A DNA stretch of 64,000 bases from Desulfarculus baarsii DSM 2075 (GTDB taxonomy: Bacteria; Desulfobacterota; Desulfarculia; Desulfarculales; Desulfarculaceae). The stretch covers positions 1,143,501 to 1,207,500 of the forward strand of contig NC_014365.1 of assembly GCF_000143965.1 (NCBI RefSeq). The letters are read 5' to 3'. Both the position numbers and the translations under genes were made by a program. Shown here in pieces: positions 1 to 64,000 of this stretch. The notes under the pieces were generated by a model. The model had not been told where the DNA came from. It did no database searches and saw only the letters and a program-made list of their open reading frames with translations. Positions within the stretch are counted from its first letter, which is position 1. Each line of letters opens with the position of its first letter.

Positions 1-1
1 C

Positions 2-1048
2 CCGCCCGTGGTCGACCAGCGGATAACGGCGATCCTGGGGCGCTATCTGGGCAAGGAAATCGAAACCGCCGTGGACCTGGGCTGCGGCCAGGGGCAGTAC
101 GCCGATTTTCTGCAAGGCAAGGGCAAGATGGTCCTGGGCCTGGACGTGGTCGATCGCCTGGCCTTCCCCCAGGTCCGCTTCAGGGGCCAGCCGGCCTGGC
201 GGCTCGACGAACCGGTCGATCTGGCCTACGCCATCGATCTGCTCCAACACGTGCCCGAGTCGCTGATCGAGCCGACCATCAAGGCCATCGCCGACCATTG
301 CCGGATATTCTTCGGCGCGGTGGCGCTGGGGCCAAGCGGCGAAAAAGATAGTGACGGCCAGGAGATGCACCAGACCATCGAGCCGCTGGGCTGGTGGCTG
401 AGGCGCTTGTCGGCTGCCTTTGCCGAGGTCAAAACGCTGGCCGTCACCAAGGACTGGTTCTGGGCCGAATGCCGCCACGAGCACATGCCGATCTTCGACG
501 CCTCGCGCATGAACGGCTATCAGGGCTGGAGCCAGGTGACGGGCCAGGCGGTCACGCCCTACCGCGATCTGTGGAATCGGCACGCCCGTAGCCTGCCCTG
601 GGGCGGCAAGGTGCTCTACATCGGCTCCAACCACCTTTGCCAGCAGTATTATTCTCGCCAATACTTCATGGCCCAGGAGGTGCTGCACATCGACCCCGAT
701 CCGCGGAACAAGCCCGACGTGGTCACCATCGGCGAGGATTTGAGCATGTTCCCCGACGCATCGGTCGACGGCGTGGCCTTTTTCGGCACGCCCTACCTGA
801 TGAACGACCCGCTGCGTTTCGTCCGGGAGGCCCGCCGGGTCTTGAAGCCGGGCGGCCTGTTTTCCGGCTCGTTCAACGGCCCACAATCCCGTTGGCAGGG
901 CGTGACCTACGTCAAGGGCAAGGTCAAGACGGCCGACGAGATCTGGCACTTCCAACGCGACGTGCTGGATCTGTTCGACGACTGGACGGTGGTCTATTGG
1001 GCGCGCCAGGGCGACGAATACTATCACCTCAGCACGGTGAAGATGTAA
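2..1048 (+). CDS. Tandem-domain SAM-dependent methyltransferase, 5' end may lie outside the window
   Basis: Two class I methyltransferase modules are readable in one chain. The first has motif I VDLGCGQGQY about 20 residues from the GTG at base 8. The second begins near residue 195 (GGKVLYIGSN) and runs through LHIDPD to the post-motif ARRVLKPGGLF near residue 280. The frame stays open to the window edge, so the true start may be upstream; the GTG at base 8 is only the first visible option. It ends five bases before the next gene and opens a long same-strand glycan cluster, so a role in modifying a sugar or lipid-linked intermediate is an inference. The second module lacks the normal glycine-rich loop and may be catalytically degenerate. 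Confidence 0.7.
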   Translation, partial: PPVVDQRITAILGRYLGKEIETAVDLGCGQGQYADFLQGKGKMVLGLDVVDRLAFPQVRFRGQPAWRLDEPVDLAYAIDLLQHVPESLIEPTIKAIADHCRIFFGAVALGPSGEKDSDGQEMHQTIEPLGWWLRRLSAAFAEVKTLAVTKDWFWAECRHEHMPIFDASRMNGYQGWSQVTGQAVTPYRDLWNRHARSLPWGGKVLYIGSNHLCQQYYSRQYFMAQEVLHIDPDPRNKPDVVTIGEDLSMFPDASVDGVAFFGTPYLMNDPLRFVREARRVLKPGGLFSGSFNGPQSRWQGVTYVKGKVKTADEIWHFQRDVLDLFDDWTVVYWARQGDEYYHLSTVKM

Positions 1049-1052
1049 ACCC

Positions 1053-2102
1053 ATGCCGATCCCCGACGCGAACAAGCTGGTGGACGAGGCCGTGGGGTTG
1101 GGCCGGGCCATGTTCGACTCGCCCCTGTGGGACGCCGACGAAAAAAAGTGGCGTCGTCACATCGACCTCGACAGCGGCCAGGTGGACGCCAGCCAGCATT
1201 TCTACTATGATATCTGCAACATCTACGCCCTGGCCCGGGCCATGGCCCTCAGCGGCCAGATGGAGCGCTTTCGCGAGGGCTGGTTGCAGGCGGTCGGTTG
1301 GCTGTTCTGGCTGGTCAATTCCAAGGGCGCGATCGGCTACACCTCCTTCGATGTGACCGGCCCCAGGGATCAATACAGCTTCGCCCTGGCCCCGGCGGCC
1401 CTGGCCGAGGCCCACCGCCTGACCGGCCGTCCGGCTCTGCTGCGCAAGGCCGGCGAGTTGTTCGGCGCCTATCGCGCGGCCTTTCCCCTGGGTAAGGTTC
1501 GCAACGTCCAGGCCAGCAATCATTTCATCTTGTCGGCTCTGAGCCTCTACCGCGCCGCCGGCCAGGCGGCCTATCTGGAGGCGGCCCAGGCCGAGGCAGA
1601 GCATCTGCTGGCCGCCTGCCGTCTGGCCGGCGGCCCGGCGGCCGGCTGCTTCACCGACGATCAACGCCTGACCGCCTTCCCGCGCCACGTCTACGCCACC
1701 TGGGCCCTGGTCGAGCTCAATCACTTGCGGCCGGACCAGCGCCTGCAACAGGCCTGCGCCCAATCCATGGATTGGTGGCGGGCCAACCAACTGGCCGACG
1801 GCGGGTTTTACTTCTTTTATGACGCCCAGGCCGGCCGCTGGGTGGACCAGACGGTCTATTCCGTGCACCAAAAGGGCATGCTCCTGCTCTCGGCGTGGGA
1901 GATCAACCGCCTGTGCCAGGGCCGCTTCGACGAGATGATCCGGCGGGCCATGGCCACCTGCGACGACCCGCGCTGGCAATACGCCTCGCCGGAGGGCTGG
2001 CGGCTCTATCGGCGCTCGATGCCGGAACGTTCGCTGGTCTATTCCTACGAGCTGGGCTGGGAGATCCTGGGCCATCTGCTGGGAACGGGATGGGATCAAT
2101 GA
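1053..2102 (+). CDS. Alpha/alpha-toroid (six-hairpin glycosidase-like) protein
   Basis: A 349-residue soluble protein with repeated helical pairs rich in Trp, Tyr and Ala, such as YYDICNIYALARAM near residue 53 and MDWWRANQLADGGFYFFYD around residue 230. Repeating helical hairpins with conserved aromatic residues are typical of six-hairpin glycosidases, epimerases and prenyltransferase-like toroids. I cannot place it in a named family, and no catalytic acid pair can be assigned. It starts at an ATG four bases after the tandem methyltransferase, and its TGA overlaps an upstream ATG of the next gene. Its place in the cluster suggests carbohydrate processing. A second, different toroid gene sits in the minus-strand glycan cluster at 28683-29708. 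Confidence 0.65.
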   Translation: MPIPDANKLVDEAVGLGRAMFDSPLWDADEKKWRRHIDLDSGQVDASQHFYYDICNIYALARAMALSGQMERFREGWLQAVGWLFWLVNSKGAIGYTSFDVTGPRDQYSFALAPAALAEAHRLTGRPALLRKAGELFGAYRAAFPLGKVRNVQASNHFILSALSLYRAAGQAAYLEAAQAEAEHLLAACRLAGGPAAGCFTDDQRLTAFPRHVYATWALVELNHLRPDQRLQQACAQSMDWWRANQLADGGFYFFYDAQAGRWVDQTVYSVHQKGMLLLSAWEINRLCQGRFDEMIRRAMATCDDPRWQYASPEGWRLYRRSMPERSLVYSYELGWEILGHLLGTGWDQ

Positions 2103-2125
2103 GCGCCACAGGCGGGGAGGATCGC

Positions 2126-4303
2126 ATGAAAAAGCTTTTGTTCGTCGCCCGGCGCTTGGACGCCCACGCCAAGCAGCTGCTGGCCGAATTGCCCAAGCGG
2201 GGTTTCGCCACGCACGTGCTGGGCGCTGGCCCGGCCGGGGCCGGCGAGGCGGCGGCCATGGGGGCCCAGTTTGCCCAGGCGGCCTCGCTGGCCGATGTGA
2301 TCTACCTGCTCTTGGAGAGCGACGACGCCGATTTCGCGGCCCTGGGCTGGGATTACGCCGCTCACCGGGGCAAGCTGGTGGTGGACCTGGCCCGTTGCTC
2401 GGCCAACAGGGCCGAGCCGGCGGCGGGGCGCTTTCTGGCCAAGTGGCGGCCCATGGCCGTGGCGCGTCACTTGCGGCAAACGCGCGGCCCGGCGGGCGAA
2501 ACCCTGCCCCTGGAGACGCTGCTGGCCGCCGACTACCTGGCCTATAGCTTCATGCCCAAGAGCCTGCTGAGCGACCTGGGCTGGTTTTTACGCAAGGCCT
2601 CCGGCGATCGGGCCGGCCAGCGGCCGTCGGCGATGGCGGCCGAACTGCTCGCGGCCCCGGCCGACGACCAGCGGGCCCGGGAAGCGGCCGTCGAGCTGTT
2701 GGCCCAAGAGCCGGGCTATCCGCCGGCGCTCATGCGCCTGGCCCTGGAGGCCGCCAGCCGAAGCGGGGCCGTCCCGGCCCAACTCGACCCAAGCAAGGAC
2801 GCCGACCCGCTGACGGTTTTTTCGTTGTTGGCCCTGGGCCGGCACATGGCGCCGGGCAGCGAAAACGCCCGCCAGATCGCCAAGATCGCCGAGCACGTCT
2901 GGGGCCCGCCCGCTGACGGCCAAAAGGGCAAACGCATTTTGCTCTTCGTGGTCTACAAGCAGCGCGACCTGTTCATCGACCTGATCCTGCGCTATCACCT
3001 GGAGCGGCTGGGGCACCGGGTGATCATGCGCTCCCTGGGCGACGACCCGGCCGCCAGCCTCGTCGAGCTGTTGCCGGACGTGGTCATCTGGGGGGCCAAG
3101 ACCACGCCCTACCAGGTGCAGTTGGCCCGTTTCGCCCGCGACCGCAACATCGTCTCCATCGTGCGCCGCGAGGAGGCCGGCACCGCTCGCAAGCGTTGGG
3201 ACCAACTGAGCCCGACCGTCAGGAAATGGTCGCTGGGCAACATCGACTACGCGCCGCTGGTGGACCTGGAGCTGGTCTTCGGTCAGGATTTCGCCGAGAT
3301 CCTGCGCGAGGAAGGCCACATGCCGCCGGACAGGTGCCAGGTGGTGGGGGCCATGACCTTCGACCCCTATTTTTTGCCCGAGCTGTCGCGCTTCATGCCC
3401 GGCCGGGGCGCGTTTTGCCGCCAGCTTGGCCTGGACCCGGCCAAAAAGATCATGTTGCTGCTGACGCCCTGGACCTACGCCGACCGCGACCCCGGCGCGG
3501 CCATCCCCGAGGCCAAGGGCGCGGCCGCCGACGGCGGGGCGACGGCGGAGATCCAGCGGACCATGGCCCTGCACAAGGACGGCCGCCGGGGCTGGTTGGA
3601 GTTCCTCGAGGCGCTTTATCACGACAAAGGCCGCGACTGGAACCTGATCCTGAAGGTGCATCCGGGCGAGCGGGCCGAGGCTTACGGCGAGTTTTTCCGG
3701 GCGCGGGGGCTCGATATCAAGCTGGTGGTCTCCGGCTACGTGGTGGAGATGCTCAACCACGCCGACCTGCTGGTCCACGCCGGCTCCACCACGGCCATCG
3801 AGGCCCATTTCCTGGGCAAGCCGTCGCTGGCCTATTGGGTCAAGGCGCCGCAGAATTCGCCGATTTATCAACTGACGCCCTACGCCAACAGCTACGAGGA
3901 GTTCGAGGCCCTTTTCCAGGGGCTGGATCTTACGCGCGGCAACGCCGACGAGGCGGTGATCGCCAGCCTGGAAAAAGACCTTTACGGCCGCATGGACGGC
4001 CAGGCCTGCCTGCGGGCGGCACGGATCATCGATGAGTTCCTGGATGGCCGCCCCACCAGGCCCTTCCGCCACTTGCAAGACAAGGTCGTCGGCCAGCCTC
4101 GGCGCCCCGACGATCCCTATGGCACCAATATTACGCCCCAAGAGATTGACTATTACTATCCGATGGTCAAACAATGTCTGGACGCCAAGGAAGGTCGTCC
4201 CGCGCCGTCGCCTCGGCCAGGCCGTTCATCGGCCGGCCCCGCGGCCCCTGGCGCGGCGGCTGGCCAGAGCCCCGCGAGCGAGGCGACGGGCCAACGTCCA
4301 TAG
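2126..4303 (+). CDS. Large GT-B-fold surface-polysaccharide biosynthesis protein
   Basis: A 725-residue protein. Residues 1-270 are poorly recognisable. From about residue 270 (KRILLFVVYKQRDLFIDLIL) it reads like a GT-B transferase or surface carbohydrate biosynthesis protein, with KVHPGE near residue 513 and HAGSTTAIEA near residue 553; both are typical of the CDP-glycerol transferase and PseG-like superfamily. The start at 2126 has GGGGAGG five bases upstream. An in-frame ATG at 2099 overlapping the previous stop as ATGA is the alternative. The last 40 residues are low-complexity Pro/Ala/Gly. A glycosyl- or glycerophosphate-transferase role in this cluster is inferred; the donor is unknown. 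Confidence 0.7.
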   Translation: MKKLLFVARRLDAHAKQLLAELPKRGFATHVLGAGPAGAGEAAAMGAQFAQAASLADVIYLLLESDDADFAALGWDYAAHRGKLVVDLARCSANRAEPAAGRFLAKWRPMAVARHLRQTRGPAGETLPLETLLAADYLAYSFMPKSLLSDLGWFLRKASGDRAGQRPSAMAAELLAAPADDQRAREAAVELLAQEPGYPPALMRLALEAASRSGAVPAQLDPSKDADPLTVFSLLALGRHMAPGSENARQIAKIAEHVWGPPADGQKGKRILLFVVYKQRDLFIDLILRYHLERLGHRVIMRSLGDDPAASLVELLPDVVIWGAKTTPYQVQLARFARDRNIVSIVRREEAGTARKRWDQLSPTVRKWSLGNIDYAPLVDLELVFGQDFAEILREEGHMPPDRCQVVGAMTFDPYFLPELSRFMPGRGAFCRQLGLDPAKKIMLLLTPWTYADRDPGAAIPEAKGAAADGGATAEIQRTMALHKDGRRGWLEFLEALYHDKGRDWNLILKVHPGERAEAYGEFFRARGLDIKLVVSGYVVEMLNHADLLVHAGSTTAIEAHFLGKPSLAYWVKAPQNSPIYQLTPYANSYEEFEALFQGLDLTRGNADEAVIASLEKDLYGRMDGQACLRAARIIDEFLDGRPTRPFRHLQDKVVGQPRRPDDPYGTNITPQEIDYYYPMVKQCLDAKEGRPAPSPRPGRSSAGPAAPGAAAGQSPASEATGQRP

Positions 4304-4317
4304 CAAAGGAGTGCGCC

Positions 4318-5337
4318 GTGTTTGACGACAAGACCATTTTGATCACCGGCGGGACGGGTTCGTTTGGCCGCAAATGCGTGCAGATGATGACCGAACGCTA
4401 TCGCTGCCGCAAGATCATCGTTTTCAGCCGCGACGAGTTCAAGCAGTTCGAGATGGCCAACCAGATGGTCGGCGACCGCTACGCCTGCCTGCGCTTTTTC
4501 CTGGGCGACGTCCGCGACAAGGACCGCCTCAAGCGCGCCCTGGGCGGGGTCGATTACGTGATCCACGCCGCGGCCATCAAGCAGGTGCCAGCCGCCGAGT
4601 ACAACCCCTTCGAGGCGGTCAGGACCAACATCGTCGGGGCCCAGAACCTCATCGACGCGGCCATCGACATGGGCGTGGCCAAGGTCATGGCCCTCAGCAC
4701 CGACAAGGCCGCCAACCCCATCAACCTCTATGGGGCCACCAAGCTGTGCTCGGACAAGCTCTTCGTCGCCGGCAACGCCTATGTCAGCCAGGATCGGCCC
4801 ACCAGGTTTTCGGTGGTGCGCTATGGCAACGTGGCCGGCAGCCGGGGCAGCGTGATTCCGCTGTTTCTGCGCAAGCGCGCCGAGGGTGAACTGCCCGTCA
4901 CCGACGTGCGCATGACCAGGTTCTGGATCACCCTGGAGCACGCGGTGGAGTTTGTTTTCAACTCCATGGCTCAGATGAAGGGCAGGGAGCTGTTCGTGCC
5001 CAAGCTGCCCTCCATGCGCATCCTCGATCTGGTCGAGGCCGTGGGGCCGGGCTGCAAGGTCAAGGTGGTGGGCATTCGGCCCGGAGAAAAAATCCACGAA
5101 ACGCTCATCCCCAGGGACGAGTCGTTCCGCACCGTGGAATACCCCGAGCATTACGTGGTCTATCCCTCGACGCCGACGGCGGGCGGCTTGCCGCTTGATG
5201 GCGGCGGGAGGCTGGTCGCCGAGGAGTTCGATTACAACTCGGGCGACAACCCCGATTGCCTGACGGTCGAGGAGATCAGGCGGCAGGTCGAGCTGTTGTT
5301 CCCCCACGGCGTCCAGCGGCCCGACGAGGGATATTGA
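4318..5337 (+). CDS. pseB: UDP-N-acetylglucosamine 4,6-dehydratase (inverting), PseB-like
   Basis: An extended short-chain dehydrogenase of 339 residues. The NAD-binding TGGTGSFG is at residues 10-17, and STDKAANPINLYGATK is at 127-142, carrying the Thr-Asp-Lys triad plus Tyr138 and Lys142 of the PseB/FlaA1/CapD family. The family removes water from UDP-GlcNAc, and PseB also inverts C5, giving the 4-keto-6-deoxy sugar that starts pseudaminic-type synthesis. The GTG start at 4318 is preceded by AAGGAG at 4306-4311. An in-frame ATG further upstream would lie inside the previous gene and adds a low-complexity leader, so I reject it. It heads the nonulosonate-like block. Confidence 0.85.
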   Translation: MFDDKTILITGGTGSFGRKCVQMMTERYRCRKIIVFSRDEFKQFEMANQMVGDRYACLRFFLGDVRDKDRLKRALGGVDYVIHAAAIKQVPAAEYNPFEAVRTNIVGAQNLIDAAIDMGVAKVMALSTDKAANPINLYGATKLCSDKLFVAGNAYVSQDRPTRFSVVRYGNVAGSRGSVIPLFLRKRAEGELPVTDVRMTRFWITLEHAVEFVFNSMAQMKGRELFVPKLPSMRILDLVEAVGPGCKVKVVGIRPGEKIHETLIPRDESFRTVEYPEHYVVYPSTPTAGGLPLDGGGRLVAEEFDYNSGDNPDCLTVEEIRRQVELLFPHGVQRPDEGY

Positions 5338-5365
5338 GCGGGCTTGGCGCGGGGAAAGACGAGCG

Positions 5366-6328
5366 ATGACCAGCGCTTCGACAGATATGACCGGCTTGGC
5401 CGACGCCGTCGCGCCTGGCCGCGCGGGCGCGGGCGGGGCCGTCCGGCTGATCCTGGGCGCGGCACAACTGGGCATGGCCTATGGCCTGGCCAACCGCCTG
5501 GGCCGCCCGGACGAGGCCCAGGCCCACGCGATAATCGGCCTGGCCTGGATTTCTGGCGTCGAGGCGTTCGACACGGCCCAGCATTACGGCCAAAGCGAGC
5601 AGGTGTTGGGCCGTGGCCTGGCCCGGCTGGGCGTGAGCGGCCAGGCCAAGGTCGTCACCAAGCTGGCGCCGAGCCTGGACCCGCGCGACGACGCGGCGGT
5701 GAGCGCCGCCCTGGAGCGTTCGCGGCGGCTGCTGGGCCAGGAACGGCTGTGGGGCTGCCTGCTGCACAACGCGGCCTGGCTGGCCAACTGGCGCAACGGC
5801 CCGGAGCCGGCCCTGCGCCGGGCGCTCGACGAGGGCGTCGTGGCCAACCTGGGCGTTTCGGTCTACGAAAAGGCCCAGGCCCGGCAGGCGTTGGAGACCC
5901 CCGACGTGCGGATGATCCAAGCGCCGCTGAACGCCTGGAGCGCCGACCCGGAGTGGGAGGACATCCTGGCCCTGGCCCGGCAAAGCGGGCGCATGGTCTT
6001 TTTGCGCAGCGTCTATTTGCAGGGCCTGCTGCTGCTGACGCCCGAGGAGGCCGCGGCCAGGTTGCCCGAGGCCGGGCCGGCCTTGCGGCGTTGGCGCGAC
6101 CTGGCCCGCTGGCTGGATTGCTCGCCCCAGGAGTTGGCCCTGCGTTTTGCCGCCGGTTTTGGCTGGCCGCTGGTGGTGGGCCTGGAGTCGGTCGAACAAC
6201 TGCGCGAAAACCTGGCCCTGGCCCAGGCCGCGCCGCTGACGCCCGACGAGCGCCGCCATGTCGCCGCCGCAATGAAACCGCTGATCACCGAACGCTTGAT
6301 CGATCCGCGCCGCTGGCCGGCCGCCTGA
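5366..6328 (+). CDS. Aldo/keto reductase family protein
   Basis: A 320-residue TIM-barrel oxidoreductase. After the entry strand LILGAAQLGMAYG near residue 28, it shows the family tetrad: Asp and Tyr in FDTAQHYGQSE, Lys in KVVTKL, and His in CLLHN. The C-terminal part (LVVGLESVEQLRENL) matches the NADP-binding end of the family. Starts at ATG 5366 after GGGGAAAG; a second ATG at 5387 is possible. Aldo/keto reductases of this type occur in nucleotide-sugar clusters, where they may reduce a keto-deoxy sugar. The substrate here is unknown, but its place between the dehydratase and the cytidylyltransferase suggests a step in the same pathway. Confidence 0.8.
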   Translation: MTSASTDMTGLADAVAPGRAGAGGAVRLILGAAQLGMAYGLANRLGRPDEAQAHAIIGLAWISGVEAFDTAQHYGQSEQVLGRGLARLGVSGQAKVVTKLAPSLDPRDDAAVSAALERSRRLLGQERLWGCLLHNAAWLANWRNGPEPALRRALDEGVVANLGVSVYEKAQARQALETPDVRMIQAPLNAWSADPEWEDILALARQSGRMVFLRSVYLQGLLLLTPEEAAARLPEAGPALRRWRDLARWLDCSPQELALRFAAGFGWPLVVGLESVEQLRENLALAQAAPLTPDERRHVAAAMKPLITERLIDPRRWPAA

Positions 6329-6341
6329 AAGGAGCGCGCCC

Positions 6342-7130
6342 ATGATGTTAGCCATCCTCCAGGCCCGCATGGGCTCCAGCCGCCTGCCGGGCAAGGTGCT
6401 CATGCCGATCCTGGGCCGCCCCATGCTGGAGCTGGAACTGGAGCGGCTGGGCCGGGCTCGTTGCCTGGACAAGATCATCGTGGCCACCAGCGATCACCCG
6501 GCCGACGAGCCCATCGCCGCCCTGGCCGACAGGCTGGGCCTGGAGTGTTTCCGGGGCAGCCAGGACGACGTGCTCGACCGCTATTATCAGGCCGCCCGGC
6601 GCTGGCGGCCGCGATACGTGGCGCGCATCACCGGCGACTGCCCCCTGATCGATCCGGCGCTCGTCGACCGCCTGGCCGATTTTTTTCTGGAGGGCGGCCA
6701 TGACCTGGCCTGCAACACCATCCGCCCCACCTTCCCCGACGGCCTGGACGCCTGGGTCATGACTTTCGAGGCTCTGGAAAACGCCTGGCGAAACGCCGTG
6801 TTGCCCTCCGAGCGCGAACATGTGACCCAATATATCCAAAATCGGCCGCGCCAGTTCAAGCTGGGCAACCTGGAAGGGCGGCCGGACCTTTCCCATCTGC
6901 GCTGGACAGTGGACGAGCCCGAGGACCTGCTTTTCGCGCGCCAGGTCTATCAGGCGCTTTATCCGCGTAACCCGGCCTTCACCACCCAGGACGTGCTCGA
7001 CCTATTGGCCGAACGCCCCGCCTTGGGGGAGATAAACCAGCGCTTCGCGCGGGATGAAGGCTTGCTCAAATCGTTGGAGCAAGATCGGAGATGGCTCGAT
7101 GAACACGCCACGGATCAGCCCCAAGGCTAG
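6342..7130 (+). CDS. SpsF/PseF-like nucleotidyltransferase (CMP-sugar synthetase family)
   Basis: A 262-residue NTP transferase with the signature ILQARMGSSRLPGKVL at residues 4-20 and the RITGDCPLIDP block near residue 90, as in SpsF and the CMP-Kdo/CMP-nonulosonate synthetases. The family activates a sugar acid with CTP before transfer. The start ATG at 6342 (or 6345) follows AAAGGAG at 6328-6334. Its last 32 bases overlap the start of the aminotransferase gene, implying coupled translation. In this setting it is the likely final activating enzyme acting on the NeuB-family product, an inference from gene order and family. Confidence 0.82.
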   Translation: MMLAILQARMGSSRLPGKVLMPILGRPMLELELERLGRARCLDKIIVATSDHPADEPIAALADRLGLECFRGSQDDVLDRYYQAARRWRPRYVARITGDCPLIDPALVDRLADFFLEGGHDLACNTIRPTFPDGLDAWVMTFEALENAWRNAVLPSEREHVTQYIQNRPRQFKLGNLEGRPDLSHLRWTVDEPEDLLFARQVYQALYPRNPAFTTQDVLDLLAERPALGEINQRFARDEGLLKSLEQDRRWLDEHATDQPQG

Positions 7131-8427
7131 CGCCTTGGCCGAAAAGGCCAAGGGCCTCATCCCTGGGTTGTCCCAGCTTTTGTCCAAGCGGCCCGACCAG
7201 TTCGCGCCCGGCTCGTGGCCAGTTTATTATTCGCGGGCCAAGGGCTGCCAGGTCTGGGATCTGGACGGCCGGTCGTATCTGGATATGGGCGTCTCGGCGG
7301 TGGGGGCCACCGTGCTGGGCTACGCCGACGACGAGGTGAACCAGGCGGTGACGCGGGCGGTGGAGTTGGGCTCCAACTGCAGCCTCAACTGCCCCGAGGA
7401 GGTTGAACTGGCCGAGCGGCTGTGCCAATTGCACCCCTGGGCCCAGGCCGTGCGCTACGCCCGCACCGGCGGGGAGGCCATGGCCGTGGCCGTGCGCATC
7501 GCCCGCGCCCACACGGGCCGCGACATTGTGGCGTTTTGCGGCTATCACGGCTGGCACGACTGGTACCTGGCGGCCAACCTGCACCAGCAAGACGCCCTGG
7601 AGGGCCACCTGCTCAAGGGACTCAGCCCCAAGGGCGTGCCCAAGGGCCTGACCGGCACGGCCCTGACCTTCCGCTACAACCACCCCGAGGAGTTGGAAGC
7701 CATCGTGGCGCGGCACGGCGACAAGCTGGCCGCGGTGATCATGGAGCCGGTGCGCAATTATTGGCCGCTGGACGGCTTTTTGCAAAAGGCCCGCGATCTG
7801 GCGCGCCAGGCCGGGGCGGTTTTTGTTTTCGATGAAATCTCGGCCGGCTTCCGCCTGGCCACGGGCGGGGCCCACCTGGCCCTGGGCGTCGAGCCGGACA
7901 TGGCCGTGCTGGGCAAGGCCCTGGGCAACGGCTTCGCCATCGCCGCGATCATGGGCCGCGCCGCGGTCATGGACGCGGTGCACGAGACGTTCATCAGCAG
8001 CCTCAACTGGACCGAACGCATCGGGCCCTGCGCGGCGCTGTGCGTCTTGCGCAAGCACCAGCGGGAAAACGTCGGCGAGCACCTGGTGGCCATCGGCCAG
8101 CAAGTGCAGCAGGGTTGGGCGCGCATCGCCCAGGATCGGGGCGTGACGCTAGCCATCAGCGGCATCGCGCCGATGAGCCATTTCAGTTTCGCCGAAGACG
8201 ACCCCCTGCTGTGGAAGAGCGTTTTCGTGCAGATGATGCTGGAGCGCGGTTATCTGACCAACACCTATTTTTATCCCATGCTGGCCCATCGGCCCGCCCA
8301 GGTCGATGACTACCTGGCGGCCATGGACCAGGTCGTGGCCGAGATGAAGGCTCTGCACGAGGCCGGCCGGCTGGGCCAGGCCCTGATCGGTCCGGTGGCC
8401 TCGTCGGGCTTCACCAGGCTGACCTAA
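7099..8427 (+). CDS. Class III (glutamate-1-semialdehyde aminomutase-like) PLP aminotransferase
   Basis: A 442-residue fold-type I PLP enzyme. The PLP-binding Asp lies in FDEISAGF (Asp245), and the Schiff-base Lys is Lys273 in AVLGKALGNG; both belong to the HemL-like branch of class III. The start ATG at 7099 has GGAG at 7087-7090 and overlaps the cytidylyltransferase gene. Pseudaminic and legionaminic pathways normally use a DegT-type enzyme (PseC/LegC) to aminate C4. None is seen here, so this enzyme may fill that role. It is unlikely to be the haem-pathway HemL, because it sits between sugar genes and no other haem gene is near. Confidence 0.82.
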   Translation: MNTPRISPKASALAEKAKGLIPGLSQLLSKRPDQFAPGSWPVYYSRAKGCQVWDLDGRSYLDMGVSAVGATVLGYADDEVNQAVTRAVELGSNCSLNCPEEVELAERLCQLHPWAQAVRYARTGGEAMAVAVRIARAHTGRDIVAFCGYHGWHDWYLAANLHQQDALEGHLLKGLSPKGVPKGLTGTALTFRYNHPEELEAIVARHGDKLAAVIMEPVRNYWPLDGFLQKARDLARQAGAVFVFDEISAGFRLATGGAHLALGVEPDMAVLGKALGNGFAIAAIMGRAAVMDAVHETFISSLNWTERIGPCAALCVLRKHQRENVGEHLVAIGQQVQQGWARIAQDRGVTLAISGIAPMSHFSFAEDDPLLWKSVFVQMMLERGYLTNTYFYPMLAHRPAQVDDYLAAMDQVVAEMKALHEAGRLGQALIGPVASSGFTRLT

Positions 8428-8439
8428 GGGGGCGCGGGC

Positions 8440-9288
8440 GTGAGGGTGCTGATCACCGGGGCCACGGGCCTGTTGGGCGGCCGCCTGCTGCCGGCCTGGC
8501 GGCAAAGCGGCATGGATGTCGTGGCGGTGGGCCACGCCGCGGCGGCCGACGCCGCCGTGGACCTGACCGACCAAAAGGCGACCTGGCGCCTGCTCGAGGA
8601 GCGCCGGCCCGAGGTCGTCGTCAACCTGGTGGCCCTGAGCAACGTCGACGCCTGCGAGCAAGACCCACAACGGGCCTATCTGCTCAACGTGCGCACGGCC
8701 CAGAACCTGGCCGGTTGGCTGGCGAAGCGGCCGGGCGCGGCCCTGGTGCACATCTCCACCGACCACGTCTACGACGGCCCCGGCGCGCACGCCGAACCGG
8801 ACGTGACGCTTCTCAACATCTACGCCTATTCCAAGTTCGCCGCCGAACTGGCGGTGTTGGCGGTCGGCGGGACGGCCTTGCGGGTCAATTTTTTCGGCCG
8901 CAGCCTCACCGCCGGGCGCATGAGCTTCAGCGACGCCATCATCCAGGGCCTGTCCGCCGGCCAGCCCATGGGTTTTTTCACCGATGTCTTTTTCAGCCCG
9001 CTGTCGCTGGACACCCTGGCCGCGATGATCGCCAGGGTCGTGGCCGATCCCGCGCCGGGGGTTTTCAATCTCGGGGCCGCCTCGGGCCTGAGCAAGCGCG
9101 ATTTCGCCTGGCGCGTGGCCCAAAGGATGGGCCTGACGCTGGCCGGCGCGCGGGAGATAACCCTGGCCCAGGCCGGGCTACGGGCCAGGCGGCCCACGGG
9201 CATGGTCATGGCTGTCGGCAAGTTCGAAAAACGCTACGGCGTCACGCTGCCCAGCCTGGAGGCCGAGATAGAAAGCGCGACCCTATAG
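8440..9288 (+). CDS. RmlD-like NAD(P)-dependent sugar reductase/epimerase
   Basis: A 282-residue extended short-chain dehydrogenase starting with the Rossmann loop VLITGATGLLGG. It has HISTDHVYDGPG in mid-chain and YAYSKFAAE carrying the Tyr-x3-Lys pair. The arrangement resembles dTDP-4-dehydrorhamnose reductase, which reduces a 4-keto-6-deoxy nucleotide sugar. The GTG start at 8440 lies 12 bases after the aminotransferase stop. No rmlA, rmlB or rmlC gene is nearby, so rhamnose synthesis is not the obvious role. Reduction of the PseB-type keto product is an alternative that cannot be settled from sequence. Confidence 0.78.
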   Translation: MRVLITGATGLLGGRLLPAWRQSGMDVVAVGHAAAADAAVDLTDQKATWRLLEERRPEVVVNLVALSNVDACEQDPQRAYLLNVRTAQNLAGWLAKRPGAALVHISTDHVYDGPGAHAEPDVTLLNIYAYSKFAAELAVLAVGGTALRVNFFGRSLTAGRMSFSDAIIQGLSAGQPMGFFTDVFFSPLSLDTLAAMIARVVADPAPGVFNLGAASGLSKRDFAWRVAQRMGLTLAGAREITLAQAGLRARRPTGMVMAVGKFEKRYGVTLPSLEAEIESATL

Positions 9289-9298
9289 GGATCAACCA

Positions 9299-10381
9299 AT
9301 GGAATACGCGAGCTTTTTGCAGATAGAAAACAAGCGCGTCGCCCTCGATCGGCCGACGTATTTCGTGGCCGACGTGGCCGCCAACCACGACGGCGACCTG
9401 GGCCGGGCCAAGGAGTTGATCGCCCTGGCCAAGGAGGCCGGGGCCGATGCGGTGAAGTTTCAGCATTTTTCCGCGCCGACCATCGTCAGCGACCACGGCT
9501 TTCAGGCCCTGGGCGCGCGGCAATCGCACCAGGCCGCTTGGGGCAAGTCGGTCTATCAGGTCTACGCCGCGGCCAGCCTGGACCCCGCCTGGACGCCCGA
9601 ACTGAAAAAAACCTGCGACAGCGTGGGCGTGGCCTTTTTCACCAGCCCGTACTCCAAGGAGTTGGTCGACGCCGTCGATCCCTTCGTGCCGGCCTTCAAG
9701 GTCGGCTCGGGCGACATCACCTGGCACGAGATCATCGACCACATGGCGCGCAAGGGCAAGCCCATGCTTTTGGCCACGGGCGCATCGCACCTGGAGGAGG
9801 TGCGCCAGGCGGTGGCGGTGGCGTTGGCCGTCAACCCCAACCTGGCCCTGATGCAGTGCAACACCAACTACACCGCCAAGGCCGAGAACTTCCGCCACGT
9901 CAACCTCAACGTGCTCAAGACCTACGCCGCCATGTATCCCGGCATGGTCTTGGGCCTCAGCGACCACACCCTGGGGCCCAGCACCGTTTTGGGCGCGGTG
10001 GCCCTGGGCGCGCGGGTGATCGAAAAGCATTTCACCGACGACCGCCGGCGCGAGGGCCCGGACCATCCCTTCTCCGAGGATCCGGCCTCGTGGCGGGAAA
10101 TGGTCCTGCGGGTGCGCGAACTGGAGGCCGCCCTGGGCTCGGGCGTCAAGCAAGTGGCCGACAACGAGCGCGAAACGGTGGTCCTGCAACGGCGGGCCAT
10201 CCGCCTGGCCGTGGACCTGGAGGCCGGCGCGACGCTGGCGCCAAGCCATCTGAGCGTGCTGCGACCCTGTCCGGGCGACGGCCTGCCGCCTTATTTGCTG
10301 CCAGAGGTCTTGGGCCGACGGTTGGCGCACGAAATGAAAAAGGGGGAGCATCTGCGGTGGACCGACCTGGACTGGCGATAG
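9299..10381 (+). CDS. NeuB-family sialic/nonulosonic acid synthase with SAF domain
   Basis: A 360-residue protein with the NeuB barrel (ADVAANHDGDLGRAKELI near residue 25, AVKFQHF, FFTSPYS, KVGSGDI, GLSDHT, VIEKHFTDDR) and a C-terminal SAF/antifreeze-like segment from about residue 290 (RRAIRLAVDLEAGATL). The family condenses phosphoenolpyruvate with an N-acyl hexosamine to give a nine-carbon 2-keto acid. Whether the product is pseudaminate, legionaminate, neuraminate or a variant cannot be decided here. The start ATG at 9299 lies ten bases after the reductase. The last 25 bases overlap the next glycosyltransferase start. Confidence 0.85.
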   Translation: MEYASFLQIENKRVALDRPTYFVADVAANHDGDLGRAKELIALAKEAGADAVKFQHFSAPTIVSDHGFQALGARQSHQAAWGKSVYQVYAAASLDPAWTPELKKTCDSVGVAFFTSPYSKELVDAVDPFVPAFKVGSGDITWHEIIDHMARKGKPMLLATGASHLEEVRQAVAVALAVNPNLALMQCNTNYTAKAENFRHVNLNVLKTYAAMYPGMVLGLSDHTLGPSTVLGAVALGARVIEKHFTDDRRREGPDHPFSEDPASWREMVLRVRELEAALGSGVKQVADNERETVVLQRRAIRLAVDLEAGATLAPSHLSVLRPCPGDGLPPYLLPEVLGRRLAHEMKKGEHLRWTDLDWR

Positions 10382-11064
10382 TGATCCCGGCCTACAACGA
10401 GCGGGACAGCATTGCCGAGGTGGCGCGGGCGGCGGCCGGCCACGGCGTGGTGATCGTCGTCGATGACGCCTCCGGCGACGGCACGGCCCAGGCGGCGCGC
10501 CAGGCCGGCGCGCTGGTGGTGACCCACGCGCTCAACCAGGGCTACGACGCGGCGCTCAACTCGGGCTTTGCCAAAGCCGCCGAACTGGGCTGCGCGGCGG
10601 TGGTGACCATCGACGCCGACGGCCAACACCCGGCCGGGCTGCTCGGCCTGTTCGCCGCCAGGCTGGCCGACGGCGTCGACGTGGTGGCCGGCTGCCGGCC
10701 CAGCAAGCCGCGCCTGGCCGAAAGGCTCTTTGGCCTGGCCACCAGGCTGTTGTGCGGCGTCAAGGATCCCCTGTGCGGCATGAAGGGCTACCGCATGTCG
10801 CTCTACCGCGAGTTGGGCCACTTCGACAGCTATGGCTCCATCGGTTCGGAGCTGTTGCTTTTTGCCGCCCGCAACGAAAAACGCATCGAACAGATTCCCG
10901 TGCCCATCGCCGCGCGGCGCGGCCGCAGCCGTTTCGGCGCGGGCCTGGGCAGTAACATTCGTATTTTCCGGGCCATGGTCAAGGGCTTGGCCCGGTGGAG
11001 AAGCCAGTCGTGGACAGCATCTTGTGGCGCGAGGAAAGCGACCGTTACACCCAAAGGGCGCTGA
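10357..11064 (+). CDS. Family 2 glycosyltransferase, polyprenyl-phosphate sugar synthase type
   Basis: A 235-residue GT-A enzyme with IVIPAYNERDSI at the N-terminus, VVDDASGDGTA, the metal-binding TIDADGQHP, and GYRMSLYRE. The pattern fits dolichyl/undecaprenyl-phosphate sugar transferases. GTG at 10357 is preceded by AGGGGGAG, and the gene overlaps the end of the NeuB-family gene. No membrane helix is visible, so lipid-carrier transfer would be at the cytosolic face. The C-terminal 15 residues overlap the next gene in another frame and may not be conserved. Confidence 0.75.
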   Translation: MDRPGLAIVIPAYNERDSIAEVARAAAGHGVVIVVDDASGDGTAQAARQAGALVVTHALNQGYDAALNSGFAKAAELGCAAVVTIDADGQHPAGLLGLFAARLADGVDVVAGCRPSKPRLAERLFGLATRLLCGVKDPLCGMKGYRMSLYRELGHFDSYGSIGSELLLFAARNEKRIEQIPVPIAARRGRSRFGAGLGSNIRIFRAMVKGLARWRSQSWTASCGARKATVTPKGR

Positions 11065-11696
11065 AGGCGGCCAACGGCGACGTGGACAGGCTTTTCGCCC
11101 ACCACCGCGACCTGGCCCGGCAGGGCCGCGAGGTCATGGACGCGCTGGGTTTCACGCCGACCAGGGTCTTGGACCTTGGTTGCGGCTACGGCGGCGGCGT
11201 GCAGGCCTTTGCCGAGCAATATCCCGACGCCGAGTTCGAGGGCGTCGACCCCGGCGCGGAGAGCATCGCCACGGCGCGCCGCCTGGTCAGCCACCAGCGG
11301 GCCCGCTTCACGGTGGGTTTCGGGCACGATCTGCCCCAGGCCGACGAAAGCTTCGACCTGGTGCTTCTGGTGATGGTGTTGCAGTGGGTGCCCCGGGCCT
11401 ATCTGGCCCGCACCATTGCCCAGGCCGAGCGCGTGCTGCGCGTCGGAGGCATGATTTTGCTTTGGGATTTCGCGCCGTTCCAGATGGTCATGTCGCAATC
11501 GCGGCACAATGATCAGGTCTATATCTTCAAAAACGACTATAAAGAGATGTTCACGGCGCTGCCCTGGCTGCGCCTGGTGCATCATTATGTCAAACGCATG
11601 GAGATGGGGCCGGGCTATCAGTTCAGTTCGTCTTTCATCAAGAAATGCCCCATCGAACAGATTTACGCCCTGACGCCCGGGCCGACGGAAAACTAG
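10995..11696 (+). CDS. Class I SAM-dependent methyltransferase
   Basis: A 233-residue methyltransferase with motif I RVLDLGCGYGGG near residue 57, acidic motif II FEGVDPG, and the post-motif AERVLRVGGMILLWDF near residue 150. It starts at GTG 10995 inside the end of the preceding glycosyltransferase; GTG 11010 is an alternative. The C-terminal part (YQFSSSFIKKCP) is not diagnostic. It sits in a row of sugar genes, so O- or N-methylation of a glycan is plausible; the acceptor is unknown. Confidence 0.75.
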   Translation: MEKPVVDSILWREESDRYTQRALKAANGDVDRLFAHHRDLARQGREVMDALGFTPTRVLDLGCGYGGGVQAFAEQYPDAEFEGVDPGAESIATARRLVSHQRARFTVGFGHDLPQADESFDLVLLVMVLQWVPRAYLARTIAQAERVLRVGGMILLWDFAPFQMVMSQSRHNDQVYIFKNDYKEMFTALPWLRLVHHYVKRMEMGPGYQFSSSFIKKCPIEQIYALTPGPTEN

Positions 11697-11722
11697 CGCC
11701 AGCCGACAAGGACGGATAAGCC

Positions 11723-12553
11723 ATGGATCAGCATACTCAAGCGGTGCTCGATTACAGCCTGGCGGTTTTGCGAGGCCAGGCGCCGCATTCCTTCGATCAC
11801 CCCCTGCCGGCCAGCATCTCCTCGCGCTCCATCGAGGTGCCGTGGGTGGCCGAGACGCTGCGCGGGCTGGGGGCCAAGCGTCACCTGGACGTGGGCTTTA
11901 GCCTCAGCAGCCTGGACAGCCTTGGCGTGCTGCTGGCCAACCGCCGGGATAACGGCGTCGAGCTGCAAGCGGTCGACATCATCGAGCCCCAGCGGGTCCA
12001 GACCCGCTATCCCGCCGCGTGGCTGGCCGAGATCATGTCGGTGCCGGTGCGGGTGGGCGACATCCGGGCCATGAGCCTGGAGGCGGGGGGCCACGACCTG
12101 ATCAGCCTTATCTCGACCATCGAGCACATCGGCTTTGACAAGCCAGCGGCTGACCAGGGCCGCAGCGCCTTTGACCGGGCCGAGAGCGAGGCGGAGGTGG
12201 TCACCCAGCGGGCGGCCGACGTCAACCGCCGGGTTCTGGACAATCTGCGCGGCGCGCTGGCCGCGGGTGGCCACCTGTTGTTGACCGTGCCCATGGGCAA
12301 GGGCGGCCCGGTGGTCCTGCGGGACAGCCTGGGTTTTTTTTGCGTGCAATGGGAATACGAGGCCGCGTCCTGGGCCGAGATCGTCGAGCACCCCGGCTTC
12401 GAGCTGGTGGAGAGCCATTATTTCATATTAGGCGACGACCTGGTTTGGCGCGCGGTAAACGGCCCGGCCGGCCTGGCCCGGGCCGAGGCCCGGCATCTGA
12501 GCCACAGCACCGGCTGCGCCTTGGCGCTTCTGCGCAAAAAAGCCGGCGCGTGA
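11723..12553 (+). CDS. Methyltransferase-like protein of the glycan cluster
   Basis: A 276-residue soluble protein with a weak methyltransferase pattern: [14 protein letters not shown] replaces the usual glycine-rich motif I, followed by [31 protein letters not shown] and [12 protein letters not shown]. The last segments match motifs IV and V of class I methyltransferases. The loss of the GxGxG loop suggests altered cofactor binding or a structural role. ATG 11723 has AAGGA upstream. Position between a methyltransferase and an acyltransferase supports glycan tailoring. Confidence 0.65.
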
Positions 12554-12569
12554 GGGGAGGCGGCAAGGC

Positions 12570-13091
12570 ATGACTCCGCGCGGGGAATATCGTTTCGCCA
12601 TCCACAACAGCCTGGTGCGGCTGCGCAAGCGCGTCCTGAGCGCCTACTATCGCTACCTGTTGGGCGGCTTCGGGCCGGGTTCGCAGGTGCTGGGCTGCAT
12701 TGTGGCCTACGGCCCGCGCCACATCCGGGTGGGCGCGCGCTGCACGATCAACAAGGGCGTGATTCTCAACGGTCACGGCGGCATCCGCATCGCCGATCAC
12801 GTGACCCTGTCGCCACGGGTGATCATCAGCACCGCCGCCCTGGACATGAAGGGCGGGCAACCGCCCTATCGGCACAGTTTCGCCCCGGTGACCATCGGGC
12901 GCGGGGCCTGGATCGCCTCGGGCGCGCAACTGATGCCGGGGGTGACCATCGGCGACGGGGCGCTGGTGGCCGCCGGCGCGGTGGTCACCAAGGACGTGCC
13001 GCCCCGGGCCGTGGTGGGCGGGGTTCCTGCCCGCCTGCTGGGCTGGGTCGACGATGATGACGCCACAGGGCGCGACGGAGCGGAGTCGTAG
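12570..13091 (+). CDS. Hexapeptide-repeat O/N-acyltransferase
   Basis: A 173-residue left-handed beta-helix protein of the WbbJ/NodL/maltose acetyltransferase type. Hexapeptide turns run from about residue 45 ([17 protein letters not shown]) to 155, ending with [22 protein letters not shown], the classic C-terminal signature. These enzymes use acyl-CoA and act as trimers in the cytoplasm. The start ATG at 12570 is preceded by GGGGAGG. In the nonulosonate block no PseH-type GNAT is visible; this is the only acyltransferase candidate in the cluster, although it could equally O-acetylate a finished glycan. Confidence 0.82.
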
Positions 13092-13122
13092 TTTTCTCCG
13101 CGCGGGGCAAGGAGGCCCGAAG

Positions 13123-14367
13123 ATGTACAATCACGTGGTGTTGGACATATCCGGCAAGTGCAACGCGCGTTGCACCTGGTGCGTGACCGGTTACCGCAAC
13201 CGCCAAGGCGTGGCCTACGGCCGCTACATGACGCCTCAAGACGTCGCCAAGGTGATCGACTACCTGCGGGAGCAGCGCATCATCACCCCAGACGCCTATT
13301 TTTTCCTCTACAACTGGGGCGAGCCGCTGATAAACCCCCATTTCGCCGAGATCGTCGAGGAGCTCAACCGCCGGGAGGTCACCTACATCATCAGCACCAA
13401 CGCCTCGCGGGTGGTCGAGTTCGCCGGCGCCGACGATCTGCGCAACCTGCGGGCGATCGTCTTTTCCATGTGCGGCTTTTCCCAGGCCTCCTACGAGCGC
13501 GTGCATGGCTTCAATTTCGAGAAGATCAAGAACAACATCCAGCGAATCATGGCCAATTACCGCGCTCACGGCTTCGCGGGCAAGGCCGAGATCCGCTACC
13601 ACGTCTACCAGTTCAACCTCGACGAGATCCCCGGCGTGCTGGCCTTCGCCAAGGAGAACCACCTGGGCCTGTCGCCGACCTACGCCGGCATCCCCGACCT
13701 CAAAAGGCTCATGGCCTATTTCGCCGACGACATGGAGCCCGGCCAGTTGAAGGACGTCTCGCGCGATCTGATCTTCCACTACGTCGACGAAGTCGCCGCG
13801 CGCATGCCAGCCGATTATCGCTGCCCCTATCACGACGCCTTGCTCATCGACGACGACTTTCAGGTGCTGACCTGCTGCCTGGTGACTCCCGAGATGGAAA
13901 ACTACAGCATCGGCAACCTGTTCGACCTCGACCTGGAGCGCATGCGGGAACTGAAGGTCAGCCAACCCATCTGCGCCGAGTGTTACAGGTTGGCCGCGCC
14001 GTATCTGGTCAACAACCGGCCCTATCCCAAGCTGGTCGACGAGCTGGACCTGCGGCTCGATAGTTACGACCCCGCGCGGCCGCTCTATGTGTGGGGGGCC
14101 AAGCGCATGGGCGTCGAGGCCGCCGCCAGGCTGCGGGCCATGGGCCTGGAGCCGGCCGGCTTCATCGAAGACGACGACGACGCGCCGGCGGTGGCCATCG
14201 ACCCCGCCGCGCTGCACGGCGTGGGCGTGCTGGAAGCCGGCGGCGCGCGGCCCTTCGTGGTGGTGGCCAGCGAATACATGCATCCGAAGATCCAGGCGCT
14301 GCAGCGCATGGGCTACCGCCCGCGCCAGGACTACGAAGTGACCGCGGTGGTCAAGCGGGATTACTAG
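13123..14367 (+). CDS. Radical SAM enzyme with extra C-terminal domain
   Basis: A 414-residue radical SAM protein. The cluster motif is Cys13-x3-Cys17-x2-Cys20 (GKCNARCTWC), right at the N-terminus. A second Cys group near residues 240-290 (CPYH, LTCCLV, ICAEC) looks like a SPASM-type auxiliary-cluster region. After residue 325 a separate Rossmann-like tail begins (PLYVWGAKRMGVEAAARL), as seen in some sugar-modifying proteins. ATG 13123 is supported by AAGGAGG at 13109-13115; a longer reading from 13054 overlaps the acyltransferase. Location in a glycan cluster suggests radical modification of a sugar or peptide acceptor; the reaction is unknown. Confidence 0.8.
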   Translation: MYNHVVLDISGKCNARCTWCVTGYRNRQGVAYGRYMTPQDVAKVIDYLREQRIITPDAYFFLYNWGEPLINPHFAEIVEELNRREVTYIISTNASRVVEFAGADDLRNLRAIVFSMCGFSQASYERVHGFNFEKIKNNIQRIMANYRAHGFAGKAEIRYHVYQFNLDEIPGVLAFAKENHLGLSPTYAGIPDLKRLMAYFADDMEPGQLKDVSRDLIFHYVDEVAARMPADYRCPYHDALLIDDDFQVLTCCLVTPEMENYSIGNLFDLDLERMRELKVSQPICAECYRLAAPYLVNNRPYPKLVDELDLRLDSYDPARPLYVWGAKRMGVEAAARLRAMGLEPAGFIEDDDDAPAVAIDPAALHGVGVLEAGGARPFVVVASEYMHPKIQALQRMGYRPRQDYEVTAVVKRDY

Positions 14368-14416
14368 GCCGGCCGCGCGGCGGTTTTTCGGCGGCGGCCA
14401 GGGAGGGCCGCGAGCT

Positions 14417-15304
14417 TTGACCCACAACGCCAACACGCCAAACCGCGACGACGTCGCCTGGTTCCTCGAGCGGCTGACCGTCTATATCTGCACCTTCAAC
14501 GAGCACGACAACATCGGCCCGTGCGTCGCGGCCGTGCGCGCCAACGGCTGCCGGCGGGTGGTGGTCGTCGACGCCAGCCCCGACGAGCGCACCGCCCAGG
14601 CCGCCCGGGCCGCCGGGGCCGAGGTGCTAAGGGCCGCCAAGGGCCTGGCCAGCCAGCGCCAGCGGGCCGTGGATCACTGCCAAAGCGAGTTTCTGCTCTT
14701 TGTCGACGCCGACGACCGCCTGGCGACCGATTGCGCGGCCACGCTCTGGGAGGACATGCGCGCCAACGGCTACGCCGCGGTGCAGGCCCGCCTGGGCGTC
14801 TGGCGGCCGCAAAGCTATTGGCAAAAGGCGGCCGACGCCCTGTGGCGGCTCTGCCTGTTCACGCCTGGCCCGACCAACATGGTGGGCCGGCCGGCCCTCT
14901 ACCGGCGCGAGGCCCTGGCCAGGGCCGGCCTGGACATCTCCTTTGACGGGGTGGGCAATGAAGACGCCGCCCTGAGCATCCGCCTGGAGCGGCTGGGCTA
15001 TGGCCAGGGCGTGGGCAGGGGCCTCAGCCTGCGCCGCCAGCCGGCCAGTTTCGCGGAAAACCTGGCCGCCTGGCGCAAATACGGCCGGGGCGACGCGCAA
15101 TTGATCAGGCGTTATCCGGCCAAGCGGGCGGCGGTGTTGTCCCATCTGCTGGTGAACTATCCGCTGCGCAGAAGCTGGCGTCTGGCGCGCCGGGGCGCGG
15201 GGCGCTACGCCGGCTATTGCCTGGCCATGGGCCTGTTCCGCTTTTTTTTCATGGCCGTGGCCCTGACGCCCGGGCTTTCCGCAAAAGCGAAGGAGAAGAA
15301 ATGA
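14417..15304 (+). CDS. Family 2 glycosyltransferase
   Basis: A 295-residue GT-A enzyme with LTVYICTFNEHDNIG at residue 20, VVVVDASPDERTA, and the metal site LFVDADDRL. The C-terminal region is basic with a hydrophobic end (GYCLAMGLFRFFFMAVAL) that may anchor it to the membrane. Starts at TTG 14417 with GGGAGGG nine bases upstream; no better start is visible. The stop overlaps the next start as ATGA, so it is translationally coupled to the B12-binding radical SAM gene. Confidence 0.75.
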   Translation: MTHNANTPNRDDVAWFLERLTVYICTFNEHDNIGPCVAAVRANGCRRVVVVDASPDERTAQAARAAGAEVLRAAKGLASQRQRAVDHCQSEFLLFVDADDRLATDCAATLWEDMRANGYAAVQARLGVWRPQSYWQKAADALWRLCLFTPGPTNMVGRPALYRREALARAGLDISFDGVGNEDAALSIRLERLGYGQGVGRGLSLRRQPASFAENLAAWRKYGRGDAQLIRRYPAKRAAVLSHLLVNYPLRRSWRLARRGAGRYAGYCLAMGLFRFFFMAVALTPGLSAKAKEKK

Positions 15305-16971
15305 AAATCGAACGGGTGTTGTTGCTCAACCCCCCCGACCCCAGCTTGTGGGCCGACGGTCGATCCGGCTACTCCTATTTCGAGCCGCCGCTTGGCTTGA
15401 TGTATGTCTTTGATTATCTGCGCAAAAACACCAGCTTGACCGTCAAGTTGGTCGACCTGAGCATCGAGATGCGCTTTGAGGGGAAAAGCTCCCTGCCGGC
15501 GCTGCTCGACGATCTGCTGGCCGATTTTCGGCCCGACATGGTGGCCATCGCCACGCTTTATTACAACAGCCTGCACATCTTTCACGCCCTGGCCGGGATG
15601 ATCAAGCAGCGGGCCCCCCAGGCCGTCGTGGTCATGGGCGGTCACTATCCCACACACATGACCCGCGAGTGCCTGGCCGACGTCAACGTGGATTACGCCG
15701 TGCTCTCCGAGGGCGAGTTGGGCCTGGGCGGACTGATCGAGGCCCTCAACGCCGGCCGCGACCCGGCCCAGGTGGAGGGCCTGGCCTTTACCCGCGACGG
15801 CGTGCTGACGCGCAACGCTCGGCGCAATTTCTGGAAAGGCTTCGCCGAGGCCGGCCGGCTGTCCTGGGAGCAGGTTCGTTTCGACCACTACTTCAAGGAC
15901 AGCCGCAACGTGCTGCACCGCGTCCGCGAGGCCGGCGAACTGCGCATCGCGGCCATCACCGCCAGCCGCGGCTGCCCTTATCACTGCGCCTTTTGTTCTT
16001 CGCAAAACATGTGGCGCGGGCATTGGCGCAGACGGCGGGTGGCGCTGGTCATCGACGAGATACGTTTTCTCATGGACCGGCACGGGGTCAACACCATCGT
16101 CTTCAACGACGAAAACATCAGCGTCAACCGCGCCTGGTTCCTGGAGCTGCTCGGCGAACTGGCCAAGCTGGGCGTCACCTGGATCTCGGGCGGCGGGCTT
16201 TCCGTGCGCAGCCTCGACGACCCGCGAGTGGTCGACGAGATGTATCGTAGCGGGGTGGGGCTTTTCAACCTGGCTTTCGAATCCACCAGCGATCGCACCC
16301 TGCGGCGCATCGGCAAGGCCCTGACTACCGAGGAGTCGGCCAGGGTCATCGAACTGGTGCGCCAACGCGGTGACGGCTACGTCACCGGCTTTTTCATCTC
16401 GGGCTTTCCCTTCGAGACCATGGCCGACGTGCGCGACAACCTCGACCGGGCCGGCGCGCTGGACATCGACTGGAAATGCTACTATTGCTTCCAGCCGTTT
16501 CCCGGCGCGCCGCTTTACGAACAATGCCTGCAAGAGGGCCTCATCGAGGCCTTCGACGCCAACTATGGCGAAAATTTCCACGCGCCCCAACTCAAACACA
16601 TCGACTACACGCCGCAAGAGCTTTTCGACGAGAACTACCGGGCCAATCTGCGCTTCAATTTTTTGGCAAACCGCAACCTGGCCCTGGGTTCACCGGCGGC
16701 GCTGGAACAGGCGCGGCGGGATTTCACCTATGTCCTGGACATGGCCCCGACGCATGTTTTCGCCTGGTTGGGCCTGGCCACCATTGCCCAGCGCCAGCGG
16801 CGTCCCGACCTGGCCGGGCAATATCTGGCCAAGGCGCGGCACGGCCTGGCCAACGATTCGTTCGATTGGGCCAATTATCTGCAAGGCTTTGGCATGAGCC
16901 TGGACGCGCCGGCCGACGGGCCGGGCGGCGGCTGGGCCGATCACTTTGTCGCGGCGCAAGGCCATGCATAG
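15301..16971 (+). CDS. Cobalamin-binding-type radical SAM protein
   Basis: A 556-residue protein with an N-terminal B12-binding-like Rossmann domain (VLLLNPPDPSLW to about residue 150, including VVMGGHYPTHM) and a radical SAM core with Cys225-x3-Cys229-x2-Cys232 (GCPYHCAFC). Architecture matches BchE/P-methylase-like enzymes that methylate or rearrange unactivated carbons. The canonical DxHxxG cobalamin ligand motif is not seen, as in many relatives. ATG 15301 follows AAGGAG. It is the second radical SAM gene of the glycan cluster and may C-methylate a sugar; that is inference. Confidence 0.8.
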   Translation: MKIERVLLLNPPDPSLWADGRSGYSYFEPPLGLMYVFDYLRKNTSLTVKLVDLSIEMRFEGKSSLPALLDDLLADFRPDMVAIATLYYNSLHIFHALAGMIKQRAPQAVVVMGGHYPTHMTRECLADVNVDYAVLSEGELGLGGLIEALNAGRDPAQVEGLAFTRDGVLTRNARRNFWKGFAEAGRLSWEQVRFDHYFKDSRNVLHRVREAGELRIAAITASRGCPYHCAFCSSQNMWRGHWRRRRVALVIDEIRFLMDRHGVNTIVFNDENISVNRAWFLELLGELAKLGVTWISGGGLSVRSLDDPRVVDEMYRSGVGLFNLAFESTSDRTLRRIGKALTTEESARVIELVRQRGDGYVTGFFISGFPFETMADVRDNLDRAGALDIDWKCYYCFQPFPGAPLYEQCLQEGLIEAFDANYGENFHAPQLKHIDYTPQELFDENYRANLRFNFLANRNLALGSPAALEQARRDFTYVLDMAPTHVFAWLGLATIAQRQRRPDLAGQYLAKARHGLANDSFDWANYLQGFGMSLDAPADGPGGGWADHFVAAQGHA

Positions 16972-18127
16972 CCAGCAGGCCCGCCTGGCCGGGCAATACC
17001 TTTTCGTCAACCCCGTCGCGCCGGCCGACAAGCCGCCCGAACGCCACGCGGCCAGGCTGGGCGATCAATGGTATTTCTCCAGCGGTGGCCGGTTGTTTTG
17101 CATCGCCGCCACCGAGTTGGCCCGTAGTGAGGCCAGCCTGGGCCCGGCGCGGGAAGTCCCGCTGCCGGCGGGGCGGGTGCGCGGCCTGATCTCGTTCAAG
17201 GGCTGCCTGGGCGTGGCCCTCCAAGCGCCGGATCAGGGGCGCACGCGGCTCTTTTGCCGGCGATCCGCCGACGCCCAGTGGCGGCCGGGCCCGGAGTTCG
17301 TTGGCGAGCCGTCGCAGTTCTGCCGTGGGCCCGGCGACCGCGCGGCCTTTTTCGCCGTCAACCCCGACGACAAGGACCAGCCGGAGCCCCGGCCGATCTA
17401 TTATTCGACCGACGGCATGAACTGGGTCGTCTTCGATTACATCCACGCCACCGAGGCCCAGCACGTGCACAGCCTTGGCCTCCTGCAAGACGATCTGGTC
17501 CTGTTGGTGGGCGACCTGCACTTCCGGCATCTGCGCATCCGCGCCTTTGATCAGGGCGGCCAGGTGATCGACGATCCGCTGGGGCGCCACCGCCGCTATC
17601 TGGGCCTGGCCGAACACTCGCTCTATCACATGCTGCCCGGCCCGGACGGGCGGCCCCTTTTCGCCCTGGACGGGCCGACGATTTTGCTGGACGCGGCCGG
17701 ACAGGTGGCGTTCAAGGATCAGAGCCCCATGGCCAGCGGTTTTCAGGTGGCGGCCCATGGTTGCTTCGCCGCCCGGCCCGACGCGCTGATCTTTGGCGTG
17801 TGGCGGCGTAGCGCCCAAAGCCCCTTCCCCTGCCTGTACGTGGCCACGCCCAGCCGGTTTTACAAATACGTCAATCAGAGCCGGCCCTTTGCCGAAGGCC
17901 TGGCCTGGACGGGCTATCAGTTCAACGACGCCACGCCGCGAAACCTGGGCGGCGTGGGCGACCATTGTTTTTGGCCGTGTTATGGCTGCGAGTCGGCCTA
18001 CTTTGCGTTACTGGATCAGGCCGAGGCCGAGCAACTGCTGCGCAACCAGGGCGGCCGCCTGACGGTCGTCCCCGGCGATCAACGGCGGGCCACTTTCACC
18101 TTGCCGGCGCTGCTGCCGTTGGATTGA
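16964..18127 (+). CDS. Uncharacterised beta-rich, propeller-like protein
   Basis: A 387-residue protein with many short beta-strand patterns and repeated aromatic/Asp turns such as YYSTDGMNW and HSLGLLQDDLVLLVGD, reminiscent of BNR/sialidase-like propellers. No signal peptide or membrane helix is evident. I do not recognise a named family. ATG 16964 overlaps the previous stop; a TTG at 16946 would extend it by six residues. It is the last gene of the plus-strand cluster, so a link to surface-glycan recognition or processing is plausible but unproven. Confidence 0.6.
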   Translation: MHSQQARLAGQYLFVNPVAPADKPPERHAARLGDQWYFSSGGRLFCIAATELARSEASLGPAREVPLPAGRVRGLISFKGCLGVALQAPDQGRTRLFCRRSADAQWRPGPEFVGEPSQFCRGPGDRAAFFAVNPDDKDQPEPRPIYYSTDGMNWVVFDYIHATEAQHVHSLGLLQDDLVLLVGDLHFRHLRIRAFDQGGQVIDDPLGRHRRYLGLAEHSLYHMLPGPDGRPLFALDGPTILLDAAGQVAFKDQSPMASGFQVAAHGCFAARPDALIFGVWRRSAQSPFPCLYVATPSRFYKYVNQSRPFAEGLAWTGYQFNDATPRNLGGVGDHCFWPCYGCESAYFALLDQAEAEQLLRNQGGRLTVVPGDQRRATFTLPALLPLD

Positions 18128-18200
18128 CGCGCGTTTTGGCGCCGAGCGCCTTGGGCGGCGCGGCGGGGTGGGTAGTCGGGCTGCCCCGGTCGAGGCCCCC

Positions 18201-18234
18201 AAAATACAAAGAGCCACGCCCGGCGCGTGGCTCT
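18201..18234 (-). terminator. Rho-independent terminator of the tRNA gene
   Basis: On the minus strand a GC stem of about ten pairs (AGAGCCACGC with GCGTGGCTCT, 18210-18234) is followed by TTTGTATTTT. It lies just downstream of the tRNA-Arg 3' end, so it should end that transcript. On the plus strand no T-run follows the stem, so it is a poor terminator for the glycan cluster. Confidence 0.75.
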
Positions 18235-18246
18235 GAAAAAAAGGCG

Positions 18247-18323
<77 letters not shown>

Positions 18324-18343
18324 ACGCCGTCGTCACATCGGCT

Positions 18344-18372
18344 TTCATATCACACCGGCCGCGCCTTGTCCA
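18344..18372 (-). promoter_or_regulatory. Predicted promoter of tRNA-Arg
   Basis: On the minus strand TGGACA (18367-18372) and TATGAA (18344-18349) are separated by 17 bases, a good sigma-70 layout. The start would fall about 14 bases upstream of the mature tRNA 5' end. Confidence 0.5.
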
Positions 18373-18449
18373 CCGGCGGCGCGGCCCCCTGGTCATTTTG
18401 CCCGGCGGCGGATTATCGGCCAAACCGCGCCCCAGGCCCACGGACGGGC

Positions 18450-18478
18450 TTGCCATTTGCGCCCTTGTGGCGTAATTA
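18450..18478 (+). promoter_or_regulatory. Predicted promoter of the crotonase-family gene
   Basis: TTGCCA (18450-18455), a 17-base spacer and TAATTA (18473-18478) precede the gene at 18535 with a leader of about 50 bases. The rest of the gap from 18373 to 18449 is GC-rich and shows nothing else I can name. Confidence 0.45.
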
Positions 18479-18534
18479 TGGGCAATCCGAAAAAAACCGG
18501 CGACTCAACCGCCGCCCGAGCCCATGGAGTTGTC

Positions 18535-19227
18535 ATGAGCAAAGTCACCTTCAGCATGGAAGACCAAGTGGCCGTCGTCAGCATGGATGACGGCAAGGCC
18601 AACGCCTTTGATTTCGAGATGTTCGCCGAATTGAACCAGGCCATGGACCAGGCCGAGGCCGCCAAGGCCAAGCTGGTGGTCTTTCAGGGCCGCGAGGGGT
18701 TGTTCTGTGGCGGCTTGAACCTCAAGCTGCTGCCGACCCTGCCGCCGGAGAAGATCCTGGAAATGGTCAACCAATTCGGCCAGACCATGTGCCGCGTCTT
18801 TTTGCTGCCCATCCCCACCGTCGCGGCCATTGCCGGCCACTCCATCGCCGGCGGCATGCAACTGGCCTTTGCCTGCGACCGCCGCGTGGTCAAGGACGGG
18901 CCGATCCGCCTGCAGATGAACGAGATGCTCACGGGCATGGTTCTGCCCAGCTGGATGCTGCGCATCTGCAAGAGCGTCATTCCCACCCAGTGGCAGGCCG
19001 AGGTGCTCCTGCACGCCCGGACCTACTCGCCGGCCGAGGCCCTGGCCAAAAACATCATCCACGCCGTGGCCCCGGCCGATCAAGACATCGTGGCCGCGGC
19101 CAAGCAGGCCTGCCAGGATCTGCTGGCCCTGGAGCCGGGGGCCTATTCCTACACCAAGCGCCTGATGCACGGCCCCGGCCTGGCCGAGGATCTGGCCAAG
19201 CTGCCCGCCGAGATGGCCCGCAAGTAG
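18535..19227 (+). CDS. Crotonase-family enoyl-CoA hydratase/isomerase
   Basis: A 230-residue crotonase-fold protein, about 30 residues shorter than typical enoyl-CoA hydratases. The oxyanion-hole segment is FCGGLNLKLL and the core is GHSIAGGMQLAFACD. The first catalytic Glu of hydratases is Gln109 here, while Glu130 in NEMLTGMVLP is kept. That pattern, with a Trp soon after, resembles delta3-delta2-enoyl-CoA isomerases more than hydratases. Single-gene unit with its own promoter and terminator. It would act on fatty or aromatic acyl-CoA intermediates in the cytoplasm; the substrate is not known. Confidence 0.8.
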   Translation: MSKVTFSMEDQVAVVSMDDGKANAFDFEMFAELNQAMDQAEAAKAKLVVFQGREGLFCGGLNLKLLPTLPPEKILEMVNQFGQTMCRVFLLPIPTVAAIAGHSIAGGMQLAFACDRRVVKDGPIRLQMNEMLTGMVLPSWMLRICKSVIPTQWQAEVLLHARTYSPAEALAKNIIHAVAPADQDIVAAAKQACQDLLALEPGAYSYTKRLMHGPGLAEDLAKLPAEMARK

Positions 19228-19318
19228 TCGGCGAATCAACGCAAAAACGACCCGGCGGGATGTTTGGCTTGGCCTTCATGGGCAGCCCAACCCCCCGAGC
19301 CGCTCGTGGACATCATAA

Positions 19319-19364
19319 CCCCGGCGGGATGGCTTGGCCGCCCCGCCGGGGTCGCGCTTTTTTT
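19319..19364 (+). terminator. Rho-independent terminator
   Basis: A ten-pair stem CCCCGGCGGG (19319-19328) with CCCGCCGGGG (19342-19351) is followed by a run of seven T at 19358-19364. It ends the crotonase-family gene and touches the stop codon of the convergent korB. A partial copy of the left arm and loop (CCGGCGGGATG then GGCTTGGCC) occurs near 19252-19273. Confidence 0.8.
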
Positions 19365-20215
19365 CAGGCGAAGCTCATCATCACCTCGCGCAGGGCGGCC
19401 TTGTCCACCGGCTGGTCGGCCAGGGGGCCGTTGCGCAGCACGTCGAAGTGGTCGTCAAAGGCCGGGCGGTCGTTTTTGTAGAGCAGGCCGATGGGGATGC
19501 GCTGGCCGAACTCGAAACTTAGCTGCATGGCCCGGGCCCAGTCGGTGGGGTCGTGTTCGGGCCCCAGCTTGTAGGCCCTGTCCTTGTACCACTTGAACGT
19601 ATTGACTTTGTTGAACGAAACGCACGGCTGCAACACGTCGATCAGGGCCAGGCCGCGATGGGCCAGGCCTTGCTGGATCAGCTCGGCCAGGTGGTCGATC
19701 TCGCCCGAAAAGCCCCGCGCCACGAACCCGGCGTGCAGCGAGATGGCCACGGCCAGCGGGTTGAAGGGGTGCGACCACACGCCGTCGGGCTGGGCCTTGG
19801 TCTTGAAGCCCTCCATGCTGGTGGGGCTGGCCTGGCCCTTGGTCAGGCCATAGACCTGATTGTCGTGGACGATGATGGTGATGTCCAGGTTGCAGCGCAG
19901 GGCGGCCAGAAAGTGATTGCCGCCCTCGCCGTAGTGGCAGCCGTCGCCGCTTTCGACGATGACCTTGAGCCGGGGGTTGGCCAGCTTGGCCCCGCTGGCC
20001 GCCGGCAGGGATCGGCCGTGCAGGCCGTTGAAGGCGTTGCACAACAGATAATGGGGCGTCTTGGCCGCCTGGCCGATGCCGCTGACCATGAGGATGTCTT
20101 GCGGTTCCAGGCCGCTGTGGGCCAGGGCCTTTTTCAGGGCCTTGAGGATGGAGTGGTTGCCGCAGCCTGGGCACCAGGCGGTCTCGAACTGGCCGAAGTC
20201 TTCGATGGTAGCCAT
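19364..20215 (-). CDS. korB: 2-oxoacid:ferredoxin oxidoreductase, beta (thiamine diphosphate) subunit
   Basis: A 283-residue beta subunit. WCPGCGNHSILKAL at residues 14-27 and GDGCHYGEGGNHFLAAL near residue 92 are the cluster-associated and ThDP/Mg motifs of the KorB/PorB family; VNTFKWYKDRAYKL near the end is typical. With KorA it oxidatively decarboxylates a 2-oxoacid with CoA and reduces ferredoxin in the cytoplasm. 2-Oxoglutarate is the likeliest substrate by similarity to two-subunit enzymes, but pyruvate cannot be excluded. It follows korA at 21 bases and ends in a shared terminator region. Confidence 0.9.
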   Translation of the reverse strand: MATIEDFGQFETAWCPGCGNHSILKALKKALAHSGLEPQDILMVSGIGQAAKTPHYLLCNAFNGLHGRSLPAASGAKLANPRLKVIVESGDGCHYGEGGNHFLAALRCNLDITIIVHDNQVYGLTKGQASPTSMEGFKTKAQPDGVWSHPFNPLAVAISLHAGFVARGFSGEIDHLAELIQQGLAHRGLALIDVLQPCVSFNKVNTFKWYKDRAYKLGPEHDPTDWARAMQLSFEFGQRIPIGLLYKNDRPAFDDHFDVLRNGPLADQPVDKAALREVMMSFA

Positions 20216-20236
20216 TTGGTCGATCCTCCCCGCTGC

Positions 20237-21919
20237 CTAGGCTTGCAGCTCGCGCAAAATATATTCGGGCGTCAGCGGCAGGCCGTCGTAGCGCGGCACG
20301 ATGCGGCCGACCTCGAAGCCGGTTTCGCGGCGGATCAGCCCGGCCAGTTGGCCGGTGAGGTTGCCCTCGACCATGACCACCCGGCCGGCTTGCCGGAAGC
20401 GCTCCAGGAATTTGTCGCCCACCAGCGGCCAGACCTGGCTGAAGTGGCAGGTGGCCACGCTGCGGCCGGCCTGGCGCAGCTCTTGGGCGGCCTCGCGCAC
20501 GGGGCCCTTGGCGCTGCCCCAGCAGGCCAGCAGCAGCTCGGCCTCGGCCGGGCCCTCGAAGGACGGGGCGATGACCGCCTCGGCCAGGATGGCCAGCTTG
20601 CGCATGCGTTTTTCGGCCATTTGCACGCGCACGGCCAGGTCTTCGGTGATATGGCCGTCGGCGGTGTGCTCGTCGCTGTCGGCCACGACCAGCTCCGGGC
20701 CAAAGCCGGGCAGGGCCCGTGGCGAGACGCCGCTTGCGTCGATGGCGTAGCGCTGGTAGGCCCGGCCCAGGCCCGGCTGGCGCAGCCCCGCGCGCACCGG
20801 CTCCAGGCCGTCGAGCGCGAAGGGCTCCACCGCCCGCAACGAGTCGGCCAGGTATTGATCGCCCAGGATAAACACCGGCCCCTGGGATTGTTCGGCCAAA
20901 AAGAAGGCCTTGCGCGTCAGGTGGAAGCATTCCTCCACGCTGCCCGGGGCCAGGATGGCCCGGGGAAATTCGCCGTGGCCGGCGTAGAGCGTCAGCTCCA
21001 GGTCGGCCTGCTCGGTGCGGGTGGGCAGGCCCGTGGCCGGGCCGGGCCGCTGGATGACGGCGATGACCAGTGGCGTTTCGGTCATGCCGGCCAGGCTCAC
21101 GCCCTCGCCCATCAGGGCGAAGCCGCCGCCGCTGGTGCTGACGATGGCCGGCGCGCCGGCAAATGACGCGCCGATGGCCATGTTGATGGCGGCGATCTCG
21201 TCCTCGGCCTGCTCGACGACCAAACCCATTTTTTTGGCGTGGGCCGCCAGGTTCAGGGCGATGGAGGTGGCCGGGGTCATGGGATAAAAGGCGCAGAACT
21301 TCACCCCGGCCGACATGGCCCCCAGGGCGATGGCGTCGTTGCCGCCCATCAGCAGGCGCTCGGCCTGGGCCTGGGTCGGGGCCAGGCCGTCAAAGGCCGG
21401 GTGGTTGGTCTGGGCCCAGTCCCAGGCGGCGTCCAGGGCCTGGGCGTTGGCGGCGATGACCTCGTCGGGTTGTTTTTTCAGGCTGTGGGCCAATTGTTCG
21501 TGGACCACGGCCTTGTCCAGGCCCATCAGGCTGGCGGCCACGCCCAGGGCCACGGTGTTCTCGTAGCGGGCGGCGGCCAGTTCCTTGTAAGGGATGCTCA
21601 GGCACTGGCTCAGGCCGCAGCTCAGGCCAGTGTCGGCCAGCACCAGCGCGCCGGGGCGCAGTTCGGCCTCGTGGACGCTCAACGTGTTTTGATCCAGGGC
21701 CACCAGGATGTCGACGCCCTCGCGCTGGGCGGCGATGGGCCCCACGGCCGCGCGGATGGAGTAGGTGTTGTGGCCGCCCCGGATGCGCGACATGTAGCTT
21801 TGGCCCACCACGATGTGGTAGCCGGCCCTGGTCAGCGTGGTGGCCAGCACCTGCCCGATGGTCACCAGGCCCTGGCCGGCCTCGCCGCCGATCATGATCG
21901 TCAGTTCGCTTCTGGCCAT
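20237..21919 (-). CDS. korA: 2-oxoacid:ferredoxin oxidoreductase, fused gamma-alpha subunit
   Basis: A 560-residue fusion. Residues 1-190 are the gamma domain (IMIGGEAGQGLVTIGQVLA near residue 8). The alpha part follows from about 195 (GGNDAIALGAMSAGVKFCAF; YPMTPATSI) and includes STSGGGFALM and VIQRPGPATGLPTRTEQADL. This two-gene layout lacks separate gamma and ferredoxin-like delta subunits. I chose ATG 21919 because GCGAGG lies upstream and a longer frame to 22078 runs through the promoter repeat. It diverges from the PfpI-family gene. Confidence 0.9.
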   Translation of the reverse strand: MARSELTIMIGGEAGQGLVTIGQVLATTLTRAGYHIVVGQSYMSRIRGGHNTYSIRAAVGPIAAQREGVDILVALDQNTLSVHEAELRPGALVLADTGLSCGLSQCLSIPYKELAAARYENTVALGVAASLMGLDKAVVHEQLAHSLKKQPDEVIAANAQALDAAWDWAQTNHPAFDGLAPTQAQAERLLMGGNDAIALGAMSAGVKFCAFYPMTPATSIALNLAAHAKKMGLVVEQAEDEIAAINMAIGASFAGAPAIVSTSGGGFALMGEGVSLAGMTETPLVIAVIQRPGPATGLPTRTEQADLELTLYAGHGEFPRAILAPGSVEECFHLTRKAFFLAEQSQGPVFILGDQYLADSLRAVEPFALDGLEPVRAGLRQPGLGRAYQRYAIDASGVSPRALPGFGPELVVADSDEHTADGHITEDLAVRVQMAEKRMRKLAILAEAVIAPSFEGPAEAELLLACWGSAKGPVREAAQELRQAGRSVATCHFSQVWPLVGDKFLERFRQAGRVVMVEGNLTGQLAGLIRRETGFEVGRIVPRYDGLPLTPEYILRELQA

Positions 21920-22002
21920 ACGCAATAACCTCGCCTTGGATGGCGCGCCCAGGCGCGTGTGATGACCGCCGGGCGAGCCTGACGGTCGGTTGATAGCTTT
22001 AG

Positions 22003-22031
22003 ATGGTAGCAAATCGCCGCCCCCTGTCCAA
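22003..22031 (-). promoter_or_regulatory. Predicted korAB promoter
   Basis: On the minus strand TTGGAC (22026-22031) and TACCAT (22003-22008) are 17 bases apart. The spacer contains one arm of the 13-bp inverted repeat. The leader to korA would be about 80 bases. Confidence 0.5.
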
Positions 22032-22067
22032 GGCAAGTCTTGGCCGGGCGTCTTGACAGGGGGCGGC
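22016..22067. repeat. Perfect 13-bp inverted repeat between korA and pfpI
   Basis: GCCGCCCCCTGTC at 22016-22028 is an exact reverse complement of GACAGGGGGCGGC at 22055-22067, with 26 bases between. Each arm sits just downstream of the -35 box of one of two divergent promoters, so the element may be a shared operator. A short inner repeat, CCAAG...CTTGG, lies in the centre. It could also fold as a cruciform or RNA hairpin. Confidence 0.75.
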
Positions 22068-22082
22068 TTTGCGGCCATAGAT
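22053..22082 (+). promoter_or_regulatory. Predicted promoter of the PfpI-family gene
   Basis: Consensus TTGACA (22053-22058) is followed after 17-18 bases by CATAGA/ATAGAT (22076-22082). One arm of the inverted repeat overlaps the -35 box and the spacer. The leader to ATG 22154 is about 65 bases. Confidence 0.55.
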
Positions 22083-22153
22083 TAATCATACGCCTCGGGC
22101 GAAGCGCTTGTTAACCACGTGATTGGCCGCTTTGGGCCAGGGGAGCGCCGGCA

Positions 22154-22672
22154 ATGGAGCTTAAAGGCAAGAGCGTGGCCATCTTGGCCGCCGACCTCTA
22201 CAACGAATACGAACTGATCTACCCCTACTATCGCCTGCTGGAGGCCGGGGCGCGGGTGCTGGTGGTGGGGGCCGGCGACGCCAAGTCCTACAAGAGCAAG
22301 GTCGGCCTGCCGGTGAGCGTCGACGCGGCCGTGGGCGATATCTCGGCCGACGATTTCGACGGCGTGGTCATCCCCGGCGGCTTCGCGCCCGATTTCATGC
22401 GCCGCACGCCGGCCATGGTCGAGTTCGTGCGCCAGATGCACCTTGGCGGCAAGGTCGTGGCGGCCATCTGCCACGCCGGCTGGATGCTGGCCTCGGCCGA
22501 GATCCTGCAAGGCCGCACGGTGACGTCATTTTTCGCCATCAAGCCCGACATGGTCCACGCCGGGGCCAACTGGATCGACGAGGAGTGCGTGGTCGACGGC
22601 AAGCTGATCACCGCCCGCACGCCCGCCGACCTGCCGGCGTTCATGCGCGCGGTGGTGGCCGCCCTCAAGTAG
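22154..22672 (+). CDS. DJ-1/PfpI family protein
   Basis: A 172-residue DJ-1/PfpI-fold protein. The nucleophile elbow is AICHAGW with Cys106-His107, and the acidic partner region GGFAPDFMRR lies near residue 76. The family includes PfpI-type intracellular proteases, YhbO-like stress proteins and glyoxal-handling enzymes; sequence alone does not choose among them. It is cytoplasmic with no signal peptide. It diverges from korAB over a shared inverted repeat, hinting at joint control. Confidence 0.85.
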   Translation: MELKGKSVAILAADLYNEYELIYPYYRLLEAGARVLVVGAGDAKSYKSKVGLPVSVDAAVGDISADDFDGVVIPGGFAPDFMRRTPAMVEFVRQMHLGGKVVAAICHAGWMLASAEILQGRTVTSFFAIKPDMVHAGANWIDEECVVDGKLITARTPADLPAFMRAVVAALK

Positions 22673-22701
22673 CGCGACCACATAGACGGAGGCGGCCAGC
22701 T

Positions 22702-23160
22702 TTGCCCGACACCGATGATTGCCGACACATCGTTTTTTATGGCTCGCTGATGGCCGATTTTCCCACCCAAGACCACGTGGGCGTGCGGGCCATGGTCGCC
22801 TTGGTCCGGCCCTGCCTGGTCTGGGGCCGGCTTTACGATCTGGGCTCGTACCCCGGCTTGGCCCCCGGCCAGCGGCGGGTGGCGGCCGAGCTTTATCGTC
22901 TGGTCGATCCGGCGGCGCTTGCGCTGCTGGACCGCTTCGAGGACTACGACCCGCTAAACCCCGGCGGCTCGGAATACTTGCGCCAATGCGCGAGCCTGGC
23001 CGATGGTTCCGAGCAGGCGTGGGTTTATTATTTCAACCGGCCCACCGAGGGCCTGCGGCTCATCGAGGGCGACTCGTGGGCGGCCCATCTGGGCCGGCGG
23101 CGGGCCGACCAAGGCTTTTGGCGCGACTTTCTGGGCCAGCGGCCCGATCCCGTCGGTTGA
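22702..23160 (+). CDS. Gamma-glutamylcyclotransferase-like (AIG2/GGCT fold) protein
   Basis: A 152-residue protein with the substrate-binding FYGSLM at residues 11-16 and the acidic DRFEDYDP near residue 75, whose Glu is the usual catalytic acid of GGCT-fold enzymes. Such enzymes cyclise gamma-glutamyl amines, but many relatives have unknown substrates. The start is TTG 22702 with ACGGAGG nine bases upstream. Its closest neighbour upstream is the PfpI gene, 29 bases away on the same strand. Confidence 0.75.
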   Translation: MPDTDDCRHIVFYGSLMADFPTQDHVGVRAMVALVRPCLVWGRLYDLGSYPGLAPGQRRVAAELYRLVDPAALALLDRFEDYDPLNPGGSEYLRQCASLADGSEQAWVYYFNRPTEGLRLIEGDSWAAHLGRRRADQGFWRDFLGQRPDPVG

Positions 23161-23219
23161 CGCGCCGGGCGGTCGGGCTCGTTTACAGCGGGGCCGGCCG
23201 CTGTTAAAATCGCTGGGCC

Positions 23220-24140
23220 ATGAAAAAGCGCTATCTTTCCATGAAACAGTTCGTCTCCTGGCGGGAGACGCCGTGGCCGGTGGACTGGCCGGCCATCTTT
23301 GGCCGCCGCGCGCCGCTGGTGCTGGAGATCGGCTGCGGCAACGGCGAGATGTTGGCCCGCCGGGCGGCGGCCACGCCGCAGGTCGACTTCGTGGCCGTGG
23401 ACCTGCAATGGCCCTCGGTGCTGCGGGCGCTACGCCGCGTGAACCAGGCCGGCCTCGATAACGCGCGCCTGACCAAGGGCGGGGCCGACATGGTGCTCAC
23501 GCGTCTGTTCGCGCCGGGCCAGCTAAGCCACGTTTATTGCCTGTTTCCGTGCCCTTGGCCCAAGCGCCGCCACCAGGTCAAACGCCTGTTCGACAGCCAG
23601 TTCCTGTGCCTGATGAATAGCCGCATGGCCCCCCAGGCCGATTTTCGCCTGGTCACCGATTGGCGGCCCTTTGCCCAATGGGTCGGCGAGCAGGCCTTGG
23701 AGGCCGCCTTCCGGCCCAGTCTGCGTCTGATCGGCCCCGAGCACGACACCAAATACGAACGTCGCTGGGCCCAGGGCGGCCAGAGCGAGTTTTTCGAGCT
23801 GACCCTGACCAAGGCGGAGCATCTGGTGCTGCCGCCCTACGAGGAGCCTGTCTTGCGCACGCCGCTTTTGGCCCGCTTCGACCCGGCCCGGCTGGCGCCT
23901 TTCGAGGACCGGGGCCAGGCCATCGCCTCTTGCCGCGAGGTGTTTTACGACTCCCTGCGGGATGTGGCCATGCTGCGCATGGTCACCGCCGAGGACGACT
24001 TCAGCCAGAACTTCTACGTGCAGGTGCTGCGCCGGCCCGAGGGCGACTGGCAGGTGCGCGTGGCCCCTGGCTGCGGGGTGTTGCCCACGGTGGCCGTGCA
24101 GGAGGCCCTGGACGCGGTGGCCGCCCGTTTGGCCGACTGA
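23220..24140 (+). CDS. trmB: tRNA (guanine-N7)-methyltransferase, extended and divergent
   Basis: A 306-residue TrmB-family protein with motif I LEIGCGNGEML near residue 35 and TKYERRW near residue 178, the usual T-K-Y-E substrate loop. The catalytic-loop motif FPDPWPKKRH reads FPCPWPKRRH, with Cys111 replacing the conserved Asp. After about residue 200 there is an extra 100-residue domain absent from short bacterial TrmB proteins but present in some epsilonproteobacterial homologues. The expected role is m7G46 formation in tRNA. ATG 23220 is poorly served by a ribosome-binding site. Confidence 0.8.
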   Translation: MKKRYLSMKQFVSWRETPWPVDWPAIFGRRAPLVLEIGCGNGEMLARRAAATPQVDFVAVDLQWPSVLRALRRVNQAGLDNARLTKGGADMVLTRLFAPGQLSHVYCLFPCPWPKRRHQVKRLFDSQFLCLMNSRMAPQADFRLVTDWRPFAQWVGEQALEAAFRPSLRLIGPEHDTKYERRWAQGGQSEFFELTLTKAEHLVLPPYEEPVLRTPLLARFDPARLAPFEDRGQAIASCREVFYDSLRDVAMLRMVTAEDDFSQNFYVQVLRRPEGDWQVRVAPGCGVLPTVAVQEALDAVAARLAD

Positions 24141-24151
24141 GCCCGCGCCCT

Positions 24152-25195
24152 TCAGTCGGCCTGGGGCGCGTGGGGTTCGCTTTTCATGAACTCGCGCAGC
24201 ACGACCGTGGCGTAGGAGCCCTTGGGCAGGGCGAAGTCGAAGGCCAAGCCCTGGTCGGTGGGCTCGACGCGCAGTTCGTCCAAGACCAGCCGGGCCGGCC
24301 GCCGCGATCCCGAGAGCCTGGCTCGCTTGAAGTCCGCCTCGCCGATGTCTTCTTCCGCCAAAATCTGGCGTTCGCGCTGGCCGGCCTCGTCCTTGGCCCA
24401 GAGCATCTTGCCGCCGTAGATCGGCCCGGTGTAGGTGATGCGGCCGTCGTCCAGCCTTGGCTGTTCGGCGTCCGGGTCTTCGACGTTGAAGATGCCGCCG
24501 GTGTCGGTTTTCTTGGCCACGTCGCCGATCAGCAGGCGGTCGAAAAGGCCGTCGGCCATGCGCCGGCTCAGCCATGTGTTGAACAACTGCGATTGATAGG
24601 CCGAACACAACAGCTTGCGCAACCATTTGTCGCGTGGGCCGTGGCCCAGCACGGCCTGGCGGCCCTTGGCGGCGTTGTCGCCGTCCAGGCCGAAGCGCTG
24701 GGGGCCAAAGAAGTTGGGCAGGCCGCGGCGGGCCAGGGCCTGGGCCACGGCGGCGGCCTTTTCCTGGGCCCCGTCGTCGGGCCGGCTGAGCAGGATGCGA
24801 AAGCGATTGCCCAGCAGATGGCCGAGCTTTAGCTTGTTGTGGTGGCGGCTGGTCCAGTTGACGCGGGCCGACAGGTTCGCCTCGATGAGTTGTCGGGCCG
24901 TTTCTTCTGGCATATCTGGCAGATGGGCCGAGAACGTCTGGGTGGTGATCGCGTGCTTGTCCTTTTGGCCGGCCACGCCGATGGCGTCCTCGCTCAGGCC
25001 CAGGGCCTTGGCCAGGGCGCGGCAGACGTCCTTGGTGGTCAGGCCCTGGCGGGTCAGATTGACGTAGATGTGCTCGCCCTGGCCGTCGGGGGCGTAGAGC
25101 GGCAGTTCCTCGACCACGAAATGGCTGGGCTCGGCCTTCAACTCGCCGCCCACGCCGGGCAGATCGGCGGTGACATAGGGAAGGGCTCGGGGCAT
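24152..25195 (-). CDS. truD: tRNA pseudouridine(13) synthase
   Basis: A 347-residue TruD. VAGQKDKHAITTQ near residue 74 carries the catalytic Asp79, and NFFGPQRFG near residue 155 is the second family signature; GNRFRILL and the C-terminal ATVVLREFMKSE also match. TruD makes pseudouridine at U13 of certain tRNAs. It ends 11 bases from trmB in the convergent direction, and no terminator is visible between them. ATG 25195 has AAGGAGG upstream. Confidence 0.92.
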   Translation of the reverse strand: MPRALPYVTADLPGVGGELKAEPSHFVVEELPLYAPDGQGEHIYVNLTRQGLTTKDVCRALAKALGLSEDAIGVAGQKDKHAITTQTFSAHLPDMPEETARQLIEANLSARVNWTSRHHNKLKLGHLLGNRFRILLSRPDDGAQEKAAAVAQALARRGLPNFFGPQRFGLDGDNAAKGRQAVLGHGPRDKWLRKLLCSAYQSQLFNTWLSRRMADGLFDRLLIGDVAKKTDTGGIFNVEDPDAEQPRLDDGRITYTGPIYGGKMLWAKDEAGQRERQILAEEDIGEADFKRARLSGSRRPARLVLDELRVEPTDQGLAFDFALPKGSYATVVLREFMKSEPHAPQAD

Positions 25196-25266
25196 GGTTC
25201 AGGGCCTCCTTGGCCGGCGACGCGGCTGGAGATAGTTTTCACTTTTACGCATTTTGTCCTCCGGCG

Positions 25267-25296
25267 TTCACGCGCGGGGCCGCTTTGGCCGATAAT
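25267..25296 (+). promoter_or_regulatory. Predicted promoter of the 70-residue gene
   Basis: TTCACG (25267-25272) and GATAAT (25291-25296) are 18 bases apart, inside an unusually AT-rich patch (GATAATATATATAC) in a GC-rich region. A strong AAAGGAGG follows at 25314-25321. Confidence 0.5.
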
Positions 25297-25326
25297 ATAT
25301 ATACAAGGGCGCAAAGGAGGTGGGAC

Positions 25327-25539
25327 ATGATCGCCAACCATTGTCATTGCAACCACCCGTCGGGCTCGACCGGCGAAGCCAGGGATTTGGCCGCCTGCTG
25401 TCTGCCCACCCACGATCCCGCCGAGCGGACCGTCTGGGAACTCGGCCCCGAGTTCCGCCCCGGCCGCAAGGCCAGGCTGGTTGCCGTCGACGGCGGCCCC
25501 AGCGAAAAGCGGCCGGTGAGCGTGGAGGTGCGGGCCTAG
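25327..25539 (+). CDS. Small Cys/His-rich protein (70 aa)
   Basis: A 70-residue acidic-to-neutral protein starting at ATG 25327, five bases after a perfect AAAGGAGG and behind a plausible promoter. The first ten residues hold NHCHCNH, and Cys25-Cys26 lie near LAACCLPTHD, giving four Cys and four His in the first half, a possible metal site. No signal peptide is seen and I recognise no family. Its TAG shares the palindrome CTAG with the stop of the convergent sfsA gene. Confidence 0.6.
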   Translation: MIANHCHCNHPSGSTGEARDLAACCLPTHDPAERTVWELGPEFRPGRKARLVAVDGGPSEKRPVSVEVRA

Positions 25540-26267
25540 CGATCCAGCCTGGCCGGCAACTGGCGCCACAGCGCCACGGCCCGGGGTTCGACCCTGGCCT
25601 GGACCACGACGACCTCCACGCCGGCGGCCACGGCTCGTCCAAGCTCGGCGGCGTAGTCCGGGTCGATGGCCCTGGCCGGCGCGAAGAACTCCACATCGCC
25701 GCGCTGGACCACGAAAACCAGCGCCGCCCGGTCGCCCTGGGCCTTGAGGCGGGCCAACTCGCGCAGATGCTTGGCCCCGCGCTCGGTGCGGGCGTCGGGA
25801 AAGGCCGCGGCCGGGCCGTGTTTGAGCGTGACGTTTTTGACCTCGACCCACAGCGGGCCCTGGCTGGTCCGCACCAGCAGATCCAGCCGGGCGTGGGCAG
25901 AGACCTTGACCTCGCGCCGAGCCTCCAGGGCGTCGGCGAACAGGGGCAGGGCCCGCAGGCGGGCGGCCTGGGCCACCAGCTCGTTGGGCAGCGCCGTGTT
26001 GATGCCCACCCAGCCGTCGTCGATCAGCACCATCTCCCAGCCATATTTGGTGCGGCGCTGGGGGTTGGCGGCCGGGCTCAGACGCACCGGCGCGCCGGGC
26101 GGGTCGCAGCCCAGCATGGAGCCGGAGTTGGGGCAGTGGGCGGTGACGACCTGGCCGTCGGCCAGCGTCACCTCGGCCAGAAAGCGCTTGTAGCGCCGCA
26201 CCAGGCGGCCGGCGATCAGCGGCGGGTCAAAGACGTGCCGCGCGCCCTCCAGGCCCGCTTCGCTCAT
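25536..26267 (-). CDS. sfsA: SfsA family protein (sugar fermentation stimulation homologue)
   Basis: A 243-residue SfsA. VTAHCPNSGSMLGC near residue 42, KYGWEMVLIDDGWVGINTAL, and the nuclease-like DLLVRTSQGPLWVEVKNVT near residue 128 are family signatures. SfsA has an OB-like N-terminus and a restriction-endonuclease-like core and has been described as DNA-binding; its exact role is unsettled. The ATG at 26267 overlaps the stop of the upstream radical SAM gene as ATGA, so the two are translated together. Confidence 0.88.
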   Translation of the reverse strand: MSEAGLEGARHVFDPPLIAGRLVRRYKRFLAEVTLADGQVVTAHCPNSGSMLGCDPPGAPVRLSPAANPQRRTKYGWEMVLIDDGWVGINTALPNELVAQAARLRALPLFADALEARREVKVSAHARLDLLVRTSQGPLWVEVKNVTLKHGPAAAFPDARTERGAKHLRELARLKAQGDRAALVFVVQRGDVEFFAPARAIDPDYAAELGRAVAAGVEVVVVQARVEPRAVALWRQLPARLDR

Positions 26268-27856
26268 GCCGCGTAGCTGATCCAGCGCCAGCGCACGCCG
26301 CCGGGCTCGTCGGCCCGTTGGATCGTCTGATGACGCAGGTTGTGCTCGAGGGCGTCTTGCACCTCGGCCTCGCTGAACTTGAGCCTGGCCGCGAAACGTT
26401 TGGCCAGGGTCGCCAGGCCGTCGGCGTTGTCGGCGGCCAGATCGCCTGTCGCCACGAAGCCGTCGGTTTCCAGCATGCGGCCCATCATGATGTCGTGGGT
26501 GGCGCAGATGCGGTCCAGGCCCAGGACTTGGGCGGCCTCGTCCTGGCTGGCCTGGCCGGCCTGGAGCTTGCGCTTCATCTCGCCCAGGGCGGCGACGTAT
26601 TCCTTGTCGTAGCGGATGACCACCTCGTCTAGCATCTCGCGGGGGGCTTGGGCGGTCTGGACGATGGCCCGGTTGGCGTGATAATCGGCCCAGTTGTCGG
26701 TCAGGAGGGTCAGGCCGTATTCGTCGATGCGCTCCAGCACCTCGGTGCCTGGGAAGGGGGCCAGCAGGTGGAAGCCGTAGAGGCAGCCAAGCTCGGCCAG
26801 CGAGTCGGCGAACTCCTGGGTTTGGCGCAGGGTCTGGGGGGTCTCGCCGGGCAGACCCAGGATGAACGAGGCGTGGGGCAGCAGGCCGGCCTCGGCGGTC
26901 ATGGCCACGGCCTTGGTGACCTGGTCGAGGCTGATGCCCTTTTTGATGCGCTTCATGATCTCGGGGTTGCCGGTCTCGACGCCAAAGCTCACCGCCGTGC
27001 AGCCGGCCTTTTTCATGGCCCGCAGGACCTCGGGCGAGACGGTGTCGACGCGGGCGAAGGATGTCCATTTGTAGTCGATGCCCCGGGCGATGATCTCCTC
27101 GCAGATGGGGATGCAGTGTTTTTTGTTGGCCGTGAACAGGTCGTCGGCGATGTTGATCTGATGAAAGCCCAGTTTGGTCAGGCTTTCGAACTCGTCGACC
27201 ACGCGCTTGGTGGAGTGATAGCGCACCTTGGAGCCGACCATCTTGCGGCCCACGCAAAAGATGCACTGGAACGGACAGCCCCGGCTGGTGGTCATGCTGA
27301 TGGGCATGCCGATGGCCCGGTAGCGGCCCAGGGGGATGTGCCGGCGGGCCGGGATGGGCAGGGTGTCCACGTCGGCGATGTGGGGCCGGGCGGCGGTGCG
27401 TAGCGGACCATGGGGCCCGCGCACGACCAGGCCGGCCACTTGGGCCAGGTCCGCGCCGGTTTCGATGGCTCTGGTCAGTTCGACGATGGTCAGCTCGCCT
27501 TCGCCGACGACGACCACATCGACCTGGGGCGTTTCGAGCAGAGTCGGCTCGGCGCGGAAGGTGGCGTGGGGCCCGCCCAGGACGGTGACCACCTCGGGGT
27601 CGATGGCCTTGGCGTCGGCCATGACCTGGGCCGCGTCGGGGAAGGTCATCGAGACGGCGGTCACGCCGATCATGCGCGGCTGAAAGCGCTCCATGGCCCC
27701 TTGCAGGGCCTGCTTGGAATAAGGGTAGACCACGTAGTCGAGCATCTGGACCTCGTGGCCGGCCCGCTCCAGGGCCCCGGCCAGAAAGGCCAGGCCCAGC
27801 GGCGGCGAGGGGGTCTCGGAGATGGGGTAGTAGGGGTTGATCAACGTAACGCGCAT
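26264..27856 (-). CDS. B12-binding-type radical SAM protein
   Basis: A 530-residue protein with an N-terminal B12-binding-like domain (VTLINPYYP to about residue 130, including VLGGPHATFR) and a radical SAM core with Cys194-x3-Cys198-x2-Cys201 (GCPFQCIFC). It also has SFGVETGNPEIMKRIKKGI, a usual strand of this class. ATG 27856 has GGAAG upstream; GTG 27868 is an alternative. It belongs to the large BchE-like group with many unknown substrates. The coupling to sfsA does not yet explain its role. Confidence 0.8.
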   Translation of the reverse strand: MRVTLINPYYPISETPSPPLGLAFLAGALERAGHEVQMLDYVVYPYSKQALQGAMERFQPRMIGVTAVSMTFPDAAQVMADAKAIDPEVVTVLGGPHATFRAEPTLLETPQVDVVVVGEGELTIVELTRAIETGADLAQVAGLVVRGPHGPLRTAARPHIADVDTLPIPARRHIPLGRYRAIGMPISMTTSRGCPFQCIFCVGRKMVGSKVRYHSTKRVVDEFESLTKLGFHQINIADDLFTANKKHCIPICEEIIARGIDYKWTSFARVDTVSPEVLRAMKKAGCTAVSFGVETGNPEIMKRIKKGISLDQVTKAVAMTAEAGLLPHASFILGLPGETPQTLRQTQEFADSLAELGCLYGFHLLAPFPGTEVLERIDEYGLTLLTDNWADYHANRAIVQTAQAPREMLDEVVIRYDKEYVAALGEMKRKLQAGQASQDEAAQVLGLDRICATHDIMMGRMLETDGFVATGDLAADNADGLATLAKRFAARLKFSEAEVQDALEHNLRHQTIQRADEPGGVRWRWISYAA

Positions 27857-28041
27857 GTTGTCTTCCACAACCCGGCGAGGAAGCCTGATCCTCGGGAAAG
27901 GGCGCGGGCGCCAAAGGCCCGCGTGGTTGTTTTATCGCGGCGGCGGCCATGGGCACTGGACAGCCGGCCGGCCGTGGTGATAGCCTTCTGGCGGCCCGGC
28001 CACGGGCCCATCGCCCACCCAGCAACAGCGGAGCGCGGACA
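27857..28041. other. Divergent intergenic region
   Basis: Between the radical SAM gene and a plus-strand methyltransferase. It holds CGCGGGC/GCCCGCG hairpin arms near 27902-27922 followed by TGGTTGTTTT, and a CCGTGG/CCACGG pair further on. No convincing -35/-10 pair is visible on either strand. Confidence 0.35.
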
Positions 28042-28686
28042 ATGACTTTCGACCCCGGCATCATCAGCGGCGTGCGGGGCTTCATGGACGACGACGAGGC
28101 CAAGCGCCTGCACCTGATCGCCATCGAGGCCAGCAAACTGGGCCCCTGCCTGGAGGTGGGCAGCTACTGCGGCAAATCGACGATCTGCCTGGGCCTGGCC
28201 TGCCGGCAAAACGGCGGCGTGCTTTTCGCCCTCGATCACCACCGCGGCAACGAGGAGCAGCAGCCGGGCCAGGAATACTTCGACCCAGAGACCTTTGACC
28301 AGCGCTCCGGGCGCATCGACACCTTCGGCGAGTTCCGGGCCAACATCGAGGCCGCCGGCCTGACCGACACCGTCGCGCCCCTGGTCTGCCCCTCGGCCGT
28401 GGCCGCCCGCCAGTGGGCCACGCCGCTGGGGTTGGTCTTTATCGACGGCGGTCACTCGCTGGAGGCGGCCTACCGCGATTATATCAATTGGTCGCGTCAC
28501 CTGCGGCCGGGCGGCTATCTGCTCTTCCACGACATTTTCGAAAACCCGGCCGAGGGCGGCCAAGCGCCGTATCTGGTCTATCAGATGGCCATGGCCTCGC
28601 GCCAGTTCGAGGAACTGGAACGCACCAAGTCGCTGCGCGTGCTGCGCCGCCTGCCCTGCGAGGCCACGCCGCCGATCGGCCTCTAG
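28042..28686 (+). CDS. Class I methyltransferase (Methyltransf_24 type)
   Basis: A 214-residue methyltransferase with motif I LEVGSYCGKSTICLGLA near residue 37, motif II LFALDHHRG, and GLVFIDGGHSLEAAYRDY near residue 130, the hallmark of the cephalosporin-hydroxylase/macrocin-O-methyltransferase-like group. Such enzymes often methylate sugars or small molecules. ATG 28042 has weak GGAG-like context. Its TAG shares CTAG with the stop of the convergent gene. Confidence 0.8.
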   Translation: MTFDPGIISGVRGFMDDDEAKRLHLIAIEASKLGPCLEVGSYCGKSTICLGLACRQNGGVLFALDHHRGNEEQQPGQEYFDPETFDQRSGRIDTFGEFRANIEAAGLTDTVAPLVCPSAVAARQWATPLGLVFIDGGHSLEAAYRDYINWSRHLRPGGYLLFHDIFENPAEGGQAPYLVYQMAMASRQFEELERTKSLRVLRRLPCEATPPIGL

Positions 28687-29708
28687 GCCGGCTGATGGCA
28701 AAACAGCCGACAGGCCGGCGATAGTTCGTAGAGCATGTCGGCGGCCAGCAGCACGGCCGCGCCGGTCCAGGTCGTCTTTTCCTGGGTGTAGATCACCCGC
28801 TCGGGCAGGGCCAGGCCGGTCCAATAAGCGCCGTCGTCGTATTTGTTGTCCTGGATCCAGCGCAGGATCGTCTCGGCCTCCAGGTAGCTGCCCATGGCCG
28901 CCAGGGCCATGACCAGTTCGGATGTCTCGGCCATGGTCACCCAGGGCCGATCGGAGACGCAACGCGCCCCCCAGCCCTTCATGACGTAGGTCTCCCAGCC
29001 CTGCTCCAGGCGGCGCTGGGCCTCGGCCCCGGTGATCACCCCGCAGAGCACCGGATAGTACCAGTCCATGGAAAAGCGCGCCTTGCTCTGGTCGAAGACC
29101 ATCGGCCGCTTTTTGATGGCCCGGGCCAGGGCCTCCATGGCCTCGCCCCACTGGGGCCGCGACAGGCCCAGCAACCCGGCCAGGCTGATGGCCGCGGCCA
29201 GGCTTTTGTGGATCGAGCTGCAACCGGTGAGCAAAATCGACTGATCGATGCTGCCGTCGGGACGCTTGGCCCAATAAAAAGCGCCGTGGGGCTCGCGCAT
29301 GGTCATGGCGAACTCCATGGCTTTTTCCACGGTGGGCCACATGCGCCGCACGAAGCCAAGGTCGCCGGTGCACAGGAATTGGTGCAGCACGCCCACGGCG
29401 ATGTAGGTGACCATGTTGGTGTCTTTGAAAGAGCCCTCGTCGCGGCGGCCGTCGCGATACTGCGACCACCAGCTGCCGTCTTGCATCTGGCTTTCGGCCA
29501 GCCACTCGTAGGCCTTTTGCGCGGCCTGAAGCTGGCCGCCCACGGCCAGGCCCATGGCGCTTTCGACGTGATCCCACGGATCGGTGAAGCCGCCCTCGGA
29601 CCAGGGGATCTCGCCCCATGGGCGCTGCACGGCCAGGATGTAGCTGGTGGTCTGGGCCACGTCTATTTCGGCCGGCTGATAGCTGGTCGCGGCGGCGAGT
29701 TTGTTCAT
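28683..29708 (-). CDS. Alpha/alpha-toroid (prenyltransferase-like) protein
   Basis: A 341-residue helical-repeat protein with QMQDGSWWSQYRDGR near residue 78, DPWDHVESAMGLAV near residue 43, and KYDDGAYWTGLA near residue 295. These DG-x-W/Y repeats are seen in squalene cyclase and protein-prenyltransferase-type toroids and in unsaturated glucuronyl hydrolase-like folds. Its ATG overlaps the preceding methyltransferase stop as ATGA. It is the promoter-distal gene of a GT4-methyltransferase-toroid run, so a glycan or lipid-carrier role is suggested. No DDxD-type catalytic motif is visible. Confidence 0.65.
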   Translation of the reverse strand: MNKLAAATSYQPAEIDVAQTTSYILAVQRPWGEIPWSEGGFTDPWDHVESAMGLAVGGQLQAAQKAYEWLAESQMQDGSWWSQYRDGRRDEGSFKDTNMVTYIAVGVLHQFLCTGDLGFVRRMWPTVEKAMEFAMTMREPHGAFYWAKRPDGSIDQSILLTGCSSIHKSLAAAISLAGLLGLSRPQWGEAMEALARAIKKRPMVFDQSKARFSMDWYYPVLCGVITGAEAQRRLEQGWETYVMKGWGARCVSDRPWVTMAETSELVMALAAMGSYLEAETILRWIQDNKYDDGAYWTGLALPERVIYTQEKTTWTGAAVLLAADMLYELSPACRLFCHQPA

Positions 29709-30409
29709 TTGTTCTTCACCGAGTAGATCACCGTGCTTTTGCCGATGATGGGGTTCAGCGCCCGTTCCAAAAATCGCGTGAGCGCCGGTTTTTTCATCAT
29801 GTCCCAGACCAGCAGGCGGTGGTAAAGCTTGACCAGCCGCGACGAATCGTTGTCGGGCCCGACCAGGCACTTGAGCCACCAATAGGGCGCGTGCAGCCCG
29901 TGGGCGCGGCCCACACGCCACTTGCTGGCCCCGGCGGCGGCGATCATGGCCAAAAGCTGATCCTTGCGATAGATGCGCACATGCCCGCCGGCGCACTGGT
30001 GGTAGTCCTTGGACAGGGCCCAGCAGATGCGCTCGGGAAACCACGAGGGCACGCTAACCACCAGGTTTTTGCCCGGCTTGAGCACGCGCACCAGCTCTTT
30101 CAGGGCGTGCTCGTGGGCCGGCACGTGCTCCAAAACCTCGGAGCATATTACCAGATCGAAGTGGTTGTCGGGGAAGGGAAGATTGGTGATGTCGGCCACC
30201 AGCGTGCCGCAGCGGCCCTTGATCCAGGCTCGGTTCTGCTCCAGGCGTTGATCGGCCTGGCGCACGTCGTCGAAGCACAGGTCCAGGCCCACCGAGCAGA
30301 CGTTTTCGTGCATGGCCGCCGCGCAGGTGTGGCGGCCCGAGCCGCAGCCCACGTCGAGGACTTTGTCATCGGGCGCTGGTTTGACCAGGCTGAAGTCTAC
30401 GGTGTTCAC
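29705..30409 (-). CDS. Class I SAM-dependent methyltransferase
   Basis: A 234-residue enzyme with KVLDVGCGSGRHTCAA at residue 16, SVGLDL, DLVICSEVLEHVPAHEHAL near residue 87, and VRVLKPGKNLVVSVP. These are the canonical motifs of UbiE/Methyltransf_11 proteins. GTG 30409 with AAGGAAA upstream overlaps the glycosyltransferase by 44 bases. The C-terminal 70 residues (YWWLKCLVGPD onward) are characteristic of no family I know. Together with its neighbours it suggests modification of a lipid-linked sugar. Confidence 0.78.
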   Translation of the reverse strand: MNTVDFSLVKPAPDDKVLDVGCGSGRHTCAAAMHENVCSVGLDLCFDDVRQADQRLEQNRAWIKGRCGTLVADITNLPFPDNHFDLVICSEVLEHVPAHEHALKELVRVLKPGKNLVVSVPSWFPERICWALSKDYHQCAGGHVRIYRKDQLLAMIAAAGASKWRVGRAHGLHAPYWWLKCLVGPDNDSSRLVKLYHRLLVWDMMKKPALTRFLERALNPIIGKSTVIYSVKNK

Positions 30410-31643
30410 GTATGGTTTCCTTGTAGGCGTCCACGGTTTTCCGGGCGGCGACGCGCCAGGTGAACTGCCCGTGCACCCGCTCGAAGCCCTTGCGGCCCAG
30501 TTGGGCGGCCTTGGCGGGGTTGTCCAGCAGATCGACGATGGCCGCGGCCAGGGCCTCGGCGTCGGCCGGCGGCACCAGCACGCCGGCGTCGCCGACAACT
30601 TCGGGCAGGGCCCCGCCGGTGGTGCTGATCACCGGCAGGCCGCAGGCCATGGCCTCGCCGGCCGGCAGGCCGAAGCCTTCGTAGAGCGAGGGCGCCACGG
30701 CCACCGAGGCCATGGCGTATTGGCGCAGAAACTCGTCGTCGTCGATGCGGCCGGTGAAAGTGACGATGCGGCCCAAATCCAGTTCGCGCACCAGGCGCTC
30801 GACCACGCCCTTTTCCTTGGGCTTGCCCACCACCGTCAGCTCCACCGGCGCGCTCTGGGCCACGCGGTGCACGGCGTGCAGCAAATAATACAACCCTTTG
30901 AGCGGCGTGTCGGCGCTGTTGGTGACGATCAGGCGGCGCGGCCGGCGCTGGACGCCCTCCAGCGGGCGAAAGTGCTCGACATCGATGCCGTTTGGCGCCA
31001 CGCGAAACTTGCGGCGATCGACGCCGAACTCGCGGGCGATGTCGTCGGCGGCGAACTCGGAGACGGTGATGATGTTGGAAAATTTGCGCGCCACCCTTTT
31101 TTGCATGCCCACGAACGAATACCAGCGCATGTTCTTGAGCTTTTTCCACGGCGAGCGCACCGATTGCACGGCTATGCGCCGATCGACGGTGATGGGGTGG
31201 TGGATGGTGATGGTGGTGGGCGCGTAGCGGTTCATGCGCCAGATGCCGTGGGAAAGACACTGGTTGTCGTGGATGACGTCAAAGTCGCGGCGGCGGGCTT
31301 TGATGTATTTCAGCGCCCGCAGGCCAAAGGTGTAGGGCTCGGGAAAGCCCATGGTGGTGGTGCCGATCCACTCGATGTAGTTGATCGGGTCGTATAGCTC
31401 GCCGATGCGCGGCGTGCGAAAGGGGTCTTCGGGGTTGTAGAGATCCAGGCAGGGGATCGAATGCAGGGCCACGCCGTCGTCCAGGTGTGGCCCCGGCGGC
31501 CCGGCCACCACCTCCACGTGGTGGCCCAGATCCTTTAACGCCTTGCTGAGGTATTTGATATAGACCCCTTGGCCGCCGCTGTGGGGGTTGCTGCGATAGC
31601 TGAGCAGACAGATTCTCAGCGGGCGATCCAGATCGGAGCCCAT
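30366..31643 (-). CDS. Family 4 glycosyltransferase
   Basis: A 425-residue GT-B retaining transferase. SNPHSGGQGVYIKYL near residue 20 is the glycine-rich acceptor loop, and SLYEGFGLPAGEAMACGLPVI near residue 320 is the E-x7-E donor-binding motif; PNGIDVEHF is also typical. I chose ATG 31643 because GGGAGGG lies upstream and a TTGACA/TACACA promoter overlaps the alternative ATG at 31694. It starts the three-gene minus-strand run. Confidence 0.85.
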   Translation of the reverse strand: MGSDLDRPLRICLLSYRSNPHSGGQGVYIKYLSKALKDLGHHVEVVAGPPGPHLDDGVALHSIPCLDLYNPEDPFRTPRIGELYDPINYIEWIGTTTMGFPEPYTFGLRALKYIKARRRDFDVIHDNQCLSHGIWRMNRYAPTTITIHHPITVDRRIAVQSVRSPWKKLKNMRWYSFVGMQKRVARKFSNIITVSEFAADDIAREFGVDRRKFRVAPNGIDVEHFRPLEGVQRRPRRLIVTNSADTPLKGLYYLLHAVHRVAQSAPVELTVVGKPKEKGVVERLVRELDLGRIVTFTGRIDDDEFLRQYAMASVAVAPSLYEGFGLPAGEAMACGLPVISTTGGALPEVVGDAGVLVPPADAEALAAAIVDLLDNPAKAAQLGRKGFERVHGQFTWRVAARKTVDAYKETIREHRRLQPGQTSAR

Positions 31644-31693
31644 GGGGCCGGCCCTCCCGATGGTGTTTGGCGCTTTGTGAAATGTAACGGACA

Positions 31694-31722
31694 TGTGTAG
31701 ATCGATTCCGCGGCCATGTCAA
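31694..31722 (-). promoter_or_regulatory. Predicted promoter of the GT4 operon
   Basis: On the minus strand a consensus TTGACA (31717-31722) is 17 bases from TACACA (31694-31699). This position rules out ATG 31694 as the start of the glycosyltransferase and supports ATG 31643. Confidence 0.55.
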
Positions 31723-31830
31723 ATTAATTAGGTCGACGCCGTCGAAGGGCCGCGCTTCGGCGCGGGCGGTGGGGATAATTGATTTTGCATGGCGCGCCGC
31801 CTCGCGGGGCGGACGTGGCTTGACGCCCGG

Positions 31831-32727
31831 TCAGCGGCGGAGCGCCGAGCGCCCGGCGAAAGGCAGGCGGATGAAATGCAGCATGCACAGGGAAGCGAAC
31901 CTGATGCCCAGTAGGGATATCACGAAAGGCGCGGCGATGGCCCCGACGCCGTTGGAGTGCTTGCGATAAAAAATGTAGCTGCTCTTGTGGAAATTCCACA
32001 GCGAAGCTATGTTGCGCGATTTGCGGCTGCCGCCGACCTTGTGGACGATGGAGTCGTGGGGGTAGTAATAGACCTTCCAGCCGCTGGCCCACAGACGTTT
32101 GCACAGGTCGGCGTCTTCCCAGAACAAAAAGAAGTCCTCGTCCATCATGCCGGCCTCCTCGAAGGCCTGGCGGCGGGCGACGATGGCCGCCAAACTGACC
32201 CAATCCACCGCCGTGGGCTGGCAGAACTCGCAGCCCTGGGTCAGGACGTTCCTGGCCGTGAAGCGGTTGTTGGGAAACAGCCGCGACAACAACGACGAGC
32301 GCCCGAAAAGCCCGGTCAGGGCCGAGGGGAAGGCTCGGGCCGAGCCCTGCACCGTGCCGTCGAGATTGAGGATCTTTGGCCCCACCGCCCCGGCCTGCGG
32401 GTTGTCGCGCAGCCATTGCAGGCAGTTGTCGAGGCAGCGGCCGTCGATGACGCTGTCGGGGTTGATCATGGCGATGAACGGCGCGTCACCGCGACGGACG
32501 GCTTGGTTGATGGCCCCGCCCAGGCCGATGTTTTTTTTGTTGATCTGCAACTCGACCGCGGGGAAGGCCTCGGCGATGCGCCGGGGCGCGTCCTTGGAGG
32601 CGTTGTCTTGCACGAAAATCCGCAGGCGCGCCCGGCAGGGGTTTTCCGCCAGCGAGCGCAGGCAGGCGATCAGATCATCGGTGCTGTTGTAATTGACAAA
32701 AATTATGTCCAGATCGAAGGCGCTCAA
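31831..32727 (-). CDS. Family 2 glycosyltransferase, rhamnosyltransferase-like
   Basis: A 298-residue GT-A enzyme with DIIFVNYNSTDDLIACL at residue 7, VQDNASKD, NIGLGGAINQAV, the metal site MINPDSVID, and FFLFWEDADLCKRL near residue 195. The last motif is typical of WbbL-type rhamnosyltransferases. A hydrophobic helix near the C-terminus (IAAPFVISLLGIRFASL) may hold it at the membrane. TTG 32727 has GGGAGAGG upstream. It lies upstream of the GT4 operon but has its own gap of about 190 bases before it. Confidence 0.78.
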   Translation of the reverse strand: MSAFDLDIIFVNYNSTDDLIACLRSLAENPCRARLRIFVQDNASKDAPRRIAEAFPAVELQINKKNIGLGGAINQAVRRGDAPFIAMINPDSVIDGRCLDNCLQWLRDNPQAGAVGPKILNLDGTVQGSARAFPSALTGLFGRSSLLSRLFPNNRFTARNVLTQGCEFCQPTAVDWVSLAAIVARRQAFEEAGMMDEDFFLFWEDADLCKRLWASGWKVYYYPHDSIVHKVGGSRKSRNIASLWNFHKSSYIFYRKHSNGVGAIAAPFVISLLGIRFASLCMLHFIRLPFAGRSALRR

Positions 32728-33144
32728 CCGGCCTCTCCCGTCGGCGTGATAATGCGGCTGCTCGTTGCTTGCCCAAATTGCCGCGCGCCCAAGGCGTCGG
32801 GGCCATGCGACGAGAATCGGGCGGCCGGGCTTGTTGAGCGCTCGTGGTCGACACGGGCGAAAAAAATGAAGCGGCGCGCCGCGGCGGCCGGTCGAAAAAG
32901 CGAATCCATGGCAAAGTCAACTTTCATTTTGCATGCTTCCGCCGGCGCGCCCTCGGCCGTGGTGTTGGGCGTTCGGCGGTGGCCTGGCGGTCGACGTCAG
33001 CGTAAAAACACCGGCGCGGCGCGCATGCGCGGTCGGCCTGGCCGCGTTTCGGGCCGGCGGCTGACGTCATCGGCTACAACAGGATAATATGATTACAGAT
33101 TCGTGAGGGTTTGTCCATAGTTTTGTCGCCCTGGCGTGGCAACG
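32728..33144. other. Intergenic region without a convincing gene
   Basis: About 420 bases. The left part is GC-rich and shows only weakly coding frames. Near 33060-33110 there is a TGACGTCA palindrome followed by an AT-rich patch (GATAATATGATTAC) that could be a promoter on either strand, but no gene lies at a suitable distance on the plus strand. Confidence 0.4.
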
Positions 33145-33174
33145 AAAACGGCGGGAGGATCGCTCCTCCCGCCG
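33145..33174 (-). terminator. Rho-independent terminator of abfD
   Basis: An 11-pair perfect stem, CGGCGGGAGGA (33149-33159) with TCCTCCCGCCG (33164-33174) and a four-base loop, is followed on the minus strand by TTTTCGTT. It lies 36 bases past the abfD stop. Confidence 0.8.
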
Positions 33175-33210
33175 CAAAATTCGCCTGGCCCCGCCGAGCG
33201 GGGCGCGCGG

Positions 33211-34686
33211 CTATTTCTTGCCGCCGGTGGTCATGCCGGCCAGGTTGCGCACGATGTCCTTGCGGGCCTTGATGTCATACTGCGAAACGATGGCGATCTG
33301 CTCCATGATCGGCGAGCCGCCGCCGTGGAAGCTGCCGTAGGTGATGCTGCCGTTGAGGTTGGAGCAGGTGATGTCGCCGAAGTAGAGCCAGAACTTGATC
33401 TGGTCCTCGACCGAGACCTTGGACTGGCGGTTGATGTACTTCTCCAAAAACGGCTTGACCTCTTCGTTGGTCAGCTCTTGCTCGAAGGGGAAGGTGGAGG
33501 GCACGCCGCCGGCGATGTCGCACAGAAGCTCTTGCTCGTGGAAAACCGCCTCGCCGGTCAGGCAGCGGCCCACGTTGGCGTAGACCGAATCGGGGAAAAA
33601 GCCGCCGGGGCCGTAGGGCGCCTTGCCCAGGCCGGGGATGTTGATCTGGGTGCTGCCCAGCGACGAGGCCGTGAAGCCGGCGGCGTAGCCAAGCTCGGAG
33701 ACCTTGACGAACTCGGCGAGCATGCCGCGCACGTGGGAGGTCTTCTCGATGCCGTTGATCTCGGCGGCCATGGCGGCCATGCCCAGCAACACGTCGCCGA
33801 TGGCCGGCTTGCAACCCGAGTAGCTGTGGCGGTGGAACAGGGCGAAGAGCAGGGCGCAGAGGCCGCCGTGCTGGTGCTCGCCGGCCAGGAAGACCCGCTC
33901 CCAGGGCACGAAGACGTCGTCGAAGACCACGTAGGAATCGACCACGCCCCAGTCGAAGCCGCGCTTGAACTGCTTGCGGTTGCGCATGAAGTGGGGGTGC
34001 AGCACCTGCTTGACGCCCTCGTGGTCGGCCGGCACGGCGAAGGCCACGGCGTAGTCGGCCTCATCGGGGCCCAGGCTGCGGGTGGGCACGACCAGGATCT
34101 CGTCGGCCACGGCGGCCTGGGTGATGTGCACCTTGCAGCCGCGCACGACGATGCCGTCGGCCCGGCGCTCGACGATGTGCAGGTAGCTGTCGGGGTCGGG
34201 CTGCTGGGCCGGGCGCATCAGGCGGTGGCCCTTGACGTCGGTCTGGGCGCAGGAGCCGACCAGGTCGTTTTTCTGGAAGTTGGTCAGCCAGTTGATAAAA
34301 TTCTTGTGATACTCGGTGGCGCCGTTGTTGGACTTGTCGGCCTCGAAGGAGACGGCGTTGACGGCGTTGATGGCGTCGACGCCCATGCAGCGGCCAATGC
34401 AGAAACCGACCTTGCGGCAGAGGGTGCGCGTCATGTCCTGCTTGTCGTGCAGATCCTGGGTGCTCTGGTGGACGTGACAGAAGCGGTTGATCGTCTCGCC
34501 GGTCAGATGGGACTTGGCCGTGCAGAGGGGGGCCAGTTCGGGGTCTTGGGCCGCGTCGAAGGTGACGCCGATGACGTTGATGGGTTGCTCCAGGGCCTCG
34601 TGGTCCCGGCCGACCTTGTCGCCGCCAAAGTAAAGGTTGCGCTTGAGTTTGTTCAAGCCGTCAATGTATTGCTGCTTGGTCCGCAT
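33211..34686 (-). CDS. abfD: 4-hydroxybutyryl-CoA dehydratase / vinylacetyl-CoA delta-isomerase
   Basis: A 491-residue flavin/[4Fe-4S] enzyme. Its likely cluster ligands are Cys96 and Cys100 (CIGRC), His285 and Cys292 (HRHSYSGC), matching the spacing in the clostridial enzyme, where they are Cys99, Cys103, His292 and Cys299. It dehydrates 4-hydroxybutyryl-CoA to crotonyl-CoA through ketyl radical chemistry, in aminobutyrate fermentation or autotrophic CO2-fixation cycles. No CoA-transferase or semialdehyde reductase is adjacent. ATG 34686 follows GGGAGGA. A TetR gene diverges from it. Confidence 0.88.
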   Translation of the reverse strand: MRTKQQYIDGLNKLKRNLYFGGDKVGRDHEALEQPINVIGVTFDAAQDPELAPLCTAKSHLTGETINRFCHVHQSTQDLHDKQDMTRTLCRKVGFCIGRCMGVDAINAVNAVSFEADKSNNGATEYHKNFINWLTNFQKNDLVGSCAQTDVKGHRLMRPAQQPDPDSYLHIVERRADGIVVRGCKVHITQAAVADEILVVPTRSLGPDEADYAVAFAVPADHEGVKQVLHPHFMRNRKQFKRGFDWGVVDSYVVFDDVFVPWERVFLAGEHQHGGLCALLFALFHRHSYSGCKPAIGDVLLGMAAMAAEINGIEKTSHVRGMLAEFVKVSELGYAAGFTASSLGSTQINIPGLGKAPYGPGGFFPDSVYANVGRCLTGEAVFHEQELLCDIAGGVPSTFPFEQELTNEEVKPFLEKYINRQSKVSVEDQIKFWLYFGDITCSNLNGSITYGSFHGGGSPIMEQIAIVSQYDIKARKDIVRNLAGMTTGGKK

Positions 34687-34885
34687 TATTGGTCCTCCCT
34701 CGTAAACCGCGCCAGACCTGGCCTTCCGGTCGCCACGCTGGGCTCTTGGCATGATTTTTCGTCGTCATCGACTGAATGCGTCGTTTTGCGTGCGTTCATA
34801 TGTAGGAACAATATGACAGCACGCCTGTTTTTTCAACCTCATATGATAAATGAGCCAGAAATAAAGGCCGCTGTCAAGACAATGC

Positions 34886-34899
34886 TGTACAATCGTACA
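34886..34899. promoter_or_regulatory. TGTAC palindrome, candidate TetR operator
   Basis: TGTACAATCGTACA is a perfect two-arm palindrome (five-base arms, four-base centre). It contains a good plus-strand -10, TACAAT (34888-34893), so a repressor bound here would block tetR transcription and possibly the divergent abfD. A second weaker inverted pair, CTCAT-N7-ATGAG, is near 34838-34854. The whole 280-base gap is AT-rich compared with its surroundings. Confidence 0.5.
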
Positions 34900-34968
34900 A
34901 ATATCCGACGGTCGCGCCAAGGCTTTATGGCCGCGGCCCTTGGCGGCGCGCGCGAAATCGGCTAGCCT

Positions 34969-35688
34969 ATGCGGGTGGCCCAATGGGCTCGTGGCGGGAA
35001 AACTATCGCGGAATGGCGGCGCGTGGGCGGCAAGACCAAAAAAAAGCAGGCCAAGGACACCAGGGCCAACATCCTGCACGCCGCCCGCCTGGCCTTCGCC
35101 CGCCACTCCTACAACGCCGCCAGCATCCGCATGATCGCCGCCCAGGGTGGTTTCGGCCACGCCATCATCGGCTATTACTTCCCCACCAAGGCCGAACTTT
35201 TCGCGGCCGTGGCCGCCGACATTTGCGCCGAGCTTTACGCGGCCAGCGTCCAGTGGATGCGGCGGGCCAGGCGTCTGCCGCCGGCCGAGGGCCTGGCCGC
35301 CTACATCCGGCGGCTGGTGGATTTCGGCCGCGAAAAACCCTGGATTTTTCAGATAATCATGCTCAACTTCGCCGAAAACCGCGACGCCATCCTGCCCGGC
35401 CAGGAGCATCTGCTCGAGACCATCGAAAAGATCCGCAACGACTTTGTCGTGGCCATGGGCCTGGAGCTGCGCCGCGACGAGGCCCGCCGCTTCACCGACA
35501 GCTTCAACGCCATGGCCCTATATTTCCTGGGCTCGCGCGAAAGCGCCGCCTGGCTGCTGGGCATGAACCCCGCCGGCGGACGTTACGCCCAGTGGGTTCA
35601 GGACACCATGCTGGCGCTGTTTCTGCCGGCCATGGGCCAATTGCTGGAACGGGGCGGCCCGCCCCGCGAACAACCGGCCCAAAAATGA
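34969..35688 (+). CDS. TetR family transcriptional regulator
   Basis: A 239-residue regulator. The helix-turn-helix spans about residues 28-75 (ANILHAARLAFARHSYNAAS, then GHAIIGYYFPTKAELF), with the YYFPTK end typical of the family. The ligand domain has no recognisable signature. ATG 34969 gives a 20-residue basic leader; a GTG near 35021 is possible. Divergence from abfD and the palindrome between them suggest it controls abfD, perhaps with an acyl-CoA ligand; that is inference. Confidence 0.82.
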   Translation: MRVAQWARGGKTIAEWRRVGGKTKKKQAKDTRANILHAARLAFARHSYNAASIRMIAAQGGFGHAIIGYYFPTKAELFAAVAADICAELYAASVQWMRRARRLPPAEGLAAYIRRLVDFGREKPWIFQIIMLNFAENRDAILPGQEHLLETIEKIRNDFVVAMGLELRRDEARRFTDSFNAMALYFLGSRESAAWLLGMNPAGGRYAQWVQDTMLALFLPAMGQLLERGGPPREQPAQK

Positions 35689-35712
35689 GAAAGCGCCCCG
35701 GAGGGCGCTTTC
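35689..35712 (+). terminator. Bidirectional hairpin terminator
   Basis: A ten-pair stem GAAAGCGCCC (35689-35698) with GGGCGCTTTC (35703-35712) and a four-base loop begins right after the TetR stop and precedes the convergent prfB stop by about 25 bases. Short T-runs occur on both strands. Confidence 0.65.
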
Positions 35713-35737
35713 GTTGCTTCGACCGCCGGCCTGGCGT

Positions 35738-36866
35738 TTAGTCATGGCCGGCCTTGGCCGCGCCGCCCTGGCCCGAGCGCCACAACAGGTAACCCTGGAT
35801 GAAATCGTCCAACTGGCCGTCGAGCACGCTGTCGACGTTGCCCACCTCCACGCCGGTGCGATGGTCCTTGACCAGGCGATAGGGGGCCAGGACGTACGAG
35901 CGGATCTGGCTGCCCCAGGCGATCTCCTGGTGGCTTGCGTGGACCTCGCGCTTTTCGGCCTCGCGCTTGTGGATCTCCAGCTCGTAGAGCCGGGCCCGCA
36001 AGACTTTCATGGCCATGTCCTTGTTGCGGTGCTGGCTCTTTTCGTTCTGGCACTGCACCACCACGCCGGTGGGAAAGTGGGTGATGCGCACGGCCGAGCT
36101 GGTCTTGTTGACGTGCTGGCCGCCCGCGCCCGAGGCCCTGTAGGTGTCGATGCGGATGTCGGCGTCCTTGACCTCGATCTCGATGTCGTCGTCGACCTGA
36201 GGCGAGACGTAGACCGAGGCGAAGGCCGTGTGCCGGCGGTGCGAGGCGTCGAAGGGGCTGATGCGCACCAAACGATGCACGCCGCTTTCGCCCTTGAGCA
36301 GGCCGTAGGCCCGGGGGCCGTTGATCTCCATGGTCACGCTTTTCACGCCGGCCTCGTCGCCGGCCTGAAAGTCCAGCTCAACGACCTGGAAGCCCTGGCG
36401 CTCGGCGTAACGGCCATAGAGGCGCGTGAGCATCTGGGCCCAGTCCTGGGCGTCGGCCCCGCCGGCCCCGGCGTTGATGGCCAGGATGGCCCCGCGGTGA
36501 TCGTCGGGGCCGCCCAGCAGGCGGGCCGCCTCCAAGCGGCCGATCTGCCGCTCCAGGGCGTCGTGGGCCTGGTCGATCTCGGCGGTCAGCGAGGCGTCGT
36601 CTTCCTCGACGGCCAGTTCCAGAAGCACCTCGGCGTCTTCCATGCTCCGGTTGAGGGCGTCCAACTCCTCCAGGCTCTGGGCCAGGTCGGTGCGTTCGCG
36701 CATGACGGCCTTGGCCGCGTTCTGGTCTTCCCAGAAATCGTTAGCGCCCACGATCTTGTCCAACTCGGCCAGGCGCTTGGTCTTGCTTTCGGGGTCAAAG
36801 ATACTCCTGGATCACGCCCAGGCGTTGACGAAGCTCGGCCAGCTTTTGGCGCATTTCCTCATGCAT
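35738..36866 (-). CDS. prfB: Peptide chain release factor 2, with programmed +1 frameshift
   Basis: RF2 of 375 residues after the shift. The first 23 codons run from ATG 36866, preceded by AAGGAGAAG, to CTT. An in-frame TGA (36795-36797) then follows, and reading continues one base later as GACCCCGAA. The stop-codon recognition tripeptide SPF in RISPFDASHRR and the catalytic GGQ in GAGGQHVNKTSS identify RF2, which releases at UGA and UAA. Its start overlaps the lnt stop by eight bases, so lnt and prfB are co-translated. Confidence 0.93.
36794..36809 (-). other. prfB programmed frameshift site
   Basis: The minus strand reads CAGGAG TAT CTT TGA C. The internal AGGAG sits three bases before the CTT slippery codon and the UGA, the classic bacterial RF2 autoregulatory site. 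When RF2 is scarce, the ribosome slips +1 on CTT and makes full-length protein. Confidence 0.95.
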
Positions 36867-38454
36867 TTTCGCTTCTCCTTTTGTCGCGTCGCCGCCTCAG
36901 CCAGGCCACGGCCCACAGCGGGGGCATGGCCCCGGCGCAGATGGGCCCGACCAGGTCGCCGTGGCGGGTGAAAAAAGTCGTTTCGGGGCCGGCCAGGGGC
37001 AGGGCCATGACTCGCCAGGCCGGCTGGAAGATGTCGGTCAGCCCGGCCATGCGGCCGTCGGGCAAGACAAAGCCGCTGACGCCGGTGTTGGCCGAGCGGG
37101 CGCAGGCCAGACGGTTTTCGATGCAGCGAAAGACCAGGTGGCTCATGTGCTGGGCCGAAGCGCCGCTGGGGCCGTACCAGGCGTCGTTGGTCTGGTTGAC
37201 CAGCAGCGTGGCCCCGGCCAGGCGCTGGGCCCGGCCCAGGTAGGCGAAGATGGATTCGTAGCAGATCAACGCGCCGATTTTCACGCCGTCGGCCTCCAGC
37301 AGCACGCCCGGCCGGCCGGCGGCCTGATCGCCGCCGATCTGGGCCAGGGCTCGCACCCAGAAAAGCACCTCGCCCAGGGGCACGTATTCGCCAAAAGGCA
37401 CCAGATGAGCCTTGTCGTAATAACCCCTGATCCGGCCGTCGGGGCCCACCAGCCAGGCGCGGTTGCTGGTCATGGCCTTGCCCTGGCGGCGGGCCAGGCC
37501 CAGGGCCGCCGGCATGACAAAGGCGTCCAACTCCCTGGCCAGGTCCAGCACCTCGCTGGTGCCGGGGTCTTCGTGGGCAAAGTAAAACGGCGTCGATGAT
37601 TCGGGCCAGACGACCAGCCAGGGCCGCCGCCCGTCGACCGCGGCGGACGCCTGGCGGCTGAGCGCGGCCTGAGCCCCGATGATGGCCATGCGCTCATCGG
37701 CTCGCCACAGGCGCTCGATGGCCACGTCGGGCTGGACCACGCCGACGACCAGCTTGGGCGCGGCCGCGCATTGGGTGGCCACTTGCGTCATGCGCGCCTG
37801 GCCCCACAGCCAGCCGCCGGCCACGAGCGCCAGCGCCGCGCCCAGCGCCGCCCACTCGCGTCGGCCAGGCAGCGCGCGCCGGGCCAGGGGCGGGGCCAGA
37901 CCCCGCGCCAGCAAGGACGCCGTCAACACCAGCAAAAACGAAACCCCCGAGGCGCCCCACCACTCCGCCGTCTGCGCCAACTCCAGCCGACCGGTCAGGC
38001 CGCTGGCCAGGGGCAGCCAGGGAAAGCCCGTCAGCAGCACGCCGCGCAGCCACTCGCCGCCCACCCAGGCCAGTGGCGCGCAGAAAAGCGGGCTCAGGCC
38101 GGCCTGACGGGCGTAGGCCGCCAGGCCCACGGCCAGGGCCGGGTAGGACGTCAGCACCGCCATGCACAGGGCCAAGACGGCCCAGGCCGCCGGCGCGCTC
38201 ATGCCGCCGTGCAGGGTCATGGCCACCGTCAGCCACCAGACCATGCCCATGGCGCAGCCCAGGCCAAAAAGCCAGGCCGCGGCAAAGGCCCGGCGGGCCG
38301 GCAGCAGCCAGCAAAACGACGCCAACAGCGCCACGCCCAGCAGGGTCAGCGGCCAGATGTCGTGGGGCGGAAAGCCCAGCGCGGTCAGCGGCCCGCCGAT
38401 GGCGGCCGCGCCGACGGCCCAGAAGGGAGGCCGCCAAGCGGCGAGAAATTTCAC
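36859..38454 (-). CDS. lnt: Apolipoprotein N-acyltransferase
   Basis: A 531-residue integral membrane enzyme with about six to eight N-terminal helices (residues 10-220) and a nitrilase-type domain. The catalytic triad is visible: Glu285 in VWPESS, Lys348 in YYDKAH and Cys398 in ALICYESI. It N-acylates the lipid-modified Cys of lipoproteins at the periplasmic face of the inner membrane. This supports a diderm cell. It lies between a CorC-like gene and prfB on the minus strand; the six-base gap upstream implies one transcript. Confidence 0.92.
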   Translation of the reverse strand: MKFLAAWRPPFWAVGAAAIGGPLTALGFPPHDIWPLTLLGVALLASFCWLLPARRAFAAAWLFGLGCAMGMVWWLTVAMTLHGGMSAPAAWAVLALCMAVLTSYPALAVGLAAYARQAGLSPLFCAPLAWVGGEWLRGVLLTGFPWLPLASGLTGRLELAQTAEWWGASGVSFLLVLTASLLARGLAPPLARRALPGRREWAALGAALALVAGGWLWGQARMTQVATQCAAAPKLVVGVVQPDVAIERLWRADERMAIIGAQAALSRQASAAVDGRRPWLVVWPESSTPFYFAHEDPGTSEVLDLARELDAFVMPAALGLARRQGKAMTSNRAWLVGPDGRIRGYYDKAHLVPFGEYVPLGEVLFWVRALAQIGGDQAAGRPGVLLEADGVKIGALICYESIFAYLGRAQRLAGATLLVNQTNDAWYGPSGASAQHMSHLVFRCIENRLACARSANTGVSGFVLPDGRMAGLTDIFQPAWRVMALPLAGPETTFFTRHGDLVGPICAGAMPPLWAVAWLRRRRDKRRSENA

Positions 38455-38460
38455 GATGAT

Positions 38461-39333
38461 CTAGTCTCCGCTGGCCGCCGCCACGGGCGATTGCTCCAAC
38501 GCGGCCATGATTTTGGTCACCCGCCGCTCGTCGGCCTCCTTGATGACCATGCGCAGAGGCCCCACCACGATCTCCTCGCCGACCTTGGGCACCCGGCCCA
38601 GGGCCGTGGTGATCAGCCCGCCCATGGTCTCGAAGCGGCCCTCGGGCAGTTCGGTGGGCAACTCCACGCCCAGGTGGTCGGCCAGATCCTCCACCTCCAG
38701 GCGGGCGTCGAGCAGGAGCGCGCCGTCGGGCTGCTCCTCGAGCATGGGCTGCTCCTGGTCGTATTCGTCGACGATCTCGCCGACGATCTCCTCCAGCACG
38801 TCTTCCATGGTCACGATGCCGGCCGTGCCGCCGTATTCGTCGACGACCACGGCCAAGTGGGCGCGACGTTTGCGAAATTCGGCCATGAGCCTGTTGACGC
38901 TCATCGACAGCGGCACGAAAAACGGCTTGCGACAGATGCGCAGCAGGTTGACTTCCTCGGACGGGCGGCCCCAAAAGGGCAGCAGATCCTTGGCGTGGAC
39001 GATGCCGTGGATGTGGTCCAGGTCCGCGCCGTGCAGGGGGATGCGCGAGTGGCCGGACTCGATGATCACCCGAATCGCCTCCTCGACGCTGGCCGACTCG
39101 GCCACGGTGGCGATGTCGATACGTGGCACCATGATCTGTCCGGCGGTGGTCTCGGCCAGATCCAAGACCGCCTCGATCATCTCGCCCTCGTCGGCCGAAA
39201 TAAAGCCTTGAGCCTCGCCCTGGTCAACCAACCCGGCGATTTCGCGTTCCAATTGCTGCGGTGCGCTTTGACGGGTCAAGCCCAGTTTGCCGCGCAGCCT
39301 TTCGATGAAACTTCGTCGGGAATCGGGGTCCAA
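38461..39333 (-). CDS. CorC/HlyC-like CBS-pair protein
   Basis: A 290-residue cytoplasmic protein. The N-terminal linker is followed by VLDLAETTAGQIMVPRIDI, two CBS motifs (about residues 70-190, including VVDEYGGTAGIVTMEDVLEEIVGEI) and a C-terminal CorC_HlyC domain from about 210. It lacks the membrane DUF21 domain, as in E. coli CorC/YbeX, which is also next to lnt. That shared neighbourhood supports the call. A role in ion or membrane homeostasis is likely. TTG 39333 with AGGAAAGGA upstream is the chosen start. Confidence 0.85.
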   Translation of the reverse strand: MDPDSRRSFIERLRGKLGLTRQSAPQQLEREIAGLVDQGEAQGFISADEGEMIEAVLDLAETTAGQIMVPRIDIATVAESASVEEAIRVIIESGHSRIPLHGADLDHIHGIVHAKDLLPFWGRPSEEVNLLRICRKPFFVPLSMSVNRLMAEFRKRRAHLAVVVDEYGGTAGIVTMEDVLEEIVGEIVDEYDQEQPMLEEQPDGALLLDARLEVEDLADHLGVELPTELPEGRFETMGGLITTALGRVPKVGEEIVVGPLRMVIKEADERRVTKIMAALEQSPVAAASGD

Positions 39334-39404
39334 CCGTCGTTATCCTTTCCTGCCAATCATGGTCCAACAATCACTGGCGGCCCGCGGCGGGCCGGCGCCA
39401 CGCC

Positions 39405-39433
39405 TTGACTTTTGGGGGCCTCGCCCTAAAAAT
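39405..39433 (+). promoter_or_regulatory. Predicted promoter of the proline-rich gene
   Basis: TTGACT (39405-39410), 17 bases, then AAAAAT (39428-39433) in an AT-rich stretch. ATG 39453 follows after 20 bases, with GGAGG at 39440-39444. Confidence 0.5.
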
Positions 39434-39452
39434 ATAAACGGAGGATTATATC

Positions 39453-39620
39453 ATGCCAGTGCAATTTGATCCCAACCAAGTCGCGCCCAGCCAGGCCCCG
39501 GCCGAACAGCCGGCCCCGCCGCCCCAGGAAACGGCCCCGCCGCCGCCGCAAGACCCGCCACCGCCCGAGCCCGCGCCCGTCGAACCATGCGGCGGGTCGG
39601 TGGTCGACGAGGTGGTCTAG
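39453..39620 (+). CDS. Small proline-rich protein (55 aa)
   Basis: A 55-residue protein with 19 Pro residues between positions 7 and 45, including PAPPPQETAPPPPQDPPPPE, then a Cys and the tail GGSVVDEVV. It has a good GGAGG eight bases before ATG 39453 and a promoter-like element. No signal peptide or membrane helix is seen. Such sequence is likely disordered. I recognise no family. It is alone on the plus strand within a minus-strand region. Confidence 0.5.
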   Translation: MPVQFDPNQVAPSQAPAEQPAPPPQETAPPPPQDPPPPEPAPVEPCGGSVVDEVV

Positions 39621-39628
39621 GGGCCCAC

Positions 39629-39662
39629 AAAAAGCCGTCCGGCGCGAACCCACGCCGGACGG
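39629..39662 (-). terminator. Rho-independent terminator
   Basis: CCGTCCGGCG (39635-39644) pairs with CGCCGGACGG (39653-39662). On the minus strand the stem is followed by CTTTTTG, ending the receiver-protein transcript. On the plus strand it may also stop the proline-rich gene, but the T-run is missing. Confidence 0.75.
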
Positions 39663-39692
39663 TGCGCAAAAACATCGCTGGCCCCGCGCCCT

Positions 39693-40061
39693 TTAGGCTT
39701 TGGGCACCGAGGCCTCGAGGGCCATCTTGACCTTGCTTTTCAGCTCGGTCAGGTCGAAGGACTTGATCACGTAGAAGTCGGCGGCGATGGACTTCATGTC
39801 CTCCTTGAAGGTGTCGTAGGCCGTGCAGAGGATGACGGGCAAGTCGTAGAACTTGTTGCGGATGTCTTGCAGGATGTCCAGCCCGTTGTAGTCGACCATC
39901 TTGATGTCCAGGATGATCAGGTCCGGCTTTTCGCGCTCGATGCGTTCGAGGATCTCGAAACCGCTGTCGGCCGTGGCGACCTCGTAGCCCTCGTCGGTGA
40001 GCTCCTCGGCGTAAAGAAAACGGATGTGCTCTTCGTCGTCGACAATCAAAATCTTGGCCAT
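39693..40061 (-). CDS. Single-domain response regulator (CheY-like receiver)
   Basis: A 122-residue receiver domain with the acidic pair in VDDEEH, phospho-acceptor Asp52 in ILDIKM, Thr in CTAYD and Lys in VIKSF. No output domain is present, so it would act by binding a partner. ATG 40061 has GAGGG upstream. It lies 20 bases after the glycosyltransferase gene and shares its transcript, an unusual pairing. No histidine kinase is next to it. Confidence 0.88.
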   Translation of the reverse strand: MAKILIVDDEEHIRFLYAEELTDEGYEVATADSGFEILERIEREKPDLIILDIKMVDYNGLDILQDIRNKFYDLPVILCTAYDTFKEDMKSIAADFYVIKSFDLTELKSKVKMALEASVPKA

Positions 40062-40081
40062 GGCTTTACCCTCAACAGACC

Positions 40082-41305
40082 CTAGGCGCCCCAGCGCTCC
40101 AGCAGGTAAGGCTTGGTCTCCTCGAAGACCATGCATTCGTTTTCGATGAATTCCTCGGCTTCCTGGATGGTCATGCGCTCGGTCTTGCGCACGTACGACA
40201 AGGTCTTGCCAAAGTATACCGGAATCAGCGACGCCAGAAGCTCCTGCCGGTCGATGGCGTTGTTTTTGTGGGCGATGGCGAAATCGTAGAGCAAGGTGGC
40301 CCAAACCTGGGTCGGGAAGTCGAAGCGGCTGTCGGGCAACCCGGCGATTTCGTTTATTTTGTTCATGCTATCGGGCGATAGCACCTCGCGCCACAGGTCG
40401 GCGTAGCGGGCGAAGCCGGCGCGGAAATTGTCCAGGAGTTTTTCGGCGCTGACCTTGACCGGCGGCGGCAACTCCACCTCGCCCAGGCCGAAGCCGTAAA
40501 TGGACGTGGGCCGCGACCACTTGACGCGCATCCAGAAACCGGTGCTGTGCTGCATCAGATCGAAGATGGTGCCCACCACCTGGCTGAACATGGGCCCCAG
40601 GTCAGAGCCGGGATCCTTGGGCTTGTGGATCTTGGGCCGGCCCATGAAGGCCTGACAGATGGGCGTGTTGCTGTTCATGGCCACGGTGGTCATCCAGATG
40701 TCGATGCCGAAGTTGCGCACGGCCTCGCTCCAGGTGGGGCTGGCCAGATAAATGCGGGCCAGCTCGCCCGAAAAGCCGAAATCGCCGCCGATGGGCTGAC
40801 GCACGCGGCGGCCATAAAGGCTGCGCGTCAAGGGATAGGCGATGGAGTTGGTGATGGTGCCGTCGTATTTGTGGCGCACGTACAGCGGCGACACATAGCC
40901 GAAATTGTTGAATAACGGCTCGCCCAGGTGCTTGATCCACTGGGGCGTGATCGACTTCAGGTCGGCGTCGACCACCACCACGGCCTTGGCCTTGAGTTGG
41001 AGGACTTTGCTGAAAAGGTTGTGGAAGTTGTTGCCTTTGCCGCGCACGCCCGGCGGGGTTGAGAGATACAGCTTGGGCACGTCGCCGGTGTCGGCGGCCA
41101 TGAACGCCTCGCGGGTGCCGTCGTCCGAGTCGTTGTCACAGTTGATCAGCACGCACGATTTGTCGGAAAAAAACTTTTGCAGCCCCAAGGCGGCTTGTTC
41201 GGCGGGGAAGCCGATCAGCTTGGCCTCACGATAGGAGGGGATGGCCACGACCATTTCGGCTTCGGTGATGTTTTGTGGGTTGATTTCTGCGACAAACTCC
41301 GCCAT
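40082..41305 (-). CDS. GT81/GT2-like glycosyltransferase (glucosylglycerate-synthase type)
   Basis: A 407-residue GT-A enzyme with MVVAIPSYREAKLIGF near residue 18, CDNDSDDGT, the metal site VVVDADLKS, and the GTITNSIAYPLTRSLYG stretch near residue 150, followed by PIGGDFGFSGELA. These resemble glucosyl-3-phosphoglycerate and mannosylglycerate synthases, which make compatible solutes or their lipid derivatives. No matching phosphatase is nearby, so the product is uncertain. ATG 41305 overlaps the stop of a small upstream frame as TGATG, with AAGGAG just before it. Confidence 0.75.
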   Translation of the reverse strand: MAEFVAEINPQNITEAEMVVAIPSYREAKLIGFPAEQAALGLQKFFSDKSCVLINCDNDSDDGTREAFMAADTGDVPKLYLSTPPGVRGKGNNFHNLFSKVLQLKAKAVVVVDADLKSITPQWIKHLGEPLFNNFGYVSPLYVRHKYDGTITNSIAYPLTRSLYGRRVRQPIGGDFGFSGELARIYLASPTWSEAVRNFGIDIWMTTVAMNSNTPICQAFMGRPKIHKPKDPGSDLGPMFSQVVGTIFDLMQHSTGFWMRVKWSRPTSIYGFGLGEVELPPPVKVSAEKLLDNFRAGFARYADLWREVLSPDSMNKINEIAGLPDSRFDFPTQVWATLLYDFAIAHKNNAIDRQELLASLIPVYFGKTLSYVRKTERMTIQEAEEFIENECMVFEETKPYLLERWGA

Positions 41306-41595
41306 CAGGTCTCCTTAAGCTTATGCTCCGGCCACGGCTTTGCCCGGTGGTCGGCGGCCATGGCCCATGGCGGCCGGGGCGGCGCCTCGGTCAACGCGGT
41401 CATGGTCTTTGGCCCGGCGCGGCGGCCCACGCCATCGGAGCTGGGCGGCCCCGTCCCGTTCGGAGTCTGGTCGGCCAGCCGCCGGCCCACTAATAGGATT
41501 GCCCAAATAGCCGCCAAAGTCAAACCGATTGCCAACGCCGGCTTGACAGGCCCGGCCTGGCGTAAGAGTATCAGTGCTCCAAAGGAGAAGCGCAA
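41305..41595 (-). CDS. Possible small single-helix membrane protein
   Basis: An open frame whose TGA overlaps the glycosyltransferase ATG (TGATG), as expected for a coupled upstream gene. It has one convincing membrane helix (ALAIGLTLAAIWAILLVG) followed by Arg-Arg and a Pro-rich, positively charged tail. No good start is visible: TTG 41595 gives 96 residues but lacks a ribosome-binding site, and GGAG lies only two bases before a CTG at 41574. A plus-strand promoter overlaps it, so it may be a chance frame. Confidence 0.35.
   Translation of the reverse strand: MRFSFGALILLRQAGPVKPALAIGLTLAAIWAILLVGRRLADQTPNGTGPPSSDGVGRRAGPKTMTALTEAPPRPPWAMAADHRAKPWPEHKLKET
41543..41571 (+). promoter_or_regulatory. 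Predicted promoter of the P1 peptidase gene
   Basis: Consensus TTGACA (41543-41548) and GAGTAT (41566-41571) are 17 bases apart. The start codon at 41596 follows AAAGGAG at 41581-41587. Confidence 0.5.
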
Positions 41596-42603
41596 GTGAC
41601 GAATTGGCCGGAAATCGACAGGCAGGGTTCGCCGGCCGACGTGCCGGGGTTCTTGGTCGGCCACGCCCAAGACGAGCGGGGGCCCACCGGTTGCACGGTG
41701 CTGCTCTGCCCCGAAGGGGCGGTGGGCGGCGTGGCCATCGGCGGCTGGGCGGCCGGCACGCGGGGCATGGACGGGCTGGGGCCGGGGCACGTGGTGCGGG
41801 CGGTGCAGGGCGTGCTGTTCACGGGCGGGTCTTCGTTTGGCTTGGCCGCCAGCGACGGGGCGTTGCGCTGGCTGGTGGAGCACGGTCTGGGCAATCAGTC
41901 CGGGCCCTATCGCCTGCCCAGCCTGCCGGCGGCGGTGATCTTCGACCTGGGCCTGACCGGCGGGCGGGTCATCCCCGGCCCGGAGATGGGCCGCCAGGCC
42001 TGCGAAAACGCCAGCGCCGGCCCCATGACCCGCGGCAACGTGGGGGCCGGCTGCGGGGCCAGCATCGGCAAGCTCTTTGGCCCGTCGCGGGCCTGCAAGG
42101 GCGGCCTGGGCGGGGCGTCGCTGCGCGTGGGCGATCTGCGCCTGGGCGCGCTGGCGGTGGTCAACGCCTTTGGCGACGTGATCGACCAACAGGGCCGCAT
42201 TATCGCCGGGGCGCGTCTGGCGCCGGATTCCGCCAGCTTCGTCGACGCCGCGCGCCATTTCATGGCCGGCGGGGCCTATCAACCCGTGGCCCCGCCGCAG
42301 AACACCACCCTGGTGGCCATCGCCACCAACGCCCGGCTGGACAAGACCGCCGCCGGCAAGGTGGCGGCGGTGGCCCAGGGTGGCCTGGCCCGCTGCATCG
42401 ATCCGGTGCATTCGGAGGTCGACGGCGACCTGGTCTGCGTGCTGGCGCGGGGCGAGGTGGCGGTCGACCTGATCGGCCTGGGCGTGATGGCCGGCCGCCT
42501 GGCCCAGTTGGCTGTGTGGGACGCCGTGTTGGCGGCGCGGTCGCTGCCGGGCCTGCCCGCGGCCGTGGATCTGCCGCCCGCGCCGCGGCTCTGGCCGGCC
42601 TGA
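41596..42603 (+). CDS. P1 (DmpA/S58) family peptidase
   Basis: A 335-residue protein of the DmpA/ornithine-acetyltransferase fold, with GPTGCTVLLCPEGAVGG near residue 30, GSSFGLAASDGAL near residue 77, GNVGAGCGASIGK, and ALAVVNAFGDVID near residue 180. Members are N-terminal nucleophile hydrolases that cleave themselves and release N-terminal residues from small peptides or beta-amino amides. The usual Gly-Ser or Asn-Thr cleavage pair is not obvious in VVNAFGD, so self-processing cannot be confirmed. GTG 41596 is well supported. No signal peptide. Confidence 0.82.
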   Translation: MTNWPEIDRQGSPADVPGFLVGHAQDERGPTGCTVLLCPEGAVGGVAIGGWAAGTRGMDGLGPGHVVRAVQGVLFTGGSSFGLAASDGALRWLVEHGLGNQSGPYRLPSLPAAVIFDLGLTGGRVIPGPEMGRQACENASAGPMTRGNVGAGCGASIGKLFGPSRACKGGLGGASLRVGDLRLGALAVVNAFGDVIDQQGRIIAGARLAPDSASFVDAARHFMAGGAYQPVAPPQNTTLVAIATNARLDKTAAGKVAAVAQGGLARCIDPVHSEVDGDLVCVLARGEVAVDLIGLGVMAGRLAQLAVWDAVLAARSLPGLPAAVDLPPAPRLWPA

Positions 42604-42757
42604 GGCCACGGCGTGCGTTTTTTCACTTATCGGGGCGCTTTTGCTTTTTCCATCGCCGGCGATCTTTTATAATGAAGGCCAAGGGCGTCATCGCAAGCGG
42701 CGCCGCGGGTGGATAATTGTTTTTTGCCGAGCGCAGCCTATTGACATTGCAAAGCAA

Positions 42758-42802
42758 TTGTCTTTAGCCCGTAACCGCGCTGTAACAAAATCCTCCTACA
42801 TT
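42758..42802 (+). promoter_or_regulatory. PHO box and -10 of pstS
   Basis: Three half-sites at 11-bp spacing: TTGTCTT (42758), CCGTAAC (42769) and CTGTAAC (42780), close to the PhoB consensus CTGTCAT. A -10 TACATT (42797-42802) lies ten bases after the last half-site, as in E. coli PhoB promoters. The leader to pstS is about 70 bases. Further upstream, a perfect TATAAT at 42668-42673 lies in a T-rich stretch. Confidence 0.75.
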
Positions 42803-42878
42803 TGCCCTAACGACGCGGGCGGGAAGCATCCGCGGGCGGTCGTTGGTGACAAAATGCAAACCAAGGAGAGTTTCAGTT

Positions 42879-43709
42879 ATGCGCAAAAAATCTCTGATCA
42901 AGAGCGTGATTTGCCTGGCCGCCGCCGGCGTTATGCTGCTTGGCGGCGCGGCCCTGGCCGCCGACAAGATCAGCATCAGCGGTTCGACCACCGTCCTGCC
43001 CATCGCCCAGAAGGCCGCCGAGGTCTACATGAAGACCAACCCCGGCGCGGCCGAGATTTCCGTTTCGGGCACCGGCTCGGGCGACGGCCTGAAGGCCCTG
43101 GTCGAGGGCAGCATCGACATCGCCGACAGCTCGCGGGCGGCCAAGGACAAAGAGATCAAGCGGGCCGATGAAAAGGGCGTCAAGCTGGTCAAGCACGTGG
43201 TGGCCCTGGACTGCATCGTCCCGGTGGTCAATCCCGCCAATAAGGTAACCGGCCTGACCAAGGCCCAGATCAAGGACATCTACACCGGCGCCATCAAAAA
43301 CTGGAGCGAGGTCGGTGGCGATGACGGCCCCATCGTGGTGATCAGCCGCGACTCCAGCTCGGGCACCTTCGAGGTGTGGAACGAACTGGTCCTGCACAAG
43401 GAGCGCGTGCGCCCCGACGCCCAGCTCCAGGCCAGCAATGGCGCGGTGGCCCAGGCCGTGGCCAGCAACAAGTACGCCATCGGTTACGTGGGCATCGGCT
43501 ATCTCAGCAAGGATCTCAAGGGCTTGACGGTCGACGGCGTGGCCGCCTCCAGCGACGCCGCCCGTGACAAGAGCTACCCGGTCAGCCGCGAGCTTTACAT
43601 GTACACCAACGGCGAGCCCACCGGCGCGGTCAAGGCCTTCATCGACTTCGTGATGGGCGCCGAAGGTCAGAAGATCGCGGGTGAAGAAGGGTTTGTCCCG
43701 GTTCGCTAA
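42879..43709 (+). CDS. pstS: Periplasmic phosphate-binding protein
   Basis: A 276-residue binding protein with a Sec signal peptide (basic MRKKSLIKS, hydrophobic core, likely cleavage after Ala27 in ALA-A). ISISGSTTVLPIA near residue 31, SVSGTGSGDGL, ISRDSSSGTFE and NKYAIGYVGIGYL are PstS phosphate-loop features. It captures phosphate for PstCAB. ATG 42879 is preceded by AAGGAG. A PHO box upstream shows PhoB control. A porin gene, not pstC, follows it. Confidence 0.92.
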   Translation: MRKKSLIKSVICLAAAGVMLLGGAALAADKISISGSTTVLPIAQKAAEVYMKTNPGAAEISVSGTGSGDGLKALVEGSIDIADSSRAAKDKEIKRADEKGVKLVKHVVALDCIVPVVNPANKVTGLTKAQIKDIYTGAIKNWSEVGGDDGPIVVISRDSSSGTFEVWNELVLHKERVRPDAQLQASNGAVAQAVASNKYAIGYVGIGYLSKDLKGLTVDGVAASSDAARDKSYPVSRELYMYTNGEPTGAVKAFIDFVMGAEGQKIAGEEGFVPVR

Positions 43710-43726
43710 AAAAGTTTCGAGAAAAC

Positions 43727-43755
43727 TTGCCCGGGTTAGCGATTGGCTCTATAAT
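43727..43755 (+). promoter_or_regulatory. Strong predicted promoter of the porin gene
   Basis: TTGCCC (43727-43732), exactly 17 bases, and perfect TATAAT (43750-43755). The transcript would start near 43762, within the first hairpin listed next. Confidence 0.65.
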
Positions 43756-43760
43756 CTGAA

Positions 43761-43821
43761 CCATACCGGCAGGCGGGCACCTGCCGGTATGGCCAAAACG
43801 ACGCTAAACGTCGCTTTGGCC
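43761..43821 (+). other. Two tandem stem-loops in the porin leader
   Basis: CCATACCGGCAGG (43761-43773) pairs perfectly with CCTGCCGGTATGG (43780-43792), a 13-pair stem with a six-base loop. A second stem, GGCCAAA-A-CGACG with CGTCG-C-TTTGGCC (43791-43821), follows with one mismatch. Given the promoter just upstream, the first stem would be at the very 5' end of the mRNA, as in stabilised outer-membrane-protein leaders; an attenuator role is less likely because no T-run follows. Confidence 0.65.
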
Positions 43822-43860
43822 GTTTGATAGGGTTGGTTAACGGAAAAAGGAGAAAAAGGC

Positions 43861-45108
43861 ATGTATAAGTTTACCAAAATGGTCGGCGTCGCCGCCCTGG
43901 CTCTGGGCCTGGCCCTGAGCGTGGGCGTGGCCAACGCCGCCACCCAGGCCGAGCTCGAGGCGAAGATCAAGTCGCTGGAGAGCACCCTGAACACCCTGAA
44001 GACCGACCTGCATCAGGTCCAGGTCAAGCAGGCCGCCCCGGCCGAGGAAGTCAAGCTGCCTGGTTGGGTCGAGCGCATGAAGTTCAGTGGCGACCTGCGC
44101 CTGCGTTGGGAGTCCACCCGCTTCGACGACCTGAACAAGAAGTCCAAGGACGGCAACGATCGCCTGCGCACCCGCCTGCGCTTCGGCGTCGAGAGCCAGA
44201 TCCACGAGGACGTTGAGGTCGGCCTGCGCATGGCTACCGGTTCCGACTCCGACGGCACCAGCACCAACCAGACCAACGGCAACTACTTCGGCGAGTTCAG
44301 CAGCTGGGGCATCGACCGGGCGTACGTGAAGTACACCCCCAGCTTCGTTCCCCAGAAGGCCATCGACCTGAGCGTTGGTAAGGTCAAGAATCCCTTCCTG
44401 ACCTCCAAGGTGATCTGGGACGAGGACGTGGTGCCCGAGGGCGCGTTCCTGAAGGCCACCCTGTTCAAGGAGTGCAAGATTCAGCCCTGGGTGCTGGGCA
44501 CGGTCATGACCGTCTACCAGCCCGGCGAAGCTGACGAGAACATCTACGCCTACGCTGGCCAGATCGGCCTGAACGCCGACTTCGACGCCTTCAAGGCCGA
44601 GGCTGGCGTCAGCTACACCGACTGGCAGGACCTTGGCAACCCCGGCTACCTGCCCCCCGCCATTCACGGCAACCCGACCTACACCCAGGCTGGCAGCACC
44701 CGCATGAGCCAGTTCAAGGTGTGGGACTTCATCGCCAAGGCTAGCTACAAGTTCAGCGAGCAGGGCGCCGTCAACGCTTGGGGTCACTACGTGAACAACA
44801 CCGACGCCGAGGGTCCCTACAGCAGCGCCGACACCGCGTGGGGCGCTGGCATCGGCGCCAAGTACGCTCAGTTCGGCGCCGACTTCTGGTACAAGGACGT
44901 CGAGGGCAACGCCACTCCGGGCTTCATCTCCGACAGCGATTCCGGTTACGTCAACGAGAAGACCTGGGCCCTGGGTGTGAGCTACCAGGCGTGGAAGTAC
45001 GGCCTGTTCAAGGTCACCTACTTCGACGGCGAGAACATCGACGACAAGATGCAGGGCGCCACCAACGACTTCCAGACCCTGTTCATCGAGGCCATCTTCA
45101 AGTTCTAG
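43861..45108 (+). CDS. Outer-membrane porin with N-terminal coiled coil
   Basis: A 415-residue porin. A signal peptide (likely cleavage after ANA, residue 26) precedes a short coiled coil (LEAKIKSLESTLNTLKTDLHQ) and alternating beta strands rich in Tyr, Trp and Gly, ending in the terminal Phe used by the BAM machinery (EAIFKF). It resembles proteobacterial phosphate-selective or general porins. Codon use favours GCT, GGT and CTG and differs from its neighbours, as expected for high expression. Placement between pstS and pstC, with own promoter and terminator, suggests it admits phosphate; that is inference. Confidence 0.85.
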   Translation: MYKFTKMVGVAALALGLALSVGVANAATQAELEAKIKSLESTLNTLKTDLHQVQVKQAAPAEEVKLPGWVERMKFSGDLRLRWESTRFDDLNKKSKDGNDRLRTRLRFGVESQIHEDVEVGLRMATGSDSDGTSTNQTNGNYFGEFSSWGIDRAYVKYTPSFVPQKAIDLSVGKVKNPFLTSKVIWDEDVVPEGAFLKATLFKECKIQPWVLGTVMTVYQPGEADENIYAYAGQIGLNADFDAFKAEAGVSYTDWQDLGNPGYLPPAIHGNPTYTQAGSTRMSQFKVWDFIAKASYKFSEQGAVNAWGHYVNNTDAEGPYSSADTAWGAGIGAKYAQFGADFWYKDVEGNATPGFISDSDSGYVNEKTWALGVSYQAWKYGLFKVTYFDGENIDDKMQGATNDFQTLFIEAIFKF

Positions 45109-45149
45109 TCTAGGCTAGACCTTCGGATAGCCGGCCTTAATCGGCAATA

Positions 45150-45188
45150 ACGGCCCCGGGCGCGAGCGCTCGGGGCCGTTTCTGTTTT
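45150..45188 (+). terminator. Rho-independent terminator of the porin gene
   Basis: ACGGCCCCG (45150-45158) pairs with CGGGGCCGT (45171-45179), followed by TTTCTGTTTT. It separates the porin from the pstC operon; its T-run touches the first half-site of the PHO box. Confidence 0.8.
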
Positions 45189-45242
45189 GTCACGCCATTG
45201 TAACAATTCGGTCACTTGCCTGAAATCAGCCATGGCCAAAAT
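45187..45242 (+). promoter_or_regulatory. Extended PHO box and -10 of the pstC operon
   Basis: Four half-sites at 11-bp spacing: TTGTCAC (45187), TTGTAAC (45198), CGGTCAC (45209) and CTGAAAT (45220), matching the PhoB repeat. CAAAAT (45237-45242) is ten bases after the last one and can serve as -10. The leader to pstC is about 90 bases. Confidence 0.75.
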
Positions 45243-45338
45243 TGCGGCCAACGAGTCGATGCGCCGCCGGGTCGGCGCGGAGAACCACGACGTTTTTTGA
45301 CGCGGCGACAGGCGAAATGCTTTAGCCTGGAGTGAAAG

Positions 45339-46316
45339 ATGACAACTGTTTCTCAGGCCGATTCCGCCGTGATCGACGATGGCGAGGCCATGGAGTTGCG
45401 GACTTTGCCACAAGCTTCAATCGCCTCCAATGGCGGCCCCGAGCGCGAGGTCTGGATCAGGCGCGTATTCATCTTCTGTGGCCTGTTCTCGCTTCTGGTC
45501 ATGGGCCTGATCGTGGTGTTTTTGTTCTCGGAAGGCGCCGGCGTCCTAGGCGCGGTCAGCCTTGGCGATTTTTTGCTGGGCCATTATTGGTATCCCACCT
45601 ACGAGCCGCCGGATCTGGGCATTTTGCCGCTGATCGTCGGCTCGGCGTCGGTGACGCTGGTCTCCTCGGCCATCGCCGTGCCGCTGGGCGTGGGCGCGGC
45701 GCTCTACATCGGCGAGGTGGCCGGTCACCGCGCCCGCGAGATCATCAAGCCCGGCGTGGAGCTGCTGGCCAGCCTGCCCTCGGTGGTGCTGGGCTTCGTG
45801 GGCATGGTCATCATCGCCCCGGAGCTGCAAAGATGGTTGGATGTGCCCAGCGGGCTCAACATCCTCAGCGCTTCGTTGATGCTGGCGATCATGGCCATCC
45901 CCACCATCACCAGCATCAGCGAGGACGCCCTGCGCGCGGTGCCCGGCGACCTGCGCGAGGCCTCCCTGGCCCTGGGCGCGACCCGCTGGGAGACCCTGCG
46001 CAAGGTGCAGGTGCCGGCGGCGCTCAGCGGCATCGGCACGGGGGTGATCCTGGGCATGAGCCGGGCCATGGGCGAGACGATGGTCGTGTTGATGGTGGCC
46101 GGCGGAGCGGCGCAGATACCTTCTAGCATCTTCGACTCGGTGCGGCCCATGCCGGCGACCATCGCCGCCGAGATGGGCGAGACGCCGGTGGGCTCGGCCC
46201 ACTATCACGCCTTGTTCGCCATCGCCATCGTGCTGTTCATGATGACGCTGGGCTTCAACCTTGTCGCGGCATGGATCAGCAAGAAATACCAACAAAAAGG
46301 ATCGTCCACGCTATGA
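45339..46316 (+). CDS. pstC: Phosphate ABC transporter permease
   Basis: A 325-residue inner-membrane permease with six predicted helices starting near residue 43. It carries the permease coupling loop [17 protein letters not shown] near residue 208 that docks onto PstB. The first 40 residues are a cytoplasmic leader longer than usual. It is the first gene of pstC-pstA-pstB-phoU-phoB-phoR. ATG 45339 follows GGAG. The stop overlaps the pstA ATG as ATGA. Confidence 0.92.
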   Translation: MTTVSQADSAVIDDGEAMELRTLPQASIASNGGPEREVWIRRVFIFCGLFSLLVMGLIVVFLFSEGAGVLGAVSLGDFLLGHYWYPTYEPPDLGILPLIVGSASVTLVSSAIAVPLGVGAALYIGEVAGHRAREIIKPGVELLASLPSVVLGFVGMVIIAPELQRWLDVPSGLNILSASLMLAIMAIPTITSISEDALRAVPGDLREASLALGATRWETLRKVQVPAALSGIGTGVILGMSRAMGETMVVLMVAGGAAQIPSSIFDSVRPMPATIAAEMGETPVGSAHYHALFAIAIVLFMMTLGFNLVAAWISKKYQQKGSSTL

Positions 46317-47185
46317 AAGGCAGAATTTCGCCGGCGGCGCGCAAGCTGCGCGAGACCGTCGCCTTTTCGTTGCTGCGCCTTTCGGTGTTGGTGGTGCTGG
46401 GGGCCCTTGGCGGGATCATCATCTTCCTGCTGATCCAGGGGGCTGGGGCCATCAGCTGGGAGTTCCTCACCGAGGCCCCTCGTGACGCCATGACCAAGGG
46501 CGGCATCTTCCCGGCCATCGTCGGCACGCTCTACCTGACCATCGGGGCCATCGTGGTCTCGCTGCCGTTGGGCGTGGCCGCGGCCATTTATCTGAGCGAA
46601 TACGCCCGCGACGGCCGCTTGTTGCAGATAGTGCGCCTGGGCATCCAGAACCTGGCCGGCGTGCCCAGCGTGGTTTTCGGCCTGTTCGGCCTGGCGCTGT
46701 TCGTGGGCTTTTTCGGCATGGGCATCAGCATGTTGGCCGGCTCGTTGACGCTGGGCCTTTTGGTGCTGCCCACGGTGATCGGCGCATCCGAGGAGGCTCT
46801 GCGCCAGGTGCCGCCGACCTTCCGCGAGGCCTCGCTGGCCCTGGGCGCCACCCGCTGGGAGACCATCTACAAGGTCGTTCTGCCCGCCGCCCTGCCGGGC
46901 ATCCTCACCGGCAGCATCCTGGCCCTGGGCCGCGCCGCCGGCGAGACCGCGCCGATCATGTTCACCGCGGTCACTTTTTACACCCTGCACCTGCCAACCT
47001 CGCCTCTCCACGAGGTGATGGCCCTGCCATACCACGTCTACGTGCTGGCCACCGCTGGCACGCATATCGAACAAACGAGGCCCCTGCAATACGGCACGGT
47101 GCTGGTGCTCATCGCCCTGGTCCTGGGCTTGAGCCTGGTGGCGGTGATCATCAGGACCAGGATGCGTAAGAAAAGAAAATGGTGA
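46313..47185 (+). CDS. pstA: Phosphate ABC transporter permease
   Basis: A 290-residue permease with six helices and the [17 protein letters not shown] coupling loop near residue 182, almost identical to that of Pst[15 protein letters not shown] is a PstA signature. I prefer ATG 46313, which overlaps the pstC stop, over ATG 46271, which lies deep inside pstC. The end overlaps pstB. Confidence 0.92.
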
Positions 47186-47946
47186 ACACGCAAGAGATAG
47201 TTATAGAAGTCAAGGACCTGAATTTCTATTATGGTAAGAGTTGCGCTCTTAGCGAGGTGTCCATGGACATCCTGCGCAACCAGGTCACGGCGCTCATCGG
47301 CCCTTCCGGCTGTGGCAAGTCCACGTTCCTGCGGCTGTTCAATCGCATGAACGACCTTATTTTGGGCACCAGGGTCGAGGGCAAGGTGCTCCTGGACGGC
47401 CAGGACATCTATGGTCCCGATGTTGACGCCGTGCAGCTGCGCCGGCGGGTGGGCATGGTTTTCCAGAAGCCAAACCCGTTTCCCAAGACGATCTACGAAA
47501 ACGTGGCCTATGGGCCGCGCTTGATCGGCGTGAAGAACAAGACCGAACTGGATAGCCTGGTTGAGCGCTCGCTCAAGGCGGCGGCGTTGTGGGACGAGGT
47601 CAGCGACATCCTGCAAAACTCGGCCCTGGCCCTCAGCGGCGGCCAGCAGCAGCGTTTGTGCATCGCCCGGGCCCTGGCCGTGCAGCCCGAAGTGCTCTTG
47701 ATGGACGAGCCCACCAGCGCCCTGGACCCCATCGCCACGGCGCGCATCGAGGAGTTGGTCGGCCAGCTCCGCGAATCGTACACCGTGGTGATCGTCACCC
47801 ATAACATGCAGCAGGCGGCCAGGGTCTCCGACCAGACGGCGTTTTTCTACATGGGGCAACTGGTCGAAAAGGGCCCCACGGAGACCATCTTCACCCGGCC
47901 CAGCCAGCAAAGGACCGAACAATACATTACCGGACGTTTTGGTTGA
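47179..47946 (+). CDS. pstB: Phosphate ABC transporter ATP-binding protein
   Basis: A 255-residue ATPase with Walker [10 protein letters not shown] near residue 40, the PstB-specific [15 protein letters not shown] near residue 94, signature LSGGQQQRL near residue 152, Walker [12 protein letters not shown] and the switch His in [10 protein letters not shown]. It drives phosphate import through PstCA. It lacks the RVSMVFQ-type exact wording of enterobacteria but is otherwise complete. Confidence 0.94.
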
Positions 47947-47970
47947 GATTAGGACGGAAAGCAAAAATTT

Positions 47971-48654
47971 ATGAGCGTCACCCAGTTTCACAGGCAAATG
48001 CAGCAGATCAAGGAAGACTTGGTCAAGATGGCCGGTTTGGTCGAGGAGGCGCTGCTGTGGTCCATCGAGGCTTTGTCCAAGCGTGACAGCCAGTTGGCCC
48101 AGCGGGTGATCAGCGGCGACCGGCGCATCGACTTGCTGGAAAACGCCATCGACCGGTCCTGCCTGACCCTTTTGGCCACTTATCAGCCGGTGGCGGTGGA
48201 TCTGCGCTTTCTGGCCTCGGCGCTGAAGGCCTGCTCGGCGGTGGAGCGCATGGGCGATCAGGCGGTGAACATCGCCCAGCGCGCCCTGGTCCTCTGCGAA
48301 CTGCATCCATCGACGGTGCCGGGCACCATTCGCACCATGGCCGAGATCGCCCGCGAGATGGGCTCCCAGGCCCTGGACAGCTTCATGCGCGAGGATCTGG
48401 ACCTGGCCCGCAAGGTCATTGTCCGCGATGACGACCTGGACACCATGTACCGGGTTTTCCTTGAGGAAATGATTCAGTGGATGACCGACGAACACCGGCT
48501 CATCCGCCGTGGCGTGGAGTACATCCTGGCCTCACGGCACTTGGAGCGCATCGGCGACGAGGCCACCAACATCGCCGAGGAGGCGTTCTTCCTGGTCGAG
48601 GGGCGCATCGTGCGCCACGGCGGCGAGGACGACGTGGCCGTGGGGCCTTTGTGA
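47971..48654 (+). CDS. phoU: Phosphate signalling protein
   Basis: A 227-residue all-helical protein of two PhoU repeats. Each repeat has the E/D-x3-D metal-binding pattern: VERMGDQAVNIAQ near residue 90 and LERIGDEATNIAEE near residue 190. PhoU bridges PstB and PhoR and keeps PhoR inactive when phosphate is plentiful. It lies 24 bases after pstB and 43 before phoB. Confidence 0.92.
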   Translation: MSVTQFHRQMQQIKEDLVKMAGLVEEALLWSIEALSKRDSQLAQRVISGDRRIDLLENAIDRSCLTLLATYQPVAVDLRFLASALKACSAVERMGDQAVNIAQRALVLCELHPSTVPGTIRTMAEIAREMGSQALDSFMREDLDLARKVIVRDDDLDTMYRVFLEEMIQWMTDEHRLIRRGVEYILASRHLERIGDEATNIAEEAFFLVEGRIVRHGGEDDVAVGPL

Positions 48655-48697
48655 TCAAACAGCGAGCGCCGCTGGCCGCGCTTTTGGAGCAAACGCG

Positions 48698-49381
48698 ATG
48701 AACGCATCGACCATTCTGGTGGTTGAGGACGAACAAGACATCATCGACTTGGTCGAGTTCAATCTGCGCCAAGCCGGGTTCAACGTCATCAAGGCCACCA
48801 ACGGCCTGGACGGCCTGCGCCTGGCCAAGGAAAAAAAGCCGGCCCTGCTGGTGTTGGACCTGATGCTGCCGGGCCTGGAGGGCCAGGAAGTCTGCCGCCG
48901 CCTGAAGCAGGGTGACGACACCAGGCGCATCCCGGTGCTGATGCTCACCGCCCTGGCCAGCGAGACCGACCGCATCGTCGGCTTCGAACTGGGGGCCGAT
49001 GATTATCTGGCCAAGCCCTTCAGCCCACGCGAACTGGTCTTGCGCGTGCGGGCCATTTTGCGACGGCAGACCGGCCCGGAGGAACAGAGCGCGCCTTTGC
49101 GCAAAGACGCGCTGGTTATCCACCCAGACCGCTTCGAAGTGCGCATCGACGACGAAATGGTCGCCCTGACCGCCACCGAGTTCAAGCTCCTGCATCATCT
49201 GGTGGCCAACGCCGGCCGCGTGCAGACCAGGCAGCAGCTTCTGGAGCACGTCTGGGGCTACGAATACGACGGCTACGCCCGCACCGTCGACACCCATGTG
49301 CGCCGGTTACGCAAAAAAATCGGCCCCTTGAGCGACGACATCGAGACCATCCGGGGCATCGGCTATCGCTACAAGGAGTGA
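48698..49381 (+). CDS. phoB: Phosphate-regulon response regulator
   Basis: A 227-residue OmpR-class regulator: receiver with acidic VVEDEQD, phospho-acceptor Asp54 in LVLDLMLPG, Lys in LAKPFSPREL; then a winged helix from about residue 130 with LTATEFKLLHHLVANAGRV and RTVDTHVRRLRKKIG. The setting beside pst genes and PHO boxes supports PhoB. ATG 48698 is preceded by GGAG. The stop overlaps a GTG of the kinase gene. Confidence 0.92.
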   Translation: MNASTILVVEDEQDIIDLVEFNLRQAGFNVIKATNGLDGLRLAKEKKPALLVLDLMLPGLEGQEVCRRLKQGDDTRRIPVLMLTALASETDRIVGFELGADDYLAKPFSPRELVLRVRAILRRQTGPEEQSAPLRKDALVIHPDRFEVRIDDEMVALTATEFKLLHHLVANAGRVQTRQQLLEHVWGYEYDGYARTVDTHVRRLRKKIGPLSDDIETIRGIGYRYKE

Positions 49382-49383
49382 CC

Positions 49384-51159
49384 ATGGCCATCAGGATGAC
49401 ATTCCAGAACAGGTTGCTGCTGGGCTGCCTGGTGGTGGTGGTGTGCACGCTGATTTTCGTGACCGTGGTGTTGCAGCGTTCGCTACGTGGCGAGATGATG
49501 CGCCAGGTCGAGGACGAAATGAAGCAGCGACTCGTGTTGCTGAGCGAGATCGTCCTCGACCGCTACAACCCCGACGACGGCCTGCTGGGCGGCGACCGCC
49601 TGGCCGACGCCTTGGGCGGCAAGTTGGGCGCGCGGGTGACGCTGATCTCGCCGGCCGGGCTGGTGTTGGGCGATTCGGATGTGCCCCTGGCCGGCCTGGC
49701 CAAGCTGGACAACCACGGCATGCGCCCGGAGGTGGTCGAGGCCCTGGAGGGCGGTTCGGGCGTTTCGGTGCGCTACAGCTCCACCCTCGACACCGACTTG
49801 ATGTATGCGGCCAAGCGCCTGGGCGACGGCACGCGTCCGCTGATGGTGGTGCGGCTGGCCCTGTCGCTCTCCAGCGTTAAAAAAACCCTCAGCCAACTCC
49901 AGCGGCTGATCATGGGCGCGGTGCTTTTGGGGGCGCTGTTGTCGCTGGGCATGGCTTATATGGTGGCGCGTGGTTTTTCGCGGCCGCTCAAGAAAATGAC
50001 CACCGTGGCCACGGCCATCGCCGCCGGCGACCTGCAACGCCGTTTCCGGCAATACCCCGGCCACGAGATCGGCGACCTGGGCCGGGCCTTCGACCGCATG
50101 GCCGACAACATGCAAGCGCGCATCGACGACATCACCGCCGCCCGCGATCGGCTGGAGGCCATGTTGCGAGGCATGGTCGAGGGCGTGATGGTCGTCGACC
50201 GCGATGGCAGGGTGATGATCGCCAACCGCGCCCTGATGACGCTGTTGGACCTGCCCAGCATGCCCATTGGCATGCAGCTCAGCGAGTTCGTGCGCAACCC
50301 CGAGGTGCTCGACGCCATCCGCCAGGTGCGCCGTGGCGAGGGTCACGTCAGCACCGAGTTTCGCACCCTCAGCCGTGCGCCGCGCTTTCTGGAGGCCCAG
50401 GTCGTGCGTCTGCCCGATTCGGCGCCCCAGGCCGGGGCCGTGGCCGTGTTCCACGACTTGACCGAGCGCAAGCGTCTGGAGGAAGTGCGCCGTGATTTCG
50501 TGGCCAACGTCTCGCACGAGTTGCGCACGCCGCTGACGGCCATCCGTGGCTCGTCGGAGACTCTGCTGGGTGGGGCGCTGGAGAATCAGCACTACGCCAA
50601 ACACTTTGTCGAGATGATCGCCCGCAACGCCAGCCGGCTGGAGCGCCTGACCCAGGATTTGCTGGATCTGGCGGCCATGGAGTCGGGCCGGGAGGAACTG
50701 GTCAAGGAAGCGATCGACGGGGCCTCGTTGGCCGACAGCGTCCTGGCCACGGTGGGCGAGCTGGCCGAGGAGCGCGGCGTGGAGCTGGAGCGCGAGTTGC
50801 CCAAGGAGAGCCTGCGCATCATGGCCAGCCGCCGGCACCTGGAGCAGGCGGTGCTCAACCTGCTCGACAACGCCATCAAGTACACCGAAAGCGGCGGCAA
50901 GGTCACGCTTGCCCTGACCGAGGCCGAGGGCCAGACGCGCATCAGCGTCAAGGACAGCGGCGCGGGCATCGCCCCGGAGCATCTGGGCCGCATCTTCGAA
51001 CGCTTTTATCGGGCCGACAAGGACCGCTCGCGCCAGATGGGCGGCACCGGCTTGGGCCTGGCCATCGTCAAACACATCGCCCAGAAGCACGGCGGCCGGG
51101 TGGAGGTGGAGTCCACGCCGGGCCAGGGCAGCACGTTCACCCTGGTCCTGCCGGCCTGA
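49384..51159 (+). CDS. phoR: Phosphate-regulon sensor histidine kinase
   Basis: A 591-residue kinase with two helices (about residues 10-30 and 175-198) flanking a periplasmic region, then HAMP, a PAS-like segment (MVVDRDGRVMIANRAL), HisKA with His378 in NVSHELRTPLTAI, and a complete HATPase (NLLDNAIKYT, DSGAGI, GGTGLGLAIV). The large periplasmic domain differs from E. coli PhoR and resembles PhoR of Bacillus and deltaproteobacteria. ATG 49384 with AAGGAG is chosen over GTG 49378. Confidence 0.9.
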   Translation: MAIRMTFQNRLLLGCLVVVVCTLIFVTVVLQRSLRGEMMRQVEDEMKQRLVLLSEIVLDRYNPDDGLLGGDRLADALGGKLGARVTLISPAGLVLGDSDVPLAGLAKLDNHGMRPEVVEALEGGSGVSVRYSSTLDTDLMYAAKRLGDGTRPLMVVRLALSLSSVKKTLSQLQRLIMGAVLLGALLSLGMAYMVARGFSRPLKKMTTVATAIAAGDLQRRFRQYPGHEIGDLGRAFDRMADNMQARIDDITAARDRLEAMLRGMVEGVMVVDRDGRVMIANRALMTLLDLPSMPIGMQLSEFVRNPEVLDAIRQVRRGEGHVSTEFRTLSRAPRFLEAQVVRLPDSAPQAGAVAVFHDLTERKRLEEVRRDFVANVSHELRTPLTAIRGSSETLLGGALENQHYAKHFVEMIARNASRLERLTQDLLDLAAMESGREELVKEAIDGASLADSVLATVGELAEERGVELERELPKESLRIMASRRHLEQAVLNLLDNAIKYTESGGKVTLALTEAEGQTRISVKDSGAGIAPEHLGRIFERFYRADKDRSRQMGGTGLGLAIVKHIAQKHGGRVEVESTPGQGSTFTLVLPA

Positions 51160-51168
51160 GGCGGGGCG

Positions 51169-51714
51169 CTACCAGACCCGCGCCCCGGCCTGGCCGGCCA
51201 CGGCGGCCGCGATGGCCATCAGCACCAGGCAGATGATCAAACAGGCCACGGCCAGGGGCGCGCTCAGGTCGCAGGCGGCGATCAACCCCGCGTAGATGTA
51301 GCCCAGGATCAACACGGCCAGCAACACCACCACGGCTTCGGCCGCCAGGCCCGGCAACAGCGGCGCCATTGCCGACAGCAGCCACGGCCACATGCCATAA
51401 AAAACAATGCGCAGGCAACGGCCCAGCGGCGCGTCGTGCTGGATCAGCCGTAGCGACAGCCACAGGCAAAGGGCCAACCCGCCATGCCACGACGGGCCCC
51501 AGGCCAACGCCAGCCATTGCACGGCCGGGCCGCCCGCCAAGGCCGTCAACCCGCTTAGCGCCGCGATCAGCAACCACAGCACGGCCAGATAGGCCAGCGG
51601 CGGGGCGAGGGAGCGTTGGCCGGCCAGGGCGGCGAAACGCTGGCGCGGCGCGCGGGCCACGGCCAGGCTCAGGCTGAAAAAAGTCCAGGGCTTGCGCGGC
51701 TGGAAGTCGATCAT
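51169..51714 (-). CDS. Yip1-domain membrane protein
   Basis: A 181-residue hydrophobic protein with about five helices after a short N-terminus FQPRKPWTFFSLSLAVARAP. The overall pattern, an amphipathic N-terminal region then LAYLAVLWLL, HGGLALCLWL, LLSAMAPLL, VVLLAVLILGYIYAGL and VACLIICLVLMAIAA, fits YIP1/Yip1-like inner-membrane proteins of unknown role. ATG 51714 has GGAGG upstream. Convergent with phoR, with only nine bases between stops. Confidence 0.7.
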   Translation of the reverse strand: MIDFQPRKPWTFFSLSLAVARAPRQRFAALAGQRSLAPPLAYLAVLWLLIAALSGLTALAGGPAVQWLALAWGPSWHGGLALCLWLSLRLIQHDAPLGRCLRIVFYGMWPWLLSAMAPLLPGLAAEAVVVLLAVLILGYIYAGLIAACDLSAPLAVACLIICLVLMAIAAAVAGQAGARVW

Positions 51715-51826
51715 TTTTTGTGGGCCTCCTCTGCGTGGCGTGACGTGGCGCGGGGTTTTCCCGAAGGGTATGCCAGGGCCGGCGGGGCTGTCAAGCGAGG
51801 CGGCCATGGCGTTTGTTCCGGCAAAA

Positions 51827-51835
51827 TGATATAAT
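51827..51835 (+). promoter_or_regulatory. Extended -10 promoter element
   Basis: TGATATAAT is an exact TGN-TATAAT extended -10. No good -35 lies 17 bases upstream, which extended -10 promoters tolerate. The gene at 51889 follows with a leader of about 50 bases. Confidence 0.45.
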
Positions 51836-51888
51836 TTATTGAATAATCACGGTCGCCGCATCGCTGGCGATGATATGGAGAGGCGTCT

Positions 51889-52614
51889 TTGATCAAGGTT
51901 GCCCGTGTCTTGCTGTGCGCGGCGCTATTTTGCCTGGCCGGCGGCGGCCTGGTCCAGGCCTCGCCCCACGGCTGGGCGGAGCTGCTTGACCAGTGGCGAC
52001 GCCAGGCCCTCGACGACCGCCAACTGATCGACCGCCTTCACGCCCTGGCCAGCCAGCCCACGCCCGAACAAGGCCCGGCCCAGATCGAAGACATGGATTA
52101 CTACTCCCACGAGTTGCTCTTGGACGAAAACTGGGAGCAGTGGCTCATCTTCCAGCGCAGCACCCTGACGATTATCCCCCTGGCCTCGGCGCGCTTTTAC
52201 ATTTATGCCGACGCCGAGGTGGAGCGGCTCAAAAGACCGGGCGTGCGGGTGATCATGGAGCGGCCCAAAGCCGCGCCCAAGCCGGCCGACGACGAGGATT
52301 TGGCCCAGAACCGCCTCAAGCGCATGTCCAAGGGCCTCAAGGACATCGGCCTGGCTGAGGACGACCCCCAGGCCGAAAGCATGGGCTGGAACGTGTTCCG
52401 GTGGTTCACCGACCCCGACGCGTCCAGCCGGGGCATGGAGCGCGAATTCGACTGGTGGCAGGTGGGCCAGAAGTTCGTTTTCGTGGCCGCGCTGGTGCTG
52501 GGGTGCCTGATCTTCGTGGAGGTGCTGCGCATGGTTTTCGGGGCCGGGGCCAGGGCCATCGGCGAGGGCCAGCGCCGCCGTAAACGGCGATTGCTGCGGC
52601 GTTCGGGCCGTTAG
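51889..52614 (+). CDS. Uncharacterised exported, membrane-anchored protein
   Basis: A 241-residue protein with a likely signal peptide (MIKVARVLLC, hydrophobic core, cleavage near VQA at residue 24), a soluble middle domain, and one helix near residue 195 (FVFVAALVLGCLIFVEVL), ending in a strongly basic tail (QRRRKRRLLRRSGR). The basic tail after the helix would sit in the cytoplasm. I do not recognise a family. TTG 51889 follows GGAGAGG and a TGATATAAT promoter. Confidence 0.6.
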   Translation: MIKVARVLLCAALFCLAGGGLVQASPHGWAELLDQWRRQALDDRQLIDRLHALASQPTPEQGPAQIEDMDYYSHELLLDENWEQWLIFQRSTLTIIPLASARFYIYADAEVERLKRPGVRVIMERPKAAPKPADDEDLAQNRLKRMSKGLKDIGLAEDDPQAESMGWNVFRWFTDPDASSRGMEREFDWWQVGQKFVFVAALVLGCLIFVEVLRMVFGAGARAIGEGQRRRKRRLLRRSGR

Positions 52615-52754
52615 GCGCGGCGGGCGTCCCTGGCCTTGGCTTGACAATGGCCGGGGCGGGTAATAAGATGCAAAATTCCGGGGCCGCTCCATGGCCCCGC
52701 CCGCATCGACCATTCTTTTGCCGGCCGTCCACGCCGGCCCGGGAGCAACGTCCC

Positions 52755-53852
52755 ATGACGCCGCTGCCGGCCAGCCCCCAGTCGCCCCAGCGCCTGGACC
52801 CGCTGGCCGACTACGATTACGATCTGCCGCCGGAGTTGGTGGCCCAAAAGCCGGCCCCACGCCGCGTGCAGGCCCGGCTGATGGCCCTGGGCCGCGACGG
52901 TGGCCCGGCGCGCCATCTGCGCGTGGCCCATCTGTGCAAGCTGCTCCGCCCTGGCGATATCCTGGTGCTCAACGACACCAAGGTCGTGCCGGCGCGCCTG
53001 CTGGTCGGCAAGGAGTCGGGCGGTCGGGCCGAGGTCTTTCTGCTCAATCCGGCCCTGCCCCTGGAGCGTCTGGTCGACGGCCGCGAACGGCACCAGGCCC
53101 TGGTGCGCGCCCATCGGCCGGTGCGGCCAGGTCAGCGCCTGAGCCTGGCCGGCGCGGACGGCCCCTGGATTTTCGTGCTGGAGCGCGGCCAACGTGGCCA
53201 GGCCGTGGTGGAGCTGCCCAGCGGCGCGTTGGGGCTGGCCCAGCGCTTTGGCCAAGCGCCGCTGCCGCCCTATATCCGGCGGCCCAACGGCCCCAGTGAC
53301 GATGATGTCCGCCGTTACCAGACCGTCTATGCGGCCAAGGCCGGGGCCGTGGCCGCGCCCACGGCCGGGCTACACCTCAGCCACGAACTGCTGGCCGCCC
53401 TCCAGCGGCGCGGCGTGAACATCGCCCGCCTGACCCTGCACGTGGGCTACGGCACCTTTGCCGAGCCCGCGCCCGAGGATCTGGCCCGAGGCAGATTGCA
53501 TGCCGAATGGGTCGAGATCGACGAGGCGGCCTGCCAGGCCGTGGCCACGGCGCGCGCCGCCGGCGGGCGAGTCATCGCCGTGGGCACCACCAGCATGCGC
53601 GCCCTGGAATGGCTGGCCGGGCCGGGCGGCGCTCCCCGGCCGCGGCGCGGCTGGTGTGATATACTGATCCAGCCCGGCCATCGTTTCCGCGCCGCCGACG
53701 GCCTGCTCACCAATTTTCATCTGCCGCGCACGACTCTTTTGATGCTGGTGGCGGCCCTGATCGGCCGCGAGCGGGTGTTGGCGGCCTACGCCGAGGCCGT
53801 GCGCCAGCGCTATCGTTTTTATAGCTTCGGCGACGGCATGTTGATCGTCTGA
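52755..53852 (+). CDS. queA: S-adenosylmethionine:tRNA ribosyltransferase-isomerase
   Basis: A 365-residue QueA with DYDYDLPPELVAQKPAPRR near residue 17, LVLNDTKVVPARL near residue 73, AAPTAGLHLS near residue 205, HVGYGTFAEP, VGTTSMRALE and TNFHLPRTTLLMLV near residue 317. It transfers the SAM ribosyl group onto preQ1 in tRNA to make epoxyqueuosine. ATG 52755 follows GGGAG. It heads queA-tgt-yajC-secD-secF. Confidence 0.94.
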   Translation: MTPLPASPQSPQRLDPLADYDYDLPPELVAQKPAPRRVQARLMALGRDGGPARHLRVAHLCKLLRPGDILVLNDTKVVPARLLVGKESGGRAEVFLLNPALPLERLVDGRERHQALVRAHRPVRPGQRLSLAGADGPWIFVLERGQRGQAVVELPSGALGLAQRFGQAPLPPYIRRPNGPSDDDVRRYQTVYAAKAGAVAAPTAGLHLSHELLAALQRRGVNIARLTLHVGYGTFAEPAPEDLARGRLHAEWVEIDEAACQAVATARAAGGRVIAVGTTSMRALEWLAGPGGAPRPRRGWCDILIQPGHRFRAADGLLTNFHLPRTTLLMLVAALIGRERVLAAYAEAVRQRYRFYSFGDGMLIV

Positions 53853-53854
53853 CC

Positions 53855-54970
53855 ATGGCCAGGTTGCGCTACCAACAAACGGCCCGGAGTGGCCGGGCCA
53901 GGGCGGGCCTTTTGCACACCAGGCGGGGGGCCGTGCGCACGCCGGCGTTCATGCCCGTGGGCACCCAGGCCACGGTCAAGACGCTCATGCCCGAGGAGGT
54001 CGCCCAGGCCGGCGCGGACATGATTTTGGCCAACACCTATCATCTGTCGCTACGGCCGGGGGCCGAGGAGGTGGCCGCCCTGGGCGGGCTGCACCGCTTC
54101 ATGGCCTGGGATGGCCCCATCCTCACCGACAGCGGCGGGTTTCAGGTCTTCAGCCTGGCGGCCAACCGCAAGCTGGATGAATCGGGCGTGAGCTTTCGCT
54201 CGCACCTGGACGGCTCGGCCATGAGCCTGGGCCCCGAGCGGGCGGTGCAAGCCCAGGAGCTTTTGGGCAGCGACGTGATGATGGTCTTGGACGAGTGCCC
54301 GCCGCCGGGGGCCGACCGAGCCTACATCGCCACGGCCCTGGCCCGCGACGCTCGTTGGGCGGCCCGCGCCCTGGCCGCGCGCTCGGAGGGGGGCGGGGCG
54401 CTGATGGGCATCGTGCAAGGCGGGGTCTACCACGATCTGCGCCGCCGATCGGCCGAGCTGCTGCTGGAGCTGGAGTTGGACGGCTACGCCCTGGGCGGGC
54501 TCAGCGTGGGTGAGCCCAAAGAAATCATGATGGAGGTCATTGAACGGACAGTGCCTCTTGTGTCCGGGGCCGGACCAGTCTATCTTATGGGGGTTGGCGA
54601 CCCGGCCGACCTGGTGCGCGCGGTCGGGTTGGGCGTGGACATGTTCGACTGCGTGCTGCCCACGCGCACGGCCCGCACCGGGGCCCTGCTCACCGCGCGC
54701 GGGCGCATGAACATTAAAAACGCGCGCTACAAAGACGATCCCCGGCCGGTGGAGCCCGATTGCCAGTGCCCCACCTGCCGGCGTTTCAGCCGGGCCTATC
54801 TGCGCCACCTCTACATGGCGGGCGAGCTTTTGGCCTATCGGTTGAACACGTTGCACAACCTGCATTTTGTCTTGGGCCTGATGGAACGGCTACGCCAGGC
54901 CATCGCCCAGGATCGTTACGAAGAATTCGCCCGTGGTTTTTTGGCCGAGCTGGAGCTTGGCCAGCAATAG
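53855..54970 (+). CDS. tgt: tRNA-guanine transglycosylase
   Basis: A 371-residue Tgt with LTDSGGFQVFSL near residue 90, MGIVQGGVY, GGLSVGEPKE, the nucleophile loop MFDCVLPTRTAR near residue 265, and the zinc site CQCPTC with a later His. It exchanges G34 for preQ1 in tRNAs with GUN anticodons. It starts two bases after queA with no clear ribosome-binding site, implying coupled translation. Confidence 0.95.
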   Translation: MARLRYQQTARSGRARAGLLHTRRGAVRTPAFMPVGTQATVKTLMPEEVAQAGADMILANTYHLSLRPGAEEVAALGGLHRFMAWDGPILTDSGGFQVFSLAANRKLDESGVSFRSHLDGSAMSLGPERAVQAQELLGSDVMMVLDECPPPGADRAYIATALARDARWAARALAARSEGGGALMGIVQGGVYHDLRRRSAELLLELELDGYALGGLSVGEPKEIMMEVIERTVPLVSGAGPVYLMGVGDPADLVRAVGLGVDMFDCVLPTRTARTGALLTARGRMNIKNARYKDDPRPVEPDCQCPTCRRFSRAYLRHLYMAGELLAYRLNTLHNLHFVLGLMERLRQAIAQDRYEEFARGFLAELELGQQ

Positions 54971-55002
54971 CGGGCAGACGCCAAACGCGGAGGAAATAGA
55001 CG

Positions 55003-55380
55003 ATGTTGGACCTGTTGTTCGCCACCAACGCCATGGCCCAGGAGGCCGCCGGCGGCGCCGCCCCCAGCGGTATTGCCGGCATGTTGACCGGCCCCCTGCC
55101 CATGCTCGTGCTGATGTTCGTGGTGTTTTATTTTCTGCTGATCCGGCCCCAGCAAAAGAAGACCAAGGCCCATCGCGAGATGCTGGGCAACCTCAAGGCA
55201 GGCGACCAGATCGTCACCTCGGGCGGCATTTTCGGCCGCATCACCGGCCTGACCGACCAGACCGTCGTCGTCGAGATCGCGCCCCAGGTGCGCATCAAGG
55301 TGCAGCGCGGGGCCGTGGCCGGCCTGGCCGGCGGTCAGCCCGCCCCCGCCGAGGCTTCGGCCAAGGGCAAAAAGAAATAG
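55003..55380 (+). CDS. yajC: Sec translocon accessory protein YajC
   Basis: A 125-residue protein with a single N-terminal helix (MLVLMFVVFYFLLIRPQQKK, the YajC hallmark ending) and the cytoplasmic GDQIVTSGGIFGRITGL. It joins SecDF in the holotranslocon. The C-terminal 20 residues are Ala/Lys-rich. GGAGGA precedes ATG 55003. Confidence 0.93.
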   Translation: MLDLLFATNAMAQEAAGGAAPSGIAGMLTGPLPMLVLMFVVFYFLLIRPQQKKTKAHREMLGNLKAGDQIVTSGGIFGRITGLTDQTVVVEIAPQVRIKVQRGAVAGLAGGQPAPAEASAKGKKK

Positions 55381-55464
55381 CGTTCGCCAACCACGCGCCC
55401 GTCGCCTGGCCGATCGCGGCCGGGCGATGGGCAATGCGCGCCAGCCAATGTCGAGGAGTTGACC

Positions 55465-57090
55465 TTGTCTGAAAATCTGACCCTGAGAACCGCGATCGTG
55501 GCGGTGGTCATTTTTATTGGGCTGTTGTTCCTGATGCCCAACGTGGTGCCCAAGATGCCGGCCTGGTGGCCCGGCTTTTTGCCGTCGGACAAGATCCGCC
55601 TCGGCCTGGACCTCCAGGGCGGCATGCACCTTGTCCTCGAGGTTAAGGTGGCCCAGGCCGTGGAGGCCAGCGTCGAGCGCACGGCCCAGGAGTTGGAGCG
55701 CCGCCTCAAGAGCGAAGTGCGCGCCACCCGGCCCAAGGCCATCGGCGGCAACCAGATCGCCATCACCGTGGCCGGCGAGAACGACCTGGCCAAGCTCAAG
55801 GACATCATCGAAAATCAGTACAGCAACGACTATGAGATCGCCTCGACCAAGCCGCTCGACCGCGGCCGTTCAGAGGTCGTCTTGCGGCTCAAGGCCGAGG
55901 CCATCGCCGATATCGAAAAGCAGGCATCGGCCCAGGCCCTGGAAGTCATCCGCAACCGCATCGACCAGTTTGGCGTGGCCGAGCCCGAGATCGTGCCCCA
56001 GGAGGGCGGCCGCATTTTGGTGCAATTGCCCGGCGTCAAGGAGCCCAAGCGGGCCCTGGCCCTGATCGGCAAGACCGCCCAACTCGAGTTCCGCCTGGTC
56101 GACGACACCATCGACGCCAACTCGGCGACCATGGACAGCATCCCGCCCGGCTCGCAACTGCTGCAGATGTATCGCAAGGATCCGATCACCGGCCGCACGG
56201 TCAAATCGCCCATCGTCGTGCGCGCCCGCCGGGCCATGACCGGCGAAAACATCACCGACGCCCGCGTGCGCCCCGACCCGGACTACCCCGGCAACTACCT
56301 GGTGCTGGTGGCCTTCAACTCGCGCGGGGCGGCCGACTTCGCCGAGGTGACCACCAAGAACGTCAAGCGCCGCCTGGCCATCGTCCTCGACGGCAAGGTG
56401 CAGTCGGCCCCGACGATCCAGGAGCCCATCACCGGCGGCGAGGCCCGCATCACCGGCGACTTCGGCCTGGACGAGGCCAAGGACTTGGCCGTGGTGCTGC
56501 GCTCTGGCGCGTTGCCGGCGCCCATCGTGGTGCTCGAGGAACGCACCGTCGGGCCCAGCCTGGGCCAGGACTCCATCAACCAGGGCTTCTTGTCGATGAT
56601 CGTGGGCTTTGGCGTGGTGGTGTTGTTCATTCTGATCTACTACAAGGCTTCGGGCATCATCGCCAATATGGCGCTTTTGGCCAACCTGGTGCTCATCTTG
56701 GGGGCCATGGGCCTGTTGGGGGCCATGCCCGAGTTCCAGGCCACGCTGACCATGCCCGGCATCGCCGGCATCATCCTGACCATCGGCATGGCCGTCGACG
56801 CCAACGTGCTGATCTTCGAGCGCATCCGCGAGGAACTGCGCGCCGGCAAGACGCCGGCGGCCGCGGTCGAGGCCGGCTATGGCAGGGCCACGATGACCAT
56901 CCTCGACGCCAACATCACCACCTTGATCGTGGCCCTGGTCCTGTTGCAGTTCGGCACGGGGCCGGTGCGCGGCTTCGCCGTGACGCTGTCGCTGGGCATC
57001 GCCAGCTCGCTGTTCACGGCCATAACCCTCACCCGGGTGGTGTTTGACTGGATTTTGCGGAAGTATCAGCCCAAAAAGCTGAGCATCTGA
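55465..57090 (+). CDS. secD: Protein translocase subunit SecD
   Basis: A 541-residue SecD with an N-terminal helix, DKIRLGLDLQGGMHLVLEV near residue 45, the large periplasmic P1 domain to about residue 360, then five helices including GIAGIILTIGMAVDANVLIFERIREE near residue 430, which carries a conserved proton-path Asp. It uses the proton gradient to pull secreted proteins. TTG 55465 is chosen because GAGGAG is six bases upstream; TTG 55459 is too close to it. Confidence 0.95.
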   Translation: MSENLTLRTAIVAVVIFIGLLFLMPNVVPKMPAWWPGFLPSDKIRLGLDLQGGMHLVLEVKVAQAVEASVERTAQELERRLKSEVRATRPKAIGGNQIAITVAGENDLAKLKDIIENQYSNDYEIASTKPLDRGRSEVVLRLKAEAIADIEKQASAQALEVIRNRIDQFGVAEPEIVPQEGGRILVQLPGVKEPKRALALIGKTAQLEFRLVDDTIDANSATMDSIPPGSQLLQMYRKDPITGRTVKSPIVVRARRAMTGENITDARVRPDPDYPGNYLVLVAFNSRGAADFAEVTTKNVKRRLAIVLDGKVQSAPTIQEPITGGEARITGDFGLDEAKDLAVVLRSGALPAPIVVLEERTVGPSLGQDSINQGFLSMIVGFGVVVLFILIYYKASGIIANMALLANLVLILGAMGLLGAMPEFQATLTMPGIAGIILTIGMAVDANVLIFERIREELRAGKTPAAAVEAGYGRATMTILDANITTLIVALVLLQFGTGPVRGFAVTLSLGIASSLFTAITLTRVVFDWILRKYQPKKLSI

Positions 57091-57116
57091 ACAATACACG
57101 TGCGCGCGGAGCACTC

Positions 57117-58343
57117 ATGGAACTGATTAGACCGGACATAAACATCGATTTCATCGGCAAGCGCTATCTGGCCTTCGCCGCATCGGGCCTGCTGATCCTG
57201 ATGACCGTGATCGTTCTGGCCATCAACGGTGGGCCGCGCTACGGCGTGGATTTCGCTGGCGGCGTGCTGGTGCAGGTGCGTTTCAACAAGGCCACCGACG
57301 CCGGCCAGATCAAAAAAGCCCTGGCGCCCCTGGGCATGGCCGACGCCACGGTGCAGTTCTTCGGCGGCGACGATAAAAGGGAGTTTTTGGTCCGCACCGA
57401 AAAGCAAGACATGGACATGACCGGCCTGGGCGACAAAATCAACCAGACCCTGGCCCAGGCCTATGGCCAAGGCGAGTTCGAGGTGCGGCGGGTGGAGATG
57501 GTTGGCCCCAAGGTGGGCCACGACCTGCGCGAAAAGGCCTTGCTGGCCATTTTGTATTCCATATTGATGATCGCCGTTTACATCTCGGGCCGTTTCGAGG
57601 GCAAGTGGGCCCTGGCCGGCCTGATGGCCGCGGTGCTGGTGGGCGTGACGCTTTTGGTCGAGGCCATCAGCGGCGGGGCGGGGGCGGTGACGCTGATCGT
57701 CATCGCCATGGCCGTGACCATGGCCGCCTGCTGGTATCTGAAGCTGCGCTACGCCCTGGGGGCCATCGTGGCCCTGTTGCACGACGTCATCATCACCGTG
57801 GGCGTCTTCAGCCTGCTAGACAAAGAATTCACCCTGGCCACGGTGGCGGCCATCCTCACCATCATCGGTTATTCGCTCAACGACACCATCATCGTCTTCG
57901 ACCGCATCCGCGAAAACCTGACCAAATCCGGCGGCGGCGGCGACCTGGCCCAGACCATCAACGCCTCGGTCAACCAGACCCTCAGCCGCACCATCCTGAC
58001 CTCGGGCACCACGCTGATGGTCCTGGTCTGCCTCTGGGCCCTGGGCGGCGGCGTGATCGAGGACTTCGCCCTGGCCCTGCTGGTGGGCATCGGCGTGGGC
58101 ACCTATTCTTCGGTCTTCGTGGCCAGCCCGGTGCTTTTGCTGCTGCCCGAGGGCAAGCCGCGCCTGCCCTTTGGCGGCGAAGCGGCGGCCAAGGCCGAGC
58201 CGGCCAAGGTCGCGCCGGCGGCCAAGGCCCAGCCCGCCGCCGAGGCCGGCAAAAAGGCCGCGCCGGCGACCAAGGCCCAAAGCGCGGCCAAGGCCTCGGC
58301 CAACAAGCAGCGCCAAGGCAAGGCCAGGGGCAAACGGCGCTAA
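57117..58343 (+). CDS. secF: Protein translocase subunit SecF, with Lys/Ala-rich tail
   Basis: A 408-residue SecF with YGVDFAGGVLVQVRF near residue 40 and the membrane core with ALGAIVALLHDVIITVGVFSL near residue 215, then ILTIIGYSLNDTIIVFDRIREN. The last 70 residues form an unusual low-complexity Ala/Lys/Pro tail (KPRLPFGGEAAAKAEPAK to the basic end), not present in typical SecF and probably cytoplasmic. ATG 57117 follows CGGAG. It ends the sec operon. Confidence 0.94.
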   Translation: MELIRPDINIDFIGKRYLAFAASGLLILMTVIVLAINGGPRYGVDFAGGVLVQVRFNKATDAGQIKKALAPLGMADATVQFFGGDDKREFLVRTEKQDMDMTGLGDKINQTLAQAYGQGEFEVRRVEMVGPKVGHDLREKALLAILYSILMIAVYISGRFEGKWALAGLMAAVLVGVTLLVEAISGGAGAVTLIVIAMAVTMAACWYLKLRYALGAIVALLHDVIITVGVFSLLDKEFTLATVAAILTIIGYSLNDTIIVFDRIRENLTKSGGGGDLAQTINASVNQTLSRTILTSGTTLMVLVCLWALGGGVIEDFALALLVGIGVGTYSSVFVASPVLLLLPEGKPRLPFGGEAAAKAEPAKVAPAAKAQPAAEAGKKAAPATKAQSAAKASANKQRQGKARGKRR

Positions 58344-58403
58344 ACGCATTGTCGGCGGCGGCTTTCGGCTTGTCGAGGGTCGTCGCCGGCGTTAAGGTGG
58401 TTC

Positions 58404-59186
58404 ATGGGCCGCGTTATCTGCATCGCCAACCAAAAGGGCGGGGTGGGCAAGACCACCACGGCCGTCAACCTGGCCGCCAGCTTGGCCGCGGCTGAGCGCG
58501 ACGTGCTGTTGGTCGACTGCGACCCCCAGGGCAACGCCAGCAGCGGCCTGGGGGTCAAGATCGGCCCCGGCGACAACACGGTCTACCAGATGCTCATCGA
58601 CCACTGCCGGGCCGCCGACGCCCTGCGCGCCACCGAATTGGAGCACCTGACGCTCATCGGCTCCAACGTCAACCTCTTTGGCGTGGAGGTGGAGTTGGGC
58701 GGCACCGAGGGCAGCGAGCGCCTGCTGGCCAACTCACTCGGCGAAATCGTCAGCCGGTTCGAGTACATCTTCCTCGATTGCCCACCGTCGCTGGGCCTGT
58801 TGACCTTGAACGCTCTCACCGCCTGCGATGGCGTGCTCATTCCCCTGCAATGCGAATACTACGCCCTGGAAGGCCTGACCCAGTTGTTGCAGACCGTGGC
58901 CCGGGTGCGTCGCAACTTCAACGCCGGCCTGGGCCTGGAGGGCATCGTCCTGACGATGTACGACGGCCGCAACAACCTGGCCCGCCAGGTCGAGGGCGAC
59001 GTGCGCGGCCACTTCGGCGAGATGGTCTACGAGACGGTCATCCCGCGCAACGTGCGCCTTTCCGAAGCGCCCAGCCACGGTAAGCCGGTGTTGCTCTATG
59101 ACATCAAGAGCAGCGGCGCCCAGGCCTATCTTTCGTTGGCCCGCGAGATGATGGCCGGCCCCCGCCGCCGGGGAGAAGCCTCATGA
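58404..59186 (+). CDS. parA: Chromosome partitioning ATPase ParA/Soj
   Basis: A 260-residue Walker-type ATPase with the deviant Walker A KGGVGKTT at residues 11-18, [17 protein letters not shown] near residue 120, and [16 protein letters not shown]. ParA binds DNA when ATP-loaded and is released by ParB. ATG 58404 is preceded by AAGGTGG. The stop overlaps parB as ATGA. Confidence 0.94.
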
Positions 59187-60079
59187 GCGGACAAGGCCCG
59201 CGCAAAAAGCCGGCCAAGCAGGCCCTGGGCCGTGGTTTGGCCGCCCTGCTGGGCGAGGATTTGGCCCCGCCCACGCCCGCCGGCGAGCCCATGCCCAGGC
59301 CCAACGACCGCATCATCGACCTGCCCCTGGAGCGCCTGGAGCCCAACCCCTATCAGCCCCGTCGCCTCTACGACCAGGACGCCCTGCGCGCCCTGGCCGA
59401 CAGCATCGCCGAACACGGCGTGTTGCAGCCTCTGGTGGTGCGGCCGGCCCCTGGCGGCTATCAGCTCATCGCCGGCGAACGACGCATGCGCGCCTGCCAG
59501 ATGCTGGGCAAGGACACCGTGCCGGTTGTGGTGCGCCAGGCCACCGATCAGCAGGCCCTGCTCCTGGCCCTGCTGGAAAACCTGCAACGCGAAGACTTGA
59601 ACCCCATGGAAGAGGCCAAGGCCTTCGAGCGCCTGGTCGAGGAGTTCAGCCTCAGCCACGACGAAATCGCCAGCGGCGTGGGCAAGGACCGTTCCACCGT
59701 GGCCAACAGCCTGCGCCTGCTCAAGCTGCCGGCCGAGCTGCAACAAGACATCTCCGACGGTCGCATAAGCGCCGGCCACGCCCGGGCCCTGTTGGCGTTG
59801 CAAAACGCCGCCCGCATGCGCGCCGTCCGTGATCAGATCGTTGCCGGGGGCCTGAGCGTGCGGGCCACCGAACGGCTGGTCAAAAAGCTCCTGGAGCCCG
59901 GCCAGGGCGCGCCGGCCGAACCGACGCCGATTCAGTTGCACATCGACAGCCTGGCCGACGACCTGGCGCGACGCTTCGGGGCCAGGGTGCAGATCAAGCG
60001 CCGGGGCAAAAAAGGCTCCATCGTCATTCCCTTTGCCAGCGACGACGAACTGGAGAGGCTCCTCGGCCTGCTGAGGTAG
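59183..60079 (+). CDS. parB: Chromosome partitioning protein ParB
   Basis: A 298-residue ParB: N-terminal [11 protein letters not shown] that stimulates Par[11 protein letters not shown] near residue 52, the CTPase box [12 protein letters not shown] near residue 96, [17 protein letters not shown] near residue 131, a helix-turn-helix ([19 protein letters not shown]) and a C-terminal dimer domain. No parS site is found in this window. It is followed by a NYN-domain gene. Confidence 0.94.
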
Positions 60080-60084
60080 GCCCA

Positions 60085-60588
60085 GTGCAACTGGTCATCG
60101 ACGGCTACAACCTCATCCACCACGTGCCCGAACTGGCCATGGCCGAGGCCACCGGCCAGGGGGCGGACGCCCTGGCCGCGGCACTCAACCTTTATCGCCG
60201 CAAAAAAGCACACAAAATCACCATCGTGCTCGACGGTGGGCCAGAGCCAGAAGGCGGACGGCAGGCCCTGCACGGCGTACCGACGTTGTTCTCCGGCCGC
60301 GCTCGCTCGGCCGACGACGTCATCGCCGACCTGGCCGCGCGTCACGGGCCGGGCCTGACCGTGGTCACCAGCGATCGCGACCTGGCCCGGCGCTGCCAGG
60401 CCCACGACGCGCAGGTGGTCAGCTCGGGGCGCTTTGCGGCGTTGCTGATGGACTGCGTGCTGGGCGCCGGCGGCTCGGCCGAGGATGAAGGCGACGACGG
60501 CTGGGATTTTTCCACGCGCAAGAAAGGCCCCTCCACCCGCGCGCCCAAACGTCTGCGGCGCAGGAAAAGCGTGCTGGGCAAGCTTTGA
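60085..60588 (+). CDS. YacP-like NYN-domain protein
   Basis: A 167-residue protein with QLVIDGYNLIHHVPEL at the start, DDVIADLA in mid-chain and TVVTSDRDLARRC near residue 92, matching the PIN-like NYN domain of the YacP/Rae1 type, an RNase-like fold with clustered Asp residues. The C-terminus is very basic (RAPKRLRRRKSVLGK) and may bind RNA. GTG 60085 follows GAGGTAGG and lies five bases after parB. Nuclease activity is inferred. Confidence 0.82.
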   Translation: MQLVIDGYNLIHHVPELAMAEATGQGADALAAALNLYRRKKAHKITIVLDGGPEPEGGRQALHGVPTLFSGRARSADDVIADLAARHGPGLTVVTSDRDLARRCQAHDAQVVSSGRFAALLMDCVLGAGGSAEDEGDDGWDFSTRKKGPSTRAPKRLRRRKSVLGKL

Positions 60589-60594
60589 GTGGCG

Positions 60595-61269
60595 TCAGGG
60601 CTTTTGGCTGCTGGCTTCCAGGTCGAGGATGTCGGTCTCGCGGGTGTAGGGCATGGTCTTGTAGCTGGTCAGGCGCGAGAGCTTCCAGACGATGTCGCCC
60701 ATGCGTTTGGTCTGCTCGGCGATGATGGCGGCCAGCTCTTTCATGCGCTTTTTGTTGTCGCTCTGGGCCAGCAACTCGGAGGCGGTGAGGATGGCCATCA
60801 GGGGCTGGTTGATTTCGTGGGCGGTGGCCCCGGCGGTGGCCATGGCGGCCTTGAGCTTTTCGTGCTCCTGGTGGCTGCGGCGCAACGCGCGAGCGGCCAG
60901 GACGGCGTTGATGCGCACGGCCATGACTTCTTCGTCGATGGGCTTGGCGATGTAGTCGTCGGCCCCGTGGCGCAGGGCCTGGACGGCGCTTTGCATCGAA
61001 CCGAAGGCCGTGACTATGATGATGGGCGTGTCGGGGCAAATCGCGCGCATGGCCTTGAGCACGTCGATGCCGTCGATATCCGGCAACACCAGGTCGACCA
61101 GGATCAAATCGAAGGCCGTGCGCTCGATGGCGTTCAGGGAATCTTGGCCGCAGCAGACGGCCGCCGCGTCGTGGCCCAACTGCCCCAGAACCGAGTGTAG
61201 ATGCTCCCGCGCCGTCTTGGAGTCGTCGACGATCAGGACGGATAACTTGTTCGCGTGGTTGTTGGACAT
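60595..61269 (-). CDS. Receiver-HisKA protein lacking an ATPase domain
   Basis: A 224-residue protein. Residues 9-125 are a receiver with the acidic VDDSKTA, phospho-acceptor Asp59 in LILVDLVLPD, and Lys109 in IAKPID. It continues into a dimerisation region with HEINQPLMAI (His151) typical of HisKA, then a helix to residue 200 and a short tail. No HATPase_c domain follows before the stop at 60595. It may therefore be a phosphate shuttle or a truncated hybrid kinase. ATG 61269 has AGGTGA upstream. Confidence 0.8.
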   Translation of the reverse strand: MSNNHANKLSVLIVDDSKTAREHLHSVLGQLGHDAAAVCCGQDSLNAIERTAFDLILVDLVLPDIDGIDVLKAMRAICPDTPIIIVTAFGSMQSAVQALRHGADDYIAKPIDEEVMAVRINAVLAARALRRSHQEHEKLKAAMATAGATAHEINQPLMAILTASELLAQSDNKKRMKELAAIIAEQTKRMGDIVWKLSRLTSYKTMPYTRETDILDLEASSQKP

Positions 61270-61326
61270 GTGGTCACCTGGTGAGGCATTGGCGCGGGGC
61301 CGTTGTAACGTCATGGTGCTCTGTGA

Positions 61327-61354
61327 ATTCTAGAGGAAAAACCGGTGAAGGCAA
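61327..61354 (-). promoter_or_regulatory. Predicted promoter of the receiver-HisKA gene
   Basis: On the minus strand TTGCCT (61349-61354) and TAGAAT (61327-61332) are 16 bases apart. The leader is about 55 bases. A perfect GTGAA-T-TTCAC palindrome lies just upstream near the plsY stop. Confidence 0.4.
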
Positions 61355-61372
61355 GCCGCCTTATTGTGAATT

Positions 61373-61957
61373 TCACTTGAGCTTGTTTTCCATGCCGCTA
61401 CGCAGGCGGACGATATTGTCCTTGTGCCGCCAGACGATCAGGCCCGACATGACGACGGCCGCCCAGAGCATGGCCGCCGGGCAGTGGTCGATCAGCAGCC
61501 ACAGCGGGGCCGAGCCGCAGCCGGCCAGCGAACCCACCGACATCTGGCCGGTGCGCCAAGCCAAAAAAACGATGATGGCGGCCACGGCCAAAAAGCTGGC
61601 CGGCGACCAGATCAACCAGACGCCCAGGGCGGTGGCCACGCCTTTGCCGCCACGAAAGTGCAAATAAACCGGGAAGATATGCCCGGCAAACGCCGCCACG
61701 CCCACCAGCGCCGTCTGCCAGGGGGCCAGCAGCAGCGCCGCGGCCAGGGTCGGGCCGGCGCCCTTGGCCAAGTCCAGGGCCAGGGTCAGCGCGCCGGCCA
61801 GACGGCCCGATACGCGCAGGACGTTGGTCGCGCCGATGTTGCCCGAACCGCCCAGGCGCGGATCGGATTTGCCGCCCAGGCGGCTGACCAGCACGCCGCT
61901 GGGAATGGCTCCGATCAGGTAAGCGCCAAAAACCAGGCCAAGAAATCGCCAATCCAT
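61373..61957 (-). CDS. plsY: Acyl-phosphate glycerol-3-phosphate acyltransferase
   Basis: A 194-residue inner-membrane enzyme with about five helices. The three PlsY motifs are visible: GAIPSGVLVSRL near residue 16, GSGNIGATNVLRVSG near residue 37, and GHIFPVYLHFRGGKGVATALG near residue 92. It transfers acyl groups from acyl-phosphate to glycerol-3-phosphate in phospholipid synthesis. It diverges from the DUF3842 gene. Confidence 0.93.
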   Translation of the reverse strand: MDWRFLGLVFGAYLIGAIPSGVLVSRLGGKSDPRLGGSGNIGATNVLRVSGRLAGALTLALDLAKGAGPTLAAALLLAPWQTALVGVAAFAGHIFPVYLHFRGGKGVATALGVWLIWSPASFLAVAAIIVFLAWRTGQMSVGSLAGCGSAPLWLLIDHCPAAMLWAAVVMSGLIVWRHKDNIVRLRSGMENKLK

Positions 61958-62078
61958 GCTAAACTCTTTCGCTAAAAATGAGACTCAATTTAACCTTGAA
62001 TTGGCTTGACGCACAAGCCCTCGCCGCCTTGAATGGCGGGCCAAACGGTTGTATTCTCCAACTTGAGACGGAGGAGTC

Positions 62079-62498
62079 GTGCGCATCTGTGTCATAGACG
62101 GCCAAGGCGGCGGCATCGGCAGCGTCATCATACGCCGGATCAAGGACGAATTCGGCGAAAATGTCGAGGTGCTGGCCCTGGGCACCAACGCCATCGCCAC
62201 GGCCCAGATGATGAAAGCCAGGGCCAACCGCGGGGCCACCGGCGAAAACGCCATTATCGTCAGCATCCAGGAGGCGGACGTTGTCATCGGCCCGGTCAGC
62301 ATCGTGTTGGCCAACGCCATGATGGGCGAGGTCTCTCCGGCCATCGCCCAGGCCGTGGCCACCTGCCGCGCCCGCAAGTTCCTCCTGCCGCTGACCCGCG
62401 AAAACGTCGAGATCGTCAGCGTCAACCACGAACCGCTTCCCCACCAGGTCGATCAGATCATCCAGGTGGGGTTGAAGGAGATGATGAAAGATGTGTGA
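62079..62498 (+). CDS. DUF3842 family protein
   Basis: A 139-residue protein beginning with a Rossmann-like strand and glycine-rich loop (RICVIDGQGGGIGSVIIRRI), then EVLALGTNAIATAQMMKARAN, and ending with ITRENVEIVSV-like and HQVDQIIQVGLKEMM segments. This is the pattern of the DUF3842 family; no function is established. GTG 62079 follows GACGGAGGAG. The end overlaps the CooT start by eight bases, so the two proteins are made together. Confidence 0.82.
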   Translation: MRICVIDGQGGGIGSVIIRRIKDEFGENVEVLALGTNAIATAQMMKARANRGATGENAIIVSIQEADVVIGPVSIVLANAMMGEVSPAIAQAVATCRARKFLLPLTRENVEIVSVNHEPLPHQVDQIIQVGLKEMMKDV

Positions 62499-62685
62499 AG
62501 CCACCGCCTATATCGTCGATGCGGCCGGTGAGGAAAAGCTTCTGCTGGCCGATGTGGACGTCATCGAACCCGAGGATGGCGGCCAGGTCCGCCTGGTGTC
62601 CATCTACGGCGAACAAAAAGTGATCAAGGGCCGGATCAAGTCCATGTCCCTGGTCAATCACCGCGTGGTTCTGGCCGAGGCCTGA
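62491..62685 (+). CDS. cooT: CooT-family nickel-binding protein
   Basis: A 64-residue protein starting MCEATAYIV. Cys2 is the conserved nickel ligand of CooT, which helps mature the nickel site of carbon monoxide dehydrogenase. LLLADVDVIEPEDG and IKGRIKSMSLVNHRVVL complete the family pattern. AAGGAG lies upstream of ATG 62491. No CODH gene is in this window. Co-translation with DUF3842 suggests a linked role. Confidence 0.85.
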   Translation: MCEATAYIVDAAGEEKLLLADVDVIEPEDGGQVRLVSIYGEQKVIKGRIKSMSLVNHRVVLAEA

Positions 62686-62713
62686 GACGCGCCGCACCAA
62701 CAGGGAGGCTCCC

Positions 62714-63358
62714 ATGGCAGATCAAGCCGCCATCGAAAAAATCGTCGCGAACCTGCATTGGCTGGGGCACGATTGCTTCCGGCTGGACCGGCCGCAAGGG
62801 CCAATCTACTGGGATCCCTATCGGATTGCCGGCGGCCCCACGGCTTCGCTGATCCTGATCACCCACGATCACTACGACCACTGCTCGCCCGAGGACGTAG
62901 CCAAGATCCAGGGCCCCGAGACGGTCATCCTGGCCGAGGCCGACGCCGCCGAAAAACTCACCGGCAAGGTGGCCGCCATGGTCCCCGGCAAGACCGGCCG
63001 GGTCGGCGACGTGGACGTGGTCGCCGTGCCGGCCTACAATCTGGGCAAGGACTTCCACCCCAAAAACAACCTCTGGCTGGGCTACGTGATCAAGGTCGAC
63101 GGCGTGAGCATCTACCACGCCGGCGACAGCGACTATATCCCCGAGATGGACAAGCTCATCGTCGACATCGCGCTGCTGCCGGTCTCGGGCACGTATGTCA
63201 TGACCGCCGAGGAAGCGGCCCAGGCGGCCATGGCCATCGGGCCCAAGCTGGCCATTCCCATGCACTATGGCGCTATCGTCGGTGATGAAACCGATGCGCT
63301 GCGTTTCGCCAAGGAACTGGACGGCGTCATCCCCGTGCGGGTGCTGCCCAAGGAATAG
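62714..63358 (+). CDS. UlaG/MBL-fold metal-dependent hydrolase
   Basis: A 214-residue metallo-beta-lactamase-fold protein with LITHDHYDHCSPED near residue 50 (the HxHxDH metal site), YHAGDSDYIPEM near residue 137 and PMHYGAI near residue 185. It resembles the UlaG-like YtkL group, whose substrates are mostly unknown. ATG 62714 has AGGGAGG upstream. It follows cooT by 28 bases and may share its transcript. Confidence 0.88.
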   Translation: MADQAAIEKIVANLHWLGHDCFRLDRPQGPIYWDPYRIAGGPTASLILITHDHYDHCSPEDVAKIQGPETVILAEADAAEKLTGKVAAMVPGKTGRVGDVDVVAVPAYNLGKDFHPKNNLWLGYVIKVDGVSIYHAGDSDYIPEMDKLIVDIALLPVSGTYVMTAEEAAQAAMAIGPKLAIPMHYGAIVGDETDALRFAKELDGVIPVRVLPKE

Positions 63359-63385
63359 GCATTGAGGCCACGCGAAGGCCTCGCT

Positions 63386-63406
63386 GGCGGGCCGGAACGG
63401 CCCGCC
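63386..63406 (+). other. Hairpin between MBL hydrolase and transporter genes
   Basis: GGCGGGCCG (63386-63394) pairs perfectly with CGGCCCGCC (63398-63406) across a three-base loop. A second small stem, GAGGCC/GGCCTC, lies at 63364-63382. No T-run follows, so it is at best a weak terminator. Confidence 0.4.
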
Positions 63407-63482
63407 GCTCAAATCCCCGGCGCCGGCTCAACGCCACGCGGCCCGGCCGCGGCGGCCGCCCGCCACGAAAGCAAGGGGCCCC

Positions 63483-64000
63483 GTGAGCTGGTTTCTGTTG
63501 GCCCTGGGTTCGGCCCTGGGCATGGCCATCGCCGACTATTTCACCAAACGCCATCTTTCCGACCTACCCGTCAACCAGGCGGTGATGGCCCGTATTTTCG
63601 GGCTGCTGCCGGCGCCGGTGGTCATCTTGGCCGTCACGCCATGGCCGGCCGTCGGCGCTGATTTCGCCTGGCCGGTGCTGCTGGCCTTGCCCCTGGAGGT
63701 GGCCGCGCTATTTTTGTATCTGCGGGCCATGGCCATCGCGCCCCTGGGCCTGGTCCAGCCTTTTTTCGCCACCACGCCGCTGTTTGTGATGCTCACCGGC
63801 CTGCCGATCCTGGGCGAGCGGCCCACTTGGGCCGGCGCGGCCGGGGTGTTGGCCATGGCCGCCGGCGGCTACGTGGTCAACCTGCACCAGGTGCGCCACG
63901 GCTGGCTGGAGCCGATCAAGGCCATTGGCCGCCAGCGCGGCGTGTTGCTGGCCTTGGCGGCGGCGGCCATCTATTCGCTGACGGCGGTTTTGGGCAAGGC
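63483..64000 (+). CDS. EamA/DMT-type membrane transporter, truncated by the window end
   Basis: At least 172 residues with about five membrane helices and the DMT repeat features PLGLVQPFFATTPLFVMLTGLPILGERPT, the conserved drug/metabolite exporter core. The start GTG 63483 follows CAAGGGG. The C-terminal half is outside the window. DMT proteins export amino acids, nucleotides or sugars; no substrate can be named. Confidence 0.8.
   Translation, partial: MSWFLLALGSALGMAIADYFTKRHLSDLPVNQAVMARIFGLLPAPVVILAVTPWPAVGADFAWPVLLALPLEVAALFLYLRAMAIAPLGLVQPFFATTPLFVMLTGLPILGERPTWAGAAGVLAMAAGGYVVNLHQVRHGWLEPIKAIGRQRGVLLALAAAAIYSLTAVLGK

Follow-up and report, generated by a model that had tools for sequence, protein, structure and literature searches.

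Desulfarculus baarsii DSM 2075 has a genome consisting of one contig of 3,655,731 bases, and the window discussed here is a stretch of 64,000 nucleotides from it that contains a phosphate (pst) locus. The features of this locus all lie on the forward strand. An ORF at 42879 to 43709 matches PF12849 and is read as pstS, the gene for the phosphate-binding protein of the Pst ABC transporter. It is followed at 43861 to 45108 by the gene for a porin of 415 amino acids (PF16930, Porin_5), whose Shine-Dalgarno sequence AAGGAG (43847 to 43852) is predicted to be unpaired. Behind the porin gene lies an intrinsic terminator with a 14-bp stem and a T-rich tail (45149 to 45180), and from 45339 onward there are ORFs read as pstC, pstA, pstB, and phoU; these names, like that of pstS, come from the reading of the ORFs together with what we take to be the usual gene order. 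Pho-box-like direct repeats with a spacing of 11 bp are present both upstream of pstS (TTGTCTT, CCGTAAC, and CTGTAAC, at 42758 to 42786, with a score of 13/14 for two repeats) and upstream of pstC (TGTCAC, TGTAAC, and GGTCAC, found by eye at 45188 to 45215), where the consensus used is the one that we assume for the Pho box. The repeats at 42758 to 42786 are likely to be the promoter of a pstS-porin unit. As there is no terminator-like site in the gap between pstS and the porin gene and Pho-box-like repeats precede pstS, the two genes are likely to be present on one transcript.

The element of interest lies in this pstS-porin gap, an intercistronic region of the pst locus. According to the original prediction, the porin mRNA starts from a promoter of its own with a perfect 13-pair hairpin, directly followed by a second stem, and these 5'-terminal stems stabilize the mRNA. 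What was claimed about the sequence itself is correct. A TTGCCC motif (43727 to 43732) is separated by a spacer of 17 bp from a TATAAT motif (43750 to 43755), so that the sigma-70-like site as a whole covers 43727 to 43755. Five unpaired bases follow, and hairpin 1 starts 6 positions past the end of the site. Its stem is formed by 43761 to 43773 pairing with 43780 to 43792, with 13 pairs, no mismatch, and the 6-nt loop CGGGCA. The predicted start, about 7 nt past the -10 motif, is 43762 ± 2, and the arithmetic that placed it within a base or two of the stem is thus right. Hairpin 2 (43793 to 43819) indeed abuts hairpin 1 and has 10 bp, as 5 plus 5 pairs around one A/C mismatch, and the 5-nt loop CTAAA; two extra pairs, extending it to 43821, would require opening of stem 1. 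The energies of the two hairpins are -25.6 and -10.8 kcal/mol. For the 111-nt leader the folding energy is -43.2 kcal/mol, compared to -29.9 ± 3.0 kcal/mol for its shuffles (z of -4.41, with 0 of 200 shuffles as low).

With loops of 3 to 10 nt allowed, every other perfect stem in the window is shorter than stem 1, and in 10 dinucleotide shuffles of the window no perfect stem of at least 11 bp was found. Six perfect stems of at least 13 bp were counted in a 400-kb sample of this genome. We also compared the pstS-porin gap with real gaps, using 79 co-directional gaps of 60 to 300 nt from 464 kb (the pstS-porin gap included), defined by gene calls from a rough script of our own rather than by the annotation. 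Among these, 35 contain two or more hairpins and 34 contain one. By its best hairpin the pstS-porin gap is in 29th place, by summed energy in 26th, and by energy per length in 37th. The leader is thus less striking when compared with real gaps than when compared with shuffles, and by hairpin energy alone the gap is unexceptional in this GC-rich genome. In a separate count, only 15 of the 59 strong hairpins in co-directional gaps (in the window and L090 to L109) have at least 4 T in the next 8 bases, and U-less intergenic hairpins seem to be common in this genome.

The relation between the promoter-like site and the stem is another matter. Four sites with 10/12 matches, counting both strands, are present in the window, and TTGCCC-17-TATAAT is one of them. 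Its TATAAT is perfect, and perfect TATAAT motifs are rare here: we found only 38 on both strands of 464 kb including the window, 7 of which have a TTG at 16 to 18 bp. The register of promoter and stem in this gap is unusual, since none of the 144 promoter-like sites (at least 9/12 matches) in the 400-kb sample has a perfect stem of at least 9 bp starting 3 to 12 nt past the -10 motif. Among the open-licence papers listed for the species, none is by its title about transcripts of D. baarsii, and no start-site map came up.

To place the hairpins in a wider context, we turned to relatives. In our collection the close relatives belong to the Desulfarculaceae, and one of them is Desulfocarbo indianensis. 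Among the 60 genomes searched, 14 encode a relative of the porin, the own genome included, and a pstS gene turned up in 19 of the 20 family genomes. From 27 pstS matches we obtained 21 family 3' flanks, leaving out six that are more distant pstS-like genes or fragments (L053 to L058). With a hairpin defined, for flanks and controls, by a stem of 8 bp or more and an energy of -9 kcal/mol or better, two hairpins are found in 16 of the 21 flanks and one in the other 5. At 13 loci in 13 genomes (again including our own) the porin gene follows pstS; two hairpins were detected at 10 of these loci and one at 3, and the sequences of these gaps differ and their folds are alike. At the five loci where pstC follows pstS, four have two hairpins, although the second hairpin of L033 overlaps the Pho-box repeats, and one has a single hairpin. 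The next gene is not assigned in three flanks; two of these have two hairpins, and the third, L051, has one hairpin, which is weak and lies 82 nt away from the pstS stop codon. One flank (L046) ends at a contig edge, in an apparent porin start. Pho-box-like repeats occur upstream of pstS at 12 of the 21 family loci, a count for which some upstream stretches were short or missing. Outside the family, we examined 11 pstS loci from 30 matches in other families of the class. A comparable pair is present at one of these (L079), four have gaps too short to test, and six have weak, single, or no hairpins. As only one of the 11 loci has such a pair, the element is not general to pstS but a feature of this family and perhaps of near ones.

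The conservation of the stem, whose failure would have spoken against the original prediction, was found at the level of structure. In an alignment of five close relatives, 5 of the 23 pairs have changed on both sides with pairing kept, compared to a mean of 1.2 in shuffles, with 1 of 500 shuffles as high, and to 0 or 1 when the structure was slid along the alignment. Overall, 90.4% of the alignment cells pair. Further pair types show no excess over shuffles (189 of 500 as high). When the five aligned rows were folded whole, four formed both hairpins (the first is shortened in G010) and one (G017a) formed the first only, and in some GC-rich rows the two hairpins instead pair with each other. 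There is good but not overwhelming support that it is the structure, not the sequence, that is kept across the relatives, as five sequences are few. A DNA operator was set aside, because the sequences of the arms differ between genera while pairing persists.

Several known kinds of elements were searched for. Rfam, at the gathering score, found only a tRNA in the window (18250 to 18323) and no match for the hairpins, and a search of a phage collection gave no match. In its own genome, the leader finds only itself, its inverted repeat, and three short weak matches, which indicates that at this search sensitivity it does not belong to a repeat family. An intrinsic terminator was rejected, as none of the 37 pstS-flank hairpins in the set (which leaves aside the second hairpin of L033 and the hairpin of L051) is followed by a T tract of at least 5 T in 8 bases; such tracts follow 11 of 67 hairpins in the control gaps. 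The absence of T tracts in the pstS flanks fits structures that are meant for read-through.

The hairpins may still have no role at all and reflect the strong folding of GC-rich intergenic sequence, and the ranking of the gap among the 79 gaps would agree with this. For the family flanks we used as a control 50 co-directional gaps of 75 to 185 nt from the genome of the window, the pstS-porin gap included and the strand being unsettled in 8 of them. At least one hairpin is present in 43 of the 50 gaps and two or more in 21, so a single hairpin after a gene is ordinary in this genome and hence not telling. Compared with their own shuffles, 9 of the 21 family flanks have a z above -2. On the other hand, z is below -2 in the other 12 and negative in all 21, against 14 and 35 of the 50 control gaps, respectively. 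A pair of hairpins, each at -15 kcal/mol or better, occurs in 12 of the 21 flanks but in only 5 of the 50 control gaps, although the window's own pair is not among the 12. The hairpin pair after pstS is therefore enriched relative to the control gaps, with test values that are only a guide, because the flanks are related and the control is one genome. Together with the compensatory changes, the two hairpins in most family flanks, and a perfect 13-bp stem of a length not reached in shuffles, this makes mere background folding improbable. If the pair has a role, it could be that of an attenuator, at which RNA polymerase pauses or partly terminates after pstS, conceivably in a U-less or Rho-assisted manner, lowering the expression of the porin or of pstC. 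Strong GC-rich hairpins shortly after a stop codon, with a structure that is kept, would suit such a role, and 4 T in 8 bases are found after 4 of the 37 hairpins, among them hairpin 2 of the window; hairpin 1 has no T tract on its 3' side. However, none of the 37 has a T tract when 5 T in 8 bases are required, and we regard attenuation as quite unlikely, if less so than background folding.

The stabilization of the porin mRNA proposed in the original prediction also requires discussion. In Escherichia coli, a 5'-terminal stem-loop keeps RNase E from the 5' end of the ompA mRNA, and the porin mRNA could likewise start at hairpin 1, from its own promoter at 43727 to 43755, with RNase E kept off. 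The evidence for this is a perfect TATAAT in a site with 10/12 matches and a spacing of 17, a predicted start at most 2 nt from the stem, and the rarity of both the motif and the register; if the promoter is used, the resulting mRNA would begin at the stem as in ompA. Unlike in ompA, the stem is kept in relatives that have neither the promoter nor the porin. Looking in the gap and in the final 40 nt of pstS, we found a sigma-70-like site (at least 9/12 matches, spacer of 15 to 19) at just 1 of the 13 pstS-porin loci, that of the window. Hairpin 1 starts 52 nt past the pstS stop codon in D. baarsii, further than in 18 of the 20 other family flanks, which leaves space for a promoter, but at L037 and L041 it starts only 15 and 13 nt past the stop codon, respectively. 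An element of the ompA type would be expected to stay with the gene for the outer membrane protein, but the hairpins are also present where pstC follows pstS, with at least one at all five such family loci. In addition, a transcript probably starts upstream of the stems, given the Pho-box-like repeats in front of pstS. The stems, their adjacency, the register with the promoter-like site, and the conserved structure are thus supported, but the tie to a porin promoter is not, and the link between promoter, stem, and porin would be, at best, peculiar to this species, where a second start at about 43762 may exist. That the pair serves as a 5'-terminal stabilizer of the porin mRNA seems unlikely to us, with attenuation less likely still.

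The explanation that we favor, with some but not strong confidence, is that the hairpin pair acts as an RNA element between the two cistrons of a pstS-porin transcript under Pho control and caps the 3' end of the pstS mRNA, in the way of malE-malF. U-less 3' hairpins at gene boundaries in E. coli are reported to shield upstream operon genes from 3'-to-5' exonucleases, with malE as the standard case, and 5' hairpins protect the papA mRNA of E. coli after cleavage by RNase E (PMC5927463). Both at the pstS locus and at malE-malF, of the malEFG operon, hairpins lacking a U tract lie between the gene for an ABC transporter's binding protein and the next gene. We liken pstS to malE because it encodes a binding protein and comes first on its transcript and because its hairpins have no U tract; a stable hairpin between genes in the same direction, as in a 3'-protective element, is present after pstS. 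The differences from malE-malF are that in Desulfarculus the next gene encodes a porin, that Pho-box-like repeats also precede pstC, and that protection is here a prediction from sequence. We infer a course of events that involves co-transcription, Pho control, decay protection, and an effect on protein amounts. Starting at the Pho-box promoter in front of pstS, transcription would pass the hairpins into the porin gene and end at the terminator at 45149 to 45180. When the downstream part is cut or decayed, the hairpins would stop 3'-to-5' exonucleases, and the pstS mRNA would outlast the rest of the transcript. The binding protein would then be made in excess, as in malE-malF, and judging from its role PstS may well be needed in excess. 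At loci where the porin gene comes next, processing would also place the hairpins on the 5' flank of the porin mRNA, and they may have a second role in capping the 5' end of this mRNA, be it processed or started separately. The comparison with papB-papA is relevant here, as cleavage in the gap could leave the mRNA of the downstream gene protected by a hairpin on its 5' side. Such cleavage is hypothetical for the pstS-porin gap, and in contrast to papB-papA the RNase E motif of E. coli (RN|WUU) is present 5' of hairpin 1 in only 5 of the 19 pstS flanks tested and is not a family feature.

What looked like a 5' stabilizer of the porin in one genome turns out, on comparison, to be an element found after pstS throughout the family. 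With it, intercistronic hairpins kept as structures behind the gene for an ABC binding protein would be extended to the Desulfarculaceae. A doubtful but conceivable extension is that in D. baarsii a new promoter arose at the foot of an old 3'-protective pair, so that one element would cap both the 3' ends of pstS mRNA and the 5' ends of a separate porin mRNA. If this is true, porin output would escape Pho control.

Some minor observations were made in the sequences that were compared. Two tandem copies of the porin gene follow pstS in several relatives (L007, L008, L009, and L010), and Pho-box-like repeats, read by eye, are present upstream of the second copy in L010. In the 3' flank of pstS in L044, a GC-rich palindrome occurs twice within about 200 to 260 nt after pstS and is perhaps part of a repeat family. 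In the genome of the window, the longest perfect stem of the 400-kb sample has 21 bp and a 7-nt loop (L093:305-353), and two perfect 12-bp stems lie 2 nt apart, about 5 nt past an apparent stop codon, at L105:11453-11516.
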